A stretch of DNA of 64,000 nt from a candidate division FCPU426 bacterium (lineage in GTDB: Bacteria; Oederibacteriota; Muellerivitia; Muellerivitales; DAHXKG01), in contig DAHXKG010000004.1 of the NCBI GenBank assembly GCA_027366525.1, positions 169,617 to 233,616 on the forward strand, in the 5' to 3' direction. The translations under genes were made by a program, and so were the position numbers. How positions within the stretch are numbered: position 1 is the first letter of the stretch; every line of letters starts with the position of its first letter. Under the pieces are notes generated by a model, which saw only the letters and a list, made by a program, of their open reading frames with translations, was not told where the DNA came from and ran no database searches. Positions 1-64,000 of the stretch are shown here, one piece after another.

Positions 1-2
1 CT

Positions 3-440
3 TTGAAAGACCGACAATCGGATCCGCATATATTCGATGAAGAAAAATCCAAAATTGAAAGATCCATTTCGCGTCTATCGAGAAATATGGAAGCTAATCT
101 TTTCGAAATCCATCCGGATTTTTCCTTGCGATCGATAGATCGATTGAAAAAAGTCATTCCTGCTTTTTTGAATGAAATCCAAACGGAGTTTGATGCCAAG
201 ATACGCATTGGAATACTTGGGGTTTATATCGGCGAGACCCTTTGTCGAAATTTAAAACTTCGATGGAAATTTCAATCGGATTCTCAGGATGCGGTATTTC
301 CGTTTTTATCCTCGATCATTGGTTCGGAAACCGATCCGTGTGATCCCTTCCAGTTGGCACGAATTTTTTTGATGGATTTTAAAGAAGGAAGAAAACAAGT
401 AAAAGACTATTTAAAATTATTTTCTAAAAAAGCGATTTAA
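3..440 (+). CDS. Hypothetical protein, possibly 5'-truncated by the window edge
   Basis: An open frame of about 145 codons starts at or before a TTG at base 3, so the true start may lie outside the window. The protein is soluble and charged, with helical segments (IPAFLNEIQTEF, IGILGVYIGETLC) and a C-terminal DPFQLARIFLMDF stretch. I do not recognise the family. Its 3' end overlaps the convergent queC by 24 bases, which is tight but common for convergent genes. No signal peptide or membrane segment is visible. Confidence 0.6.
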   Translation: MKDRQSDPHIFDEEKSKIERSISRLSRNMEANLFEIHPDFSLRSIDRLKKVIPAFLNEIQTEFDAKIRIGILGVYIGETLCRNLKLRWKFQSDSQDAVFPFLSSIIGSETDPCDPFQLARIFLMDFKEGRKQVKDYLKLFSKKAI

Positions 441-1133
441 GAGAGGGTCTTCAAGGTTTGCAAGTTGAAACCCCTTTGCTCTTAGCAAACAGGAATCGCA
501 TTTAAGACACGGAGCATGATTAGGACGAGGATGATAGCAAGAGTGTGTCCAGGCGTAATTGACTCCTAAACGGGTACCTTCTTGGATGATCTGATGTTTG
601 GCGAGGTGAATTAAAGGGGTATGAATTTTAAGCTTCCAGTTTTGTTCCACACCAAGCTTGGTGCCTAAGCGTGCAAGTTTCTCAAATTGGTGAATAAAGG
701 CGGGGCGGCAGTCCGGATAGCCACTATAGTCCAGAACGTTTACGCCGATAAAAAAATCTTCAACGTGAAGCGTTTCTCCCCAGGCCAAGGCTAACGATAA
801 AAATATTAGATTCCTAGCAGGCACATAAGTTTCAGGAATGCCCTGGGCCATGGATTGGAAGGACCGTGATTGTGCGACGTTTAATTTCAAGTCGGTTAAG
901 GAAGATCCTCCCCAAGCCGTGAGAGGAATTTTGAGAATAAGATGTTTTTGAACTTGGTAGTGGCGAGCTATTTTTTTAGCGGCGAGTAATTCAGCTTGAT
1001 GGCGTTGTCCATATTGAATGGTCAGTGCATAAATATTAAATCCCCGTGACTGAGCGATGGCTAAGCAGGTGGTCGAATCTAATCCGCCGGACAATAAAAC
1101 GATGGCTTTTTTGGAAATTTTCGCTGGTTTCAT
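417..1133 (-). CDS. queC: 7-cyano-7-deazaguanine synthase QueC
   Basis: QueC converts 7-carboxy-7-deazaguanine to preQ0 with ATP and ammonia in the pathway to queuosine in tRNA. The 238-residue product has the PP-loop SGGLDS at residues 15-20 and a zinc-binding cysteine set near the C-terminus (C199, C209, C212, C215), both diagnostic of QueC. Length is normal for the family. The ATG directly follows the stop of queE with no gap, so the two are translationally coupled. queD and queF are not in this window. Confidence 0.95.
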   Translation of the reverse strand: MKPAKISKKAIVLLSGGLDSTTCLAIAQSRGFNIYALTIQYGQRHQAELLAAKKIARHYQVQKHLILKIPLTAWGGSSLTDLKLNVAQSRSFQSMAQGIPETYVPARNLIFLSLALAWGETLHVEDFFIGVNVLDYSGYPDCRPAFIHQFEKLARLGTKLGVEQNWKLKIHTPLIHLAKHQIIQEGTRLGVNYAWTHSCYHPRPNHAPCLKCDSCLLRAKGFQLANLEDPLLNRFFRK

Positions 1134-1796
1134 CTAACGTCTCCTGATTTCATGCGGCCATAAATATTTGTGGAGTTGGATTTGAAGTTTTCCAGGCGCA
1201 TGATCTCGGATCATCCACTCAGCTAAATGCTGAGGAGGCAATAGTTCATGAACGGGCGATAAAAGCAAGGTGAAGCGTTCGTCAAGTTGATAACGTTTAA
1301 TTTGCTCTTGGGCATAGGCGTAATCGGTCTCATCTTGAATGACAAATTTAATTTGATCTTGATGAGGAATTAATAAGTGTAGATTATCCAAATGATTTCG
1401 ATGAGCTTCTTGAGACTGAGGACACTTAATGTCCATAATTTTAATGATTTCCGAAGGGACTTGGGATAACGAGAGCGCCCCACTGGTTTCTAATAAAACT
1501 TGATAGTGTTGCTGGAGCAAAGCTTGCATCAAAAAATAAACATTTTTTTGAGCTAAAGGTTCTCCTCCGGTAATTTCAATTAAAGGAATGCCATAATCGC
1601 GGACGGTGCAGAGGATATTTTCCAAGGATAGTTCTGTTCCTTCTTGAAAGGCATAAGTCGTGTCACACCAGGAGCACCGGAGGGGACAGCCGGTTAGCCG
1701 GATGAATACACAAGTCTGTCCTGCAAAAGTCGATTCTCCCTGAAGACTTGCATAGATTTCATTGATTTTAAGTGTTGTCTGAAGATCTGATGTCAT
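1134..1796 (-). CDS. queE: 7-carboxy-7-deazaguanine synthase QueE (radical SAM)
   Basis: QueE is a radical SAM enzyme making 7-carboxy-7-deazaguanine from carboxytetrahydropterin, the step before QueC. The 220-residue protein has the cluster-binding CxxxCxxC at C37, C41 and C44, and the SAM-binding GGEP (EITGGEPL). The N-terminal NEIYASLQGE is typical of QueE. It is the first gene of a two-gene operon; its TAG stop abuts the queC ATG. The upstream leader is short and AT-rich, and I saw no convincing preQ1 riboswitch fold. Confidence 0.95.
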   Translation of the reverse strand: MTSDLQTTLKINEIYASLQGESTFAGQTCVFIRLTGCPLRCSWCDTTYAFQEGTELSLENILCTVRDYGIPLIEITGGEPLAQKNVYFLMQALLQQHYQVLLETSGALSLSQVPSEIIKIMDIKCPQSQEAHRNHLDNLHLLIPHQDQIKFVIQDETDYAYAQEQIKRYQLDERFTLLLSPVHELLPPQHLAEWMIRDHAPGKLQIQLHKYLWPHEIRRR

Positions 1797-1936
1797 AGTA
1801 TTTAGATATTTAACATTTTTTTAATTCATTAGCAAGGACGTTCCCTGGATTCCTTTGGATTCCAGCGAGCAGATCGAAAAAACATACCCAGCAAAAAATG
1901 GCGGGTATTGGTTAACACTCAATTGGAGCCGGAAAT

Positions 1937-2142
1937 ATGATGCCCCAAGACATGATTACACAAGGGAGACAATACGCTCCCGGGGTCCAAGATGCTCAGG
2001 TGGAGCAGGATTTGATTCTAAGCCGCTCCTGAGTGGAAATATTCCAGGACGCGGGTGTATCCCAAAGCCTTCTTTTGCGGGGGTGGAAAGAGTACGGAAA
2101 CTCCTTTTGAATCCGATTGAGGGCCAATCGCTCTTTTCTTGA
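1937..2142 (+). pseudogene. AbiEii/AbiGii nucleotidyltransferase toxin remnant
   Basis: Read from the ATG at 1937, the frame gives MMPQDMITQGRQYAPG, then VQDAQVEQDLILSR, an in-frame TGA, then VEIFQDAGVSQSLLLRG. This matches my memory of AbiEii N-termini (VEQDLIISRALVEIF, then RGGTALHKL). After LLLRG a frameshift is needed to recover KLLLNPI in another frame. The catalytic GS/D-x-D region and the C-terminal half are missing. AbiE is a type IV toxin-antitoxin/abortive infection system; I could not identify an antitoxin remnant upstream. A 95-codon frame starting at 1855 covers the same DNA and is probably spurious. Confidence 0.75.
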
Positions 2143-2379
2143 GTGTCATATACAGGTCATTCGCAACACGTTATCGATCGCTTAGGTCAAATGACCAAAT
2201 ATTTCGTTGGCAAGGCACATTTCTAAATCTATTGCAAACAAAAGCCCATATAAGTATTGATGAGAGTGATAAGTTTTTACAACTTATGCGCTGAGAAAAA
2301 TTTGAGTTTTTGTGTAAATTTTGAGATCGATAAATGATCATGCGGTCAGTAAAGGAGATGAAATCAACAACGGAGGATT
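2143..2379. other. Intergenic, nothing recognised
   Basis: This is AT-rich sequence between the AbiEii remnant and the end of rqcH. No RNA gene, clear terminator or coding frame was found. It probably holds decayed remains of the same insertion. Confidence 0.5.
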
Positions 2380-4053
2380 CTAATCAGATGAAGGAATATG
2401 AGGTTTGATAAAAATACTTTTTTCTTTTGAAAAAGAAACCATGCCAGGTTTTCCGCCCGGTATTTTTTTTACATATTTTTTGAGTGTATAACTGATGGTC
2501 ACGAGAGATTGTTTAGATGCTTGACTGTGATCGGCGGCCCATTGTGCAGCCTTTAGAATGGCTTCATCCGAAACAGAAATATTTTTTTCCAATTTTCTCA
2601 AAATGACATGCGGGCCTGGAAAATCTCGGACATGAAACCATAAATCCTCCGGTTGAGCTAATTGAAAAGTAATGTATTCATTACCACTGGCGGAAGTTCC
2701 TGCACATAACTCTAATTTGGAGTCCAACCTTTCTTTAAACACATGCGGCGGGGGAATGGATTTAACAGTGATTTTAGGTGGGGTGATCGGGCGAATCGGT
2801 TTGGGGAAAAGTTCTTGATTGATTTTTTCAATTTCATGGAGATGGTGTATGGCTGGAATGCTTCGCAAAGAAGATTGCAGAAATTCAATTCGATTTTTAA
2901 CATCCAGAACTCGCTTTTCAATGAGTGATAATCCCCGGACACCTTTCTTGGATTTTTGAAAATAAAATTGAACATTTTGGATGGGTGATAGAGAAGGATT
3001 AAGGGGAATCGTAACGGTTTGAGACGCTCCATGGATAATATCCGGTAAATTAATGCTGGAACTGTGAGGAGAAATATGCGTGAGTGATGCCAATAAGAGA
3101 TCTCCCCAAAACTGATACTGATCAGAAAGAAGGGCATGAGCCCGATCCTGCTGAACTCGTTCTAATATTTTTTTTTCATGCTTGAGTGTTTTCCGAATTT
3201 TGGATTCCAAATTGGCTTTTTCTTTTAAAAACGTCATTTGATTTAGTTGGAGCGTGTAAAAGGAATCCAAAGCAAGATGGGCTTGATCATATAAACGCGT
3301 GGTAGGCGTAGGACCGCTTAAGGGAAAGGGTGAAAGAATTAAGGAAGAAGCGGATGTTTGAATTTCAAAATAATCCCAGGGTTGTGTGAGTACTTTTTGC
3401 TTGGTGTGTTCCCATTTTTCAAAGTCCATAGTGTTGTTTTGGTAAATCCACGAGGCTAATTGGGCATCTGTGCCTTGAAATTCGTTTTGAATCCATTGGG
3501 TGAAGTTCTGGGATTGCGCATGGTTCCAATGTTGATTTAGCTCCTGTATAGACAAGTTCCAGAAGTTCGGTTTTGAAATGGATCGCGGTGGCGGGTGATA
3601 AGGATGTTGAGGCAATACCGGTCGTTCTGGGTTGTTCTTGTATCGGAGGGCACTAACAATTCTATGGTTGAAGTCAACAAGAATGAGATTGGGATACTTG
3701 GGCAGACATTCAAAAATAAGTTGAAAAGTGTCGGATGACGTTTTGAAATAAAGTTTTAAGATTTTTTCTCCGGGCTGGATTTCGATATTAATTAATTGAG
3801 CATATTCGAGATGTTTTCTTAAAGAACGGCAAAAATTGGGAGGAGACAATTGCGATGGGGGTTTCTGATTGGAAAAAAAGATAATCGGGTGCGACAATGC
3901 AGTTGAAATCACAATGTATTTCAGTTTTCGGTGTGGATGGTAGCCGGATAGATAAAGGACATCGGAGGATGGTTGAGAAATTTGATTCAATCGCGAAGAT
4001 TTGAAATAGGCTTCAAGTTCACGAGCAATACATTGTAATAAAAAAGGTGTCAT
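2380..4053 (-). CDS. rqcH: RqcH/NFACT ribosome quality control protein (Rqc2 homologue)
   Basis: RqcH binds obstructed 50S-peptidyl-tRNA complexes and adds C-terminal alanine tails that mark nascent chains for degradation. The 557-residue protein has the NFACT architecture: an N-terminal NFACT-N fold, a central coiled-coil stretch, and a C-terminal NFACT-R (DUF814) domain with DLWFHVRDFPGPHVIL near residue 470. Older annotations call this family fibronectin-binding protein A. The gene is monocistronic and divergent from the acyl-CoA operon; the shared 4054-4221 region carries the promoter of that operon. Confidence 0.9.
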   Translation of the reverse strand: MTPFLLQCIARELEAYFKSSRLNQISQPSSDVLYLSGYHPHRKLKYIVISTALSHPIIFFSNQKPPSQLSPPNFCRSLRKHLEYAQLINIEIQPGEKILKLYFKTSSDTFQLIFECLPKYPNLILVDFNHRIVSALRYKNNPERPVLPQHPYHPPPRSISKPNFWNLSIQELNQHWNHAQSQNFTQWIQNEFQGTDAQLASWIYQNNTMDFEKWEHTKQKVLTQPWDYFEIQTSASSLILSPFPLSGPTPTTRLYDQAHLALDSFYTLQLNQMTFLKEKANLESKIRKTLKHEKKILERVQQDRAHALLSDQYQFWGDLLLASLTHISPHSSSINLPDIIHGASQTVTIPLNPSLSPIQNVQFYFQKSKKGVRGLSLIEKRVLDVKNRIEFLQSSLRSIPAIHHLHEIEKINQELFPKPIRPITPPKITVKSIPPPHVFKERLDSKLELCAGTSASGNEYITFQLAQPEDLWFHVRDFPGPHVILRKLEKNISVSDEAILKAAQWAADHSQASKQSLVTISYTLKKYVKKIPGGKPGMVSFSKEKSIFIKPHIPSSD

Positions 4054-4144
4054 GGAATATCCTATTTTATAATATTGAGATGGATGTAGGGTACTATATT
4101 TTTTATCGAAGCGAGGATGACGCTATCAAAAATACGATAACCCT

Positions 4145-4173
4145 TTGACACTGGTATAAAAGCGTTTTACACT
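4145..4173 (+). promoter_or_regulatory. Predicted sigma70-type promoter of the acyl-CoA operon
   Basis: A perfect -35 box TTGACA (4145-4150) is followed after 17 bases by TACACT (4168-4173), a 4/6 match to the -10 consensus. It lies about 50 bases upstream of the ATG at 4222, which is preceded by the strong ribosome site AAAGGAGG. Confidence 0.6.
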
Positions 4174-4221
4174 GTTTGTAGGACGAGATTGAAGATCATC
4201 CGACACGTGAAAGGAGGCAGC

Positions 4222-5910
4222 ATGAAAGAATCACCCTGGCTTTCTTTTTATGATCCTCAAGTACCAGCCCAAATTGATTTCCCCAATAAAACCTTAGTTC
4301 AAGTTTTTGAAGACATAGCTCTGCAATTTCCATCAGCAATTGCGATCCATTTTTTTAGTTATCAACAAACCTACCGTCGACTGCATCAATTAGTGAATCA
4401 ATTTGCCAATTTACTTTTTAAAAATGGGTTTCAACCGGGGATGCGAGTGGCACTTTATCTCCCCAATGTTCCAGCGGTTCCGATTGTTTATTATGGCGCG
4501 CTAAAAGCGGGTGCGGTCATTACCCAACTGAATCCATTGTATTCATCGACAGAAGCTGAATTTCAATTGAAGGATTCAGACGCGCAGTATTTGGTTGTGC
4601 TGGATAGATTTTTACCGTTAATTCAAACGATTCAAGGCCATTTAAAATTAAAAAAAATATGGGTTTGCGGGATTCAGGATTTTTTACCCTTTCCGCTCAA
4701 TCGATTGTATCAACTTAAATCAATGCGTGAAAAAACTTGGGTTTCATGGCGATCCACGGAGGTGATACGACCTTTTTCAAAAGAGTTAAGAACCGCTTCA
4801 AGTGAATGTCCATCGTCCCAACTCTCATTGGATGCGCCCGCTCTTTTCCAATATACCGGTGGGACCACCGGCATTGCCAAAGGGGTTATTTTAACGCATC
4901 GCAATCTCTTGGCCAACGCTTTGCAAGTCCGGCATTGGTTTCCCACCCTTAAACAAGGCGAAGAAAAAATTCTTGCCGTAATTCCCATTTTTCATTGTTA
5001 CGGGATGACGGTAGGAATGAATCTATCGGTTGTGTTAGGGGCCTCCATGATTTTATTGCCTAAATTTGATGTTCAACAAGTGATGGAAGCTATCCAGAAA
5101 TATAAACCGAGTTTGTTCCCCGGGGTTCAAGCGATGTATGTTGCAATTAATCAACATCCTAAAACACCACGATATAATCTAAAAAGTGTTAAGGCCTGTA
5201 TATCCGGAGCGGGCCCTCTGCATCAGGAAGTTCAAAAAAAATTCGAGGAAATTACGGGTGGAAAGTTGGTGGAGGGATATGGACTTACGGAAGCCTCGCC
5301 CGTAACTCATGCCAATCCGATTTATGGCCAACGCAAGATGGGCTCGATTGGAATTCCATTATCCGGCACGGAATCCAAAATTGTCGATTTAGAAACCGGG
5401 CAAAAAGATCTGGCGTCCGGTGAAATTGGAGAACTGGTCATTCGAGGTCCTCAAGTGATGCAGGGGTATTTAAACCATCCGGAAGAAACTCAATGGGTAT
5501 TAAGAGACGGTTGGCTGTATACGGGTGATATTGCTTATATGGATGATGAGGGTTTCTTTTTTGTGGTCGATCGGAAAAAGGACATGATTAAAGTTGGTGG
5601 AGAAAATGTTTATCCGCGTGATGTGGAAGAGGTTTTATTTCAAAATGACAAAATTAAAGATTGTGTGGTTGTCGGAATTCCCGATAGTAGTTTTGTCGAG
5701 CGTGTCAAAGCCTATGTAGTTTTAAAATCGGCTATGAGCGCGACGGAATCGGAAATTATTGAATTTTGCAAATTGAAAATGGCTAAATATAAGGTTCCTC
5801 GAGAAGTCGAGTTCCGTCAAGAATTGCCTAAAAATCTAGTGGGTAAAAATTTAAGGCGAGTTCTGGTTCATGAAGCCAATCAAAAAAATGTGAAATCCGG
5901 TAATCTTTAA
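4222..5910 (+). CDS. fadD: Long-chain acyl-CoA synthetase (FadD-type AMP-binding ligase)
   Basis: It activates fatty acids to acyl-CoA through an acyl-adenylate. I chose the ATG at 4222 (562 residues) because AAAGGAGG lies four bases upstream; an ATG 33 bases earlier has no ribosome site. The ANL motifs are present: P-loop YTGGTTGIAKG near residue 211, GYGLTEASPV, GWLYTGD, and DRKKDMIKVGGENVYP. The C-terminal catalytic lysine region ELPKNLVGKNLRR is intact. It heads a five-gene operon with thiolase, dehydrogenase, hydratase and patatin genes, so a role in fatty-acid uptake and beta-oxidation is likely. Chain-length specificity cannot be read from sequence. Confidence 0.9.
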   Translation: MKESPWLSFYDPQVPAQIDFPNKTLVQVFEDIALQFPSAIAIHFFSYQQTYRRLHQLVNQFANLLFKNGFQPGMRVALYLPNVPAVPIVYYGALKAGAVITQLNPLYSSTEAEFQLKDSDAQYLVVLDRFLPLIQTIQGHLKLKKIWVCGIQDFLPFPLNRLYQLKSMREKTWVSWRSTEVIRPFSKELRTASSECPSSQLSLDAPALFQYTGGTTGIAKGVILTHRNLLANALQVRHWFPTLKQGEEKILAVIPIFHCYGMTVGMNLSVVLGASMILLPKFDVQQVMEAIQKYKPSLFPGVQAMYVAINQHPKTPRYNLKSVKACISGAGPLHQEVQKKFEEITGGKLVEGYGLTEASPVTHANPIYGQRKMGSIGIPLSGTESKIVDLETGQKDLASGEIGELVIRGPQVMQGYLNHPEETQWVLRDGWLYTGDIAYMDDEGFFFVVDRKKDMIKVGGENVYPRDVEEVLFQNDKIKDCVVVGIPDSSFVERVKAYVVLKSAMSATESEIIEFCKLKMAKYKVPREVEFRQELPKNLVGKNLRRVLVHEANQKNVKSGNL

Positions 5911-5926
5911 TGCAAGGAGTGCATCT

Positions 5927-7120
5927 ATGAAAGAAGTGGTTATTGTTGATGGAGTTCGAACCCCTATTGGCGTTTTAGGGGGGGCTTTAAAGGATGTCTC
6001 AGCTCAGGAATTGGCCGCCACGGCCATGAAGGAATTGTTGAAGCGTAATCATTTAAAAGGGTCGGATATTGATGAAGTTATTTTGGGATGTGTTGCCCAG
6101 AGTTCCGATGCACCCAATATTGCTCGGGTTGCATCGCTGCTAGCAGGGCTTCCCAAAGAAGTTGTTGGTTATACCGTTGCTCGCAATTGCTCCTCAGGGA
6201 TGCAGGCATTGGTCAATGCTTATCAAAATATCCAGTGTGGCGACGCCGATATTCAGTTAGTGGGTGGAACGGAATCGATGAGCAGAATTCCTTATATTAA
6301 TCGAGACATACGATTTGGGAAACGGATGAGAGATTCCGTGATGGTCGATGGCTTAATGGAGGGTTTGACCGATCCCGTGTGTCATTTAGTCATGGGTCAG
6401 ACGGCAGAGGTTTTAGCTGAGGAATTTCAAATTTCACGGAAAGAACAGGATGAATTCGCAGTTCAAAGTCATCGCAAGGCTTTCAAGGCTCAGCGAGAAA
6501 ATAAATTCAAAGAAGAAATAGTACCGGTTTGGGTTCCCAAACATATGATGGGTAAAGCTATGCCGCCGGAGCCGGTATACCAGGATGAGGGCATTAATAT
6601 CGCTTTAACCGAGCAAGCGCTGGCATCTTATCCTGCGGTGTTTAAAGAAGGGGGCAGTGTAACTCCGGGCAATGCTTGTGGAATTAATGATGGGGCCGCG
6701 ATGTTGTTAGTGATGTCAGAAGAAAAAGCTCGTGCACTTTCTTTTCCGTTATTAGGCTATATTCGATCGTATGCGTTTGTCGGGGTGGAACCGGAACGGA
6801 TGGGAATTGGACCGGCCATGGCTATTCCTAAAGCGATCCAAAAAGCTCATCTGCAATTAGATGATTTACAGCTGGTTGAAATTAATGAAGCTTTTGCTGC
6901 GCAAGTATTATCAGTGGATCGCATTTTGCATTTGAAAAGAGATATTTTAAATATGAATGGGGGAGCGATTGCGCTAGGGCATCCGGTAGGGATGACCGGC
7001 GCAAGATTGGTTTTAACGGCATTAAGAGAGATGGTAAGAAAAAATTTCTCATTATCCGTCATTTCGATGTGTGTCGGGGGAGGCTTGGGTGGCGCGATGG
7101 TTTTAGAACGAAAAAACTAA
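5927..7120 (+). CDS. atoB: Acetyl-CoA acetyltransferase (thiolase)
   Basis: Thiolases cleave 3-ketoacyl-CoA or condense two acetyl-CoA. The 397-residue protein has the nucleophile Cys88 in RNCSSGMQAL, the NEAFAAQ motif, the histidine in GGAIALGHPVG, and the second active-site Cys382 in SMCVGGGLGG. It starts 16 bases after the ligase, preceded by AAGGAG. In this operon it would supply the last step of beta-oxidation or, in reverse, acetoacetyl-CoA. Substrate range is uncertain, so the symbol is by similarity only. Confidence 0.9.
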   Translation: MKEVVIVDGVRTPIGVLGGALKDVSAQELAATAMKELLKRNHLKGSDIDEVILGCVAQSSDAPNIARVASLLAGLPKEVVGYTVARNCSSGMQALVNAYQNIQCGDADIQLVGGTESMSRIPYINRDIRFGKRMRDSVMVDGLMEGLTDPVCHLVMGQTAEVLAEEFQISRKEQDEFAVQSHRKAFKAQRENKFKEEIVPVWVPKHMMGKAMPPEPVYQDEGINIALTEQALASYPAVFKEGGSVTPGNACGINDGAAMLLVMSEEKARALSFPLLGYIRSYAFVGVEPERMGIGPAMAIPKAIQKAHLQLDDLQLVEINEAFAAQVLSVDRILHLKRDILNMNGGAIALGHPVGMTGARLVLTALREMVRKNFSLSVISMCVGGGLGGAMVLERKN

Positions 7121-7164
7121 AATGGCTTGTTGAAGTCCATGAGAACGATGACAGGAGGTCAACA

Positions 7165-8376
7165 ATGTTTATTTATAAAGCCGGCGTGATTGGAGCTGGA
7201 ACAATGGGGTCAGGCATTGCTCAAACCATTTCTTTTTCGGGTTTGCCCGTTATTTTGAAAGATGTGGATATGGATAAAGTCAATTATGGCATTCAATTAA
7301 TTAAGAAAATTTATCAGACGCGTGTGGATAAAGGGAAAATGTCCTCAAATGAGATGGAACAAAAAATGGCTTTAGTTACGGGAACTACTTCCAACGAAGA
7401 TTTTAAAGAATGCGATATTATTGTCGAAGCCGTATATGAGAATGCGGAAGTTAAGAAAAAAGTTTTAACGGAAGTTGAAAAGCACATTCCCGAGAACGCG
7501 ATTTTGGCAACCAATACCTCGGCGTTATCCATCACCGAGTTGGCTGCGGCAGTGCAACATTCGGAACGCGTTGTGGGGATGCATTTTTTTAATCCACCTT
7601 CCGTCATGAAATTAGTCGAAATTATTCCAGGGCTTCAAACATCCAATGATGTCGTTCAAGACACTCTGACATTTGCTGAATCCCTTCGAAAAATACCGGT
7701 TCGCGTGAAGGAATGTACGGGATTTTTAGTAAATCGCCTTCTGATGCCTTATTTAAACGAGGCGGCATTTATTGCGCAGACTGGCACGGCCACTATTTTA
7801 GAAATGGATGAGGCCATGCGTCAATTCGGAATGCCGATGGGGCCGTTTGTCTTAATGGATTTATTAGGACTGGATGTCTGCGACGATGTTGCTAATATTC
7901 TTTATGATGCATATGGTTCACGCATGCAACCTTCATCATTATTATTGGAAATGAAGCAAGCCAAGTGTTTGGGGGTCAAATCAAAAGTGGGTTTTTATAC
8001 ATACGATGAATCTAAAACATCTAAGTTCCCAGAAATTCTTCAGAAATTATCCCAGACTTCTCCCCAAGGAGTGCGGCCTTTCTCGCCAGTACAAAGTCTA
8101 TTGCCGATGATCAATGAAGCGGCTTTATGTTTGGAAGAAAATATCGCTTCACCGATGGATATTGACATGGCGATGATGGCCGGAACGGGTTTTCCCAGTG
8201 AGAAAGGGGGACCCTTGCATTATGCAGATCAGTTGGGTCTTGATTGGGTTTTACAACAACTTCAGCTGTTAACGAAGCAAGTTGGCGAGCGATTTTGGCC
8301 TGCTCCACTTTTGAAACGCATGGTTGCAGCAGGTTATTTAGGTACCAAAACGAAAAAAGGGTTTTTTAATTATTAA
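7165..8376 (+). CDS. 3-hydroxyacyl-CoA dehydrogenase, duplicated C-terminal domain
   Basis: It oxidises 3-hydroxyacyl-CoA to 3-ketoacyl-CoA with NAD. The ATG at 7165 has AGGAGGT at the right distance; the longer frame overlapping the thiolase gene is unlikely. The 403-residue protein begins with a Rossmann GxGxxG (G10, G12, G15). It has the catalytic-type HFFNPP and ends with two copies of the 3HCDH C-terminal domain (near residues 190-290 and 310-400; NEAA/GPFVLMDLLGLDV, then INEAALCLEENI and GGPLHYADQLG). This is the layout of the FadB dehydrogenase half without its hydratase half, which is supplied by the next gene. Confidence 0.9.
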   Translation: MFIYKAGVIGAGTMGSGIAQTISFSGLPVILKDVDMDKVNYGIQLIKKIYQTRVDKGKMSSNEMEQKMALVTGTTSNEDFKECDIIVEAVYENAEVKKKVLTEVEKHIPENAILATNTSALSITELAAAVQHSERVVGMHFFNPPSVMKLVEIIPGLQTSNDVVQDTLTFAESLRKIPVRVKECTGFLVNRLLMPYLNEAAFIAQTGTATILEMDEAMRQFGMPMGPFVLMDLLGLDVCDDVANILYDAYGSRMQPSSLLLEMKQAKCLGVKSKVGFYTYDESKTSKFPEILQKLSQTSPQGVRPFSPVQSLLPMINEAALCLEENIASPMDIDMAMMAGTGFPSEKGGPLHYADQLGLDWVLQQLQLLTKQVGERFWPAPLLKRMVAAGYLGTKTKKGFFNY

Positions 8377-8395
8377 CTTACTTTAAGGAGGCTAT

Positions 8396-9175
8396 ATGGA
8401 GTCCATTTGGAGAGTAGAAATTGACGCAAAAGTTGCAACATTCATTTTAGATCAAAAGCCGATTAACGTTCTTTCAAAACCGGTTTTGCTGGAACTGGAA
8501 TCATTTTTGGAAAAATTTCGTTTAGATCCGAATGTTAAATGTTTGGTTCTCACAGGTTCTGGGATGACATTTGTTGCAGGAGCGGATATCAAGGAAATTG
8601 CCACCATTCAAAATGAAGAGCAAGCTTTGCAAGCCTCTCAAGTGGGCCAAGCATTGTTTATGAAAATTGAGAATTTTGAAAAGCCAATTTTAGCCGCCAT
8701 TAATGGTGTTTGTTTAGGAGGAGGACTGGAATTAGCGATGGCTTGCCATATGCGCATTTGTTCCGATCGGGCCAAATTGGGACAACCGGAAATTAATTTA
8801 GGCATTATGCCTGGATTTGGTGGCACGCAACGATTATCCAGATTGGTTGGAAAATCGAAGGCCATTGAATGGATTTTGCGTGGCGATTTTATTACACCGT
8901 CTGAAGCTTTAACGCGTGGTTTAGTGGATGAAGTTGTTCCGGACTCCGAAGTTTTGAAGCAATCCCAAGGTTGGGCTAAAAAACTGGCATTAAAACCTCG
9001 CATTGCCGTCCGAGCTATTTTGAAGGCCATTCAGGAAGGCATGGCCAAGCCGACCATGGAAGAAGCGATGCGCGTCGAAGCCAAATTATTTGCGGAATGC
9101 TGTCATTCCAAAGATATGAAAGAGGGCATACAGGCTTTTATTGAAAAACGGCAACCGAAGTTTATTGATGAATAA
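8396..9175 (+). CDS. Enoyl-CoA hydratase/isomerase (crotonase family)
   Basis: It hydrates trans-2-enoyl-CoA. The 259-residue protein has the crotonase fold signatures FVAGADIKEI (oxyanion hole/CoA site), GVCLGGGLELAMACHMRI, and the catalytic glutamates in LGQPEINLGIMPGFGGTQRL. The ribosome site AAGGAGG lies just upstream. Its stop overlaps the start of the patatin gene by eight bases. With the preceding dehydrogenase it forms a split version of the FadB activity. No acyl-CoA dehydrogenase is encoded in the operon. Confidence 0.92.
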   Translation: MESIWRVEIDAKVATFILDQKPINVLSKPVLLELESFLEKFRLDPNVKCLVLTGSGMTFVAGADIKEIATIQNEEQALQASQVGQALFMKIENFEKPILAAINGVCLGGGLELAMACHMRICSDRAKLGQPEINLGIMPGFGGTQRLSRLVGKSKAIEWILRGDFITPSEALTRGLVDEVVPDSEVLKQSQGWAKKLALKPRIAVRAILKAIQEGMAKPTMEEAMRVEAKLFAECCHSKDMKEGIQAFIEKRQPKFIDE

Positions 9176-10049
9176 AAAAAAATCAAGGCCGGTTCAATCT
9201 GCTAGACTTCCGTTTCATTCGCTGGATCAGTTAACGAGAAAGAAAAAAAACTCTCGATTAAAGATTGGGTTAGCATTATCCGGGGGTGTATGCTATGGCG
9301 TGTCGCAAATTGGGGTATTGAAGGTTCTGGAAAAAGCGCATATTGCGATTGATTGTTTAGCGGGAACAAGCGCCGGTGCCATTATTGCGGCCGCTTATGC
9401 ATCGGGGTTAACGTGCGACCAAATTGAGCATCTGGGCATTCAAACCAAGTGGAAGGATTTTTTTTCTTTCCATCCATCGCGCATGGGATTGGTTTCTTCA
9501 GTAGCCATTGAAGATTATATTCGTAAATATTTAAAAGTTGAAAAATTTAAGGACTTAAAAAAACCGTTAGCGGTCGTGGCGACGGATATTTGTTCAGGCA
9601 ATGAGGTTATTTTTACTCATGGTTCATTAGCTAAAGCTGTTCGAGCCTCTTGCTCGATTCCGGGCATTTATGCACCGGTTGATTATGCGCATCATCAATT
9701 GGTCGATGGCGGCATGAGCGAGAATGTTCCCGTGCGTGCGCTAAAAGCTTTAGGAGCCGATATGATTATTGCCGTGAATGTATTAGGCAAGCGACCGGTG
9801 TTTGAACTCGCGTCTAATGTATTTCAAGTATTAACGCGGGTATGGTATTTTTTTGTTGAACAACAAGAAACTTGGAAAAAAAACTCGGATATTCAAATTG
9901 AAATGAATTTGAATCACTATGATTTATTTGACTTTTCTGCGGCCAAGGAAATGATTAGCCTGGGGGAATTGGAAACGCAAAAGTGCATGCATGAAATACA
10001 AAAAAAAATTTATCACAAATTTTATTTTCAGCCAGAAATTTATTGGTAA
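9168..10049 (+). CDS. Patatin-like phospholipase
   Basis: The 293-residue protein is a patatin-fold lipid hydrolase. It has the oxyanion-type glycine segment LSGGVCYGV, the nucleophile GTSAG near residue 53, and the catalytic aspartate in VDGGMSENVP. No signal peptide is visible, so it probably acts at the cytoplasmic face of the membrane. I prefer the ATG at 9168, which overlaps the hydratase stop; an earlier in-frame ATG at 9141 would overlap by 35 bases. Co-transcription with the ligase suggests release and activation of membrane fatty acids. Confidence 0.85.
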   Translation: MNKKKSRPVQSARLPFHSLDQLTRKKKNSRLKIGLALSGGVCYGVSQIGVLKVLEKAHIAIDCLAGTSAGAIIAAAYASGLTCDQIEHLGIQTKWKDFFSFHPSRMGLVSSVAIEDYIRKYLKVEKFKDLKKPLAVVATDICSGNEVIFTHGSLAKAVRASCSIPGIYAPVDYAHHQLVDGGMSENVPVRALKALGADMIIAVNVLGKRPVFELASNVFQVLTRVWYFFVEQQETWKKNSDIQIEMNLNHYDLFDFSAAKEMISLGELETQKCMHEIQKKIYHKFYFQPEIYW

Positions 10050-10537
10050 TTTGTTTCGTATTTTTTTGAAAAAATAAAAACAATCAATTAAATCACTGAT
10101 CTCGTTTTTTTTATGATGTGGGTTATGTTGTATTTATTTTAAACTAATTTAATGATATAGTTATTGTAGATAAAAAATTCAAACGATGAAAATTTTTATC
10201 GAACGATTTAAAAAAACTTGAGGTTCATAAAAATCAGCAATATTTTCAAATCGAATGAAAACGATTTCCGTTTGCTAGGGTTGTTTTTCAAGTTAAGCCA
10301 TGCAAGGCTAAATTCCAGTTTGAAGATACATGTGAGTGCGGTTTGACGGGAAATTTTTTTTAGAGTGATTGAACGTGAAAGAGAATACAACACAATTTTA
10401 AATCAGGGCCCTGAAATTGGATTTTCAGTTGGTGAGAATTTTTAAAAACTTACTTAAAAGATAGGGCCCATGAAAAGCGGGTTAATGCATAATGATGGCA
10501 AGCATCCAAATAGGAATGGAATGGTTATGAAGAACTA
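10050..10537. other. Intergenic, possible regulatory region of the GH5 gene
   Basis: This is AT-rich, with no coding frame or RNA gene I recognise. It carries two copies of AGGGCCC (10405-10411 and 10463-10469), each followed within a base or so by TGAAA, 58 bases apart. They could be regulator sites for the glycosidase gene, but this is weak. Confidence 0.35.
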
Positions 10538-13291
10538 ATGGATACTCAGGATATGAATTTCTTATCTAAAACACGGAAGCTACTTTATCAATTTTGGATT
10601 AGAGGAGTGTCCCAATTCCCGTATCAAAAAATTTTGATGATTTTGGGGTTGAGTTGGCTTGGCATGATTGGAATCGGGCAAGCGACACCTCTCCAGCTGC
10701 ATGTGGATGGAAATGCTTTAGTATCAAGTGCGGGATGTACTGTTCGGCTTAAGGGCGTCGATATTGATAGCATGGAGTGGTATGATAATAATGGGGATCC
10801 GGGTGAGGGGCCTCCTAATGGATCGGGTGGGACCATTATTGGTTCGGTCCAAGAAGCCGTAACGGCTTGGCATGTGAGTATTATTCGTCTACCACTGAAT
10901 CAAGATTATTGGTTTGGATGCGGCGGAGCGGGTGCGGTAACTTATCAAGACACCGTGGCTAATATTGTCAATTATTGCTCAACGAATAATGTCTATGTGA
11001 TTCTCGATTTGCATTGGTCCGGAACCTATGCGGGGCTTGCTACGGCAGGTGCAACCACGTACACCTCACCTTGTTCAGGGGCAGGATGGGGTACGGCAAC
11101 TGGCCAACAATTGATGGCGGATGGAAATGCGGTTACTTTTTGGAGTTCCGTGGCGGCCACCTATGCCAACAATCCGGCTGTTTTTTTTGATTTATATAAT
11201 GAGCCTGAAGTGATTCCTTGGTCTGTATGGCAAGAGGGTGGGCTCACCGGGGGGACACCGGCATGGACTCCAGGAATGCAAGGCCTTCTCAATGCCATCC
11301 GATCGGCTGGGGCAACCAATATTTGTTTAGCTGGCGGTGTTTCTTGGTGTGCCGATTTACAACAGGTTTGTAATTATCCGTTGACCAATGTCGGTGCAGG
11401 TATTGTTTTTTCGACTCATTTATATGGGAACAATGATGGCGACTCGGCTGTCAGTTGGAATAATGATATAGGTTCAGCTGCGTCCTGTGGACCTATTTTT
11501 GTAGGAGAGTTTGGTCCGTACTACAATGCCTGTGGTCAGGATAATAGCACCTATGATACAAATATGTTTAACTGGATTAATACAACAACAGGCATCGTGG
11601 GAGGAACCGCATGGTCGATGACAGATAATTCCTGTCCTAATCTTTTGACGAGTTATAGTAATTTTGCTCCCACGACATATGGAATGGCTGTTTCAACGTG
11701 GCTTGCAACGCCTTACCCAACGTGCGGTGCTGGATCTCCAGCTCCGACGTCAACATCGACATCAACGATGACTTTTACTCCAACGGCTACACCTAGTTTA
11801 ACCATGACTCCCACGTTTACCCATACCTCGACTCCAACATTTACTTTTACAAGCACACCTACAAATACGTTAACCAACACGCCGACTGCCACACCGACGG
11901 GTACGTTTACAAATACGACAACGCCAACATCGACTGCCACGCCAACGGATACATTTACGCATACAACAACGCCAACGCCGACGTTCACGCCGACAAATAC
12001 ATTGACCAATACGGTGACGTCAACACCGACTTATACTCCAATCAATACAGCCACCCATACGCCCACAGGGACTCCAACTAGTACTCCCATTTATACACTC
12101 ACTAACACGCCCACGGCGACGCCAACGGGCACGTTTACGAGTACCGGAACGTCAACGCCCACGGGGACTCCAACTAGTACTCCCATCTATACACTCACTA
12201 ACACGCCCACGGCGACGCCAACGGGCACGTTTACGAATACCGGAACGTCAACGCCCACAGGGACTCCAACTAGTACTCCCATCTATACACTCACTAATAC
12301 GCCGACGGCCACACCAACGGGCACGTTTACGAGCACCGGAACGTCAACGCCCACAGGGACTCCAACCAATACGCCCATCGATACACTCACTAATACGCCG
12401 ACGGCCACACCAACGGGCACGTTTACGAGCACCGGAACGTCAACGCCCACAGAGACTCCAACCAATACGCCCATCGATACACTCACTAACACCCCCACGG
12501 CCACGCCAACGGATACATCGACAACTACTCCGATAAACACAATAACACCTACCTTGACAGAGACGCCTACATTGACTCCAACGCTAACCGCTACGGCGAC
12601 TGCCGGAGTTGTTTTAAGTCAAACCGTCTTAACGTCAAATCCGGTTATTGGAGGAAGCGAAACCTATACCTTGAATGTGGAAATCACCGCGGGCTCAATT
12701 CAACAAGTTCAAATTATGGATACGATACCGGCCCAAACGGGTTCTATTCAACTGGCTCAAGATGCTTTGTCAAGTACGGGGACAATTCAGGGATCACAAA
12801 TTCAATGGAACTTTTCAAATTTAAATGCGGGAACGTATCAGATCAGTTTTACAGTTCAGGTGGGTTCTCAAGTAACGCCAGGCAGCAGTTTAGTTAATAA
12901 TGCGAGTATTACCTATTCTGGGAACCCGACTGGTTTGTCATCGTCGGTGACTGTGATTGCAATTAACACGACGCCAACGGCCACTCCCACCCTTGCAGCT
13001 TCCGCGGAGTTCATTTCTGTTTCTTATCCTAATCCCGTGGGGTTGAATCAGAGAGTCCATATTCAAGTGAATATTTCAGAGCCTTCAATCGTCACATATC
13101 GTGTTTTTACAACAGCATTTCGAGAAATTTTTTCTTTTGAAAAAATGATCAATTCAAGTAGCGTGATTGACTGGAACCTGCGTGATGAGTCGGGGCAACC
13201 CGTTGCCAATGGGTTATACTATATACGTGTGACGGTTCAAAATAGTCAACAAGTGATTCAAAAAATTGAAAAAATTATCGTCATAAATTAA
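10538..13291 (+). CDS. Secreted GH5-like glycosidase with Thr/Pro repeat linker and C-terminal sorting-type domain
   Basis: The 917-residue protein has an N-terminal signal-anchor-like stretch ([17 protein letters not shown], cleavage near GQA). A glycoside hydrolase family 5-like domain spans roughly residues 50-390: acid/base Glu222 in LYNEPE, nucleophile Glu324 in VGEFGPYY, and VILDLHWSG. Thr/Pro-rich sequence (about 400-695) includes five 32-residue tandem repeats. A DUF11-like beta domain and a FlgD/T9SS-type C-terminal domain (YPNPVGLNQ, then [10 protein letters not shown]) complete it. It is probably an exported beta-glucanase or cellulase; the substrate is inferred only. The start is uncertain: ATGs at 10538 and 10553 both lack a strong ribosome site. 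Confidence 0.8.
12068..12547 (+). repeat. Five 96-bp tandem repeats in the GH5 linker
   Basis: In-frame units start at 12068, 12164, 12260, 12356 and 12452. Each encodes about 32 residues beginning [20 protein letters not shown]; the fifth begins ETPTNTPID and diverges after about 22 residues. The near-identity of the first four suggests recent unequal recombination, so linker length may vary between strains. Confidence 0.85.
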
Positions 13292-13471
13292 TCCTTTTTG
13301 AAAAATGCTTTAAAAATAAAGTAAAAAGCAATTTCAAAAAAGAAAAGGGTTGAAGCGAATTTTCACGCGAATTCATTGGAATTTCAGTATACTACCTTTG
13401 CTATAGTGTTAACGCAGTGACGGGAATGAACAAACAGAAGGAATAAACATCTTGAAAATAAGGAGTTGTTT

Positions 13472-13744
13472 ATGACAAATGATGAACTCGTATTGAAAAT
13501 TACCGAAATTACCGGCATTAAAAAAGGGGAAGTTGAAAAAGTTTTGGAAAATATGATCAATATTGTTGTGGACACGATGAAAAAGAATGAAAAAGTAAAT
13601 ATTACCGGCTTTGGTGTTTTTAAAATTAAAGAAAAAAAAGAACGAATAGCTCGAAATCCGAAGACCGGCGCGACTGTGCAAGTCCCCGCAAAACGAGTTC
13701 CCAAATTTTTACCATCCAAAAATTTAAAAGGCATTATTAATTAA
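13472..13744 (+). CDS. hup: HU/IHF-family DNA-binding protein
   Basis: A 90-residue nucleoid protein that bends DNA as a dimer. The family hallmark RNPKTG lies on the DNA-binding arm, preceded by the conserved GFGVFKI. I chose the ATG at 13472, which has AAGGAG eight bases upstream; the TTG six bases earlier is less likely. It is probably monocistronic. HU and IHF subunits cannot be separated reliably here. Confidence 0.92.
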   Translation: MTNDELVLKITEITGIKKGEVEKVLENMINIVVDTMKKNEKVNITGFGVFKIKEKKERIARNPKTGATVQVPAKRVPKFLPSKNLKGIIN

Positions 13745-13940
13745 TGCTTTGCAAGTTTTAACTTTGGAATAAAAATTCAATTGAAGTGTAACGAGTCGTC
13801 CCCGATAACGTTTTGACGTTGGATCATGGCCGATCGCCTGAAGCTCGGGGCGATCCCAAGGTGTTGCGGGTGACGACGATGATTTAAAGTTAAACGCTTG
13901 CGCCTGCCTTTCATTCTCAATTAAAAAAATGAAAAACCCC
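13745..13940. other. Intergenic between HU and groESL promoter, GC-rich patch with a hairpin
   Basis: A GC-richer stretch (about 13785-13885) contains the inverted repeat GATCGCC (13832-13838) and GGCGATC (13849-13855) with a 10-base loop. No poly-T tract follows, so it is not a normal terminator. Function unknown. Confidence 0.3.
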
Positions 13941-13969
13941 TTGACGATTAATGAGCTTATTCCTATGAT
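13941..13969 (+). promoter_or_regulatory. groESL sigma70-type promoter
   Basis: TTGACG (13941-13946) and TATGAT (13964-13969) are separated by exactly 17 bases, each one mismatch from consensus. The predicted transcription start falls just before the CIRCE element, so a bound repressor would block initiation. Confidence 0.8.
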
Positions 13970-13981
13970 TATTCAAAAAAA

Positions 13982-14008
13982 TTAGCACTCTAGGGTCTAG
14001 TGTGCTAA
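13982..14008 (+). promoter_or_regulatory. CIRCE operator (HrcA binding site)
   Basis: TTAGCACTC, nine bases, then GTGTGCTAA. This matches the CIRCE consensus inverted repeat (TTAGCACTC-N9-GAGTGCTAA) with a single mismatch in the right arm. It predicts HrcA-repressed heat-shock control of groES-groEL. hrcA is not in the window. Confidence 0.93.
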
Positions 14009-14088
14009 TTTTACAACCAAGTCAATGAAGTGATTGAGTCAGTCAGATTTCAAATTAAATTTATAACTAGCGTAGAGGAGGTAGTTCA

Positions 14089-14379
14089 ATGAAGATTCGC
14101 CCGTTGCATGACCGTATTATTGTTGAGCGGTTAGAAGAAGAGGAAAAAACCAAAAGTGGGATTGTCATTCCGGATACCGCAAAGGAAAAGCCCCAAAAAG
14201 GTAAAGTGATGTCGGTCGGAGATGGTAAAGTGAATGAAAAAGGTGAAAAAATTAAAATGGAAGTAAAATCCGGCGATTTGATTTTGTTTGAAAAATATGC
14301 AGGTAATGAAATCAAAGTCGATGGCAAAGAATTACTTATTATGAAGGAAGAGGATGTTTTGGGCGTAATTGAAAATTAA
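14089..14379 (+). CDS. groES: Co-chaperonin GroES
   Basis: This is the 96-residue 10-kDa co-chaperonin that caps GroEL. It shows [12 protein letters not shown] at the N-terminus, the mobile-loop region [17 protein letters not shown], and the C-terminal [25 protein letters not shown] strong GAGGAGGT ribosome site precedes it. It is first in a two-gene operon with groEL, controlled by the CIRCE element. Confidence 0.97.
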
Positions 14380-14416
14380 GGGTAAAAGTAACAAATTATC
14401 TTAAATCAAATATTAA

Positions 14417-16075
<1,659 letters not shown>

Positions 16076-16094
16076 TCTGTGCCAATGTCGACCA

Positions 16095-16131
16095 AGCCCT
16101 CGCAGAGTTATTCTGCGAGGGCTTTTTATTT
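16095..16131 (+). terminator. Intrinsic terminator of groESL
   Basis: A perfect 12-bp stem (AGCCCTCGCAGA, loop GTTAT, TCTGCGAGGGCT, 16095-16123) is followed by a T-rich run. It lies about 20 bases after the groEL stop. Confidence 0.93.
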
Positions 16132-16154
16132 TAGGGCCAATTTTTAAGAATCCA

Positions 16155-16183
16155 TTGACATGATTTGGGATCGTGCTTATGAT
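16155..16183 (+). promoter_or_regulatory. Predicted promoter of fmdB-like gene
   Basis: TTGACA (16155-16160), 17-base spacer, TATGAT (16178-16183): near-consensus sigma70 boxes about 75 bases upstream of the ATG at 16256. Confidence 0.7.
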
Positions 16184-16255
16184 GATTAGTAATTCAACAA
16201 GGTGGTTTGTGGGAGCGCTGAATAGTTTTGGAAGTTTAGGAAGAGGAGATAAGTT

Positions 16256-16546
16256 ATGCCTACCTATGAATATCAATGTGAGAAATGTGGTTCATTTGAA
16301 CAATGGCAATCGATTAAAGATGCTGCATTACAAACATGCCCTACCTGTGGATCGCCAGTGAAACGATTGGTTTCGGCCAATGTTGGATTTATTTTAAAGG
16401 GATCCGGTTTTTATCAAAACGATTATAAAAATAAAAATAACACCAATTTAAAAGAAAAAACTTCAACTCCTGCAGTTCCAACTGAAACCCATTCGTCGTG
16501 TGCATGCGGAACCAATGCCTGTCAGTCAGCACCGAGCAATAATTAA
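16256..16546 (+). CDS. FmdB-family zinc-ribbon protein
   Basis: The 96-residue protein begins MPTYEYQCEKCG and carries two zinc-ribbon knuckles (CEKC and CPTC), the hallmark of the FmdB family of putative regulators. The GSGFY motif after the ribbon is typical. The C-terminal tail is low complexity with extra cysteines (SSCACGTNAC). A GAGGAG ribosome site lies upstream. The biochemical role of the family is not settled. Confidence 0.85.
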   Translation: MPTYEYQCEKCGSFEQWQSIKDAALQTCPTCGSPVKRLVSANVGFILKGSGFYQNDYKNKNNTNLKEKTSTPAVPTETHSSCACGTNACQSAPSNN

Positions 16547-16575
16547 GGACGTCAAGATTTATAACGGAGTTTCCT

Positions 16576-16749
16576 ATGGCCATGTTGGGTATTGTTGTAG
16601 GTTATATTTTTTTTAATTTAGGATTTTGGAAATCAGATTCAGCCCCGAAACCGCAGGATGTATTTTGGGCCCTGCTGATGATGGCGGGAACGGTTCTGAT
16701 GTTCGCTTCTGTTTTGAAGTGGGCAATTCCAAGTTTTTTCCACCCATGA
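16576..16749 (+). CDS. Small membrane protein (57 aa), coupled to the next gene
   Basis: ATG at 16576 preceded by ACGGAG. The product starts MAMLGIVVGYIFFNLGFW and has a second hydrophobic helix (FWALLMMAGTVLMFASVL), so two membrane segments are predicted. Its TGA stop overlaps the ATG of the next membrane protein (ATGA at 16746-16749), which supports real translation. No family recognised. Confidence 0.6.
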   Translation: MAMLGIVVGYIFFNLGFWKSDSAPKPQDVFWALLMMAGTVLMFASVLKWAIPSFFHP

Positions 16750-17132
16750 ATGAATTAATTTCGTCGAATGAAATGCGAGCTATTGTTTTACTCTTGGCTG
16801 GCCTAGTTAGTTTAGCAAGTCTAGGTGCTTCCGCTTACCTATTTCAAAAGCAAACGGATCCCTTTCAAAAAAAGATAGTGGCATTTTCTGGATTTTTAGG
16901 AATATTGGCCGGACCGCTGGTATGGGTTTTATGGAAAGTTTATAATGCCCTTGAAAACTATTATGGGCTGGATTCACTGAAGGCCTTAGGCTTCAATCTG
17001 ATTGTTTTTATAGCAGCTGGTATCATGGGCGCTTTTTGCTTTGTAAAAGTGCCTTTTTGGATGGCTTCCTTAGGAAAAGGCCATAATAAAAAACGCATCC
17101 TGAAGCATAAAAATAACCAAAAATTTTCTTGA
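16746..17132 (+). CDS. Hypothetical membrane protein (128 aa)
   Basis: The ATG at 16746 overlaps the stop of the preceding small gene, giving 128 residues; a longer frame from 16626 would run through that gene out of phase and is unlikely. Three hydrophobic segments are visible (IVLLLAGLVSLASLGASAYLF, IVAFSGFLGILAGPLVWVLW, FNLIVFIAAGIMGAFCFV), followed by a lysine-rich cytoplasmic tail. With its neighbour it could be a two-subunit membrane complex. Function unknown. Confidence 0.65.
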   Translation: MNELISSNEMRAIVLLLAGLVSLASLGASAYLFQKQTDPFQKKIVAFSGFLGILAGPLVWVLWKVYNALENYYGLDSLKALGFNLIVFIAAGIMGAFCFVKVPFWMASLGKGHNKKRILKHKNNQKFS

Positions 17133-17204
17133 TCGTGACTAGTTTTTTCATCCAAAAAATCCTACAATTTTTTAAAAAATTCTAGAGTACAACTGAATCA
17201 ATTT

Positions 17205-18095
17205 ATGAAAAATGAACCTTTGGTTTCTGTTCAGCAGTTATTATCTGAAGTCCATCGATTAGAAATTGCTACTCGTGGAACTGTGGATACACTTTTATTA
17301 GGCGCCTACCGGAGTGGATTTAAAGGCAATGGATTGGAATTTCACCAGGTTCGCGAATATACGCCGGAGGATGATTATCGCTCAATTGATTGGAATGTTA
17401 CCGCACGTTTAAATTCACCCTATATTAAAACTTTTGTCGAAGAACGAGAGTTGCATCTGATTTTTGCAGTGGATTTTTCTGCTTCAATGAATCCCAAAGG
17501 CATTCGTTCTTTTAAAAAAGAAACCGTTTTGAAATTTTGTGCAACCTTAGCCTTGACGGCTATTCAACAGCAAGATCAAGTGGGACTATTGATATTTACG
17601 GATCAAGTCGAACGGTTTCTTCCTCCGAATCGTGGTAAAGCGGCGGCCTTCCGCCTATTAAAAGAATTGTTAACCTTTCAACCAAAAGGACTTCGTACTC
17701 GGTATGAGCCTGCTTTAAATTATCTCGCTCGTGGGCTGAAACGGCGAAGTGTGCTTTTCTGGTTGTCGGATTTTACCGAACCCATCCCGATGAACTTAGC
17801 AAGCATGCTGGGTAAAAGGCATGATGTCATTGCCATTAGTATTCATGATCCCTTAGAAGAAATCACAACCCTTCCCAGTCGTATTACCGTTCAAGATCCG
17901 GAAACCGGACGCGTGGGCTATATTTCCAAAAGTAATTTAAGGTTGTTACGTGAAGCCATTGCAACACGAGAATTACAATTAAAGCAGTTAACGCAAAAAG
18001 GCATCGATCGAATGGATTTAATCGCGGGCGAAAATTTAGATCCCATCGTTAGACGATTTTTTCAAAACCGCATCGAAAAAAGGGATCGACGATAA
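17205..18095 (+). CDS. DUF58 domain protein (Bat operon)
   Basis: The 296-residue protein has the DUF58 core (GNGLEFHQVREYTPEDDYRSIDWN) and a von Willebrand-type MIDAS-like motif DFSASMN near residue 90. DUF58 proteins are regularly encoded with MoxR ATPases and Bat proteins and are thought to be chaperoned by MoxR. The stop overlaps the start of batA (TAATG). No signal peptide. It is the first gene of a six-gene Bat cluster in which MoxR comes last. Confidence 0.9.
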   Translation: MKNEPLVSVQQLLSEVHRLEIATRGTVDTLLLGAYRSGFKGNGLEFHQVREYTPEDDYRSIDWNVTARLNSPYIKTFVEERELHLIFAVDFSASMNPKGIRSFKKETVLKFCATLALTAIQQQDQVGLLIFTDQVERFLPPNRGKAAAFRLLKELLTFQPKGLRTRYEPALNYLARGLKRRSVLFWLSDFTEPIPMNLASMLGKRHDVIAISIHDPLEEITTLPSRITVQDPETGRVGYISKSNLRLLREAIATRELQLKQLTQKGIDRMDLIAGENLDPIVRRFFQNRIEKRDRR

Positions 18096-19150
18096 TGATT
18101 TCACACATCCATTTTCAACATCCGCTGTGGCTGCAGGCTCTTTGGACCCTTCCGGCGATCGCTTTGTTGATTTATGGAAGTCGACGCTTTAAAAGATCAA
18201 CCTACCTGTTAGGGAATACGCAACTGGTTCAAAATACGCCAGGCATTCTGAAGGTGAATTGGATTCCGTGGATTTTTCGGATGCTGATTCTTGCTTTGTG
18301 TTTCGTGGCGGCCGCAGGGCCAGAATGGGGGACCAAAAAAGTTCAACAAAAAAAACAGGTTGCCGATTTATTTATTGCGCTGGATACCTCTTCATCTATG
18401 TTATCGATGGATTTAAAACCCAATCGCATTACCGCCGCTAAAAATTTATTATCAAGATTTTTAAATCGACTTCATGGAGTTCGTGTGGGACTTTGTGTAT
18501 TTGCGGCCCTGAGTTTTACTCAGTGCCCTTTAACAACGGATTTAAAGGTGGTTCAAGCGCTTTTAAAACATGTCAGTATTTTTTCAGTTCGAATTGATGG
18601 CACGGCCATTGGGGATGCACTTGTTTCATGTTTAGAACGATTGCAATCGGGTAGCCAGGTGCCGTTGGGAAAAAATCCGGTCAAGTTTCATCAACCTCCT
18701 TTAAGCCGAGCCATCCTTCTATTAACGGATGGCGGTAATAATTGTGGATCAGTAAGTCCCATAACGGCAGCCCTTATTGCTGCTCGTGAAGGCATTCCCA
18801 TTTATACCGTAGGCATTGGAAGTGTGAAGGGCGCTCCGGAACCGGTTCTTTTGCCAGATGGCCAATTGACATATGTTTTGGATCAACAGGGACATGTGAT
18901 TCGCACGCATGTCGCGATTCATTTGCTTAAACAAATTGCAAAAATTTCAGGTGGAAAATTCTTTTTGGCTTCAAATAATCATGTTCTCCGGCATATTTTA
19001 AATCAGATTTCTAAATTGAATCGTGGACATATTGTCAAGGTTACTCGTTGGAAATATCGAGATTTATCCCATGATGTTTTAAAAATCGCTTTTGCTTTAT
19101 TGGTGGTTGATCTTTTGATGGAAGCAACTGTATTTCGAACATTGCCTTAA
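18095..19150 (+). CDS. batA: BatA-like von Willebrand factor A membrane protein
   Basis: 351 residues with two N-terminal hydrophobic helices (LWLQALWTLPAIALLIYG-like, and IFRMLILALCFVAAAGPEW). A VWA domain carries the MIDAS DTSSSM and the conserved LTDGGNN, and a C-terminal membrane helix follows (VLKIAFALLVVDLLMEA). Bat proteins are cell-envelope components linked to stress and aerotolerance in Bacteroides. It is paired with batB downstream. Confidence 0.88.
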   Translation: MISHIHFQHPLWLQALWTLPAIALLIYGSRRFKRSTYLLGNTQLVQNTPGILKVNWIPWIFRMLILALCFVAAAGPEWGTKKVQQKKQVADLFIALDTSSSMLSMDLKPNRITAAKNLLSRFLNRLHGVRVGLCVFAALSFTQCPLTTDLKVVQALLKHVSIFSVRIDGTAIGDALVSCLERLQSGSQVPLGKNPVKFHQPPLSRAILLLTDGGNNCGSVSPITAALIAAREGIPIYTVGIGSVKGAPEPVLLPDGQLTYVLDQQGHVIRTHVAIHLLKQIAKISGGKFFLASNNHVLRHILNQISKLNRGHIVKVTRWKYRDLSHDVLKIAFALLVVDLLMEATVFRTLP

Positions 19151-19171
19151 AAACCAAGGAGTCGATAATTC

Positions 19172-20155
19172 ATGCATTTTCAATGGTTCAATGAATTCTG
19201 GATTGGGGGGGTAATCGCGTTAACTGTGGGTCTATTGGGCATGCTCTGGAGAGATCATAGAGATATGAATAATCTCGGGAAAAACCATTTTGACTTTAAT
19301 GTTTCAAGGGTATTCATACGAAGAGTTGTTCGAAATGGTTTTGTTTTTTTAGCCTTAGTGTTTATGGTTCTAGGGGTCATGGGTTTGGAGGGCAAGCCGG
19401 AGGCTCAGCAATTATTTTCTCGAGGGATCGATGTAATGATGGTCTTAGATGTTTCCAAAAGTATGTTAACGCAGGATGTGAAGCCGAACCGTCTTGAAGC
19501 AGCTAAAAAAACTTTAATGACGTGGCTTTCGAACGTCATCGGTGATCGAGTTGGGTTAGTGATTTTTTCGGGAGCGGCCCTTACGCAAGTTCCGTTGACG
19601 CTGGATTTGAATGTCGTCAAACTTGTTTTGAGTCGTGCAGCTCCAGATGAAATTGACCGCGGAGGAACGGATATTGGGGATGGAATTCGCATGGCGTTAA
19701 GTGATTTTCAATCCAGTAATCCCAAACGTGGGAAAGCCATTATTTTGGTTTCTGATGGTGGACGAACTCCGGGGACATCCAGTGTTCAAGCCGCGGTTCG
19801 TCAGGCGGTACAGGATCATGTATCGATTTTAACGGTTGGTGTGGGAACGCAGTATGGAGGTCCTATTCCAGATGGATATTCATTTTGGGGCCATCCGCGC
19901 TATATGAAAAATCCCAATGGAACGATTCATATTAGCCGGCTACATCCAAGACTATTAGAAAAAATTGCCAAGGATTCCAAAGGTATTAGTGTGTTTGAAA
20001 GCCAGGCGGACGCTTTCAACCGTGTGGATCATGCTTTGGATAGACTGCCCCAGACATTGTGGAAACAAAAAAGTTCAATGGAAGTTAGAAAAAATCTTTC
20101 ACCTCAAATGGCAATGTGGAGCGCCGGATGTTTGGTGATGGCTTCGATTTTGTAG
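19172..20155 (+). CDS. batB: BatB-like von Willebrand factor A membrane protein
   Basis: 327 residues and a paralogue of the preceding gene. It has two N-terminal membrane helices, MIDAS motif DVSKSM followed by LTQDVKPNRLEAAK, then GGTDIGDGIRMAL and LVSDGG. The C-terminal helix is short (MAMWSAGCLVMASIL). It lies in one operon with batA and the TPR gene batC and probably assembles with them at the inner membrane. Confidence 0.88.
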   Translation: MHFQWFNEFWIGGVIALTVGLLGMLWRDHRDMNNLGKNHFDFNVSRVFIRRVVRNGFVFLALVFMVLGVMGLEGKPEAQQLFSRGIDVMMVLDVSKSMLTQDVKPNRLEAAKKTLMTWLSNVIGDRVGLVIFSGAALTQVPLTLDLNVVKLVLSRAAPDEIDRGGTDIGDGIRMALSDFQSSNPKRGKAIILVSDGGRTPGTSSVQAAVRQAVQDHVSILTVGVGTQYGGPIPDGYSFWGHPRYMKNPNGTIHISRLHPRLLEKIAKDSKGISVFESQADAFNRVDHALDRLPQTLWKQKSSMEVRKNLSPQMAMWSAGCLVMASIL

Positions 20156-20193
20156 GGGTGAAATTAAGTTTAAAAATGAAAGAAGGGTGTCGG

Positions 20194-21012
20194 ATGGGAT
20201 GGAGGCGGTGGTTACTCATAGTCGGCGTGATGGGATGGGCGGGAGTGGCCTGGGCCCTTGGACCTTCCACAGGCCGAAAGGATTATGACGCCCAAAATTA
20301 TACGGGAGCCGCAACCTATTATGCCCATCAAACTCAGAAATATCCGGATAATATGAATGATCAATATGCGCTAGGCAATTCACTCTATCAATTAGGCAAG
20401 TGGGATCAAGCTCAACAGGCTTTTCAACAAGTCCTGAAAATAGATCCCCAGCTAGAGGCCGGGTGGTATAATTTGGGTAATGCGTTGTTTCAGGAACAAA
20501 ATTATCCTGCCGCCATTCAAGCGTATCAGAAAGCCTTGCAATTAAATCCGCATGACCAAGATGCTCGATATAATTTGTTATTAGCTCAAGCAATGGAGCG
20601 AAAGCATCCGACATGGAGTCCAACCCCAACCCCGACGCCGTCTCCTCAAGCCACGCCCACGGCTACGCCACCGTCAAAGTCTTCATCCCAATCCCGATCT
20701 TCTCGTTCGTCGAATCACCCTTCCGCTTCATCTCAACAAAGTCACCAGACAACCGTACAGTCAGAAAGACAACTTCAAGCACGTCAAGAATTAGGGATGA
20801 GTCAACAACAAATTCAAGCCTTGTTTTCAAAAATGCGACGACATGAAGAACAAACGCAACAGGATTTTTCTTTGAACCCCAGTCAAGCAGCACGACGGAA
20901 TCAAAATAATCCGATGGCCATGTTTTCTCGGCAGCAACGGCAATTTATGAGAAAGTTTTTTGGATGGTTTCCACAAGGGGCCTCGCAACATCATCAGACG
21001 TATGATTGGTAG
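20194..21012 (+). CDS. batC: BatC-like TPR protein
   Basis: I chose the ATG at 20194 because AGAAGGG lies six bases upstream; 20176 is possible, and the longest frame (20116) overlaps batB. The 272-residue protein has a signal peptide (WLLIVGVMGWAGVAWA), two to three TPR units (PDNMNDQYALGNSLYQLGK, then AGWYNLGNALFQEQNY, then AAIQAYQKALQLNP), a Pro/Ser/Thr linker and a Gln-rich C-terminus. TPRs at this operon position mediate protein contacts in the Bat complex. Confidence 0.82.
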   Translation: MGWRRWLLIVGVMGWAGVAWALGPSTGRKDYDAQNYTGAATYYAHQTQKYPDNMNDQYALGNSLYQLGKWDQAQQAFQQVLKIDPQLEAGWYNLGNALFQEQNYPAAIQAYQKALQLNPHDQDARYNLLLAQAMERKHPTWSPTPTPTPSPQATPTATPPSKSSSQSRSSRSSNHPSASSQQSHQTTVQSERQLQARQELGMSQQQIQALFSKMRRHEEQTQQDFSLNPSQAARRNQNNPMAMFSRQQRQFMRKFFGWFPQGASQHHQTYDW

Positions 21013-21087
21013 TTTGAAGCGACGAGGCGTGGATTCATTGTAATTGAGTAAGTAGTCATTATTGAAGAAAGGACTTATAAATTTGGT

Positions 21088-22101
21088 ATGAAAAAATTTA
21101 TTATAAATTTTAAGCAAGTTGTGTTTGGGGGCATGATACTGGGTGTGATTATGTGGGGCAATGTACAAGCTGCTCGCCTGAAGTCGGGACTTCGATTATT
21201 GGTGAGTCGTCCAGAATTGGAAGTCGGACAAACCCTCACCGTAACGCTTGAATTTCGTCAAGTCGGGACGTCGTCTTCATCGGCTATTTCCCAACCCTCA
21301 ATTGCAACACCGAAAGATTTTGATGTTGAGTTTTCTTCTACCGCGACGCGCATCATGATGATTAATCAAAATTTAGAAGCGATTTCGACGACGCGAATGC
21401 AATGGAAAGCAATTCATCCGGGTACGGAAATTTTGGGGCCAGCCCTGATCATTTATCGAGGACCCCATGGTAAAAATCGAGAACTCAAATCCAATTTAGA
21501 GACGGTGGTTATTCATCCGGCACATCCCTTTTCATTATTTGGATGGGTTCATAAAAAAACACCTCCCAAGACCATCGCCAAACCAATGGCCATGCCCTCG
21601 ACCCAATCTGGGCCAGAAAGCTTAAAAACGATCAAACCGCTTTTACCGCTTTCCGCGTTTTGGATTCAATTGATTTTTTGGTTTCTGGTGGTGTTGGTCA
21701 TTATCGGATTCGTAGCACGACTGTGGAAGAAAAAACATCCGCAGTCGATATCACCTTCAGCCATTCAACAATTGGTCGATCGTTTTTCGAAATTGAAAAA
21801 ATCCAATCTGGAGGATCCAGCCTTTTGTTTGGAAATTGCTAGTTTAATCCGAGCTTTGGTTCAAATGAAATACACTTTTTCAACGATGGATCTTACCACA
21901 CGTGAAATTCAAGTGGCATTATCCGCTCGGAATGTTTCGAAGGTGGAAATTCAACGTATTGAAAAATGTTTGAAAATATGTGACCGAGTTTTGTATGCGG
22001 AAGGAACCTTGGTGACGAAAGACAAGCAAGGGCTGTTCGATGCAGTGGAAGCGCTATTAGGAGAGATGTCATCTGGAAATTCCAGAATTAAACTTGATTA
22101 A
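21088..22101 (+). CDS. batD: BatD-like membrane protein
   Basis: 337 residues with a signal peptide (VVFGGMILGVIMWGNVQA). The periplasmic beta-rich region has the BatD start pattern RPELEVGQTLTVTLEF. One membrane helix (FWIQLIFWFLVVLVIIGFVA, near residue 195) precedes a helical C-terminal cytoplasmic domain. It is shorter than typical BatD, with fewer beta domains. It lies directly before moxR. Confidence 0.78.
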   Translation: MKKFIINFKQVVFGGMILGVIMWGNVQAARLKSGLRLLVSRPELEVGQTLTVTLEFRQVGTSSSSAISQPSIATPKDFDVEFSSTATRIMMINQNLEAISTTRMQWKAIHPGTEILGPALIIYRGPHGKNRELKSNLETVVIHPAHPFSLFGWVHKKTPPKTIAKPMAMPSTQSGPESLKTIKPLLPLSAFWIQLIFWFLVVLVIIGFVARLWKKKHPQSISPSAIQQLVDRFSKLKKSNLEDPAFCLEIASLIRALVQMKYTFSTMDLTTREIQVALSARNVSKVEIQRIEKCLKICDRVLYAEGTLVTKDKQGLFDAVEALLGEMSSGNSRIKLD

Positions 22102-22113
22102 AGGAGTATAGGT

Positions 22114-23103
22114 ATGCCGAGTCCAATTGAAGAACTGACCCCAGAGGGAAGTCGAATAAGCGTATTATTTCAAAAAGCCCGTGAAGAAGTTCAGCAAGTC
22201 ATTGTCGGTCAAGAGCAGCTCTTAAATAGGCTATTGGTTGGATTATTGGCTCGAGGCCATCTTCTATTGGAAGGTTTACCGGGATTAGCGAAAACCTTGA
22301 TGATTAAAACACTTTCAGAAGTTCTGAGTGTTTCATTTAGTCGCATTCAATTTACGCCCGATTTATTGCCCGCAGATCTTGTGGGTACGCGTATCTATAT
22401 GCCGGCGAAAGGCGACTTTAAAACGCAAAAGGGTCCTATATTTTCGAATTTGGTTTTGGCGGATGAGATCAATCGTGCTCCCGCTAAAGTTCAATCCGCA
22501 TTACTCGAAGCCATGCAGGAACATCAAGTCACGATTGGGCCGGACACATTTCCATTGGAGGAACCGTTTTTTGTTATGGCCACTCAGAACCCTATTGAGC
22601 ATGAGGGTACGTATTCGCTACCGGAAGCGCAAGTCGATCGATTTTTAATGAAGTTGATTGTCCGCTATCCGAGCTTGGAAGAAGAACAGGAAATTATTTC
22701 CAGAATGACTTCGGGTCCGAGCAAAAAAGTTTCTGAAGTTTTAAGTGCTGCAGTTATTTTGAAAGCCCAAAAAATGGTTGATAATATTTACGTAAGTGAT
22801 ACACTTAAAAAATATATCGTTCAACTTGTTGATGCGACGCGTCATCCAGAACAATATCAACTTCCTGCGTTAAAACCAATGATTCAATATGGCGCTAGTC
22901 CTAGGGCTTCACTATCACTGGCCATGTGCTCAAAAGCCTTGGCATTTCTGGATGGTCGTGGATTTGCAACACCGGATGATGTAAAAGAGATACTACCCAA
23001 TGTTTTTCAGCATCGAATTATTTTAAGTTACGAGGCCGAAGCCCAATTGGTTCATCCAGTCGAATTGATTCATCAAATTTTAAATAAGGTACCAGTCCCT
23101 TGA
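22114..23103 (+). CDS. moxR: MoxR-type AAA+ ATPase
   Basis: The 329-residue AAA+ ATPase has Walker A GLPGLAKT near residue 48, Walker B VLADEINRAPAKVQSALLEAM, sensor ATQNPIEHEGTY and the EAQVDRF arginine region. MoxR proteins act as chaperones for VWA/DUF58 partners encoded alongside. Here the gene is last in the Bat cluster rather than first, which is unusual but keeps the same partners. Its stop overlaps the TTG start of the lipoprotein gene. Confidence 0.93.
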   Translation: MPSPIEELTPEGSRISVLFQKAREEVQQVIVGQEQLLNRLLVGLLARGHLLLEGLPGLAKTLMIKTLSEVLSVSFSRIQFTPDLLPADLVGTRIYMPAKGDFKTQKGPIFSNLVLADEINRAPAKVQSALLEAMQEHQVTIGPDTFPLEEPFFVMATQNPIEHEGTYSLPEAQVDRFLMKLIVRYPSLEEEQEIISRMTSGPSKKVSEVLSAAVILKAQKMVDNIYVSDTLKKYIVQLVDATRHPEQYQLPALKPMIQYGASPRASLSLAMCSKALAFLDGRGFATPDDVKEILPNVFQHRIILSYEAEAQLVHPVELIHQILNKVPVP

Positions 23104-24146
23104 AATTGAAAGATCATTATTTTAAAAAACGTTGTACCATTTTTCAACGCGTCTGGTTTTGGGTTGTGATCAGTGGGGTTCTAGGGATGCTCGGTGGGTT
23201 GCAAGGATGCATGCATCATCCATTGACAGTTCAACAGCCGACATTACCGCTGCCACCCATTGAAAATACGGGCACCTATCATCATCAATTTATTGACACC
23301 CAATATGGATTTGGCATTCCACTTCCCCCCTATTGGGAAAGTTGGAAGCCCTTTTACTTGAATTTAAGTGAAGTAGGGTATTTTACGGATCCTGCCCGAC
23401 AAATTAGTGTTCAAGTCTTAGTGGAACAGACGGATGCATCAGAACCTTTCTCTGCGGCGGAATTCATAAAGGATCAGAAAACCTCTTTTCATGGAACCGA
23501 ATTGCAATGGGAAGTTACTCCCACAACTCAAACCCTGGTTACGAGTAATCCCAAACGAGCGTGGACGATTATCGCATTCCAAATCGAAGATTATGCGGAA
23601 CAAACGTGGGAACGACGCTATTATGTTTTGAAATGGGGCAATATTCTTTTAGTGGTTCAAGCCCAAATGAAGAAAAGCTTGTATATCCAACCCGAAGGTC
23701 AAAAAATTATTCAGGCATTAACCCAGAGTTTAAGTCAGATTACCTGGTATCTTCCCATTGGTTCTCGTGGTATTCCTCGTTCGTGTTATGAATTAGATAA
23801 AATTAAACATCAGTTGATGGAAGGCATGAAAAGTTTTTCCGACCGGGATGTTCAGATTTATTTTTCACCCATTTCCATGGATGCCGCAAAATGGCGGGAT
23901 TGGTATCGCCAATTTATCGGATCCGATTCAGCGCACAATGCTCAAATCCGTGTTAAATTTTTTGGATTGGTCATTAATCATCAGGAAGCCTCCATGGCTT
24001 TTTTAATCACTAAGAAAGGGCTTCGCAGTTTTCCAAAATCACATCCAGTGTATCTGATTAAATTTAGATTTTCTAAGAAATCAGGTCACTGGCAAATTAT
24101 GTATTTTTCAGTTTCCGTGCAAAAAACAAGTGCGATTCAATTTTAA
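23100..24146 (+). CDS. Predicted lipoprotein, function unknown
   Basis: 348 residues from a TTG overlapping the moxR stop (TTGA). A signal sequence (VWFWVVISGVLGMLGGLQGC) ends in a lipobox with the lipidated Cys near residue 37. The mature part begins with proline-rich sequence, then a mixed alpha/beta domain (IDTQYGFGIPLPPYWESW) like PsbP/DcrB-type lipoproteins. The C-terminal half resembles an NTF2-like fold (FSDRDVQIYFSPISMDA), but that is a guess. Confidence 0.65.
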   Translation: MKLKDHYFKKRCTIFQRVWFWVVISGVLGMLGGLQGCMHHPLTVQQPTLPLPPIENTGTYHHQFIDTQYGFGIPLPPYWESWKPFYLNLSEVGYFTDPARQISVQVLVEQTDASEPFSAAEFIKDQKTSFHGTELQWEVTPTTQTLVTSNPKRAWTIIAFQIEDYAEQTWERRYYVLKWGNILLVVQAQMKKSLYIQPEGQKIIQALTQSLSQITWYLPIGSRGIPRSCYELDKIKHQLMEGMKSFSDRDVQIYFSPISMDAAKWRDWYRQFIGSDSAHNAQIRVKFFGLVINHQEASMAFLITKKGLRSFPKSHPVYLIKFRFSKKSGHWQIMYFSVSVQKTSAIQF

Positions 24147-24156
24147 GGATGAAATT

Positions 24157-25032
24157 ATGAAAAGCATGACGGGATTTGGACGCGGCATTGGTGAATGGAA
24201 AAACACCTCGATTATTGTAGAAATCAAATCCTTGAATCATAAGTTTTTGGATCTGAATGTCAAAATGCCCACGTCGTTTCAAATATTGGAAATGGAAGTG
24301 CGAAAACAGATTATGGGCAGTTTGTCACGAGGAAAGGTTGAGGTTCTTATCAAAGAGCAGACCTTGATTCGATCTAAAAGTGTTCAATTAAATGAAGCCC
24401 TGCTGGAAGAATATTTACAACTGCTTCGGCAAGTTGGGAAAAAATTAAATTATGAAGACGTCCATATTTCAATGAAAGATATTTTATCCATCAATCATAT
24501 TTGGGAAATTATTGAAAAAGAACGTCCTTTGGAAGACATCCGCAAATCAACCCTGCTGGCCTTGGATCAGGCGATTGTTGCGTTGGACACAATGCGAGAA
24601 AACGAAGGCAACCATCTTGCGGGTGATTTAATGTCAAAAACCCAAATTCTTTTAAAAATGCTTGAGAAATTAAAAGTGCAGTCTCAAACGAGTATGCATG
24701 AAAAGTTGAAGGTATTTAAAGAAAAAATGAATCTTTGGATACCCGAGTCGCTGGCGGATCATTCTCGATTAGCAACGGAAGAAGCCGTTCTATTGCAACG
24801 GTTGGATGTGGACGAAGAATGTGTGCGATTAAAAAGTCATTTAACATTTTTTGGTGAATCGCTTCAGCGCTCCGGAGTGATTGGACGCCATTTGGATTTT
24901 TTAATTCAGGAAATGAATCGGGAAATTAATACAATTGGTTCTAAGTCATTTGATGCCGCGATCGCTCAATTAGTGATTCAATTTAAGGAAATATTAGAGC
25001 AATTGCGAGAGCAAGTTCAAAATTTGGAGTGA
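24157..25032 (+). CDS. yicC: YicC-family protein (endoribonuclease-like)
   Basis: The ATG at 24157 gives the family's hallmark N-terminus MKSMTGFGRG; an in-frame ATG 27 bases earlier is rejected for that reason. The 291-residue protein has the conserved EIKSLNHKFLDLNVKMP and the C-terminal RHLDFLIQEMNREINTIGSK. YicC-type proteins have been reported as RNA-cleaving enzymes. The YicC-Gmk-RpoZ-CoaBC order seen here is widely conserved. Confidence 0.93.
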   Translation: MKSMTGFGRGIGEWKNTSIIVEIKSLNHKFLDLNVKMPTSFQILEMEVRKQIMGSLSRGKVEVLIKEQTLIRSKSVQLNEALLEEYLQLLRQVGKKLNYEDVHISMKDILSINHIWEIIEKERPLEDIRKSTLLALDQAIVALDTMRENEGNHLAGDLMSKTQILLKMLEKLKVQSQTSMHEKLKVFKEKMNLWIPESLADHSRLATEEAVLLQRLDVDEECVRLKSHLTFFGESLQRSGVIGRHLDFLIQEMNREINTIGSKSFDAAIAQLVIQFKEILEQLREQVQNLE

Positions 25033-25036
25033 TGGC

Positions 25037-25660
25037 GTGTCTCGAATAGTCTCCCCAGGTCAATTAATTGTTTTATCGGCTCCTTCGGGAGGAGGCAAAA
25101 CCACCATTGCCCATGCGCTGCTTAAACAAGATCGAAATATTGTGCGCTCTATTTCTTGTACGACGCGTCTTCCACGTCCCGGAGAAAAGAACCAAAAGGA
25201 TTATTGGTTTTTAAAACCAAACCAATTTTTAACCATGCAACGCCACGGCGCATTTCTGGAATATGCCAAGGTTCATTCTCATTGGTATGGAACTCCGCGC
25301 CCGTGGGTGCATCGCCAGATCCAGCGCGGCAAAGATGTTTTGATGGTGATTGATGTTCAAGGCGGGCTGGCGATTAAAAAAATAGAACCGCAATCATTGC
25401 TGATTTTTTTAAAACCACCCACATTTTCGATTTTGAAACAGCGCTTGATTGACCGTTGCAGTGACTCACCGCGAGCAATCCAACAACGCCTTCACGATGC
25501 GCGAAAAGAATTGCGCCAAGCACGGTTTTATGATGTGGTGATCGTGAATGATGATCTTTCGCAAGCGATTCGGGAAGTATTAGACACCATCCATCAATTT
25601 CGAAACGCCGCTGCTCATTCAAAACCTTCATTAACCGTGGGGAAACTCAATTTCCAATAG
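25037..25660 (+). CDS. gmk: Guanylate kinase
   Basis: It phosphorylates GMP to GDP. The 207-residue protein starts at a GTG and has the P-loop APSGGGKTT, the GMP-binding SISCTTRLPRPGE, and a lid region with RQRLHDARKELRQA. GGKTT replaces the commoner GKST but the lysine is kept. It lies four bases after yicC and is part of the conserved yicC-gmk-rpoZ-coaBC neighbourhood. Confidence 0.93.
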   Translation: MSRIVSPGQLIVLSAPSGGGKTTIAHALLKQDRNIVRSISCTTRLPRPGEKNQKDYWFLKPNQFLTMQRHGAFLEYAKVHSHWYGTPRPWVHRQIQRGKDVLMVIDVQGGLAIKKIEPQSLLIFLKPPTFSILKQRLIDRCSDSPRAIQQRLHDARKELRQARFYDVVIVNDDLSQAIREVLDTIHQFRNAAAHSKPSLTVGKLNFQ

Positions 25661-25669
25661 GATTTTAAA

Positions 25670-26236
25670 ATGGCCGATCAGGAAGGTATTCGAATTCGTC
25701 TAGGAACCGCACGCGATATTCCACGATTGGCGGAAGTCGCTGTTCAAAGTTGGCGCACGACGTATCAAGATTGGGCTCCCACAAGTTTAGTAAACGCCAT
25801 GACTGTTTCCGTGGCGAGTGCTATGTTTGCCCAATGCTTGGATTCTCAAACGCATTCCTATTTTCTCTATGTGGCGGAAAAAACAGGTAATGAGATTATC
25901 GGATTTGTAGATGGGGGCAAGGATCGTAATCATTTGGATCAAAATCAGGGCGAGTTGTATTCGATTTATATTTTAAAAGAACATCAAAACCAGAGGATAG
26001 GAACTTTGCTTTTTAATGCAGCACTGAGTCGATGTCAACAACTCCGGATGGATTCTATGGTAGTTTGGATTTTTTCTGAGAATCCGTATAAAAAATTTTA
26101 TGAAAAAATGGGTGGACAGATTCAGGAAAATCACAAAAAAATCCAATTTGGAAAATATGAGCTTGAAGTTACCGCTTATTATTGGTATTGGAAACCCTCG
26201 ACTTTCCATTTTAAGCCAGTTTCGATATCTTCTTGA
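25670..26236 (+). CDS. GNAT-family acetyltransferase
   Basis: 188 residues with the GNAT pattern: N-terminal IRLGTARDIPRLAEVAVQSWR, acetyl-CoA motif A (LYSIYILKEHQNQRIGTLLFNAAL) with the Q-x-x-G-I-G turn, and the C-terminal NPYKKFYEKMGG. Substrate unknown; small-molecule or protein amine acetylation is the family range. It is inserted between gmk and rpoZ and probably co-transcribed with gmk. Confidence 0.85.
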   Translation: MADQEGIRIRLGTARDIPRLAEVAVQSWRTTYQDWAPTSLVNAMTVSVASAMFAQCLDSQTHSYFLYVAEKTGNEIIGFVDGGKDRNHLDQNQGELYSIYILKEHQNQRIGTLLFNAALSRCQQLRMDSMVVWIFSENPYKKFYEKMGGQIQENHKKIQFGKYELEVTAYYWYWKPSTFHFKPVSISS

Positions 26237-26539
26237 AATACAGTGGAATTACGCCTGCTGAATCCATAAGTATCAAAAGACGACGGGTTCAACGCAGGTT
26301 TCACGCGGACGACGCTGACCGGTCGTGAAAATGTTTTAAAATCATTTGAAACCGATGTGGTTCTGGCTTGAAGGAATCATAAAAACTATTTGAAAATTGA
26401 GACAAGTTTGTTTAAGATTTAACAATCTTTTTAATATATAATGCAGTAGCAACTCGATTGAATGGATCCGGCCAATTAAGTGACGTCCGGATTTTGATCA
26501 TCAAACAGAATTTACATCACGCAAGCATAAAGGACAGCT
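26237..26539. other. Intergenic upstream of rpoZ
   Basis: About 300 bases without a gene. A TATAAT at 26437-26442 could be the -10 box for rpoZ, but I see no good -35 at the right distance. A GC-rich patch at about 26275-26330 has no recognisable function. Confidence 0.35.
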
Positions 26540-26755
26540 ATGAAGTCAAACAAATTTCTATTAACCGATCCCATGGAAAACAAGTATTTAGCCGTACTCG
26601 CTACGGCACAACGTGCTCGACAGCTTTTGAATCGGGCCGATCGGCGTGGAATGCAAGTGGATACTGAAAAAGTCATTGGTCAATGTTTAGAGGAGTTAGG
26701 CACTGGAAAACTTAAATACAAGGTTCCCGTTATCGAGGAGCCTAAAAACGATTAA
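26540..26755 (+). CDS. rpoZ: RNA polymerase omega subunit
   Basis: The 71-residue protein matches the omega fold: NKYLAVLATAQRARQL is the conserved helix, followed by a family-variable middle (LNRADRRGMQVDTEKVIGQC). It is shorter than E. coli RpoZ, as in many phyla. Its place before coaBC and after gmk is the standard context, which supports the call despite the small size. Confidence 0.85.
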   Translation: MKSNKFLLTDPMENKYLAVLATAQRARQLLNRADRRGMQVDTEKVIGQCLEELGTGKLKYKVPVIEEPKND

Positions 26756-26835
26756 GTCCAATCAAGCCTTGGCGACATAGGCCCTTCTCTGGAAAATTTT
26801 ATATCCAGAATGATGAATTCAAGGCAGGGGTAGAG

Positions 26836-28098
26836 ATGACTCGTCCTAAAATCTTGATAGGCATGACCGGGAGTGTGGCAGTTTATAAAGTGGTTTCCTT
26901 GGTTCAAGCATTAAAAAAAATTGCAGATATACAGATTATCGAAACACATTCGGCGGCTCAATTAGCCAATCCTCAAAAGCTCAAAACTATCCTAAAGGTT
27001 CCCGTTCATACTGATTTATTTGAGAAGGTGCAACCACTGAGTTTAAACACGGCTTCGGGGACCCATCCACTGCTTTTTATTCCGCATATTGAATTTGCTC
27101 GCGAGGCTCAACTTGTCCTGATAGTTCCAGCCACCGCTAATTTTATGGCGAAGCTGGCTTGGGGATTGGCGGATGATCTTTTATCAACCGCCTGCTTATA
27201 TACGCGAGCACCCATTTGGGTGGCCCCATCCATGAATACCAATATGTGGATGAATCCGGCAGTTATTCAAAATCGCACCCTGCTTTTAAAACGCGGGGTT
27301 CATTTTTTAGGCCCTCAAAAAGGGCATTTAGCATGTGGAGATTGGGGGGACGGTCGATTAGAGGACCCGGTTCACATTGCTGAACAGGCCCGGAATTTTT
27401 TAGAATCAAAACAAAGATGGAAAAATATCTCAGTCCTGATTACAGCCGGGCCGACGCGCGAGCCCCTGGATCCGGTTCGATTTATAACGAATCGTTCAAG
27501 TGGAAAAATGGGATGGGCCTTGGCGGAGGCTGCTCAAAACAAGGGGGCTCAGGTTTGTCTCGTCTCCGGTCCAGTGGCGTTACCGCCCCTGCCGAATGTT
27601 AAAATTATATCGGTTGAGACAGCGCGAGCTATGCATCAAGCCGTGTTCAAATATCAAAAAAAATCCGATCTCATTATTTTATCGGCGGCAGTAGCGGATT
27701 ACCGCCCATCGTTTTATCATACCCAAAAGATGAAAAAAAATAAGTCATCGAAAACACTGAGTCTGACTCCAAATCCGGATATTCTTTCAGATGTTCTAAA
27801 ACGGAGATCCTCCCATCAATTGATTGTAGGTTTTTCCGCCGAAACACAGCAACTTCAAAAAAATGCTCGATTAAAATGGAACCATAAACCGTGTGATATG
27901 CTTATTGCTAATCAGGTGGGCTCCACGTCCCATCCGGGTTTTGATAGTGATGAAAATGAAGTATGGATTTTTTCAAAGCAGGCGCCTCAACCCGTTCATT
28001 TTTTGAAGCAATCTAAAACTCAATTAGCTATTGGTATTTTGGATTGGATTGAAAAAACGTATCGTCTTTCTGCATGGAAAAAAAAGGAAAGTTTATGA
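26836..28098 (+). CDS. coaBC: Bifunctional phosphopantothenoylcysteine decarboxylase/synthetase
   Basis: CoaBC makes 4'-phosphopantetheine in coenzyme A synthesis. The 420-residue protein has an N-terminal flavin decarboxylase ([10 protein letters not shown], catalytic-type His in [21 protein letters not shown], and [10 protein letters not shown] with the active-site Cys). The C-terminal synthetase has [25 protein letters not shown]. Both halves look intact. The stop overlaps the start of the protease gene (ATGA). Confidence 0.95.
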
Positions 28099-29762
28099 AG
28101 TGGCATTGGAAGCTTTGTGTTGCGTTGGGCATGATCACGTGGATCATCATGGGCATTGGCGCATTCGTTAACGCGTCAACCATGGGCTCGGCTAAAAACA
28201 AACCCGCGTATGTGCAAGGTGAAATTTTAGTTCGATTTAAACAGGGTACAAAGACGAATCAACTTTCCAGTTTGATTTCGCAGTTAGGGTCTGTAAAGGC
28301 GCATCATCCTCATCAGGGCTATCAAATTCAACTCCCCAGCAATCGTTCAGTGACACAAGTGATTCAATCGCTTTATCGCAATTCAAACATTCAATGGATT
28401 CAACCCAATTACTATTATTATGCACTCGGGAGTTGCACTCCCACGAATCCATTTTATGTTACCGGGGAATGCTCTGGAGAGCCTCCGGTGACATGGTTTT
28501 ATGATCAAATCCATGCCCCTCAAGGTTGGGCGGAATTTCTCACATGTCCTCCCAGCGGTAGTTCTCCAATTACGGTTGCCGTACTGGATACAGGAGTTGA
28601 TGAGGGTCATGAATGCTTTCAGGGAATTGGTGTTTCCTTTGTGACCGGGTATGATTTTATCAACAACCAACCTATCCCAGTGGGCGATTCCACAGATGAT
28701 GATAATGGTCATGGAACTTTTGTTACCAGTTTAATTGCTTCGGCGTGGAATACAGCGTATGGGTGTCCTGGTGTTGCGGGAACCGTTGTAATTATGCCCA
28801 TAAAGGTTCTTGATAGTACCGGCAGTGGTACGACGAGTTCTTTGGTTTCAGGGATTGATTATGCGATTCAAAATGGAGCTCAAATTTTAAATCTATCCTT
28901 GGGAGGCGCTTATTTTGGAACGGCCGAAGAGAATGCCATTAATACAGCGATTGCTGATAATATGATTGTGGTTGCTGCAGCTGGAAATAGTGGGGGATCC
29001 TTGGATTATCCGGCCGCTTATCCACCAGTTGTGGCCGTGGGAGCCACGGGTCCCAACGGACAAGTCGAGAGTTATTCAAACCAAGGCACTAACTTGAAGC
29101 TAGTGGCCCCTGGAGGCGATGCACTGGCAGGTTATCAACCTACCGCGGACATGTTTGGCGCCTTGGATTCGGCCGCAGTCACATCCGGCGATTATTCTCC
29201 AGCTCCCTGTGATTCTCAATTTGGTTCTGGATCAGGCACTTCTTTTGCCACGCCTTTGGTCTCTGCCGCTTTTGTACTCGTTTGGGATCTGCATCCGGGT
29301 TGGACGAATAACCAAGCTATCAATCAAGTTATTAATACAACAACACCTATTGGATCGGGTGGATGGAATCCACAGAGTGGTTATGGATTATTGAATTTGG
29401 GAGCTGCACTGGCGCCTTCTCCGACGCCGGATATTTATCAGTTTTTGAAAACATTTAATGATCCGAACCCGTTTTATCCGGATGCCATGGGATTTACACA
29501 TATTACCTTATTTATTAGTCATCCAGAATCGGTTCATTTAACCATTTATGATTCCGCTGGACAAATTGTTCTATCCCGAGAATATGGACCCGATCAACTA
29601 AACAATACGCCGAGTGAAAATCAGTATAAATCTTACTACATTGGGTGGGATGGGAAAAATGGAGCTGGGTTTCCCGTTGTCACCGGTGTTTATCCCTATC
29701 GCGTTCAAATTGGTTCACAAACTGGAATGAACAAGATTGTGGTGATCCGAGGAACGCCATAA
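28095..29762 (+). CDS. Secreted subtilisin-like serine protease (S8) with sorting-type C-terminus
   Basis: The ATG at 28095 (555 residues) overlaps the coaBC stop and has AAGGAAAG upstream. Order: signal peptide (ALGMITWIIMGIGAFVNA), propeptide (YVQGEILVRFKQGT to WIQPNYYY), and catalytic domain with Asp165 (VLDTGVD), His206 (NGHGTFV) and Ser383 (GSGTSFATP). A FlgD/T9SS-like C-terminal domain follows (FNDPNPFYPD, then GWDGKNGAG and VVTGVYPYRV). It is predicted to be an exported endopeptidase, probably surface-delivered together with the adjacent PorV-like protein. Confidence 0.92.
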   Translation: MKWHWKLCVALGMITWIIMGIGAFVNASTMGSAKNKPAYVQGEILVRFKQGTKTNQLSSLISQLGSVKAHHPHQGYQIQLPSNRSVTQVIQSLYRNSNIQWIQPNYYYYALGSCTPTNPFYVTGECSGEPPVTWFYDQIHAPQGWAEFLTCPPSGSSPITVAVLDTGVDEGHECFQGIGVSFVTGYDFINNQPIPVGDSTDDDNGHGTFVTSLIASAWNTAYGCPGVAGTVVIMPIKVLDSTGSGTTSSLVSGIDYAIQNGAQILNLSLGGAYFGTAEENAINTAIADNMIVVAAAGNSGGSLDYPAAYPPVVAVGATGPNGQVESYSNQGTNLKLVAPGGDALAGYQPTADMFGALDSAAVTSGDYSPAPCDSQFGSGSGTSFATPLVSAAFVLVWDLHPGWTNNQAINQVINTTTPIGSGGWNPQSGYGLLNLGAALAPSPTPDIYQFLKTFNDPNPFYPDAMGFTHITLFISHPESVHLTIYDSAGQIVLSREYGPDQLNNTPSENQYKSYYIGWDGKNGAGFPVVTGVYPYRVQIGSQTGMNKIVVIRGTP

Positions 29763-29784
29763 ACGGACATATTGGAGTTATACC

Positions 29785-30705
29785 TTGAGAAACATTTTGA
29801 TTTGGATTTGTATCTTGGGTCTCTTGGGGATTTCTGAAACGAGCCAAGCGGCCCTTCAAACCGGTGGAGAACGGCCGGCAGATTATCTGTTGTTTGGTGT
29901 GGGAGGACGCGAAGTTGCAATGGGTCAGTCTGGGATTGCCGATCCTTCAGGATTAGCTGCCGCTTTTTTAAATCCAGCTTTGATAACCTCGGTTCGTACG
30001 CTTCAAGTTGATGGCCAATATGATTTTTTATCCCTCAATCGGCAATTAGGTTATTTTGCTATTGGAAATCATATCCATCGAAGTTCTATTTCTTTTGGAC
30101 TTTCAGCGATTTATTTTTCAGCGGGCAATGATTTAGAATACCGTCTCGGGCCTTCGTATAATCCTATCTCAACTTTTGGGGATACCGAAATGACGTTTTT
30201 GCTTTCATTGGGGACGCAGGTTTTACCGAATTGGACCATGGGGGTAAATCTGAAATACTTTTTCCAGTCGATTTTTAATGTGGGGGGGTGGGGAGGGGGC
30301 ATTGATTTTGGAACACAATGGAAGGTTGCCGCCCTGACTCGTGTGGCTGCGGTTGTTCAAGATGCGTTTTCAATTTTGCAATTTCCAGGGTCATCGAGTG
30401 GAATTTTCCCACCGACTTATCAAGTTGGCATTTCGCAACAAATTCCCGATTGGAATTTGATTGGGGATGGGGATTTAGTATGGAGCTCTGATTTGCAATT
30501 TCAGCCTCGAGTAGGGGTGGAATGGAAACCTTGGCCTGAATTGGCGCTGCGCGGGGGATATGGAAACAGTGGTGTGACAGGCGGTTTCGGGATTTTATTA
30601 CAAGGTTCAACAACCAGTGAAGCGTTTGATTATACGTTGTTTCCTGATGCCATCGAACCGGGCAACATGCTTTATCAAATTAATTTGAGTTTAAAATTTT
30701 TATAA
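29785..30705 (+). CDS. PorV/UPF0164-like outer-membrane beta-barrel protein
   Basis: 306 residues from a TTG with GGAG upstream. After a signal peptide (LIWICILGLLGISETSQA) it shows the PorV/PorQ-type opening: FGVGGREVAMGQSGIADPSG, then FLNPALIT. Alternating amphipathic strands follow and the chain ends in LSLKFL, a hydrophobic beta-signal. In Bacteroidota PorV shuttles T9SS cargo, so proximity to a sorting-tail protease is suggestive, not proof. Confidence 0.78.
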   Translation: MRNILIWICILGLLGISETSQAALQTGGERPADYLLFGVGGREVAMGQSGIADPSGLAAAFLNPALITSVRTLQVDGQYDFLSLNRQLGYFAIGNHIHRSSISFGLSAIYFSAGNDLEYRLGPSYNPISTFGDTEMTFLLSLGTQVLPNWTMGVNLKYFFQSIFNVGGWGGGIDFGTQWKVAALTRVAAVVQDAFSILQFPGSSSGIFPPTYQVGISQQIPDWNLIGDGDLVWSSDLQFQPRVGVEWKPWPELALRGGYGNSGVTGGFGILLQGSTTSEAFDYTLFPDAIEPGNMLYQINLSLKFL

Positions 30706-30711
30706 GGAAGT

Positions 30712-31500
30712 ATGTGCAAAATGAATACAGATCCATATAGGAAGCATCTTCAGCTATGCCAAAAATTGGGCATTCGTTATTTACCATCGGAACCCATCCC
30801 CCCAACCGTTTCCCCCGTTCAACCTACGTCTCAAAAACAAGCCATGGAGTCTCCTTCTTTCAAATCGGAGATTTTGGCTCCAGTGGATTATTCAAAACTT
30901 AAAGTAACGTGGAATCCTAATCAAACCGAAATTGGGAAAAAACTTTTAGAATTTTATGGGCAAATTTGTGAGTGTCAAAAATGTTCTTTAGGGGCAAGCC
31001 GAAAAAATTTTGTTTTTGGAAGCGGAAATCCTCAAACCGAGATTATGTTTGTGGGTGAAGCTCCCGGCGAGGAGGAAGATAATCAAGGTCTGCCTTTTGT
31101 TGGGCGGGCGGGTCAATTATTAACAAAGATCATCGAATCCGTTGGACTGTGGAAACGAAATGAAGTGTTTATTTGTAATATCCTAAAATGTCGTCCCCCC
31201 TTTAATCGACAGCCCCAACCGTCCGAAGTTGAGGCCTGTTTTCCTTATATACATCATCAAATTCAATTAATTCAGCCCAAAATGATTGTGGCCTTAGGAC
31301 TCACGGCGGCCGCCGCACTTTTAAAAACCAAATCGACCTTGGGCAAGCTTCGAAATCAATGGCATGATTATGCGGGCATTCCTCTCCGCGTGACATATCA
31401 TCCGGCAGCACTTTTGAGAGTGGACGCTTATAAAAAAGAGGTTTGGGATGATATGAAAATAATACGTGACAAATTTATGACGATGACTAATAAAAAATAA
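30712..31500 (+). CDS. Type-4 uracil-DNA glycosylase
   Basis: It removes uracil from DNA. The 262-residue protein has a variable N-terminal extension, then FeS cysteines (CECQKC), the active-site GEAPGEEEDNQGLPFVGRAG, CNILKCRPP, and the C-terminal catalytic YHPAALLR. All are diagnostic of family-4 UDGs. AAGGAAG lies very close to the ATG at 30712, so initiation at ATG 30721 is equally possible. Confidence 0.93.
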   Translation: MCKMNTDPYRKHLQLCQKLGIRYLPSEPIPPTVSPVQPTSQKQAMESPSFKSEILAPVDYSKLKVTWNPNQTEIGKKLLEFYGQICECQKCSLGASRKNFVFGSGNPQTEIMFVGEAPGEEEDNQGLPFVGRAGQLLTKIIESVGLWKRNEVFICNILKCRPPFNRQPQPSEVEACFPYIHHQIQLIQPKMIVALGLTAAAALLKTKSTLGKLRNQWHDYAGIPLRVTYHPAALLRVDAYKKEVWDDMKIIRDKFMTMTNKK

Positions 31501-31572
31501 ATTATTTGATGAAAAATGCTTAAAATAAGAAAAAGCCACTAACTATTAATTGTCAGTATAGGTTTTTATCAA

Positions 31573-34251
31573 ATGAAATTTTTTTTAACACTTATTTTTA
31601 CTTTATTAATCGTATTATTAGTGAAATCAGTCTGTGAAGCTCAAACAGCCACTCCTACTTTTACGTTTACAAATACTTCAACCACGACAGCAACTCCTAC
31701 GGCGACAGCTACGCCAACGAATACGTCGACAATGACTGAGACTTTTACACCGACATTTACGACGACTCCCACCAACACATCGACAACCACTCCCACGGCG
31801 ACAGCTACGCCAACGAGTACATCGACAATGACCGAGACGTTCACCCCGACGACGACTCCCACAACGACGTCAACGCCCACGAGTACGGCAACTGCAACCC
31901 GGACATTTACCCCGACATTCACCTTTACCGCAACCTCAACTTTTACGCCCACTAATACTCCCACCGAAACGTTTACGGCCACGCCAACCAGTACGAATAC
32001 GCCAACGACCACCCCGACCGTGACTCCGACCCCAACTCCGACGCAACCCATCGTTGATGTTGCTCTTGGAAGCACCTCACCCGGGAGTCAGGTGATTATC
32101 CCAGGAGCGACGAATGTTTCCGTCATGGAGGTCACCCTCAAGAATGCGAGTAATGAGGTTGAGGATTTGAATTATCTGCTATTGAAATCGTTGGGAACGG
32201 GGAATACGACCGGCATTGTTGAGGTCAAGTTATGGAAGGATCCGGATGGCAGCGGACAAGTTGATGCACAATCGGTATTTTTGGTGGGGGGGACTTATCA
32301 GAGTGGGAGTGTTACCTTGGGAGGATATCCCTTGGATACGATTGGAGCATTAGGGACGAATGATTATTTGATTACGTATGACTTTTCAACCAGTGCGAGT
32401 TTAGATGGAACGACGTTTTCTGGCGAGATTGAAAGCGGGAGTAGTGTATCGGGAGTAGGTGAAACCTCAGGAAGGAGTCTGGATGTGGTGGGAAGTTTTC
32501 CAGTCACAGGAGCGGTGGTGACCGTGGAAGCCGCTACGCCAACCCCGACGGACACCTTTACGACGACTCCCACCAGCACTTCCACCAACACTCCGACGAC
32601 GACTCCCACAACGACGTCAACGCCCACGAGTACGGCAACTGCAACTCGGACATTTACCCCGACATTCACCTTTACCGCAACCTCAACTTTTACGCCCACC
32701 AATACTCCCACCGAAACGTTTACGGCCACGCCAACAGAAACGCCAACGCTAACTCCAACCGCTACGCCGCTTCCGCCTAATCATTTAAGCTTTGAAAATG
32801 TTATTTCACCTATTTATGCTGGACAAAGTAGTGTTCCTCAAACATTGATTTTAGAAAATGGTCAAAATCAACCTGCAATCGCTTCAACAGATATTACGGT
32901 CAGTTTAACATCCAACTCATCGGGTGAATACACATTTTCAGCGGCGGCTAATGGACCAGCCATTTCACAAATAACTATTTTAGCAGGAACTTCCCAAGGC
33001 ATTTTTTATTATCGGGATGATTTGGCTGGAATTGATTTATTAACGGCTTCAGCGGCTAATTTACCACAAACGTCAACCTCAGAATCGGTGACCATTAATC
33101 CTGGACCTCTCACGCAAATTCAAATTATTCTTCCGGGAGAAGTGGCTGCACCTGGGAAGCCGAATTTTGATCCTAGTGGAGTTATAGGGTCTCCAACCAA
33201 TTTGACGACCGGAGAAATATTTACGGCTACCATGAATGCCGTGGATGCTTATTTTAATGTGATAAAGACCAATCAAGATTCTCTGGCGGTTACGACCACG
33301 GATCCTGCAGTTCCCGCCAGCGATGTTGTACTCACCAATGGAACGGATGCACATTCGATGATGTTTTTTTCCAGTGGAACTCAAACTATTTCAGCGGTCG
33401 ATCAAAGTCAATCCGGCATTCATGGAACGAGCAATCCTGTTTTGGTTCAGGCAGGGAGCAGTACGACACTATTAAATATCACGCATACTTCTCCTGATTT
33501 AACAACAGTGATTAAGGGACAAAGCGGTGTTACGATTTTGAATTTCAACTTATCGATTCCGGTGACGGGAGGAACCGATCCTGTTAACCTACAAGGGCTA
33601 ACTTTAAATTTAATAGGTGCTCATGGGACACCGGTAAACTTTAACTCAGCATTTCTTCAAGTTGCATTGGAAAGTGCTTCAGCAACCATTCTCTTGAATG
33701 GTGCTGCGTTAAATGCAGGGATCGTTGCTTTTGTTTTTCCAAGTGGGAGTTGGACAGTGACAAATGCTCAACCACTGACTTTTTCCTTGGTCGCAACGAT
33801 TGCAACCAATCCAACCTCTTCAGAAGTTCAATGCGCTTTACAGGATAGCTCTGCAGTTACAGCGGAAGATGCGACGACCCGTACGCCCGTGGGTATTATT
33901 ACGGAGGGGGATTCCAGCGGATTTCCAATGCAGTCAATGAAACTGTATTTTTTAAACAATACTATTAGTCAAGATTTTGGAAATTATCCAAATCCCTTTC
34001 ATCCAGAAATTCAAAATACCACCATTGCCTTTTATCTTGCGCAGCCATCTAAAGTATCTTTGTCGATCTATGATGTCCTAGGTTCTAAGGTTCAAAGTCT
34101 TTTAAATCAAGCATATTTAGCGTCTGGCTGGCATCAAATTCCATGGAATGGAAGAAATGGCCTAGGCGAAGAAGTTCAAAATGGAATTTATTATTGTCAA
34201 CTTGAAGTAAATGGTCAAAGTTATTTGATCAAAATAGCGGTGGTTCAATGA
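31573..34251 (+). CDS. Large exported Thr/Pro-rich protein with sorting-type C-terminus
   Basis: 892 residues: signal peptide (FFLTLIFTLLIVLLVKSVCEA), Thr/Pro linker (about 27-157), a beta-rich domain (about 158-316), a second Thr/Pro linker (about 317-397), and several Ig-like/beta domains. The C-terminal T9SS/FlgD-like domain starts at NYPNPFHPEIQNTTIAF and ends NGIYYCQLEVNGQSYLIKIAV. No catalytic motif is seen; an adhesin or surface-structure role is plausible. The stop overlaps the next gene (ATGA), a PorV-like protein, so secretion partners may be co-translated. Confidence 0.75.
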   Translation: MKFFLTLIFTLLIVLLVKSVCEAQTATPTFTFTNTSTTTATPTATATPTNTSTMTETFTPTFTTTPTNTSTTTPTATATPTSTSTMTETFTPTTTPTTTSTPTSTATATRTFTPTFTFTATSTFTPTNTPTETFTATPTSTNTPTTTPTVTPTPTPTQPIVDVALGSTSPGSQVIIPGATNVSVMEVTLKNASNEVEDLNYLLLKSLGTGNTTGIVEVKLWKDPDGSGQVDAQSVFLVGGTYQSGSVTLGGYPLDTIGALGTNDYLITYDFSTSASLDGTTFSGEIESGSSVSGVGETSGRSLDVVGSFPVTGAVVTVEAATPTPTDTFTTTPTSTSTNTPTTTPTTTSTPTSTATATRTFTPTFTFTATSTFTPTNTPTETFTATPTETPTLTPTATPLPPNHLSFENVISPIYAGQSSVPQTLILENGQNQPAIASTDITVSLTSNSSGEYTFSAAANGPAISQITILAGTSQGIFYYRDDLAGIDLLTASAANLPQTSTSESVTINPGPLTQIQIILPGEVAAPGKPNFDPSGVIGSPTNLTTGEIFTATMNAVDAYFNVIKTNQDSLAVTTTDPAVPASDVVLTNGTDAHSMMFFSSGTQTISAVDQSQSGIHGTSNPVLVQAGSSTTLLNITHTSPDLTTVIKGQSGVTILNFNLSIPVTGGTDPVNLQGLTLNLIGAHGTPVNFNSAFLQVALESASATILLNGAALNAGIVAFVFPSGSWTVTNAQPLTFSLVATIATNPTSSEVQCALQDSSAVTAEDATTRTPVGIITEGDSSGFPMQSMKLYFLNNTISQDFGNYPNPFHPEIQNTTIAFYLAQPSKVSLSIYDVLGSKVQSLLNQAYLASGWHQIPWNGRNGLGEEVQNGIYYCQLEVNGQSYLIKIAVVQ
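31851..31988 (+). repeat. 138-bp direct repeat, copy 1 (Thr/Pro linker)
   Basis: It differs by only two bases from copy 2 at 32598-32735. The copies are 747 bp apart, a multiple of three, and lie in the same reading frame. Confidence 0.9.
32598..32735 (+). repeat. 138-bp direct repeat, copy 2 (Thr/Pro linker)
   Basis: Near-identical to 31851-31988. Recombination between the copies would remove exactly 249 codons, including the whole first beta-rich domain, without a frameshift. Confidence 0.9.
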
Positions 34252-35903
34252 ATTCAAACCCCAAATGGTTCAAGCGGTATTTCTTGTTTAGTGTATTGAT
34301 GAGCGTGATGCTGTATTCACACCAAGGCCTAGCCGCTTCGAATACAGGAGGGCTTGAGTCACCGTTTGAAATGGGAGCGTCAGCTCAAATTTTGGGTATG
34401 GGTGAAGCGGGCGTGGCTTTAGTTGAAAATAGTGCCAACATGGATTTAAATCCGGCGATTTTAGCAGGAATTTTGAATCAGCAAATTGCAACATTTCATA
34501 CAACTTTGTTTTTAGATACATCCTATGATGCCTTGAGCTACGATTATCCGACTCGCATGGGAACCTTGGGATTTCAAGTTATTCGATTGTCATCAGGAAA
34601 TATTAATGAAACCACGACCTCAATCGTTCCCGTGGGAACTTTTTCAGATGAGCAGATTCAAGGCTCTCTCGGATATGGCACCGAGATTGTTCAAGGGTTC
34701 TATGGCGGCGTTGCCCTGAATTATGAATATGAGAGCATTGATGTTTGGCAAGATACTGGTGTGGGTGCTAATGTAGGCGGCCTATATGTGCTGGCATCTT
34801 CACGCCGTGATTTGAGTGATTGGGGATGGAAAAATTTTTCAATAGGATTTTCAATATCAAATTTGATCCAGCCAAGTTTAAAATTATTTGAAAATGTGGA
34901 TACGCCAGCTCGAGTTTATCGCATGGGGTTAACGTATCATTATTTAAGCACTAATTTCATTAATTCAATTTGGATCAGTGCTGAGGATGACATGATTCCG
35001 GCAGTGAATTCAACGGTTCACTTGGGATTGGAGTATGAATGGAATAATCTACTTTTGGGTCGGGTGGGATATGATGGTTCCAATCCCACATTTGGATTTG
35101 GAGTGAATTGGCATGGATTTCAGTTTGATTATGCCTGGAATCACCCTGCGCTGGGCATGTTAAATCTTTTTTCACTTTCGTATAGCTTCGGGCGGATTCG
35201 TTCGTGGTGGAATTTACAACAGTGGAAAAAGGAACATCGCATATTAAAACGCCAACAAGAACAATTACATATTTTAACATTTATTGCCCAAAACTACGAG
35301 CGTGTGCATGATTTGATTCATGCCATGGTTGCATGGAAAAATGTTTTAAAGCAGTTCCCGAAAGATGTATATGCGCAAACCCAATTTAGAAAAATTACCA
35401 TTCAATTTCACCAAGCCCTTCAATTGAACCTGCGAGAGGCCGAATATGATAAAAAAACAGGTCATACGCAATCCTTTGTTAAACATGTTACGAATGTCCT
35501 GAGACTTGATCCTTCTAACACGAAGATTTTACACTTGTTACAAAATCAAAACCAACAGCTTTTTTTAGAATGGAATTACTTAAGAGGACTCGAAGCGGAA
35601 GAAGCGCATAATTATCAAAAAGCCGTCGAATATTTTGGTATTGTGTATCATCAGGATCCGTATTATCGTCAAATTCGAGAATTATGGACGAATGCAAATA
35701 GCCATTATTTACCCATTGAGTCGCTTTCACCTCAATTGGGGAAAATTTATGCCCAGGGAGTTAAAAATTTTTTGGATGGCAATTATCGTGAGGCAATTCA
35801 CAATTGGGAACAAATTCTTAAAAAGGAACCTAATAATTTTTTAATTCAACGAAACGTTCGGGATGCGAAGCAACGTTTAAGACGAAAGGAATCCCACCCC
35901 TGA
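34248..35903 (+). CDS. PorV-like outer-membrane protein fused to TPR repeats
   Basis: 551 residues. The N-terminal signal peptide (FSVLMSVMLYSHQGLAA) precedes a PorV/UPF0164-like barrel (FEMGASAQILGMGEAGVALVENSANMDLNPAI) to about residue 310. The C-terminal 240 residues carry TPR-like helices (VHDLIHAMVAWKNVLKQFP, EEAHNYQKAVEYFGIVYHQ, NYREAIHNWEQILKKEPNN). The start overlaps the preceding gene (ATGA) and the stop overlaps the next (TGATG). A barrel with a periplasmic protein-interaction arm is a reasonable reading. Confidence 0.75.
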   Translation: MNSNPKWFKRYFLFSVLMSVMLYSHQGLAASNTGGLESPFEMGASAQILGMGEAGVALVENSANMDLNPAILAGILNQQIATFHTTLFLDTSYDALSYDYPTRMGTLGFQVIRLSSGNINETTTSIVPVGTFSDEQIQGSLGYGTEIVQGFYGGVALNYEYESIDVWQDTGVGANVGGLYVLASSRRDLSDWGWKNFSIGFSISNLIQPSLKLFENVDTPARVYRMGLTYHYLSTNFINSIWISAEDDMIPAVNSTVHLGLEYEWNNLLLGRVGYDGSNPTFGFGVNWHGFQFDYAWNHPALGMLNLFSLSYSFGRIRSWWNLQQWKKEHRILKRQQEQLHILTFIAQNYERVHDLIHAMVAWKNVLKQFPKDVYAQTQFRKITIQFHQALQLNLREAEYDKKTGHTQSFVKHVTNVLRLDPSNTKILHLLQNQNQQLFLEWNYLRGLEAEEAHNYQKAVEYFGIVYHQDPYYRQIRELWTNANSHYLPIESLSPQLGKIYAQGVKNFLDGNYREAIHNWEQILKKEPNNFLIQRNVRDAKQRLRRKESHP

Positions 35904-38302
35904 TGATTAGGCAATGGATACAATCACTATTGAAGGACAATTTTGTAATCAAATGGTTTTTTCATTCGAATCAACGAACCTATCAAATCGAAATTAATTC
36001 CGACGATCGGGAAATTTTTGAAGTTAAAAATTTTCTGGATCGTATTTGTGATTTGGCCGGGTGTACATCGCGGGAAGCTTCCAACATCAAATTATCCGTC
36101 GATGAAGCATGTACGAACATCATTCGTCACTCGTATCAAAATAACACCACGGGAAAGATCAAAATCGAGGTTGGCGTAGGATTAAAGGCGATTACAATCA
36201 AAATTATTGATCACGGAACATCCTTTGAACTCAATCGGATTAAAGAACCGGATTTGGATAAATATGTTCGTGATGGGAAAAAAGGAGGCCTTGGACTTTG
36301 GATTATCCGTAAAATGATGAATCATATTAGTTACCGAGCCTATGGAGATCGCAATGAGTTAACGTTAGTAAAAATTCTTTCCAAATCAATCCCCAAAATT
36401 TCGAGTGTTCAGGCCCATGCAGTTCCAATTTCAGTGAAATTTACTTCTGGGGCAATTCTTATCACCATTATCATTGTCATATCTGTATTTTTGATGCTGA
36501 GCCATCGTCAAAAAGCCTTTTTTATTGCTCAGCAAAATGAAAGAGCTCGAGAAATTACCTTGGCCATTTCAACGAGTAGTGGCGAAGAGGTAGTCAAAAA
36601 ATCGGACTTGCAATTGAATCAATTTATACGAAATTTCATTTCGGGGGATACGACGCATGTTTTGAGCTATATTTTTATTGTTAGTGCACACCAGCGCTAT
36701 TTAGCCGATTCGAATTTGGAAGATATTTTTCAAAAATATCATCGACCGCAGGGACAAAATCCTGTAACGCTCGGGTTGCGTATATATCATGTGGGCAGTG
36801 TTTTAGAATATGTCATGCCTATTTTCTTTCAAAACAAATATGTCGGCGAGGTTCATGTGGGGCTGAGTGAAAAGCGAATAGGCCAACTTTTAAACCAAGC
36901 CGAATTTCGGTTGAAATGGATTTTTGCAGGTATTTTACTGATCGCAACATTCCTAATTTATTTTATTTCGAAAAAGATCACAGGACCGATTGAAAAAATA
37001 TTTGCTGGTGTTCAGGCAATTGCTTCAGGTGATTATTCTGTCAAAATTGATCTGAATACCCAAGATGAATTTGGACAACTGGCATCGATTTTTAATCAAA
37101 TGACTAACCAAATCCGTGATTCTCAAAAGGGTTTAATGGAGCAAGAACGCATGCAGAAAGAAATGCAAGTTGCTCAGGAAATTCAACATACGCTTTTACC
37201 CGCTCAGTTTCCAGAAGTCAAAGGTTATGAAATTGGGGCAATGTATCGGGCAGCCAAGGAGGTGGGTGGCGATTATTATGACTTTTTTTGGGTTGATCCA
37301 ACGACTCTGGGCATTGTGGTAGCGGATGTCTCTGGCAAGGGCGTGCCGGGCTCGTTGGTGATGACCATGATTCGAACAGCGATGCGACTTGAGGCTCGAA
37401 ACAATAAATCGGCGGCAGAAGTTTTATCACGAGTGAATCAGCATGTAACTTCCGATATGAAACATGGAATGTTTGTTACGATGTGCTATATCATTTTAGA
37501 TTCTATCAACCGTGTGATTAATTTTTCAAGCGCAGGCCATAATCCTATTATTTTGTATCGCCGGAAAACTCAAGGCATTTATTTCTTAAAGCCCCAAGGA
37601 TTTCCAGTAGGATTGGATTTGCCGGAAGACAATGTTTTTGAAAAAACCTTATCCCTTCAAAAAGTCAGCTTAGAACAAGGCGATATGCTCGTCATTTATA
37701 CTGACGGCATTACGGAGGCCATGAACGTTAATAAACAACAATTCGGAGAAGAACGATTAATTGCCACCATTAAAGAAAATTCGCATCTGAATCCCAAGGA
37801 ATTTATTGATGAATTAAATCGACGTATTAGCGAATTTACGCAAGGCGCCGAGCAACATGATGACATTACCGTCGTGGTAATAAAAGAAAAAATGAAAGCT
37901 CAAACCGTGGTATTTCAGTTCAAAAAGAAATTGATTACTATGGTTCAAGAAGGCGAGTCGGTGACAGAAGCTTGTCGAAAAATGAATGTTTCTCCAAGTG
38001 CCTATTATCGATACAAGAAACTATTTGATCAATATGGGGAAGCTGGATTGAAACAAACGGATCGCCATCGTCGCATGATGACGGAACTGACCAATGATCA
38101 AAAAATGGCGGTTTTAAAGCTGGTTAAAGAATTTCCTCAATATGGTCCCACTCGAATTGCTGGAATGTTAAAAACGCGTTCTGAATTGCCCATGACACTG
38201 GATCCTAAACAAATTTACATATATTTAAAACGGCGTAATCTGAATTCAGTTAAAGCAAGACAGGAGTTTGCTACAAATCCTGTTGACAGCTTTCGATTGT
38301 AA
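35903..38302 (+). CDS. Membrane partner-switch protein: RsbW-like kinase, HAMP, SpoIIE phosphatase and HTH
   Basis: 799 residues with an unusual domain order. Residues 25-160 are an anti-sigma-kinase-like HATPase (N-box VDEACTNIIRHSY, G-box GGLGLWIIRKMM). Membrane helix 1 (about 180-203) and helix 2 (about 338-358) bracket an extracytoplasmic sensor of about 135 residues. A HAMP linker follows (ITGPIEKIFAGVQAIASGDY). The PP2C/SpoIIE domain (about 430-665) keeps its metal ligands: GGDYYDFF, VADVSGKGVPGSL, YTDGITEAMN, QHDDITVVVI. The last 120 residues are a transposase-type helix-turn-helix (ESVTEACRKMNVSPSAYYRY, then YGPTRIAGML). The next gene is a STAS protein, the expected substrate. Kinase and phosphatase in one chain plus a DNA-binding tail is odd. 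Confidence 0.85.
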   Translation: MIRQWIQSLLKDNFVIKWFFHSNQRTYQIEINSDDREIFEVKNFLDRICDLAGCTSREASNIKLSVDEACTNIIRHSYQNNTTGKIKIEVGVGLKAITIKIIDHGTSFELNRIKEPDLDKYVRDGKKGGLGLWIIRKMMNHISYRAYGDRNELTLVKILSKSIPKISSVQAHAVPISVKFTSGAILITIIIVISVFLMLSHRQKAFFIAQQNERAREITLAISTSSGEEVVKKSDLQLNQFIRNFISGDTTHVLSYIFIVSAHQRYLADSNLEDIFQKYHRPQGQNPVTLGLRIYHVGSVLEYVMPIFFQNKYVGEVHVGLSEKRIGQLLNQAEFRLKWIFAGILLIATFLIYFISKKITGPIEKIFAGVQAIASGDYSVKIDLNTQDEFGQLASIFNQMTNQIRDSQKGLMEQERMQKEMQVAQEIQHTLLPAQFPEVKGYEIGAMYRAAKEVGGDYYDFFWVDPTTLGIVVADVSGKGVPGSLVMTMIRTAMRLEARNNKSAAEVLSRVNQHVTSDMKHGMFVTMCYIILDSINRVINFSSAGHNPIILYRRKTQGIYFLKPQGFPVGLDLPEDNVFEKTLSLQKVSLEQGDMLVIYTDGITEAMNVNKQQFGEERLIATIKENSHLNPKEFIDELNRRISEFTQGAEQHDDITVVVIKEKMKAQTVVFQFKKKLITMVQEGESVTEACRKMNVSPSAYYRYKKLFDQYGEAGLKQTDRHRRMMTELTNDQKMAVLKLVKEFPQYGPTRIAGMLKTRSELPMTLDPKQIYIYLKRRNLNSVKARQEFATNPVDSFRL

Positions 38303-38340
38303 AGCAATAATGTTTTTAATTTTTATTTAAAGGGGTTTGT

Positions 38341-38703
38341 GTGGAGGGGTTAACAGTTAATGTTACATCACCAATTGAATCACCGGATGTCAAAGTCTTA
38401 GTTGTAAAAGGTTTTTTAGATACGACAACCGCTCCCAACTTTGAGAAGACATTTCAAGAAGCTTTAAATAATAATTATTACAAATTAATTATTGATTTAA
38501 GTGGGGTCAATTATATTAGCAGCGCTGGATGGGGTATTTTTGTAGGCGAATTACGACGTATTCGAGAAAGTAAGGGGAATTTGTTTTTGGTTGGAATGAA
38601 TGAGGAAGTTTTTGAAGTATTTGAGCTTTTAGGATTTAACGCGATTATACAATCATTTTCAGATGTACCGACAGCAATTCGAGAAGGATTTCAAAAATCT
38701 TAA
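38341..38703 (+). CDS. STAS-domain anti-sigma factor antagonist
   Basis: 120 residues from a GTG with AAAGGGG upstream. It has the STAS/SpoIIAA pattern (LIIDLSGVNYISSAGWGIF) with S60/S61 as candidate phosphoacceptors. It should cycle between phosphorylated and free forms under the kinase and phosphatase halves of the upstream protein. The cognate sigma or other target is not in the window. Confidence 0.9.
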   Translation: MEGLTVNVTSPIESPDVKVLVVKGFLDTTTAPNFEKTFQEALNNNYYKLIIDLSGVNYISSAGWGIFVGELRRIRESKGNLFLVGMNEEVFEVFELLGFNAIIQSFSDVPTAIREGFQKS

Positions 38704-38737
38704 ACTGGGTTGAAGCCCGCTAGGAGAAGTGAAATCA

Positions 38738-39877
38738 ATGACAGACCTTCCTCCGTTGGAGTCATTGATCGAAATTCAAGGACGCCAGTATAAGCTTTCA
38801 TCTCAATGTCATCTCGAACAATATCAAATTCAAATGAATGTTTGGCGAGACGGACAATTAATTTCTGAGCAAGTCGTCGATTATCCCGAACAACTCAATG
38901 CGGTTGCGTTGGAAAAATTTTTCCAATCCACGCATCGTCAGCGCTTAGTGGAAATGGAATCCATTTTTCGATTGAGTGCACGGGTAAATGAAAATCCTAC
39001 GGCGGATGCTTGTGTCAAAATGGGTGTTATTTTTCTTGCAAATGACTTTTATGAGGATGCCCGTTATAAATTTTTAAAATCGATTGAAATTGATCCTAAA
39101 AGTCCGGCTGCACTTAAAAACTATGGGATTGCACTAACGCTACTGAATGATTTTGATGGAGCAGTAGCTGCACTAAATCAAGCCATTGAACTCGGATCAT
39201 CTTTTGCGGATCTTTATTATCATTTAGCCAATGTTCATCTGTATCGGCAAGAATTAGATGCCGCAATTCACGGTTATCTCAAGGCACTTGAAATTAATCC
39301 CCGCTATGCGGATGCACACCTAAAGTTAGCAGTTACATGTATTTCTTATATCGTTCAAGCCGGCAATCTTCTTGATGCGGGAAAAATGCAGGAACTGCTC
39401 GAACGAGCGAAATTTGAAACTGAAACCGCAGCTTCGTTAAATCCCAAAATACGGAATCGTTCTTTTTTGATCGCTCAAGAATATTTGAAGAATAAAAAAT
39501 TCCAGAATTGTTTTCAAGAACTCATGAAAACGCGTCCTCGATATGTTCCACGAATTGGTGATGAAATTATCTTTTTCTTCATTTTAACACTGCTTTATGG
39601 CAATGAAGGCATTGATGTTCAAATGACCGAACAATATATTGAAAAACTTGAAAAAGTCATTTCAGAGTATCCCCATTATGCCGATTTGCGGCATCACTTA
39701 GCAGTTGCCTATTTGATTAAGTCAAGGTTTGATGTGCATCGATCGATTCGAGAATTAAAGAAAAGTATTGATGTAAATCCACAATTTCAAAAAGCCATTA
39801 TTCAAATTCCGGAATTAGAATCATTGCACAAACAATTATTGCTAACCATTCGTAATATGATGAATTTCAAGCTATAA
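38738..39877 (+). CDS. TPR-repeat protein
   Basis: The ATG at 38738 fits AGGAG at 38722-38726 better than the upstream GTG at 38729. It encodes 379 residues with several TPRs in the middle (DACVKMGVIFLANDFYEDA, ALKNYGIALTLLNDFDGAV, DLYYHLANVHLYRQELDAA), no signal peptide, and a C-terminal pair of TPR-like units (HYADLRHHLAVAYLIKSRF). It is probably a cytoplasmic scaffold co-expressed with the STAS/SpoIIE pair; its partner is unknown. Confidence 0.75.
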   Translation: MTDLPPLESLIEIQGRQYKLSSQCHLEQYQIQMNVWRDGQLISEQVVDYPEQLNAVALEKFFQSTHRQRLVEMESIFRLSARVNENPTADACVKMGVIFLANDFYEDARYKFLKSIEIDPKSPAALKNYGIALTLLNDFDGAVAALNQAIELGSSFADLYYHLANVHLYRQELDAAIHGYLKALEINPRYADAHLKLAVTCISYIVQAGNLLDAGKMQELLERAKFETETAASLNPKIRNRSFLIAQEYLKNKKFQNCFQELMKTRPRYVPRIGDEIIFFFILTLLYGNEGIDVQMTEQYIEKLEKVISEYPHYADLRHHLAVAYLIKSRFDVHRSIRELKKSIDVNPQFQKAIIQIPELESLHKQLLLTIRNMMNFKL

Positions 39878-39954
39878 TCATGTGATTTTCAATCCAGAAA
39901 TTAATAATGCATTCAATCAATGGAATTGTTCAACTCAAAAGGATATAAATCAAT

Positions 39955-41433
39955 ATGGAAAACGTTCGAGTTCGCTTTGCTCCCAGTCCAACCGGTTTTT
40001 TACATATTGGGGGCGCGCGAACCGCTTTATTCAATTGGCTTTTTGCAAAACACGAAGGCGGGAAATTTATTTTGCGAATTGAGGATACTGACACCGAACG
40101 TTCAACATCTGAATACCAAATGAATATTTTAGAAGATCTTCGATGGCTGGGGCTTGATTGGGATGAAGGTCCAGAAGTTGAGGGGAGGTTTAGTCCGTAT
40201 CTTCAATCGCAACGCTTCTCGATTTATCAGAGTTATATTCAACGACTATTAGATTCAGGGCAAGCCTATTATTGCTTTTGTTCGATGCAGGAGTTGGAAA
40301 AAGAACGCTTCGAATCTGAAAAAAAGAAACTCCCATATCATTATTCTAAAAAATGCCGGACTCTATCGCAGCAGGAAATTGAACACCAGATGAAAAACAA
40401 TGTTGCTTTTTCAATTCGAATCAAGGTCCCCAACGAAGGCCAATTGGTGATTCAAGATATGATCCGAGGAACCGTGTCTTTTCAGTGGAATGATTTTGAT
40501 GATTTTATTGTTGTTCGAAGTCAAGGTGGGGCTACATATAATTTAGTGGTGGTGATTGATGATGCATTGATGAAAATTTCCCATGTGATCCGCGGAGAAG
40601 ATCACCTATCCAACACCCCAAAACAAATTCTTTTATATCAAGCACTGAGTTTTGAGGTTCCCCGATTTGCCCATATTCCTTTAATTTTAGGGGCCGATAA
40701 ATCCAGATTATCAAAACGTCATGGGGCTGTTTCAATCGGAGAATTTCGGCGCCAAGGCTATTTGCCCGAGACAATGATTAACTATTTGGCACATTTGGGA
40801 TGGTCCATGGATGGAACTACAGAAGTATTTTCGCGAGAAACGCTTGTAAAGCATTTTAGTTTAACTCGAGTGATCAAAAGTGCCGCTTGCTTTGATTATG
40901 CTAAATTGCAATGGCTAAATGGAAAATACATTCGCGAGATGGACAAGGACACCTTCATTCACTTGGGTACAGCAGTTCTTTTAGAAAAAAATATTATTTC
41001 ATCCGAGTTTATTAAAAACCATGAAAACCAAGTTCGAAAAATTATGTTGATAGTTAAGGATCATGTGAAATTAATTTCTGATATTGCCCATCAAACCGAT
41101 TATTTTTTTAATCCAATTGAAAATTATAATCTGGAATTGATCGAGAAGTTTTCAAATATTGAAGTGACTAAGCGGCTAGAAGAATTTTTTGACCTTATAT
41201 TACCGATGACATCATTTGATGCCGCCGAATTGGAAAAATCAATACGGCATTTGGCTGACCAAAAAAAATTAAAACTAGCCGATTATGTTCATCCCGTTCG
41301 CTTTGCTTTAACCGGGCAATTGACTAGTCCCGGACTTTTTGAGGTTATGGAAATTTTAGGGCATGATTCATGTATCGATCGCATTACGCGGCTTAGTAAT
41401 GGTTTAAAAACTCAAATGTCTGCTAAAAAATAA
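39955..41433 (+). CDS. gltX: Glutamyl-tRNA synthetase
   Basis: It charges tRNA-Glu (and possibly tRNA-Gln in organisms lacking GlnRS). The 492-residue class I synthetase has a HIGH-type motif (APSPTGFLHIGGARTAL) near residue 9 and a KMSKS-type motif (DKSRLSKRHGA) near 245. A cysteine-containing zinc-like segment (YCFCSM) lies near 105. It is of normal length with an intact C-terminal anticodon-binding region. Confidence 0.96.
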   Translation: MENVRVRFAPSPTGFLHIGGARTALFNWLFAKHEGGKFILRIEDTDTERSTSEYQMNILEDLRWLGLDWDEGPEVEGRFSPYLQSQRFSIYQSYIQRLLDSGQAYYCFCSMQELEKERFESEKKKLPYHYSKKCRTLSQQEIEHQMKNNVAFSIRIKVPNEGQLVIQDMIRGTVSFQWNDFDDFIVVRSQGGATYNLVVVIDDALMKISHVIRGEDHLSNTPKQILLYQALSFEVPRFAHIPLILGADKSRLSKRHGAVSIGEFRRQGYLPETMINYLAHLGWSMDGTTEVFSRETLVKHFSLTRVIKSAACFDYAKLQWLNGKYIREMDKDTFIHLGTAVLLEKNIISSEFIKNHENQVRKIMLIVKDHVKLISDIAHQTDYFFNPIENYNLELIEKFSNIEVTKRLEEFFDLILPMTSFDAAELEKSIRHLADQKKLKLADYVHPVRFALTGQLTSPGLFEVMEILGHDSCIDRITRLSNGLKTQMSAKK

Positions 41434-41574
41434 AAATCATATTTTATGATGATTTGATTGCCGATTGATTAAATGAATGGATTCAAAATGAGTTGTGATT
41501 ATGTTAGAGTAAATGATTGAGATGATGATGTTAAGGTTCCTAACGTTATTTGAGTGTCTTGAAAGGAGTATCAG

Positions 41575-42132
41575 ATGACTGAGTTGATGGAATATAAATT
41601 TAGACATGGTGAAAACAAAGCTAGATTAAGGCCTATAGCTCGCAGAGATTGGGAAAAAGTTGTTGGTTGGTGGAATGATCCGGAGGTCAAGCGCTTGTTT
41701 GATGTCCATTTCGTTGATCAGACATTTGCGGATGCTGAAAAGTGGTTTTCACGGACGAACTCTCCTGACGATGAGAAACATGCGCGATCATTCATTATTG
41801 AGGTATTTCATGAGAATAACTGGATTGGTGTAGGAACAGCCGAGTTTTATAATGAACGTCCAAGCCATAAGACAGCTGAATTTGGTTTTTTAATTGGAGA
41901 GATGAAATGGTGGGGGCAAGGTATTGGAACTGAAACGGCTAAAAAAATAATTCAATATGGATTTAAAACATTGAAATATCATCGAATTGGAGCGGTTTCT
42001 GCGGCGTACAATGTTCGTTCACTGAATGCCTTACAAAAGGCTGGGTTCCAAATCGAAGGTGTTCGAAAAGGGTATGTGTGGAGAGATGGTGAATATCATG
42101 ATCAAATTATGATGTCAGTTTTAGATCTATAG
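41575..42132 (+). CDS. GNAT acetyltransferase, RimJ/RimL-like
   Basis: The 185-residue protein has the RimJ/RimL-type layout: N-terminal ARLRPIARRDWEKVVGWWNDPEV, acetyl-CoA motif (WWGQGIGTETAKKIIQYGF), and the C-terminal NVRSLNALQKAGFQIEGVRKG. A strong AAAGGAG ribosome site lies upstream. It is probably monocistronic; the substrate may be a ribosomal protein, sugar nucleotide or small amine. Confidence 0.85.
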   Translation: MTELMEYKFRHGENKARLRPIARRDWEKVVGWWNDPEVKRLFDVHFVDQTFADAEKWFSRTNSPDDEKHARSFIIEVFHENNWIGVGTAEFYNERPSHKTAEFGFLIGEMKWWGQGIGTETAKKIIQYGFKTLKYHRIGAVSAAYNVRSLNALQKAGFQIEGVRKGYVWRDGEYHDQIMMSVLDL

Positions 42133-42156
42133 TTTTAGGTAAGTTGTCTACAGAAT

Positions 42157-42230
42157 TGGGAGATCGTCTAATGGTAGGACGGCAGGTTCTGGCCCTGTTA
42201 ATCTAGGTTCGAATCCTAGTCTCCCAGCCA
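42157..42230 (+). tRNA. tRNA-Gln (CUG anticodon)
   Basis: The cloverleaf folds: acceptor TGGGAGA (42157-42163) pairs with TCTCCCA (42220-42226), anticodon loop TTCTGGC gives anticodon CTG, the T-arm CTAGG-TTCGAAT-CCTAG is perfect, and CCA is encoded (42228-42230). It reads CAG codons. Its 3' end overlaps the last codons of the convergent serine recombinase, marking this tRNA as the probable integration site of the island. Confidence 0.96.
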
Positions 42231-43745
42231 TTTTTCAGATAGGCCATATTTTCCCGTCAAAATGGCTTCATCATTGGATTTTTTTGAGTTCGAAACGGCG
42301 ATCAAGTCAAACGGCTTTTTAAATTCCATCGAAAGATGGTTTTCTTTCCAAGACCCCTTTTCAAAAATGGTTCGGATTAACCGCCTTTTTTCGAAGGGAG
42401 ATTGAGTCAAGAAGGTCTGATAGGCCTTGGAGGCCATTTCCAGGAGCTTGACTCCTTCATCCTGATAGGTGTGGTTGGCCTGTTGGTGGACTTGGATGGA
42501 GTGAGCGATTTTTTCCATTTCCGCTTTCCAAGCCATTGATTTCTGGTCAAAAAATTCCTGAGCAATCCTTCCATCCAATTTGTCCTCATACATCGCCTCT
42601 ATCCGACCCTGGATTTTATGGTAATCCACATGTAAACGGGTGATCGCCTCAGTATGAAACTTCTGTTCATCCGCATGACTGGATTTCAAGGCCTGAATAA
42701 TCAAGGCCAGAAGGGTTTCATCGATTTCCAGAGACTTCAGGTAGTTCGAGAACTCACGTTCCAGTTTTTCTTCTCGAGTATAGGGTTCCGGACATTTTCC
42801 TTTATACCCGGTGCAGTGATAATAAACGTATTTTCTCTTTTTCAGTTCTCCCACCAGGGCACATCCACAATGCCCGCAAGTGATCAAACCGGAATAAGAA
42901 AAGATCGGGTTTGCACTTTTGGACTTTTTTTGATTTCGTTGGTTGAGAATTCCCTGAACCTGCTCCCAGAGTTTCTTGGAAACAATGGGAGTATGGATGC
43001 CTGGGTAAGTGAGCCCTTTCCAATCCAATTCCCCGCAATAGGTTCGCGTTCTCAACATCCGGTGAATGCTGGAAACGGGCAAGGGTAAACGGCTTCTTCG
43101 AAATACCAAGCCGGAATCCTTGAATTTCTGAGTGATGGCTTTCAGAGAATAGTTGCCGGTAGCATAATCTTCAAATAAGCGGGCAATGATGGGAGCGTAT
43201 CGAGGATCGATCTCAATCACCTTTTTTCCGTTGGGACCTAGGACGTTCGTATAGCCCAGCGGAGCCATGGAGGGCCAAATCCCTTCCCGGGCTTTTTCCA
43301 GCATTCCTTTTTTGGCTTCTTCCGAGAGGTTATCAATATAGTGTTTGGCCATGACCACCTTGATTCCATGAATCAATTTTTCATTGGAATGGGAGTGAGG
43401 AGAAATCAGGGTGTTTTCTTTGACGAGGTGAATGTCCAGGCCTAAATCATCCAAGGTGACCCAGTCCTTCAAATTACGGTATAACCGGTCTGTTTTTTCA
43501 GCCAGAAGGGTTTGGCAGGACGTGTTTTTCTTGAAAAAGGCAATCATAGCCTCAAATCCTTTTCGGCCGGTGACCTTGGCGGTTTCTACATCTTCAAATT
43601 CCCGGATGATTTCCAAGTTCTGATGGAAAGCAAACTCCCTCAAGAGCTTATATTGGGCCTGAATCGAAAAGCCTTCTTTTTCCTGTTCCTTGGAAGAAAC
43701 CCGGACATACAGGGCAACGAGCTTAGAAGTTGGAGAAAAGTTCAT
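42216..43745 (-). CDS. Large serine recombinase (integrase of the island)
   Basis: 509 residues: resolvase catalytic domain with nucleophile Ser in YVRVSSKEQ, the Recombinase domain (APLGYTNVLGPNGKKVIEI), a zinc ribbon (CGHCGCAL, later YYHCTGYKGKCPEP) and a coiled-coil C-terminus. Its stop (42216-42218) lies inside tRNA-Gln, so its last codons come from the tRNA 3' end. This suggests the element inserted there. It begins inside the preceding small ribbon-helix-helix-like gene, so the two are coupled. Confidence 0.93.
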   Translation of the reverse strand: MNFSPTSKLVALYVRVSSKEQEKEGFSIQAQYKLLREFAFHQNLEIIREFEDVETAKVTGRKGFEAMIAFFKKNTSCQTLLAEKTDRLYRNLKDWVTLDDLGLDIHLVKENTLISPHSHSNEKLIHGIKVVMAKHYIDNLSEEAKKGMLEKAREGIWPSMAPLGYTNVLGPNGKKVIEIDPRYAPIIARLFEDYATGNYSLKAITQKFKDSGLVFRRSRLPLPVSSIHRMLRTRTYCGELDWKGLTYPGIHTPIVSKKLWEQVQGILNQRNQKKSKSANPIFSYSGLITCGHCGCALVGELKKRKYVYYHCTGYKGKCPEPYTREEKLEREFSNYLKSLEIDETLLALIIQALKSSHADEQKFHTEAITRLHVDYHKIQGRIEAMYEDKLDGRIAQEFFDQKSMAWKAEMEKIAHSIQVHQQANHTYQDEGVKLLEMASKAYQTFLTQSPFEKRRLIRTIFEKGSWKENHLSMEFKKPFDLIAVSNSKKSNDEAILTGKYGLSEKWLGD

Positions 43746-43935
43746 GAATCAATCCTTCCTGTTTTTTAGGTTTTCGTTTTTTCTTTCGTAAAGCATTACG
43801 GAGGGTGGAAACCACCCAGCGCTGCATGGTTGTCTTCAAGTAAGCGGTTCTTATTTTAACACGCTGATGCAGTTTTTCGGAAAGCCGGATGTGAATGAGT
43901 TGACCTCTTCTTTTTTTAAATTTTACGAATTTCAT
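43723..43935 (-). CDS. Small ribbon-helix-helix-like protein
   Basis: 70 residues, very basic, overlapping the recombinase start by 23 bases. RGQLIHIRLSEKLHQRVKIR followed by a helix resembles a CopG/Arc-type ribbon-helix-helix, and the C-terminus is Lys/Arg-rich. Beside a serine integrase it could be a directionality factor or autoregulator. No firm family match by eye. Confidence 0.55.
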   Translation of the reverse strand: MKFVKFKKRRGQLIHIRLSEKLHQRVKIRTAYLKTTMQRWVVSTLRNALRKKKRKPKKQEGLIHELFSNF

Positions 43936-44007
43936 ATTTTATTTTCCTTTCCACCCCAATTGCGTTTAAGGGGATATAAATGTAGCTATTTCACGGATTA
44001 ATCTTTT

Positions 44008-44187
44008 TATTCATGGGACTTTTTCTCGATTTTGGATTGTTCCCAGTCTTGAAGCACTTGGAAGTAGTGAACGAGGTTTTGAAGCATGATTTGCCCGTCT
44101 TGTCGAGTTAAAGTCTGAGAAGTTTTCGATTGGAAGACTTCCAAGACCTGGGTGATCAATTCTTCTTTTGTAAAAATCTTTTCCATG
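44008..44187 (-). CDS. 59-residue recombinase-associated small protein
   Basis: It starts at ATG 44187 and encodes MEKIFTKEELITQVLEVF, ending in VHYFQVLQDWEQSKIEKKSHE. A helical peptide with a terminal hydrophobic-aromatic pattern (YFQVLQDWE) reminds me of small genes commonly found next to large serine recombinases, though that is memory rather than a search. It lies between the winged-helix-like gene and the RHH gene, same strand. Confidence 0.5.
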
Positions 44188-44280
44188 ACCGTTCCAAAAT
44201 CAAAATTATTTTGGAACTAAGATAAAACAAGGCCGGGGGTCAGACGTGGGAACGAAAGGTGAAAGGACGGGGAAAATGAA

Positions 44281-44607
44281 TTAAGCGAGATTCAGCTTGA
44301 ACGTGCCCTTTTTTTGACCTCGGAGGATGAATGTTCCCCATGCGGGAGAGTTTTTAAAAACATCCCTCAGGCGTTTGGAATGAATTTCCAGGTTTTCTAA
44401 AAGTGTGTCCTGATGGATTTCAGGAATATGCTGCTGATAGTAGGAGTAAAGTCGTTCGACCACCCGGGATTGAGTTAAAGTGAGATAATAATCCATTCCC
44501 TGAAATCGAATGGTTCGAAAATCATCCGAATGGATAAATTCAGGAATTGAAAGATTAGACAGAGTTTTCAAGGAATTCATCAAGGGGGAATCATTATTTT
44601 TTCCCAT
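44281..44607 (-). CDS. Hypothetical protein, possible winged-helix regulator
   Basis: 108 residues. A segment (YYLTLTQSRVVERLYSYY) followed by a recognition-helix-like stretch and a beta wing (AWGTFILRGQKKGTFKLNL) suggests a winged helix. It overlaps the end of the membrane-anchored gene upstream by 28 bases. Similar small DNA-binding genes often sit in integrative elements. Function unproven. Confidence 0.55.
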   Translation of the reverse strand: MGKNNDSPLMNSLKTLSNLSIPEFIHSDDFRTIRFQGMDYYLTLTQSRVVERLYSYYQQHIPEIHQDTLLENLEIHSKRLRDVFKNSPAWGTFILRGQKKGTFKLNLA

Positions 44608-44939
44608 GACTTTTGAAGACTGAAGGCTCGTTGGGTGGGGGTGGCAGTTTCTAAAGTTAAAGCCAGATGGCTAGACGGTTGAAAGCAAACTTTTATATTC
44701 AAAGGAATATTTATGGAAATCGATTTTTCAATCAAAGTCGGATGAGAGATGGTGGAAACATTCGTGGATTCTTGGATAATATCAATCACGTTGTTTTTTG
44801 GTGTGGTTTTATCATTCGGAGTTGGTGAATCCATGTCGGTAGATGTATTAGTAGTGGGCTGAGAATGAGAGGATTGGAGTAACTGGATAACGAGAATTAT
44901 TGTGATCCCTAAAAAAATGGCCTTAATAAAATCAGACAT
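44580..44939 (-). CDS. Hypothetical membrane-anchored protein
   Basis: 119 residues. One N-terminal membrane helix (IFLGITIILVIQLLQ) precedes a Ser/Thr/Asn-rich spacer and a small beta-rich C-terminal part. An ideal ribosome site (AAAGGAGGT) precedes the start, so it is probably well translated. It is the first gene of the minus-strand run ending at the serine recombinase. Family not recognised. Confidence 0.55.
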   Translation of the reverse strand: MSDFIKAIFLGITIILVIQLLQSSHSQPTTNTSTDMDSPTPNDKTTPKNNVIDIIQESTNVSTISHPTLIEKSISINIPLNIKVCFQPSSHLALTLETATPTQRAFSLQKSWEKIMIPP

Positions 44940-45187
44940 CGTGTTTACCTCCTTTCAGCAATATTGAAACAAATGTATCTCGAATTCTATGGTTTGCAAG
45001 ATCAAAATGAATCCATACTGTATTTTCTCGCTTGGAAGCATGGATGGTTTTGGATGCGTTGGAGCATTTTAAATCTATTTTTAAATTGGACTTTGTTAAA
45101 AGGATAAAATATAAATTTATTTCTATTTAATTTCGGAATTTTTTTTATAAAAGTGAAATTCTATTTTTAAAATGAGTTTTTCAGTAA

Positions 45188-45195
45188 AAAAGTAT
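45188..45195. repeat. Left 8-bp target-site duplication
   Basis: AAAAGTAT directly precedes the left inverted repeat of the IS1595-family transposon; the same eight bases follow the right end at 49142-49149. Eight-base duplications are typical of IS1595 elements. Confidence 0.9.
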
Positions 45196-45220
45196 CGGAA
45201 TTATCCCTTTTACAAAGCAG
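45196..45220 (+). repeat. Left terminal inverted repeat (IRL)
   Basis: Begins CGGAATTATCCC and ends ACAAAGCAG; it matches the reverse complement of 49117-49141 at 20 of 25 positions. Confidence 0.92.
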
Positions 45221-45269
45221 TTGGTATAGGCTAAAATCACTTTAGACGTTAATTCAGAAGGGATTTTCA

Positions 45270-46220
45270 ATGAGATACCGGCCGCCGAAGTTTGCTAGCC
45301 TTAAAGACATGGCCTACATAGACGTATGCTGCCTAACCGAAGACGAAGCCCGCGCTATTCTTGAGGACATCCGCTGGCCGAAGGGTCCCGAATGCCCGCA
45401 TTGCGGCTCTAAGGACCTCACCAGGATGGGAACCGAGAAGGCTAGGGACGGACTGATTCAATGCAACGCCTGCCGGGGCCAGTTCACTGTCATGGTGGGG
45501 ACCATCATGCAGGGGAGTCATATCACCTTAAGGCAATGGCTCCAAGCCTTCCATGCCATGTCCGCCAGCAAGAAGGGCATCTCCGCCCTGCAACTGAAGC
45601 GTAACTTAGGCCTGAAGTCCTACAAGTCGGCTTGGCACATGGCCCACCGCATCCGCTACGCGATGGACAACGAACCGGCCAAGGGCCTGTTGTCTGGCGT
45701 CGTGGCGGCCGACGAGACCTATGTAGGCGGCAAGCCTCCAAAGGACGGCAAGCGCCACAAGCGGGGCCGTGGAACCAGTAAGACCCCGGTGATGGCCCTG
45801 ATCCAGAAAAACGGACAGGCCAGGGCCAAGGCGGTCTCTTCAGTGTCAGCCAGGAGCCGGAAACAAGCTCTGGACAAGAACGTGACGAAGGAGGCCACGA
45901 TTATGACAGACGAGTTGCCTTCCTACGGTCCAGCCACACATGGCTATAAATCCCATCGTTCCATGAACCACAGCGAGAAGGAGTACGCCAGAGGAAAAGC
46001 CCATGCCAACGGAGCCGAGTCATTCTTCGTCCTGCTCAAGCGGGGCATCCACGGCATCTTTCACCACGTCAGCAAGCGGCACCTGCACCGCTACGCCGAC
46101 GAGTTCTCCTTCCGCTGGAGCCACCGTAAGGAATCCGACGGCGAAAGGACAGTGGAAACCATCAAGGGCATAGCTGGGAAAAGGCTGGCCTACGCGCAGA
46201 CTGTCAAGGGTGCGGCATGA
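45270..46220 (+). CDS. IS1595-family (ISXO2-like) transposase
   Basis: 316 residues. An N-terminal zinc ribbon (CPHCGS then CNAC) and a DDE-type domain with VAADETYVGGKPP as the first catalytic segment, TDELPSYG as the second, and AESFFVLLKRGIHGIFHHV as the third (N/E-containing) segment. It looks intact and could mobilise the element. Its final ATGA overlaps the restriction-modification gene. Codon use is GC-rich compared with flanking host genes, a sign of recent transfer. Confidence 0.93.
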   Translation: MRYRPPKFASLKDMAYIDVCCLTEDEARAILEDIRWPKGPECPHCGSKDLTRMGTEKARDGLIQCNACRGQFTVMVGTIMQGSHITLRQWLQAFHAMSASKKGISALQLKRNLGLKSYKSAWHMAHRIRYAMDNEPAKGLLSGVVAADETYVGGKPPKDGKRHKRGRGTSKTPVMALIQKNGQARAKAVSSVSARSRKQALDKNVTKEATIMTDELPSYGPATHGYKSHRSMNHSEKEYARGKAHANGAESFFVLLKRGIHGIFHHVSKRHLHRYADEFSFRWSHRKESDGERTVETIKGIAGKRLAYAQTVKGAA

Positions 46221-48061
46221 CTGGAAAAGCCGAAGCTCTCAATAAAATTAAAGGTTTGGTAGACAAGTATAAGAAGATCGAGCACGAGGGGAGACTTCAC
46301 GAATACAAGGAAGTCCGCACTTTGGACGAGTTTATCAAGCCGCTCTTTGCCGCACTAGGTTGGGACATGCAAAACACCAACGCCCCAGACGAGGTGGTTC
46401 CAGAAGACGTGGTTTCACATGGCCGCGTGGACTTGGCTTTCCGCCTGAATCATATCCCGGTGCTTTTCGTGGAAGCCAAATCGCTTGCGGTCGGTGTGGA
46501 AGACATCAAGTCGGTATGCCAGGCCATCGAATACAGTTGGCATAAAGGGGTTACTTGGGCCGTCCTCACCGACTTCAGGAATCTACAAATTTTTAATGCA
46601 GAACTGCCGCCGAAAGACATATACCAAAACAGATTCAAGGATTTCAGTTGCCTTGATTTTGAGGCTAGATTTGAAAAGTTGTGGCTTTTGTCGAGAGAAA
46701 GTTTTACTAAAAGGCTTCTGGATACTGAGGCTGAAGATTCATTCAAAAAGGCCAAACGGAAGCCCGTTGACGCCAAACTTTTTGAAGACATGCTGGGATG
46801 GAGAAAAAGGCTTGAAAAGGAGTTCTCAAAAAAGAACGGAAGCCTATCGCGGGAAGATGTAGACGAGGGAGTCCAGAGGATTCTGGATAGGCTCATCTTC
46901 ATCCGCACCGCCGCAGACCGCATGATAGAGCCAAACACTTTCACGGAGTGGCTGAACAGCGACACGGTTTCCTGGAAGAATCTCAACTCCCTGTTCCGCA
47001 ACTTCGACGATGGATACAACTCAAAGCTGTTCGCCTTCCATGCCTGCGAAAACTGGAAGGCTGACGACTCTATTTTGAAGACAATCCTAGAAGAGATGAA
47101 AGAGACGCCGGATGGTTACCGCTACGATTTCAATCTCATACCGAGCGACGTTCTGGGCGGCATGTACGAACAGTACCTTTCAACCATCCATCAAAAAGCG
47201 ACGAAGAAAAAGGAGCCTTCAAAGCAAAGGAAACAGGGGATTTATTACACACCGAAGTACATCGTGGATTTCATAGTGCGAGAAACAGTCGGGAAGGTGC
47301 TGGGCGAGACCAAACAGAAGGACGTCAAGCACTTGAAAATTCTGGACCCGGCCTGCGGTTCCGGCTCATTCCTCGTGTCGGCGTTTGACAAGGTGATCTC
47401 GGCCCAGAAACAGGGATTGTTCACCAAACAACAAGCGCTCAAGGAAAACATCTTTGGTCTGGACATAGATCCGCAGGCCGTAGAGATTGCCCAGCTTAAT
47501 TTGCTGTTGAAACTGCTGTTCGGGCGAGAAAGGCTCCCAAACATGCAACACAACATCGTTCCGGCCAATTCGCTGATGATGGACATCAATGAAAAGTACG
47601 ATGCCATTATCGGAAACCCGCCGTATATCAAGGAATACACAAACAGAACGACTTTCGACGGACTTCACTCAAGCCCCTACTATCAGGGCAAGATGGACAT
47701 TTGGACCCTGTTTGCTTGCCGGGCTATAGACCAGTTGAAGGATGGAGGTTATTTTAGCTTTATTGCCCCAAATAATTGGATTACGAATTTTGGCGCAAGT
47801 AAGTTTCGAGACAAGATTTTGTCCGAGGGTGAACTAGAAAAATTTGTAGATTTCGGGGACTACAAGGTTTTCAGGGACCGTACAACAGGGAAGGACGTTG
47901 GTATACAAACCATGATTTTTGTCTTTAAGAAAAAGAAGCCGAGGGCATCCTATCCGGTTGTTTACGCGAAGGTTTTAGACAAAGCCTTGAGCGAACTGGA
48001 AGTCTCTGAATGGTTGACATCTGGATTCCAGAACAGAACAGAACAGAACAGAAACCTTTAA
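46217..48061 (+). CDS. Type IIG restriction-modification enzyme, N-terminal part (nuclease and methylase)
   Basis: 614 residues before a frame-ending stop. The N-terminal PD-(D/E)xK nuclease has D72 (RVDLAF) and E86-A-K88 (VEAKSL). A helical linker follows, then the adenine methylase with SAM motif I (LDPACGSGSF, about residue 376) and catalytic N467-PPY. The chain stops just after five CAGAA units, before the target-recognition domain, which continues in another frame downstream. It starts inside the transposase stop (ATGA). In the present phase it lacks a specificity domain and is probably inactive; adding one repeat unit would give a 933-residue Eco57I-like enzyme. Confidence 0.88.
   Translation: MTGKAEALNKIKGLVDKYKKIEHEGRLHEYKEVRTLDEFIKPLFAALGWDMQNTNAPDEVVPEDVVSHGRVDLAFRLNHIPVLFVEAKSLAVGVEDIKSVCQAIEYSWHKGVTWAVLTDFRNLQIFNAELPPKDIYQNRFKDFSCLDFEARFEKLWLLSRESFTKRLLDTEAEDSFKKAKRKPVDAKLFEDMLGWRKRLEKEFSKKNGSLSREDVDEGVQRILDRLIFIRTAADRMIEPNTFTEWLNSDTVSWKNLNSLFRNFDDGYNSKLFAFHACENWKADDSILKTILEEMKETPDGYRYDFNLIPSDVLGGMYEQYLSTIHQKATKKKEPSKQRKQGIYYTPKYIVDFIVRETVGKVLGETKQKDVKHLKILDPACGSGSFLVSAFDKVISAQKQGLFTKQQALKENIFGLDIDPQAVEIAQLNLLLKLLFGRERLPNMQHNIVPANSLMMDINEKYDAIIGNPPYIKEYTNRTTFDGLHSSPYYQGKMDIWTLFACRAIDQLKDGGYFSFIAPNNWITNFGASKFRDKILSEGELEKFVDFGDYKVFRDRTTGKDVGIQTMIFVFKKKKPRASYPVVYAKVLDKALSELEVSEWLTSGFQNRTEQNRNL
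48029..48053 (+). repeat. Pentanucleotide repeat (CAGAA)5, predicted phase-variation tract
   Basis: Five perfect CAGAA units lie exactly where the reading frame of the Type IIG gene breaks. Both frames are open through the tract. Six units (plus 5 bp) or three units (minus 10 bp) join the two halves, giving 933 or 928 residues. Confidence 0.9.
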
Positions 48062-48101
48062 TACAATTATTGAGCCAAAGAAACTTAAGGGTAAAAATAT
48101 C

Positions 48102-49013
48102 TTGTTCTTGAATTCGGATTCTAATATTGGCGAGTTAATCAAAAAGATTGCTTCTTACGGAAAGTTTAACCTGACTGATGAAGAAATGGCTCAAGGCATT
48201 GTTTCTCCACAAGATTCCGTGAACAAAAAGTCGAAGGAAGCCTTGGGTGATTCTGTTCAAATAGGCGATGGAATTTTTGTTCTTTCAAATGACGAATTGA
48301 AAAAAATTCATCTTTCAACTGCCGAGTTGGAACTTATGCGCCCCTATTACACCACAAATCAACTTGGATTGTATTGGGGGAATTCCAAAAATACTCAGTG
48401 GATCATTTACACAGATTCAAGTTTTCAAAATCCACGGTCCCTGGATAACTTCCCGCATATAAAGAGACACTTAGATAGATTTAGAGATGTCATTACATCG
48501 TCTTTTCGGCCCTATGGTCTTCATCGAAGCCGGGACGAGAAATTTTTTAAGGGAGAAAAAATAATTTCTCTCCGAAAATGTTTGCGTCCTACCTTTACAT
48601 ACACGGATTTTGATTGCTATGTCTCCCAGACTTTTAACGTCATAAAGACGGATAGAATTAACTTGAAGTACCTATGTGCCATCTTAAATTCCAGGCTCAT
48701 TGCTTTCTGGCTAAAATACAGTGGAAAAATACAAGGGGATAACTTTCAGGTAGATTCCGAACCTTTGCGGTCATTACCAATCGTCCATGCAAAAGACCAA
48801 TCTAATCTTGCGGCAGATACTGATTCCATCTCTCTGTTATACAGAATCCTTCATCAACTAACACCGAACACCGATAAGTATAATGATTTGAAGGGTCAGA
48901 TAGAACGGCAACAAGCCAAAATGGATGAAGCAATTTACGCTCTGTACGGCCTATCTGCCGAGGAGGTGAAGCAAATCGAAGCCGTCAAGTTGCCGCAAGA
49001 GGAGACCAGATGA
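48102..49013 (+). CDS. Type IIG enzyme, C-terminal target-recognition part (out of frame)
   Basis: The frame is open from the CAGAA tract (about 48027) onward, and 48102 is only the first TTG, so this is the downstream half of one gene rather than a separate gene. It carries the specificity-domain features of Eco57I/TaqI-like enzymes: KYLCAILNSRLIAFWLKYSG and FQVDSEPLRSLPI, then a C-terminal coiled helix (KMDEAIYALYGLSAEEV). The stop overlaps the start of the small 3' gene (ATGA). Confidence 0.85.
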   Translation: MFLNSDSNIGELIKKIASYGKFNLTDEEMAQGIVSPQDSVNKKSKEALGDSVQIGDGIFVLSNDELKKIHLSTAELELMRPYYTTNQLGLYWGNSKNTQWIIYTDSSFQNPRSLDNFPHIKRHLDRFRDVITSSFRPYGLHRSRDEKFFKGEKIISLRKCLRPTFTYTDFDCYVSQTFNVIKTDRINLKYLCAILNSRLIAFWLKYSGKIQGDNFQVDSEPLRSLPIVHAKDQSNLAADTDSISLLYRILHQLTPNTDKYNDLKGQIERQQAKMDEAIYALYGLSAEEVKQIEAVKLPQEETR

Positions 49014-49180
49014 AGAAACGACTGAAAGCCAAACGCCTGAAGCCAATTTCCTTCTGTCCGCTCGCTCCGGAACAGGCGATTTCCGCCATCCTGCGGGTTC
49101 GGGCCCAGGCCAAGGGCTGCTTTGTCAACGGAACAATTCTGAAAAGTATTTTTATTCACCCGATTACCAATTTATTTTAA
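49010..49180 (+). CDS. Small cargo protein whose tail reads through the transposon end
   Basis: 56 residues starting at the ATGA overlap with the restriction gene. The N-terminal 36 residues (MKKRLKAKRLKPISFCPLAP, then EQAISAILRVRAQAKG) look like a genuine short protein. The next eight are encoded by the inverted repeat, and the last dozen (KSIFIHPITNLF) by host flank. In other insertion sites the tail would differ. Possibly a conserved small partner of the enzyme; no family assigned. Confidence 0.5.
   Translation: MKKRLKAKRLKPISFCPLAPEQAISAILRVRAQAKGCFVNGTILKSIFIHPITNLF
49117..49149. repeat. Right terminal inverted repeat and target duplication
   Basis: The IRR is 49117-49141 (ends CAATTCTG on the plus strand). 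The duplicated target AAAAGTAT follows at 49142-49149. Confidence 0.92.
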
Positions 49181-49405
49181 ATTTCCGAGATGATATTTTA
49201 AAAATAATGAAGAAATAACTTAAATTTATAAAAAATTTAAGTTATTTAAAGACGGAAGACGGAAAAGGTGTTTTTAAATATAAAAAGTTAAATAATGAAT
49301 TAAATAGCGTTTAAATAAAGAATTTAAAGACTGCTTATGGAAGAATACTTGCTTATTAAAAAAGGAAAAATCTATTTAAAATGCTTTTTAGTTTTAAAAG
49401 GCTAC
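49181..49405. other. AT-rich intergenic with a long hairpin
   Basis: A perfect 15-bp inverted repeat, AAATAACTTAAATTT (49213-49227) and its complement (49233-49247) with a 5-base loop, could act as a terminator or a protein site. The stretch also has many TTTAAA-type motifs. A similar GTTTAAATAAA motif occurs at 49307 and again near 49970, on either side of the next gene. Confidence 0.5.
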
Positions 49406-49897
49406 TTAACCGTATTTGTTTAAATATTCTAAAATAACTAGTTTTATGTCTTCTTTTTGTTGAGCTAGCAAACAATTGGTTGGATGAGTGCGTTTCCACT
49501 TGTCGTTGTATTTTGTCTCTAATTTCAAATATATAGTATCTAGGTTATTCGCTCCTTCAGAAATGCTATTGTTTGAACTTATAAACTGGCTGATATCTGA
49601 TGGAAGATTTTGCTTAATTTCTAAGATAAAATCATGAAATTCTTTTTTTTCCATGAATTTATTTAAATTTTCTAAAATGACTTTTCTTATGTTTTCTCTT
49701 TGTAGTTCTGATAAACAATTGCCGGGATAGGTGCACTTCCAATTATCATTATATATTGTCTCTAAGTTTAAACTTATAGTGGTCTTAAGTGCCGCTATAT
49801 TTGAATAGCTATTTATTAAATCGTTATACTGGGCTTCGATATTTGATTGAACTTTATCATTAATGGTTTTGATAAAATATTGAAATTCATATGTCAT
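49406..49897 (-). CDS. Unrecognised protein with an internal 37-residue duplication
   Basis: 163 residues. Residues 45-81 (LETIYNDNWKCTYPGNCLSE and on) and 126-162 (LETKYNDKWKRTHPTNCLLA and on) are a duplicated unit with 23 of 37 identities, including conserved W, T, P, N and C. The rest is helical. There are no catalytic motifs or membrane segments. It faces away from the methylase gene at 50051 and shares its upstream region, as a control or immunity protein might, but this is only context. Confidence 0.65.
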   Translation of the reverse strand: MTYEFQYFIKTINDKVQSNIEAQYNDLINSYSNIAALKTTISLNLETIYNDNWKCTYPGNCLSELQRENIRKVILENLNKFMEKKEFHDFILEIKQNLPSDISQFISSNNSISEGANNLDTIYLKLETKYNDKWKRTHPTNCLLAQQKEDIKLVILEYLNKYG

Positions 49898-50050
49898 TTT
49901 AAAAAAAAACCTTTAAATAAATTTGAATATAGTTTAGAAGATTGTTTGAAAAGCAAGTAAAATAAGTATACGTTTAAATAAATGCGCAGTCAAGTTTTTG
50001 AAACTGTTTTTGTAATTTATGAATAAAGATTAGAAAGCAAAAAACAATTT

Positions 50051-51496
50051 ATGGAAATTATTAGTTTACCCAAAAATATTGGTTACAGTTCTCTTGCTCG
50101 ATTTAGAATGGAACTTTATCAAAAATATAAATCTAAACTTCACATTAATTTAGACTTGAATCGGAAATTAGTTAGTTTTCAAGAAAATAAAAAAATTCCA
50201 ATTTATTCGTGGTTTAAATATAAAGAAGGTTTTACTGCAAGATTAGTTAACTATATTTTCGATAAATTGAAAATTGAGAATGGCACTTTGTTGGACCCGT
50301 TTGCTGGAGCTGGGGCAGCTCTTTTTGCGGCAAGACTGAGAGGGATAAATTCAGTCGGTATTGAGGTATTGCCAGTGGGAGTTTTTTCAATTGAAGCCAA
50401 AAATAGGATTTTAAATAACAAATCAACTACTTTTATAAAAGAAATTAGAAAGATACTGAACAATGATTTTTTGAAGTTTTATACCCCTCAATTGAAATTT
50501 AAAAATATTCCTATCACAAATGGTGCTTTTCCAATCGAGAATGAAAGAAAATTATTGGGATATCTTAATTATTGTAAGAAGATAAAAGACAATGATTTAA
50601 AGATGGCTTTATTATTTTTGGGATTTTGTGTTCTGGAAAACATTAGTTATACACGAAAGGACGGCCAATATTTAAGGTGGGATTTTCGTTCTGATCGAAA
50701 ACGAAGTGAGAATTTATTTAATAAGGGTACTATATATTCTTTTGATGATGCAATTAAAGAAAAGTTGAATCAAATTATATTTGATCTAACTTCGGATGAA
50801 GAACAATTTGATTTTTTAAAAATGGATAAAAATGTTCAGAAAGTTAAAATGAATATAATTGCCGGAAGTTGCTTGGAAATTCTTCCGACATTAAAAGCCA
50901 ATTCGGTAGATATTGTTGTTACATCACCTCCTTACTGCAATCGCTATGACTATACACGGACTTATGCTTTGGAATTAATGTATTTAGGTTTCACCGATGA
51001 GCAAATAAAAAAATTCAGACAAACTATGCTTTCATGTACAGTTGAGAACAAGGATAAAGTGAATTTTCTTAAAGACTTGTATTTTAAAAATAAAAATAAT
51101 GCTGGCTTTGAAAAGGTTAATTCGGTTTTTGATCATCAGAAAGCACTTCATGAAGTTTTGAATATTCTTGATAAATTGGCGTTTAATGGAAAATTAAATA
51201 ATTCTAATATTTCTCGTATGGTAAGAAATTATTTTTATGAAATGTGTTTTGTTGTTTTTGAAATTTCTCGTTTAATAAGGAAGAACGGTTATTTTGTAAT
51301 GATTAATGATAACGTTCAGTATTCTGGGCATGAAGTGCCAGTCGATTTAATATTATCTGATTTCGCCAGTGCATTTGACTTTGATGTAGAAAAAATATGG
51401 GTTTTACCTGTTGGAAAGGGAAATAGTAGTCAGCAGATGGGAATACATGGGAGAAATGAATTGCGCAAGTGCATTTATATATGGAGAAAAAAATAG
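50051..51496 (+). CDS. DNA methyltransferase (N4-cytosine type) of an AvaI/BsoBI-like system
   Basis: 481 residues. SAM motif I is LLDPFAGAGAALFAAR near residue 79, and the catalytic motif is VTSPPYCNRYDYTRTYALEL near 293; TSPPY is the form usual in m4C methylases. It should protect host DNA from the nuclease encoded next, whose start it overlaps by 16 bases. It opens a run of same-strand defence genes. Base composition is very AT-rich, unlike the preceding transposon. Confidence 0.88.
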   Translation: MEIISLPKNIGYSSLARFRMELYQKYKSKLHINLDLNRKLVSFQENKKIPIYSWFKYKEGFTARLVNYIFDKLKIENGTLLDPFAGAGAALFAARLRGINSVGIEVLPVGVFSIEAKNRILNNKSTTFIKEIRKILNNDFLKFYTPQLKFKNIPITNGAFPIENERKLLGYLNYCKKIKDNDLKMALLFLGFCVLENISYTRKDGQYLRWDFRSDRKRSENLFNKGTIYSFDDAIKEKLNQIIFDLTSDEEQFDFLKMDKNVQKVKMNIIAGSCLEILPTLKANSVDIVVTSPPYCNRYDYTRTYALELMYLGFTDEQIKKFRQTMLSCTVENKDKVNFLKDLYFKNKNNAGFEKVNSVFDHQKALHEVLNILDKLAFNGKLNNSNISRMVRNYFYEMCFVVFEISRLIRKNGYFVMINDNVQYSGHEVPVDLILSDFASAFDFDVEKIWVLPVGKGNSSQQMGIHGRNELRKCIYIWRKK

Positions 51497-52449
51497 TGCT
51501 AAAACAAATATATCAATATCATCTAAAAAATGCCAATGATTTATTGACACCATATGAAGAAGTTCGTGCTGGTTTTGTTGAAATGGCCTTGGAAAGAAGT
51601 CGACGAGCAATTCCTTATATTGCGGAGGCTAGAGCCTTAAAGGTACAAGCTTCATATTGTAAAGTGCCATCAGACCTGATTAAGAATACCAAAATTCGAA
51701 TGGCTTTATTGACGGCTTCAGGTGCTTCTGACAAGGCGTTGAGCCATATGGAAGAAGGAGATAAAAATAAAGCTATTCAAGGTTTGATAAAAAATTTTTT
51801 AGAACCAGCTGGATCAAATTTTGTTGAAGAACTTGTATTTAGATTTTTATTAACCAGAGGGGATTCTCTTGGCGGGTCAATGAGAAATATTATTGGAGCA
51901 TTGGGAAACCGAAAATTTAGTCGAACCATGCTTTCTGTTCTTGGGTTGGAAAAAGTATCTTTTAAGTGGCTGAATTCCATTACAACAACATGGATGGATT
52001 CTGATTTTGATAATCCAGATATCGAGTTGGCACTAAATGGCATTAGTTGGGAGAACAAAAAAGAGAATAGAACATTAGTATATAACAGAAAATTTTCATT
52101 CTTTAAAAACAATATTGATTTATGTTTGATTGATGGTGGCTTTCAGGAAATTGAGAAGATCGGAAATAATCCTGAAAAATATATTGCTTTGGGTGAATTA
52201 AAAGGTGGAATTGACCCAGCAGGAGCAGATGAACATTGGAAAACTGCTAGAACAGCGTTAGCTCGTATTTCTGAAAATTTTAAAAAATATAAATCAAAAC
52301 CATATCTTTTTTTCGCAGGCGCAATTATCGAAAAAGAAATGGCAAAAGAAATATGGGGAGATTTAAAAAACAAGAGACTTACAAATGCAGCCAATCTTAC
52401 TAATCCCGAACAATTGATATCTTTATGTACATGGTTGGTTTCATTATGA
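51481..52449 (+). CDS. Type II restriction endonuclease, AvaI/BsoBI family
   Basis: The start at 51481 gives 322 residues, very close to BsoBI. Family features: LLTASGASDKALSHM, FVEELVFRFLLTRGDSLGGSMRN, and a PD-ExK core with D213 (NNIDLCLIDGG), E239-L-K241 (GELKGGIDPAGADEHWKTA). The family recognises CYCGRG, so the same site is predicted but not shown. It overlaps the methylase by 16 bases; GTG 51496 is an alternative start. With the methylase it forms a complete Type II system. Confidence 0.88.
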   Translation: MEKKIVLKQIYQYHLKNANDLLTPYEEVRAGFVEMALERSRRAIPYIAEARALKVQASYCKVPSDLIKNTKIRMALLTASGASDKALSHMEEGDKNKAIQGLIKNFLEPAGSNFVEELVFRFLLTRGDSLGGSMRNIIGALGNRKFSRTMLSVLGLEKVSFKWLNSITTTWMDSDFDNPDIELALNGISWENKKENRTLVYNRKFSFFKNNIDLCLIDGGFQEIEKIGNNPEKYIALGELKGGIDPAGADEHWKTARTALARISENFKKYKSKPYLFFAGAIIEKEMAKEIWGDLKNKRLTNAANLTNPEQLISLCTWLVSL

Positions 52450-52499
52450 GTATGCTTGTTTTTTATTATGAAATTATAAAATTTGGAATTGTATAAAGA

Positions 52500-53519
52500 A
52501 TGGCTACTACAAATAAAATTGTTTATTTATTAGGAGCTGGGGCAACCCATGCAGAAATTTTCAACGCAGTAAATTTGAGAGAAGATGCAGTATCAAATCC
52601 CGCTGAATATGGATTGCTTATTTCTGATGTTTCTAAACGAATACTGAATAAGGCTAAAGCGAAAGAAGAATTCAACTTTATAAAATATGGTCATGGCGCT
52701 AGTAATCATTTGGATAATGTTGAATACTTGATTTCATTGCTTTTAACAAGCCATGTTAAAGATAGCGAAAAAAAGGTTAACATTCTTAGAGAATTGGTTA
52801 AAGACGATATCAAAAGCGTATTGGATAATTGGAGTGCTGGATTTTATCTACATGATTCGTTATTGGAGCTTAGTGTAAAAAATGAAGAATTAAGTAAAGA
52901 GGAGCTTTTAGGTATTATATCGCTGAACTATGATGATGTGATTGATAATGCCTGTAAACATAACGCTATTGAATATGATTATGGTTTTGGTCTTGAAAAG
53001 AAAGATAAAAAATATTTATTGAAATTGCACGGATCATTTAATTGGACAGAGATCGAGTTTTATGGAAAGAGTAAAGACATTCCTATTATTCCCCTTGGAA
53101 TGAATAAAAATTATTTAGTTCCTCCATACAATTTTATTTGGAGCAACGCGTTTGATGTTTTAGCTAAATGTGATATGCTTCGGGTTATTGGGTGTTCATT
53201 AAGTCAAAGTGAATATAGTTTAATCGATTTATTGTTTAAGGTTCGAATAGAAAGAGAAAGAGGATTTACAGTAGAGATAATTGACGTAGATACAACATCA
53301 GGAAGAATAGAAGATAATTACGGTTTTTTCTTGGATGTGATTGGATTGGGTAATGCAAGGATGAAATTAAACATAAAAGCAAGTGAATATACAGTACCAG
53401 GTGCTGGTAATCCATTCAAGGCGTGGTTGAAGGCAAAAGCTATTGATACATATGGGAATGAGAACAAGGCTAAAGAAACTAAATTTGTAAAACGGATATT
53501 TGAAGGAAGAGAGGGGTAA
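52500..53519 (+). CDS. SIR2-like protein (predicted NAD-consuming defence effector)
   Basis: The 339-residue protein has SIR2-fold motifs: LLGAGATHAE at the N-terminus, SLNYDDVIDNA, KLHGSFNW with the catalytic-type His, and RVIGCSLSQSEY. SIR2 proteins in Thoeris, DSR and related anti-phage systems deplete or modify NAD on infection. It follows the restriction gene by 50 bases and is separated from the DUF262 gene by only three bases, suggesting a two-part or larger cassette. Confidence 0.85.
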   Translation: MATTNKIVYLLGAGATHAEIFNAVNLREDAVSNPAEYGLLISDVSKRILNKAKAKEEFNFIKYGHGASNHLDNVEYLISLLLTSHVKDSEKKVNILRELVKDDIKSVLDNWSAGFYLHDSLLELSVKNEELSKEELLGIISLNYDDVIDNACKHNAIEYDYGFGLEKKDKKYLLKLHGSFNWTEIEFYGKSKDIPIIPLGMNKNYLVPPYNFIWSNAFDVLAKCDMLRVIGCSLSQSEYSLIDLLFKVRIERERGFTVEIIDVDTTSGRIEDNYGFFLDVIGLGNARMKLNIKASEYTVPGAGNPFKAWLKAKAIDTYGNENKAKETKFVKRIFEGREG

Positions 53520-53522
53520 GTA

Positions 53523-54602
53523 ATGGAAGATGAAGATAAAGAAGGAAGATATCTACTTAATATTTCTGTAAAAGAATTTATTGGTAAATATGCACATAAA
53601 ATTGATTTTGATGCAGATTTTCAACGAGAAGTAATTTGGTCTGTTGAGGATCAAAAAAGATTATTGGATTCTATATTAATAAATATCGATATTCCAAAAA
53701 TGTATCTTGTAGAAACTGATGAAAAAAATAAACAATTCAGATATGAATGCATTGATGGTAAGCAACGTATGACGACATTATTGGATTTTATTGAACCAGA
53801 TGTTGAAGGGAAACCATTAAAAATACGAATTTTTGAAAAAGATTACACTTATAGAGAGTTTAAAGAAAAATTTTCTGAAAAAGCTAAAGAATTTGATGAA
53901 TATAAATTAACTTTTGTTGTTTATAAATCTTTAGATGATGACAAGTTTCTTTCAAAGATTTTTCAAAGGTTACAATTTGGTGTGAGATTAAATTCTGGTG
54001 AAATACTAAAATCACATATTGGCAACATGAGAGATTTCATTTATGACGAAATGAAAGATCAGTGTCCATTTTTAATTAAAACCAATTTATCGGACAGACG
54101 ATTTTCTAGAGAATTTACCCTTTCGCAGCTAGCTATTAATTCATTCGCAAAATATAAGACTGAGCAGTTTAGTCGAGCTAGGTTGAAAGACCTGGAAGAT
54201 TTTTTAGATGAGCATGAAAAAATAAAAAAAGATGACATAAATCTTAAACGCATTCAAAATGTCCTATTAGAAATGGATAAAGCGTTTAATGAAAATGCCT
54301 CAAATATTTCTAGCCGTGCAGTTGCGGTAAGCGCATATTTATTTTGCGAAGCGCTGTTTTTGGAAAAAAAACATAAATTAATATCAAAATTTTCAGAGTT
54401 TTTTGTAAAACTATTGGAAGAAATTAAGAAAAACATGGATTATGTAAGCAATTATGAAAATCCGAAAAATTCTAGAATATTGAATGAATTTCAAAAATAT
54501 ATTTTACAAGCTTCTGTTGAAGCCTCTTCAATTAATAAACGTCATAAATTTTTAAAAGAGGCATTTGAATATTATGAAAAAAATGAAAAAATTTTAAGGT
54601 AA
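53523..54602 (+). CDS. DUF262 (ParB/Srx-fold) protein, GmrSD-like without HNH
   Basis: 359 residues. The N-terminal DUF262 domain has DFQREVIWSVEDQKRLLDSI and the NTP-motif variant IDGKQRMTTLLDF. The helical C-terminal half lacks a DUF1524 HNH nuclease, so this is not a full GmrSD enzyme. DUF262 proteins use nucleotides and occur in several anti-phage systems. With SIR2 three bases upstream, it may be the sensor/NTPase for a NADase effector. A further gene follows but is truncated. Confidence 0.85.
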   Translation: MEDEDKEGRYLLNISVKEFIGKYAHKIDFDADFQREVIWSVEDQKRLLDSILINIDIPKMYLVETDEKNKQFRYECIDGKQRMTTLLDFIEPDVEGKPLKIRIFEKDYTYREFKEKFSEKAKEFDEYKLTFVVYKSLDDDKFLSKIFQRLQFGVRLNSGEILKSHIGNMRDFIYDEMKDQCPFLIKTNLSDRRFSREFTLSQLAINSFAKYKTEQFSRARLKDLEDFLDEHEKIKKDDINLKRIQNVLLEMDKAFNENASNISSRAVAVSAYLFCEALFLEKKHKLISKFSEFFVKLLEEIKKNMDYVSNYENPKNSRILNEFQKYILQASVEASSINKRHKFLKEAFEYYEKNEKILR

Positions 54603-54610
54603 AAAATTAG

Positions 54611-54664
54611 ATGCCACGAATTAAAATTAAAGAAATTCAAGTTGCTGATTTAATGCGCTTGTAA
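54611..54664 (+). pseudogene. Truncated third gene of the SIR2-DUF262 operon
   Basis: Nine bases after the DUF262 stop an ATG opens MPRIKIKEIQVADLM, then runs into the IS256 fragment near 54650 and stops. The first 14 codons are host-like and AT-rich. An AAGG lies upstream. The original gene product is unknown; its loss may have inactivated the system. Confidence 0.6.
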
Positions 54665-55116
54665 ATCTTTTGGTTCAGAACACTAATGGTGGAAGGACTT
54701 ACTCGGCTCCCCCATAAGGCCTCGGTGATATCTTCTGCGCGTCGAACCGAAACTCCTGCCAAATACATCTCCACTAAAGCCTCTTCGACTGAGATTTTCC
54801 GTCGTTTATACCGTTCAATAATGGCCGTTTCGAAAGGTAGACGACGGAGTTTGGGAATCTGACGGGTCACTTCACCGGCCTTGGTGTGGAGTTTTCGCCG
54901 ATAGGACCCAGCCCGGGTATCCACCCGATCAGGGCTTCTTTCGTACTTTTTAGCTCCACAAAGCTCATCTGCCTCAGCATCCAGCATTTGATTTAAAGTG
55001 TTTTCAACAGTATCCCACACAATGGTTCCCAAATGATTCTGAAGCTGGGTTTCATCAATTTGGACTACCTCGGAAAGGGATCTTTTTGTTTCTTTCAACG
55101 TGTTATGCTTTTTCAT
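54637..55116 (-). pseudogene. IS256-family transposase, 5' fragment only
   Basis: Starting at ATG 55116 (AAGGAG upstream), about 160 residues match the N-terminal third of mutator/IS256 transposases: LNQMLDAEADELCGAKKYER, RRLPFETAIIERYKRRKISV, and ISVLNQKIYKRI. The catalytic DDE part is absent; the frame ends KSAT from flanking sequence. The break is near 54650. It is a partial copy left by a deletion or partial insertion, so it cannot transpose. Confidence 0.85.
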
Positions 55117-55211
55117 GGGTTGCTCCTTGGTTTTAGGTCTTAGAAATCTTGGTCGATTCCTAGTTTGACCCACGGGGAGCTACCCCTGCAATTCAAATGT
55201 GCGAAAATATT

Positions 55212-55919
55212 CTACGTTATCTTGAGGAATCCCCAGTTGGACATGGTGAGATTCCTGGCCAATTGCATCATCCAGCGCTCATGAGGGTGAGTGGTAATGC
55301 CAGCAATATGCACCTGTTGGGTGTGATGACGGATGAAAAAGAAAACATAATGGGTGACGAGTCCAAAAGGAGTTAAAATTTCCCAAGTGAAAAAGTCGCA
55401 ACCCACCAAGGCTTCCCAATGGGATAGGGTAAACTCTTTCCAAGAGGGTCCTTGTTGCTTACGGTGGGATGAGGATGCGAGACCATGTTTTTTCAGTATT
55501 TTAGCAATGGTGGTATCACTGGCTTTGAAGTGATTGGATTTAAGAGCTTTGTGAAGAGAGGTATAACCCCAGCCGGGATTATTCTGGGCCCATTGGAGGA
55601 TAAAGCTTTCAATTTCAAGGGAAGTTCTGGTCCTGCCGGGTTTTCTTTTATGGGAATAGTCCCATTTGTTTTGAACGGCTTGGTGCTACCAGCGAAGGAG
55701 GGTATCGGGAGAGACGAGGGTGGAGATTTCATAGAGAGCTTTTCAACCTAAAGATTGAGCGGTCCGAGCCATACGAGCTTTTTGGGTTAAGGTGAACTGG
55801 AGACGACTTGGGATTTGGGAGCGAAGGGCGCCGAATTGAGATTCATAGAATTCGATGAGTTTTTGTTTGTTCGGGTCGAGTAGAGCGGTTAAGAGAAGAA
55901 GAAAGAGTGAGAGGTTCAT
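55212..55919 (-). pseudogene. rve-type transposase pseudogene, two in-frame stops
   Basis: From ATG 55919 a single frame reads MNLSLFLLLLTALLDPNKQK through RLQFTLTQKARMARTAQSLG, a TGA (where Arg is expected), KALYEISTLVSPDTLLRW, a TAG, then the helix-turn-helix (NPGWGYTSLHKALKSNHF) and integrase core (VGCDFFTWEILTPFGLVTHY, RWMMQLARNLTMSNWGFL). It is cut off after WGFL at the IS256 boundary. Apart from the two nonsense codons the frame is preserved, so decay is fairly recent. Confidence 0.85.
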
Positions 55920-56094
55920 AGAAGATTCCTTGATAGAATAAAGGCGTGACAACGGATGGATTTTAATTGGGGAATAAGGAAGGGTGAGATTTATTTTCAA
56001 ATCAAGGGATTTGAGTGTACAAAAATGTCGTTTGAATATTTGTACCCAAAGGGATGAGTTAAAAGGGAAACTTTAAAAAATAAAGGATGAATAC

Positions 56095-56360
56095 GAAAAA
56101 AGGCCAATAAGGAAGCGGAATCAAAATTCAAAACCGAAATGGAAGATTTGCAGACCCAAATAAAGGAAAAAGAGGAGCAGTCCGATAAAGCAAACAAGGC
56201 TCAACTTGAATTTCTTGCCAAAGAACAGGAATGGAAAAGAAAGATTGATGGGCAAACTTTGGAAACGGCAAAAAAATCGAGGTTGAAAGATCGGAGATCC
56301 CAGAAGAGGTTCAAAAAGGTTCCTAGAGGAAAGCTGCTTAAAGGATATTGAGAAAGACCA
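56095..56360 (+). pseudogene. DUF2130-like coiled-coil fragment
   Basis: ANKEAESKFKTEMEDLQTQI and IKEKEEQSDKANKAQLEFLA, then a frameshift near QTLETAKK, look like the coiled-coil part of DUF2130 proteins. No start or catalytic region remains. A 70-codon frame from 56139 covers part of it. The rest of the gene is missing on both sides. Confidence 0.55.
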
Positions 56361-56401
56361 TCAAATTAACTCATTGAAAAAAACGGTGGACGTTTTTTTG
56401 C

Positions 56402-56464
56402 TTGACAATATTTTAAATTAGTTTTACTTTAAATAAAAGTTTTACTATTTTATTAAGTATTACT
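56402..56464 (+). promoter_or_regulatory. Promoter and three operator-like repeats (18-bp period)
   Basis: TTGACA at 56402 is a good -35 with only weak -10 candidates. AGTTTTACT at 56420-56428, AGTTTTACT at 56438-56446 and AGTATTACT at 56456-56464 recur exactly every 18 bases. They end just before the ribosome site of the antitoxin gene, suggesting cooperative autorepression by the AbrB-type antitoxin. Confidence 0.65.
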
Positions 56465-56478
56465 TTTTGGGGGGTATT

Positions 56479-56709
56479 ATGTACGGGACACATGTTTCCG
56501 AAAAAGGGCAGGTGGTTATTCCGGTCGAGTTGAGAGAAAAATACGGAATCAAAAAAGGAACAGCCGTTAAATTTTTTGAAATGGATGGGGAAATTCGTTT
56601 GGTGGCAATGACTAAAGCTTTAATTCGAAAAAATAGCGGGATTCTTAACACCAAGGGTAAGCTTCTGAAACTTTTGGCGGAAGAGAAAAAATTTGAGCGG
56701 GAACTTTGA
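56479..56709 (+). CDS. AbrB/MazE-family antitoxin
   Basis: The ATG at 56479 follows a GGGGGG ribosome site and gives 76 residues starting MYGTHVSEKGQVVIP, the classic AbrB swapped-hairpin DNA-binding N-terminus (VSEKGQVVIPVELREKYGIK). The C-terminal tail should bind the PIN toxin. Its stop overlaps the toxin TTG start. It is probably autoregulated through the 18-bp repeats upstream. Confidence 0.88.
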   Translation: MYGTHVSEKGQVVIPVELREKYGIKKGTAVKFFEMDGEIRLVAMTKALIRKNSGILNTKGKLLKLLAEEKKFEREL

Positions 56710-57107
56710 AAAACTATGTTCTCGACGCCCATGCCGTCATGGCTTATTTGGAAGGAGAAGAAGGAAAAGATAAAGTGATTTCTGTTTTGGATGAAGTTGT
56801 GGATGGACATGCGAAAGTTTTTTTTTGTATTGTGAATTGGGGTGAGGTTTGGTACACGGTCTTTCGTGAAGGCGGAGAAGTCAGGGCCCAACAATATCAA
56901 AACGCTCTTTCTGAACTTGATATTGTTTTATTGGATGTCGATAAAAAATTGACTCTTACTGCGGCTCGATTTAAAGGAACATATAAAATGTCTTATGCGG
57001 ATGCTTTTGCTGCCGCAACGGCTAAGTTTAAAAATGCCCATTTGGTTACAGGTGACCCGGAGTTTAAAGATTTACAAAAAGAAATCAAAATTAAATGGAT
57101 TAGGTAA
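56706..57107 (+). CDS. PIN-domain toxin (VapC-like)
   Basis: 133 residues from a TTG overlapping the antitoxin stop. PIN acidic residues: D in VLDAHAVMAYLEGE, E in NWGEVWYTV, D in MSYADAFAAATA, and D in LVTGDPEFKDL. VapC-type toxins cleave specific RNAs. Everything looks intact, so this is the one complete toxin-antitoxin pair of the island. Confidence 0.9.
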   Translation: MKNYVLDAHAVMAYLEGEEGKDKVISVLDEVVDGHAKVFFCIVNWGEVWYTVFREGGEVRAQQYQNALSELDIVLLDVDKKLTLTAARFKGTYKMSYADAFAAATAKFKNAHLVTGDPEFKDLQKEIKIKWIR

Positions 57108-57189
57108 ATTGTGAAAGCTCAAGGGTTAAAATCTTAAATCCATCCTTTGCGGATGAAACCCGTAGGGTAAAAATATTATTTCTGTCTTT

Positions 57190-57770
57190 TTCATATCGAA
57201 ACTGTTGTGCTGTCAGGGTTTTGAACGCAGTGGTAGTAGTTTAGTAGACGTCCTAAGCGAGATTCCTTCACGATCCGTCCTTCTTTACTTCCGATTTTGT
57301 CTTTGGTTTTGGGAAATGTAATGACGTTTCCCATCTCTTGGTGGGGACGCTCTTCATTGTAAAAGGCCGTGAATTCTTGAGTCGCCCGTCAAAGTTGGCT
57401 TTCACTGGTGGTAATCGTTTTGGCTAAGTATTGTTGTTTGATAGTCCTGACAAACCTTTCGGCATAATCGTTCAAATTGGGGCTTTTGGGGTGGCAGCGG
57501 TTTTGTGCTGACCTTGGTTTTGTGAAGGATTCAGAAAAAATGGGCTGTGTATTTGGTATCTCGGTAGTGGATGAATTTAATCAGGTTTTAGAAAGCTGTT
57601 GATGGGATCGGTGAGGTTCCGGGCCATTTGAGCCATCCAAAGGCTATTCGGGTTAGTGGTTGATGCCGGAAACATGGAATTCCTGGTTTTTAACTGCAAA
57701 AAACAGAACGTAGTAGGTTATCAGGTCTATTGGCGTCAGCACTTCAATAGCAGATGACCGATTATTGAGA
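57190..57770 (-). pseudogene. Second rve-type transposase remnant (degraded)
   Basis: On the minus strand, pieces in changing frames recover the integrase core and C-terminus of the same family as at 55212-55919: LTPIDLITYYVLFF, WMAQMARNLTDPI, then RPHQEMGNVITFPKTKDKIG near the end. It overlaps the first copy in content, so it is a separate copy. Several frameshifts and stops are needed. Confidence 0.65.
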
Positions 57771-57910
57771 TTGTTTGAATATACGTTTGAATTCTTTAAT
57801 TGATTTTTTGTTCATATATGTTTCCGTTTATTTGATAAAAACCGTGGATTCTATTATATGGCCGCTGGGGCAGATATTTGTGTGGACACTTGACTAAATG
57901 TAGCTTATAT

Positions 57911-57924
57911 ATTACATATGTAAT
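57911..57924. promoter_or_regulatory. Palindrome upstream of the HigBA module
   Basis: ATTACATATGTAAT is a perfect 14-base palindrome just before the toxin remnant. A half-site ATTACAT recurs near 57956. It is a likely binding site for the HigA-type antitoxin. Confidence 0.55.
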
Positions 57925-57929
57925 CAATG

Positions 57930-58227
57930 GAAAACAACACATAAAGAAATTGCGTATTACATAACGCTGGATGGTAAGGCGCCATTCAGAGAACGGTACA
58001 TGGGGTTAAGGGATCCGAATGTTAAAGCGATTATTTCACAGTGATTGGATAGGATTTCTCTGGGGTTATTGGGAGATTGGAAATCCCTTTACGATGGTGT
58101 GTATGAGTTATGGGTTAATTATGGGCCGGGGTACAGAGTTTACATCGGCCAAGATGGACAGAAGCTAGTACTGTTATTGTGCGGAGGAGATAAAAAAGAC
58201 GCAGAGGCGAGACATTGTGTTAGCTAA
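57930..58227 (+). pseudogene. HigB/RelE-type toxin, broken
   Basis: The frame gives EIAYYITLDGKAPFRERYMG, LRDPNVKAIISQ, an in-frame TGA (58042-58044), then [20 protein letters not shown] and [20 protein letters not shown]. It matches the addiction-module killer family ([15 protein letters not shown] type). No start codon fits the N-terminal frame. The toxin should be inactive. Confidence 0.85.
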
Positions 58228-58269
58228 AGAGTATTGGGCCAGCTATCAGGAGCAAAAAAGAGGGAAAAA

Positions 58270-58587
58270 ATGAACAAAAAACTACCGACTTACCACGAGG
58301 ATTTGATCGAGAGTCTGAAAGACGCAAAGATGCGGGCGGCTTATTTAAACGCGGCTATTGAAGACGGTGATAGTCGTGTGCTACTTCTTGCATTTCGGAA
58401 TATTGCCGAAGCCTATGGTGGAATGAGCAAGCTTGCTGACAAGACTAAGTTGGCTCGAGAGAGTCTCTATAGAACCCTGTCGGTCAAGGGTAATCCTACC
58501 TTAACTACACTTAAGAAGATTGCTCACGAGTTTGGTCTTAAGATGAGCTTCGAACCCGAGAAAACGAAAGCTTGGGACCATCGCTAA
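58270..58587 (+). CDS. higA: HigA-family antitoxin (HTH)
   Basis: 105 residues from ATG 58270; the GAGGG ribosome site favours this over the frame from 58234. The family features are clear: TYHEDLIESLKDAKMRAAYL, NIAEAYGGMSKLADKTKLAR and RTLSVKGNPTLTTLKKIAHE, an XRE-type helix-turn-helix. The partner toxin upstream is broken, so the antitoxin is an orphan that may still bind the palindrome. Confidence 0.88.
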   Translation: MNKKLPTYHEDLIESLKDAKMRAAYLNAAIEDGDSRVLLLAFRNIAEAYGGMSKLADKTKLARESLYRTLSVKGNPTLTTLKKIAHEFGLKMSFEPEKTKAWDHR

Positions 58588-58950
58588 TAAATGGTTGAAC
58601 AACAGCTACGGCGTTGAGTTGTATTTATAGTCTTTGACATTTTGGCTTTAGGAGTTAGGCCTGGATATTTGACGAAAGTTCTAAAACCCAATGTCAGCAA
58701 GTGTTAAACGATGACGCTTTGGGTAAGATTATTCAAACGAGCAATACGCACCTCTTGGAAGTAGTAATTGAAGAGGTATATAGTTCAAAAAATCTGGAAT
58801 GAGATATTTTTAAGCTCGAAAGAGCTTTTGTACCCTACGGGGCAGAAGCCCGACCTTTATGCGTCAAACATACTTGATACTTCCAATTGGTACTACTTTA
58901 CACATGGAGAGAAATGGAACCTTACCTAGAACAATTGATGTTATAGAGAT
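58588..58950. other. Degraded sequence, nothing recognised
   Basis: Short frames only. No transposase, RNA or toxin signature was found. It is probably decayed island DNA. Confidence 0.4.
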
Positions 58951-58971
58951 GTAAAGGGTCAGTTCCACTTT

Positions 58972-59084
58972 ACGGATTGGCTGAAAAAGTTGGATCTCAA
59001 CATCCGGGCGAAAATCAAAACCCGGTTGAACAAGGTCGAGAGCGGGAATCTGGGTGACCACCACGCGGAAGCAAGAGAAATATG
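58972..59084 (+). pseudogene. Second RelE/HigB-type toxin fragment
   Basis: FTDWLKKLDLNIRAKIKTRL and NKVESGNLGD resemble the N-terminal half of HigB/RelE-type killer proteins. The frame stops at TGA soon after and the C-terminal half is missing. Confidence 0.65.
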
Positions 59085-59417
59085 AAAATAATAAAAATGC
59101 AACGGGATATCCTCGGGGTTGAATTCGGTGGAGTTTATAACTGGATATTGGAAGGATACTCAAGAAAAATATGACGAATTGGTGACTCTATTGGTTTCTT
59201 CTGGAGTAACTCGGGAATTGAAAGTTCAATTCAACCCAGAGGCAGATATACTTCAAGTCACCCGAATGGTGGTTCCCGGGGATTTGTAAGTGATGTGCAA
59301 TCGACATGTGAACAACATTTAATTTTATCGGATCGAGTTTGTCATCATTTGGCAATGGAAGCGAAATTGATTTAGAAGGCTTTAGATCATCATCGAGAAG
59401 AAGAAGCGGAACACAGG

Positions 59418-59636
59418 ATGAAAAACTTTTTGTGGAGTCTGGGGATTCGGAAAGAAAAGAATTTTTTTGAGATCAATCGGGATTATAAGGAGATGGATGA
59501 AGCCCATATTCAAAAGGAAGCATTAAGCGTTCTTCGTCAGGATGTTCAAGCGCTTTTGACTCAACTGAGTCAAGGAAAAACCTTGGAATCGAAACACAAT
59601 CATTTACGGAATAAGAACGGTAATCATTTTTTTTAA
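59418..59636 (+). CDS. Short open frame, uncertain
   Basis: 72 codons: MKNFLWSLGIRKEKNFFEIN, then charged helical sequence. Upstream the same style of sequence continues but is broken by a stop (LAMEAKLI, stop, KALDHHREEEAEHR), so it could be the tail of a decayed gene. No family recognised. Confidence 0.3.
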   Translation: MKNFLWSLGIRKEKNFFEINRDYKEMDEAHIQKEALSVLRQDVQALLTQLSQGKTLESKHNHLRNKNGNHFF

Positions 59637-59656
59637 TGCATTAGGTATGCAATAAT

Positions 59657-59871
59657 CGGATTTTCAAGAAATACCAGATTCGTATGTCGAGCAAAATAAT
59701 TTTGATTTAAGGGACCCTGCACTTCCGCCTACGGGGACAATTTATATTTTTGAAGATGGGCTTCAAATCTATACTGGAAGAGGCTTCTTTACAGGAAAAT
59801 ATAGTCTTGATTTGGGCCCTAGGATAATCCGATCAACAATTGACAAGGCAAAGTGCCCAGGGTTAAAGTAA
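59657..59871 (+). pseudogene. Orphan coding-like fragment
   Basis: Open frame without a start: IPDSYVEQNNFDLRDPALPP, TGTIYIFEDGLQIYTGRGFF, TGKYSLDLGPRIIRS, ending at TAA. Its amino-acid pattern is protein-like and beta-rich. I do not recognise the family; it may be the tail of a larger surface or Rhs-type gene. Confidence 0.35.
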
Positions 59872-60020
59872 TCAAAGTCATACAAATTCATCATGCAATT
59901 TCATTGCTGTCCTAAATAATCAGGTTTGATCCTGACGACCCATCGATAATAAGTGATTTTGGACAGGTTTATGAATTTTCAGGGATAATCCCCCCTCTTT
60001 TTAGCAGTATGCTGTCCAAA

Positions 60021-60914
60021 TCACGTGGGGATCAATTCCATTTGTTTTTCCCAAGGTTCCAACCTTGCCACTAAAAACGGCGCATCTAACCAAGCCCATA
60101 ATTCACGGTAGGTTAACAAATTCATGCGTAACATGGCCGCTAAGTGTGACAGACTCCAACTGATCTGGCTTTTGAGTTGAAGGAACTTCAATAACAACAT
60201 GGCAATCAATGCTGTCCAAATCTGAGTCTGAACCGCATTTTCGTTGGTTCCCACGAAAGTTTTTACTCGCAAGTTTTGTTTCAATGCCTTGAAGAACAAC
60301 TCGATCTGCCAACGTTCTTTATAGATGGCCGCTACGGTTGAAGCCGCCAAACTCTTGAGGTTGGTCAAAAATACCAATTCCCGCTTTTGTTGCGCATCCC
60401 ATACCACGACTCGACGAATCTCTTTGGAGTAGGCTTCTTGAGAAACAAATCCTGTCAGACGAACCCATTGGTCTTGAAGGATGTTGGAATTTTGGGAAAC
60501 AGGTAATTTTTTCACGACTTGATAAGCCATATTCGTTTTGGCCCGAGTGACCCACCAAACCCCTTGGAAACTCCATCGAGCTAGAAGGGTGAAATCCACA
60601 TAGCCTTTATCCATCACGACGATGGAATCGACTGGAAAATCCAGCTTTTGGGCCACTTTCACATCATGGACTCTTCCTTCCGTGACCAGTCCCCAGCAGG
60701 GAAGATACCCTTGGTGGTCCAACAACAGATGCAGTTTGATGGCTCCTTTAGTTCTACGAAACTTCGCCCAATCAAAGGCCGACAGGCAAAGATCGATGGT
60801 ACTCGAATCCAGGCTGTAGAGCGGATTTTTGAACTTGAATTTCTTTTGCGAGCTAGCGGCTAATAGCTGACATTTGGAAAGTAAGTGGTAAAAAGCTTTT
60901 GGTGAATCTGCCAA
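60021..60914 (-). pseudogene. IS4-family transposase, catalytic part (frameshifted)
   Basis: 297 codons. DDE motifs: SLDSSTIDLCLSAFDWAKFR, VVMDKGYVDF, and the YREK-type YKERWQIELFFKALKQNLRV. The N-terminal part is in another frame (60860-61189). Adding one T in the run CTTTTTAC near 60890 joins them (QKLFYHLLSKCQ). IS4 transposases are normally one frame, so this is probably a disabling mutation. Confidence 0.85.
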
Positions 60915-61189
60915 GGGCGTTTGCTATTGGCATAGGCCAGAGTGGATTTGGTAGGAGCTTGAGTAAGGCCCAAGTGGGTTATTTTTCCTAGAGCTGTGCG
61001 TAAGCCACCACAAATTTCCCTCAAAGAATGAGCCGATCCCATTTGGCAAAAAAGCATGGAAACAAATTGGTCCCAACAACTAAAACCTTTGGCATGTTTT
61101 TCCCCTTCATGTTCTCGCACAATCCGCTCAAATGCAGTGCGATCCACAATTTTAAATACTTGGGCAAATAGACTCGTTGGTGGTACCAT
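60860..61189 (-). pseudogene. IS4-family transposase, N-terminal part
   Basis: 109 codons with the DUF4372-type N-terminus (FAQVFKIVDRTAFERIVREH, CWDQFVSMLFCQMGSAHSLR, TKSTLAYANSKRPWQIHQKL). It overlaps the catalytic frame by 55 bases and ends NVSY. Together the two parts make one full-length transposase split by a one-base shift. Confidence 0.85.
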
Positions 61190-62226
61190 AGAAATGCGCC
61201 TCCGGATGTTTGAAGTAGCGACGGCTGCTAACCGTTGTTTTGGTCTTTTGACAGATCCAATTCTACTTCAATCAGAGGCGTTTTTTTTTCAGGATTTATT
61301 TAGGACAAGAGTGATGCAATTTGATCATATGATTGGATGGTAATTCGCTCTGAAGGGTTGATTTCCATCGACTTATTCAATATCCGTAAAGTGGTCAGCA
61401 TGAGCATGGCAAGAGGCCTGAATCATCTGGAAGTGGTGTGGGAATCGATTGGGAGTGGAGATGGAGGACCGGTGGAAGTGAGTGTGAGCGCATTCAAACT
61501 GGATTTGAATGTGAGTCTGAACGAGCAGTGTGGGAATCGCGGAGGGAATGGGGACCAATAACGGGATAGTTGAGGCGGGAAATGGAACGGAATGGATTTT
61601 AACGGTAGAAACAATATTCAAGGCACGGGAGGAATGTTAGCAATCAGGGTTTCTCCTGCTAAGGAACCCAATTGAAGGTCTCGAGAAAGCCAATTATCGG
61701 GTGTCCTGGCGATTACCACCCTTGGAAATTTTTGGATTCGGTATATCTATGGAGTTGTTGCTGCGGGGGATCCACTTCAAAGTGGTTTTACTAGTGAAGG
61801 TTATCCTCTTTTTACGTGTATAAAACCTACTCTGCTTTATGGCTCTAACGGAGTGACTTTGATTTAAATTGAGCAGGTGCTAATTTTGAGGCTTTTTCGA
61901 AGACATCGAGAAACGGTGGTGACTTTCACGGTCGAATTCCTACCGCAACGGGTGATTTGCTCAACCAGATGAATGAGTCTATACGCCTTTATCTGGACAG
62001 AATACGGTGATGAACCCAATGGCGGGGAGTATTTATACGGCACTGCTGGATGCGGTGGTGGAGAATGTAATTCCCTTTACGACATTATCGCATTTATTTT
62101 AAGAGGGATTTGTTTTGATCGCTTGGCAACCTTAGTGGCGATTTCTGGTAAATGTATAAATCCCATTAAAGATTTTCTCCTTAAAAATTTAACAATTGGA
62201 CATGTGATTTTTAAGGATAGGTAAAC
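61190..62226. other. Degraded region at the island edge
   Basis: Only short frames without recognisable motifs. Composition shifts from GC-rich (61430-61560) to AT-rich. It may contain the far boundary of the island, but I found no copy of the tRNA-Gln 3' end here. Confidence 0.35.
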
Positions 62227-62307
62227 TTGAGACGACTTAGATTTCAAGGCTACCCAAACATCGAATACTCGAGAGGTAAAGAGGTAAAAATCCATGGTAA
62301 GGGTGTG

Positions 62308-63615
62308 ATGGTGTTAATAGGCACAAAATTTTTGGATAATATTTTAGGACGAAATTATCTTGGGTATAAAGGGTTAACGTTTGTGATGATTTGGTTCATC
62401 ACGGTTGCAGTTGTGGAGGCTCAAACCTTGGTGAAGCAAACACCGACGGTTGCGCCACGTGCTTTATCTTCACTTGGCGATTCTTTTTTTGGAAAGAAGG
62501 CCATCAAGGGATGGGGTGGCAATCTCCAACGACTGGAAGACGAAGGTATTTCATTGAATGCACAGTGGTTACTGGAGGGATTTGATAATTTTCAAGGCGG
62601 TATCAAAATCGGCAATGCTTTTGCTTCCACTTTTGACTTGAACGTGGGGTTGGACACTGAAAAAGTTTTTCATTGGAAAGGCGGTAAGTTTTATGTTGAT
62701 TTGGAGGATCATGCATGGCAGGATCCATCGAAAGATTTAATAGGCGACCTTCAAAATTTTGACAAGCAAAATGCTAGGCCCTATTTTGAGATTTACGAGT
62801 TATGGTATCGGCAGATGTTTCTCAACGGATTTTTGCATTTGAAACTTGGCAAATGGAATGCCAATGATGATTTCAGCGTCAACGACAACGGCGTGTTTTT
62901 CCTTAACTCCTCGGATCAACTTACTCCGACCCTTTTGACGTTGCCCACCACTCCAGATACTATGTTAGGTTCAGGTCTTTATTTAACTCCCATCTCATGG
63001 TGGTCTATCAAATTTGGCATCTTTGATGCAAACCAATCCGATGCTTTTGGAAATTTTGCGGGCAACACGCAACTCATGCAGCCCACCAAAGATGGGCTAC
63101 TTCTGATTGGTGAGATGGACTTACGTTGGAGCCATGCGTTCTTTTGGGACAATGAGGGTAACTTGAAATTAGGCGCTTGGCATCATACGGGCATTTTTAC
63201 TCGCTTGGACGGTAGTTCACAAGAAGGTGCAAAAGGTTTTTATGCTGTCTTCAATCAAGCGATCTGGAGACCCCGTAGAACATCGCAGCGAAATTGTGGT
63301 GTGCGTACCTTCGTTTCATCCGGGTGGACTCAATCCAGCGTGAGTGTTATCAATTGGAATTTGGCGGGTGGTCTCACATGGGCTGGCTTTCTGACTGCAC
63401 CACCTCAAGATGTCTGGGGTTTTAGCGCCAACTATGCCCATTTGAGTTTACAATCGGGGAGACCGTATTCTTACGAATTGGCATTGGAATGGTTTTACTA
63501 TATGCGGGTCTCGAATTGGATGGCGTTTATTCCGGATGTCCAAAATATTATCCATCCTGGTGGTCGGTATGCGAACGCTTTGGTGGGATCCCTGGATGTG
63601 CTTCTTCAGATTTAA
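62308..63615 (+). CDS. OprB-like carbohydrate-selective porin
   Basis: I chose the ATG at 62308 (435 residues) with AAGGG upstream; a TTG at 62227 gives 27 more. The signal peptide (LTFVMIWFITVAVVEAQ) precedes the OprB pattern: GWGGNLQRLEDEGISLNAQW near the N-terminus, LRQ-like middle (YELWYRQMFLNGFLHLKLGK), and the barrel end WFYYMRVSNWMAFIPDVQNI then IHPGGRYANALV. It should be an outer-membrane channel for sugars. Confidence 0.85.
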   Translation: MVLIGTKFLDNILGRNYLGYKGLTFVMIWFITVAVVEAQTLVKQTPTVAPRALSSLGDSFFGKKAIKGWGGNLQRLEDEGISLNAQWLLEGFDNFQGGIKIGNAFASTFDLNVGLDTEKVFHWKGGKFYVDLEDHAWQDPSKDLIGDLQNFDKQNARPYFEIYELWYRQMFLNGFLHLKLGKWNANDDFSVNDNGVFFLNSSDQLTPTLLTLPTTPDTMLGSGLYLTPISWWSIKFGIFDANQSDAFGNFAGNTQLMQPTKDGLLLIGEMDLRWSHAFFWDNEGNLKLGAWHHTGIFTRLDGSSQEGAKGFYAVFNQAIWRPRRTSQRNCGVRTFVSSGWTQSSVSVINWNLAGGLTWAGFLTAPPQDVWGFSANYAHLSLQSGRPYSYELALEWFYYMRVSNWMAFIPDVQNIIHPGGRYANALVGSLDVLLQI

Positions 63616-64000
63616 TTAATAAGTAATGTCGGCATCGATAGATGGGCCTCCTACAGGCGTAAAAATTCCAGTGAGATCATGTTTTTTGCTGTATAAAATC
63701 GTGAAAAATTTTCGACTCTTAAGGTTAGACGATTTATCGAGTGGGTAATCCCTTCAACCTTCTGAGCATAAAGGAGATAGTTTTAAAATTTGATGAGTTG
63801 TTTTAACAGGATAAGGATAATTCGCCATTTTGAAAGCAGTTTAGAACATGAATATTTGATCATGGGATGGAGAGATGTTTTTTGGATTTTCAAGATGGAT
63901 TTAAAAACTGGACCTTCTGAATTACTTGATTGTGAAGATTTTTTGAATTCGTCTCCAATACGTTAAGATGCGATTTTGATAGGTGGTATTCAACATCGAT
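63616..64000. other. Window end, nothing recognised
   Basis: 385 bases without a supported gene. The last 200 bases have short open frames that could belong to a gene continuing past the window. Confidence 0.4.

Follow-up and report, generated by a model that had tools for sequence, protein, structure and literature searches.

In a window of 64,000 nucleotides from a candidate division FCPU426 bacterium, we found a complete IS1595-family element of 3,946 bp (45196-49141), in which a type IIG gene is carried as a passenger (Table 1). The gene had been placed on a transposon in a preliminary description of the locus, and this is borne out more strongly than claimed, as both terminal inverted repeats and a target-site duplication were found. 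The duplication, AAAAGTAT, is perfect on both flanks, and its length of 8 bp is the usual one for IS1595 (PMC8101967). The transposase has the catalytic domain of the family (PF12762, 4.5e-38) and its N-terminal zinc ribbon (PF12760, 1.3e-13) and scored 206.8 bits against NF033547, where the cut-off is 75. The stop codon of the transposase gene overlaps the start of the type IIG gene as ATGA, and the same overlap joins the type IIG gene to ORF X. These overlaps at both junctions suggest, on the arrangement of the codons, that the three genes form one translationally coupled operon. ORF X runs on past the right terminal repeat and the duplication, so that its 3' end lies in host DNA. In L080, the transposase is directly followed by a homologue of the first 30 residues of ORF X.

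Table 1. Features of the element and of the interrupted type IIG gene (positions in the window)
Feature	Position	Strand	Remarks
Left copy of the 8-bp target-site duplication, AAAAGTAT	45188..45195	.	
Left terminal inverted repeat, 25 bp	45196..45220	+	~20/25 match to right repeat
IS1595-family DDE transposase, 316 aa	45270..46220	+	zinc ribbon + DDE_Tnp_IS1595
Type IIG N-terminal half, 614 aa: PD-(D/E)xK-type nuclease region + N6-adenine MTase	46217..48061	+	motifs, profile matches
(CAGAA)5 simple sequence repeat at MTase/TRD boundary	48029..48053	+	3n units predicted ON
Type IIG C-terminal half: target-recognition region with TaqI_C domain	48054..49013	+	+1 frame; domain match, homologues
Small ORF X, 56 aa	49010..49180	+	
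Right terminal inverted repeat, 25 bp	49117..49141	-	
Right copy of the 8-bp target-site duplication, AAAAGTAT	49142..49149	.	

The passenger was assigned to the type IIG enzymes by profile and motif. Its N-terminal half matched the PADLOC model REase_MTase_IIG (8e-87) as well as the Eco57I and N6_Mtase families, and it retains a nuclease-like motif, VD...VEAK, along with DPACGSGSF and NPPY of the methylase, all of them intact. A TaqI-like specificity domain was matched in the C-terminal half. Nuclease, N6-adenine methylase and target-recognition parts are thus all present and collinear, fused at three or six repeat units and split in the assembly. Two solved MTase structures (8cxz and 7lni), which we take to be CamA-type methylase domains, align to residues 336-600 of the N-terminal half. 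The repeat encodes residues 605-612, so that it lies just beyond the end of the methylase domain. A search of the C-terminal half against solved structures gave no match, and the predicted structure of one homologue (L006) was too poor for use (mean pLDDT 48.6). Over some 930 codons the tract is the only lesion that we could see. GC content, about 57% in the transposase, drops to 39% in the recognition half (47600-49013), and close similarity to L006 begins with NPPY; the module for target recognition may have been swapped in.

Reading of the tract itself confirmed the preliminary description in every point of arithmetic. All five CAGAA units are perfect, and the change of frame falls exactly within them. 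The frame of the N-terminal half enters the tract and ends at the TAA at 48059-48061, while that of the C-terminal half is open from 48018 to 49013, with the preceding stop at 48015, so both frames stay open across the repeat. One extra unit (six in all) yields a protein of 933 aa and two fewer (three) yield 928 aa; with four units, translation would pass into the remaining frame, and this one is closed. The tract therefore lies in the reading frame in such a way that unit number sets ON or OFF. Five units is exactly the cut-off used for counting pentanucleotide tracts as phase-variable (PMC5953494; PMC7371114). By chance, about 3e-6 period-5 runs of at least 25 nt would be expected in this genome of 2.02 Mb, where the tract occurs once, and the 25-mer was found in 1 of 383 other genomes searched.

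Repeats were also surveyed in 773 kb (38%) of the organism's own genome, sampled as stretches. No further tetra- or pentanucleotide array of at least four units was found in this sample. Apart from the tract, (TCC)7 (L049, 270-290, contig C2) is the one repeat in it that has five or more units and a unit of more than two bases. As the sample has no other long-unit repeats of the tetra- and pentanucleotide class, the organism has no obvious set of switchable genes.

We then compared the junction with homologues from Prevotella, Microcystis, Psychrobacter and several uncultured bacteria (L005, L006, L059, L060, L061, L073, L094, L095, L097 and L098). Every checked homologue that covers the junction is one continuous polypeptide; the short linker at this point varies in length and contains no repeat. 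Identity to L006 is about 53% on either side. The linker would be 5 residues long with three units and 10 with six, compared with 6 residues in L005 and 8 in L006. Since the homologues read through without a repeat, the tract has been gained at the MTase/TRD boundary, in a place where, judging from these linkers, a change in length is tolerated. Relatives of the C-terminal half were few (only three among the genome contigs), and the nearest plasmid homologues are less than 60% identical. Viral contigs held no relative of either half or of the transposase and no copy, exact or near-identical, of the tract region. No allele with a different number of units was found among the genomes searched, of which only one belongs to this organism's family.

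A sister element was identified in a second genome from this phylum (G031; L073, contig C120). Its transposase is 58-59% identical, its ends match and it is flanked by the target duplication AAAAATAT. Its type IIG passenger gene, about 1,030 codons long, is uninterrupted and has no tract. The sister element is inserted in an apparent type I RM locus, where the flanking ORFs resemble pieces of a specificity subunit. In IS1595 relatives that are more distant, different passengers lie next to the transposase, namely a DNA methylase (L087), a NYN-domain protein (L081) and P63C proteins (L086 and L089), and perfect 8-bp duplications were found at L081, L087 and L089. Passenger genes in IS1595 elements were already known, according to PMC3129680, which cites Siguier et al. 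2009.

Taken together, we regard the interpretation as a phase-variable switch as plausible and as better founded than the preliminary description could show: the tract is probably a slipped-strand ON/OFF switch of the transposon-borne type IIG enzyme, captured OFF in the assembly. Slipped-strand mispairing during replication would add or remove CAGAA units. At counts of 3, 6 or 9 the two halves would be in frame, giving an enzyme predicted to cut and to methylate (ON). With 4, 5, 7 or 8 units, translation would end after the tract and the recognition half would be missing (OFF); the assembled state of five units would give the 614-aa product. As nuclease and methylase share one chain, the OFF state would shut down both activities at once, and unprotected self-cutting would be avoided. 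Switching may be rare, given that a tract of five units only just counts as phase-variable. As regards the preliminary description, the enzyme class, the break at the tract and the OFF state of the assembled copy all stand. That slippage caused the break, that cells of the population can reverse it and that the enzyme has the predicted activities is inferred.

The lack of an allele with another unit number among the genomes searched counts against a switch. So does the absence of a tract from the sister element in G031, which would also fit one-way decay: a single slippage event would have disrupted a redundant mobile gene and left a young pseudogene with no switching in practice. Passenger genes on transposons often decay. 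The borderline number of units and the lack of other repeats of the tetra- and pentanucleotide class in the 773-kb sample point the same way. On the other hand, no second lesion was seen in about 930 codons, and the element is complete, with a perfect target-site duplication. Moreover, five perfect units stand where homologues have none, which argues for repeated slippage rather than a single event. On balance we consider one-way decay unlikely, and a reversible switch remains our preferred reading.

The break could also be an error of assembly or consensus, the true count being three or six units and the gene simply intact. Short tandem repeats are classic sites of miscounting and this is a draft genome of 33 contigs, but neighbouring genes have intact long ORFs, and collapse of the tract is unlikely because 25 bp is far below read length; such an error seems to us very unlikely. 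Least credible is that the break is functional and the enzyme works as two polypeptides, with the C-terminal half translated separately from a TTG start at 48102, which its ORF does contain, or reached through recoding within the tract. Enzymes encoded by two genes are known, BcgI being one that PMC4996451 mentions. Against this, all homologues that cover the junction are fused, and a start at TTG 48102 would omit the residues FNTIIEPKKLKGKNI, which align in homologues. We therefore give the two-polypeptide arrangement hardly any credence and return to the slipped-strand switch.

Such a switch has precedents, and in this respect the preliminary description overstated its novelty. Cj0031 of Campylobacter jejuni is a phase-variable type IIG RM enzyme in which a mid-gene poly-G tract splits the frame and whose homologues lack the tract (PMC4889913). 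The present gene resembles it as a type IIG gene that would encode a single chain when in frame, with a mid-gene tract giving two frames, with tract-free homologues and with the predicted loss of both activities together. The two differ in that Cj0031 has a mononucleotide tract, measured ON and OFF variants and a host-associated pathogen as its bearer, whereas here a CAGAA pentanucleotide lies on a transposon and is known from one assembled allele. A pentanucleotide tract (ACAGC) likewise sets the frame of the methylase gene of M.Btr188III (PMC4996451), although that gene belongs to a Type I system and has its tract at the 5' end, with 17-27 units and observed variation between strains. SSR-switched methylases have been reported in commensal and environmental bacteria as well (PMC7394358). 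The element itself is built like the IS1595-family 'transporter' elements tISCpe8 and MTnSag1, which carry passenger genes (PMC5704250): it has a transposase, inverted repeats, an 8-bp duplication and a passenger between the transposase and the right end. What sets it apart from those elements is its passenger, a full type IIG enzyme whose gene contains a repeat tract. In the open-access literature searched, we found no such IS1595 passenger and no paper combining IS1595, type IIG and repeat switching.

The kind of switch is thus already known, and its vehicle, a small transposon, is the unusual part. With this locus, a switch of the Cj0031 type would be found on a mobile element that is self-contained and comes from a poorly sampled lineage, and it raises the question of whether repeat switching helps restriction genes to move between genomes. 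Because the same transposon family carries an uninterrupted type IIG gene and other DNA methylases, switched and unswitched passengers can be compared. A more far-reaching idea is that a minimal transposon evolved its own switch, which would allow it to enter an unmethylated genome with the nuclease OFF and to turn ON later. We hold this to be quite unlikely; if true, phase variation would help the mobile element to spread and become established, rather than help the host to adapt.

A second repeat was noted beside a distant homologue of the enzyme in G134, where (AAGC)17 lies just upstream, inside a leader ORF (L132, 4912-4979, contig C31). One frame of this leader ends by a stop-start overlap on the ATG of the type IIG homologue, and as assembled, the leader's frame meets an early stop. 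From this arrangement, a phase-variable leader acting by translational coupling is possible. We did not take it as proof of switching across the family: G134 has several other long repeats, so the proximity could be due to chance and the leader is treated as a lead. Fourteen units of GAACA, the CAGAA motif in another register, occur in the same unrelated genome (L131, 2510-2579, contig C125), on a different contig from the enzyme homologue.

The surroundings of the element hold further genes of mobile and defence character. A large serine recombinase is encoded upstream on the minus strand (42216-43745). On the other side, a defence cluster of 28-33% GC (50051-54602) adjoins the element and comprises a methylase, a BsoBI-family endonuclease (PF09194, 1.4e-134), and SIR2-like and GmrSD/NsnA-like proteins. 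It is followed by a truncated Mutator-family transposase at 54637-55173.
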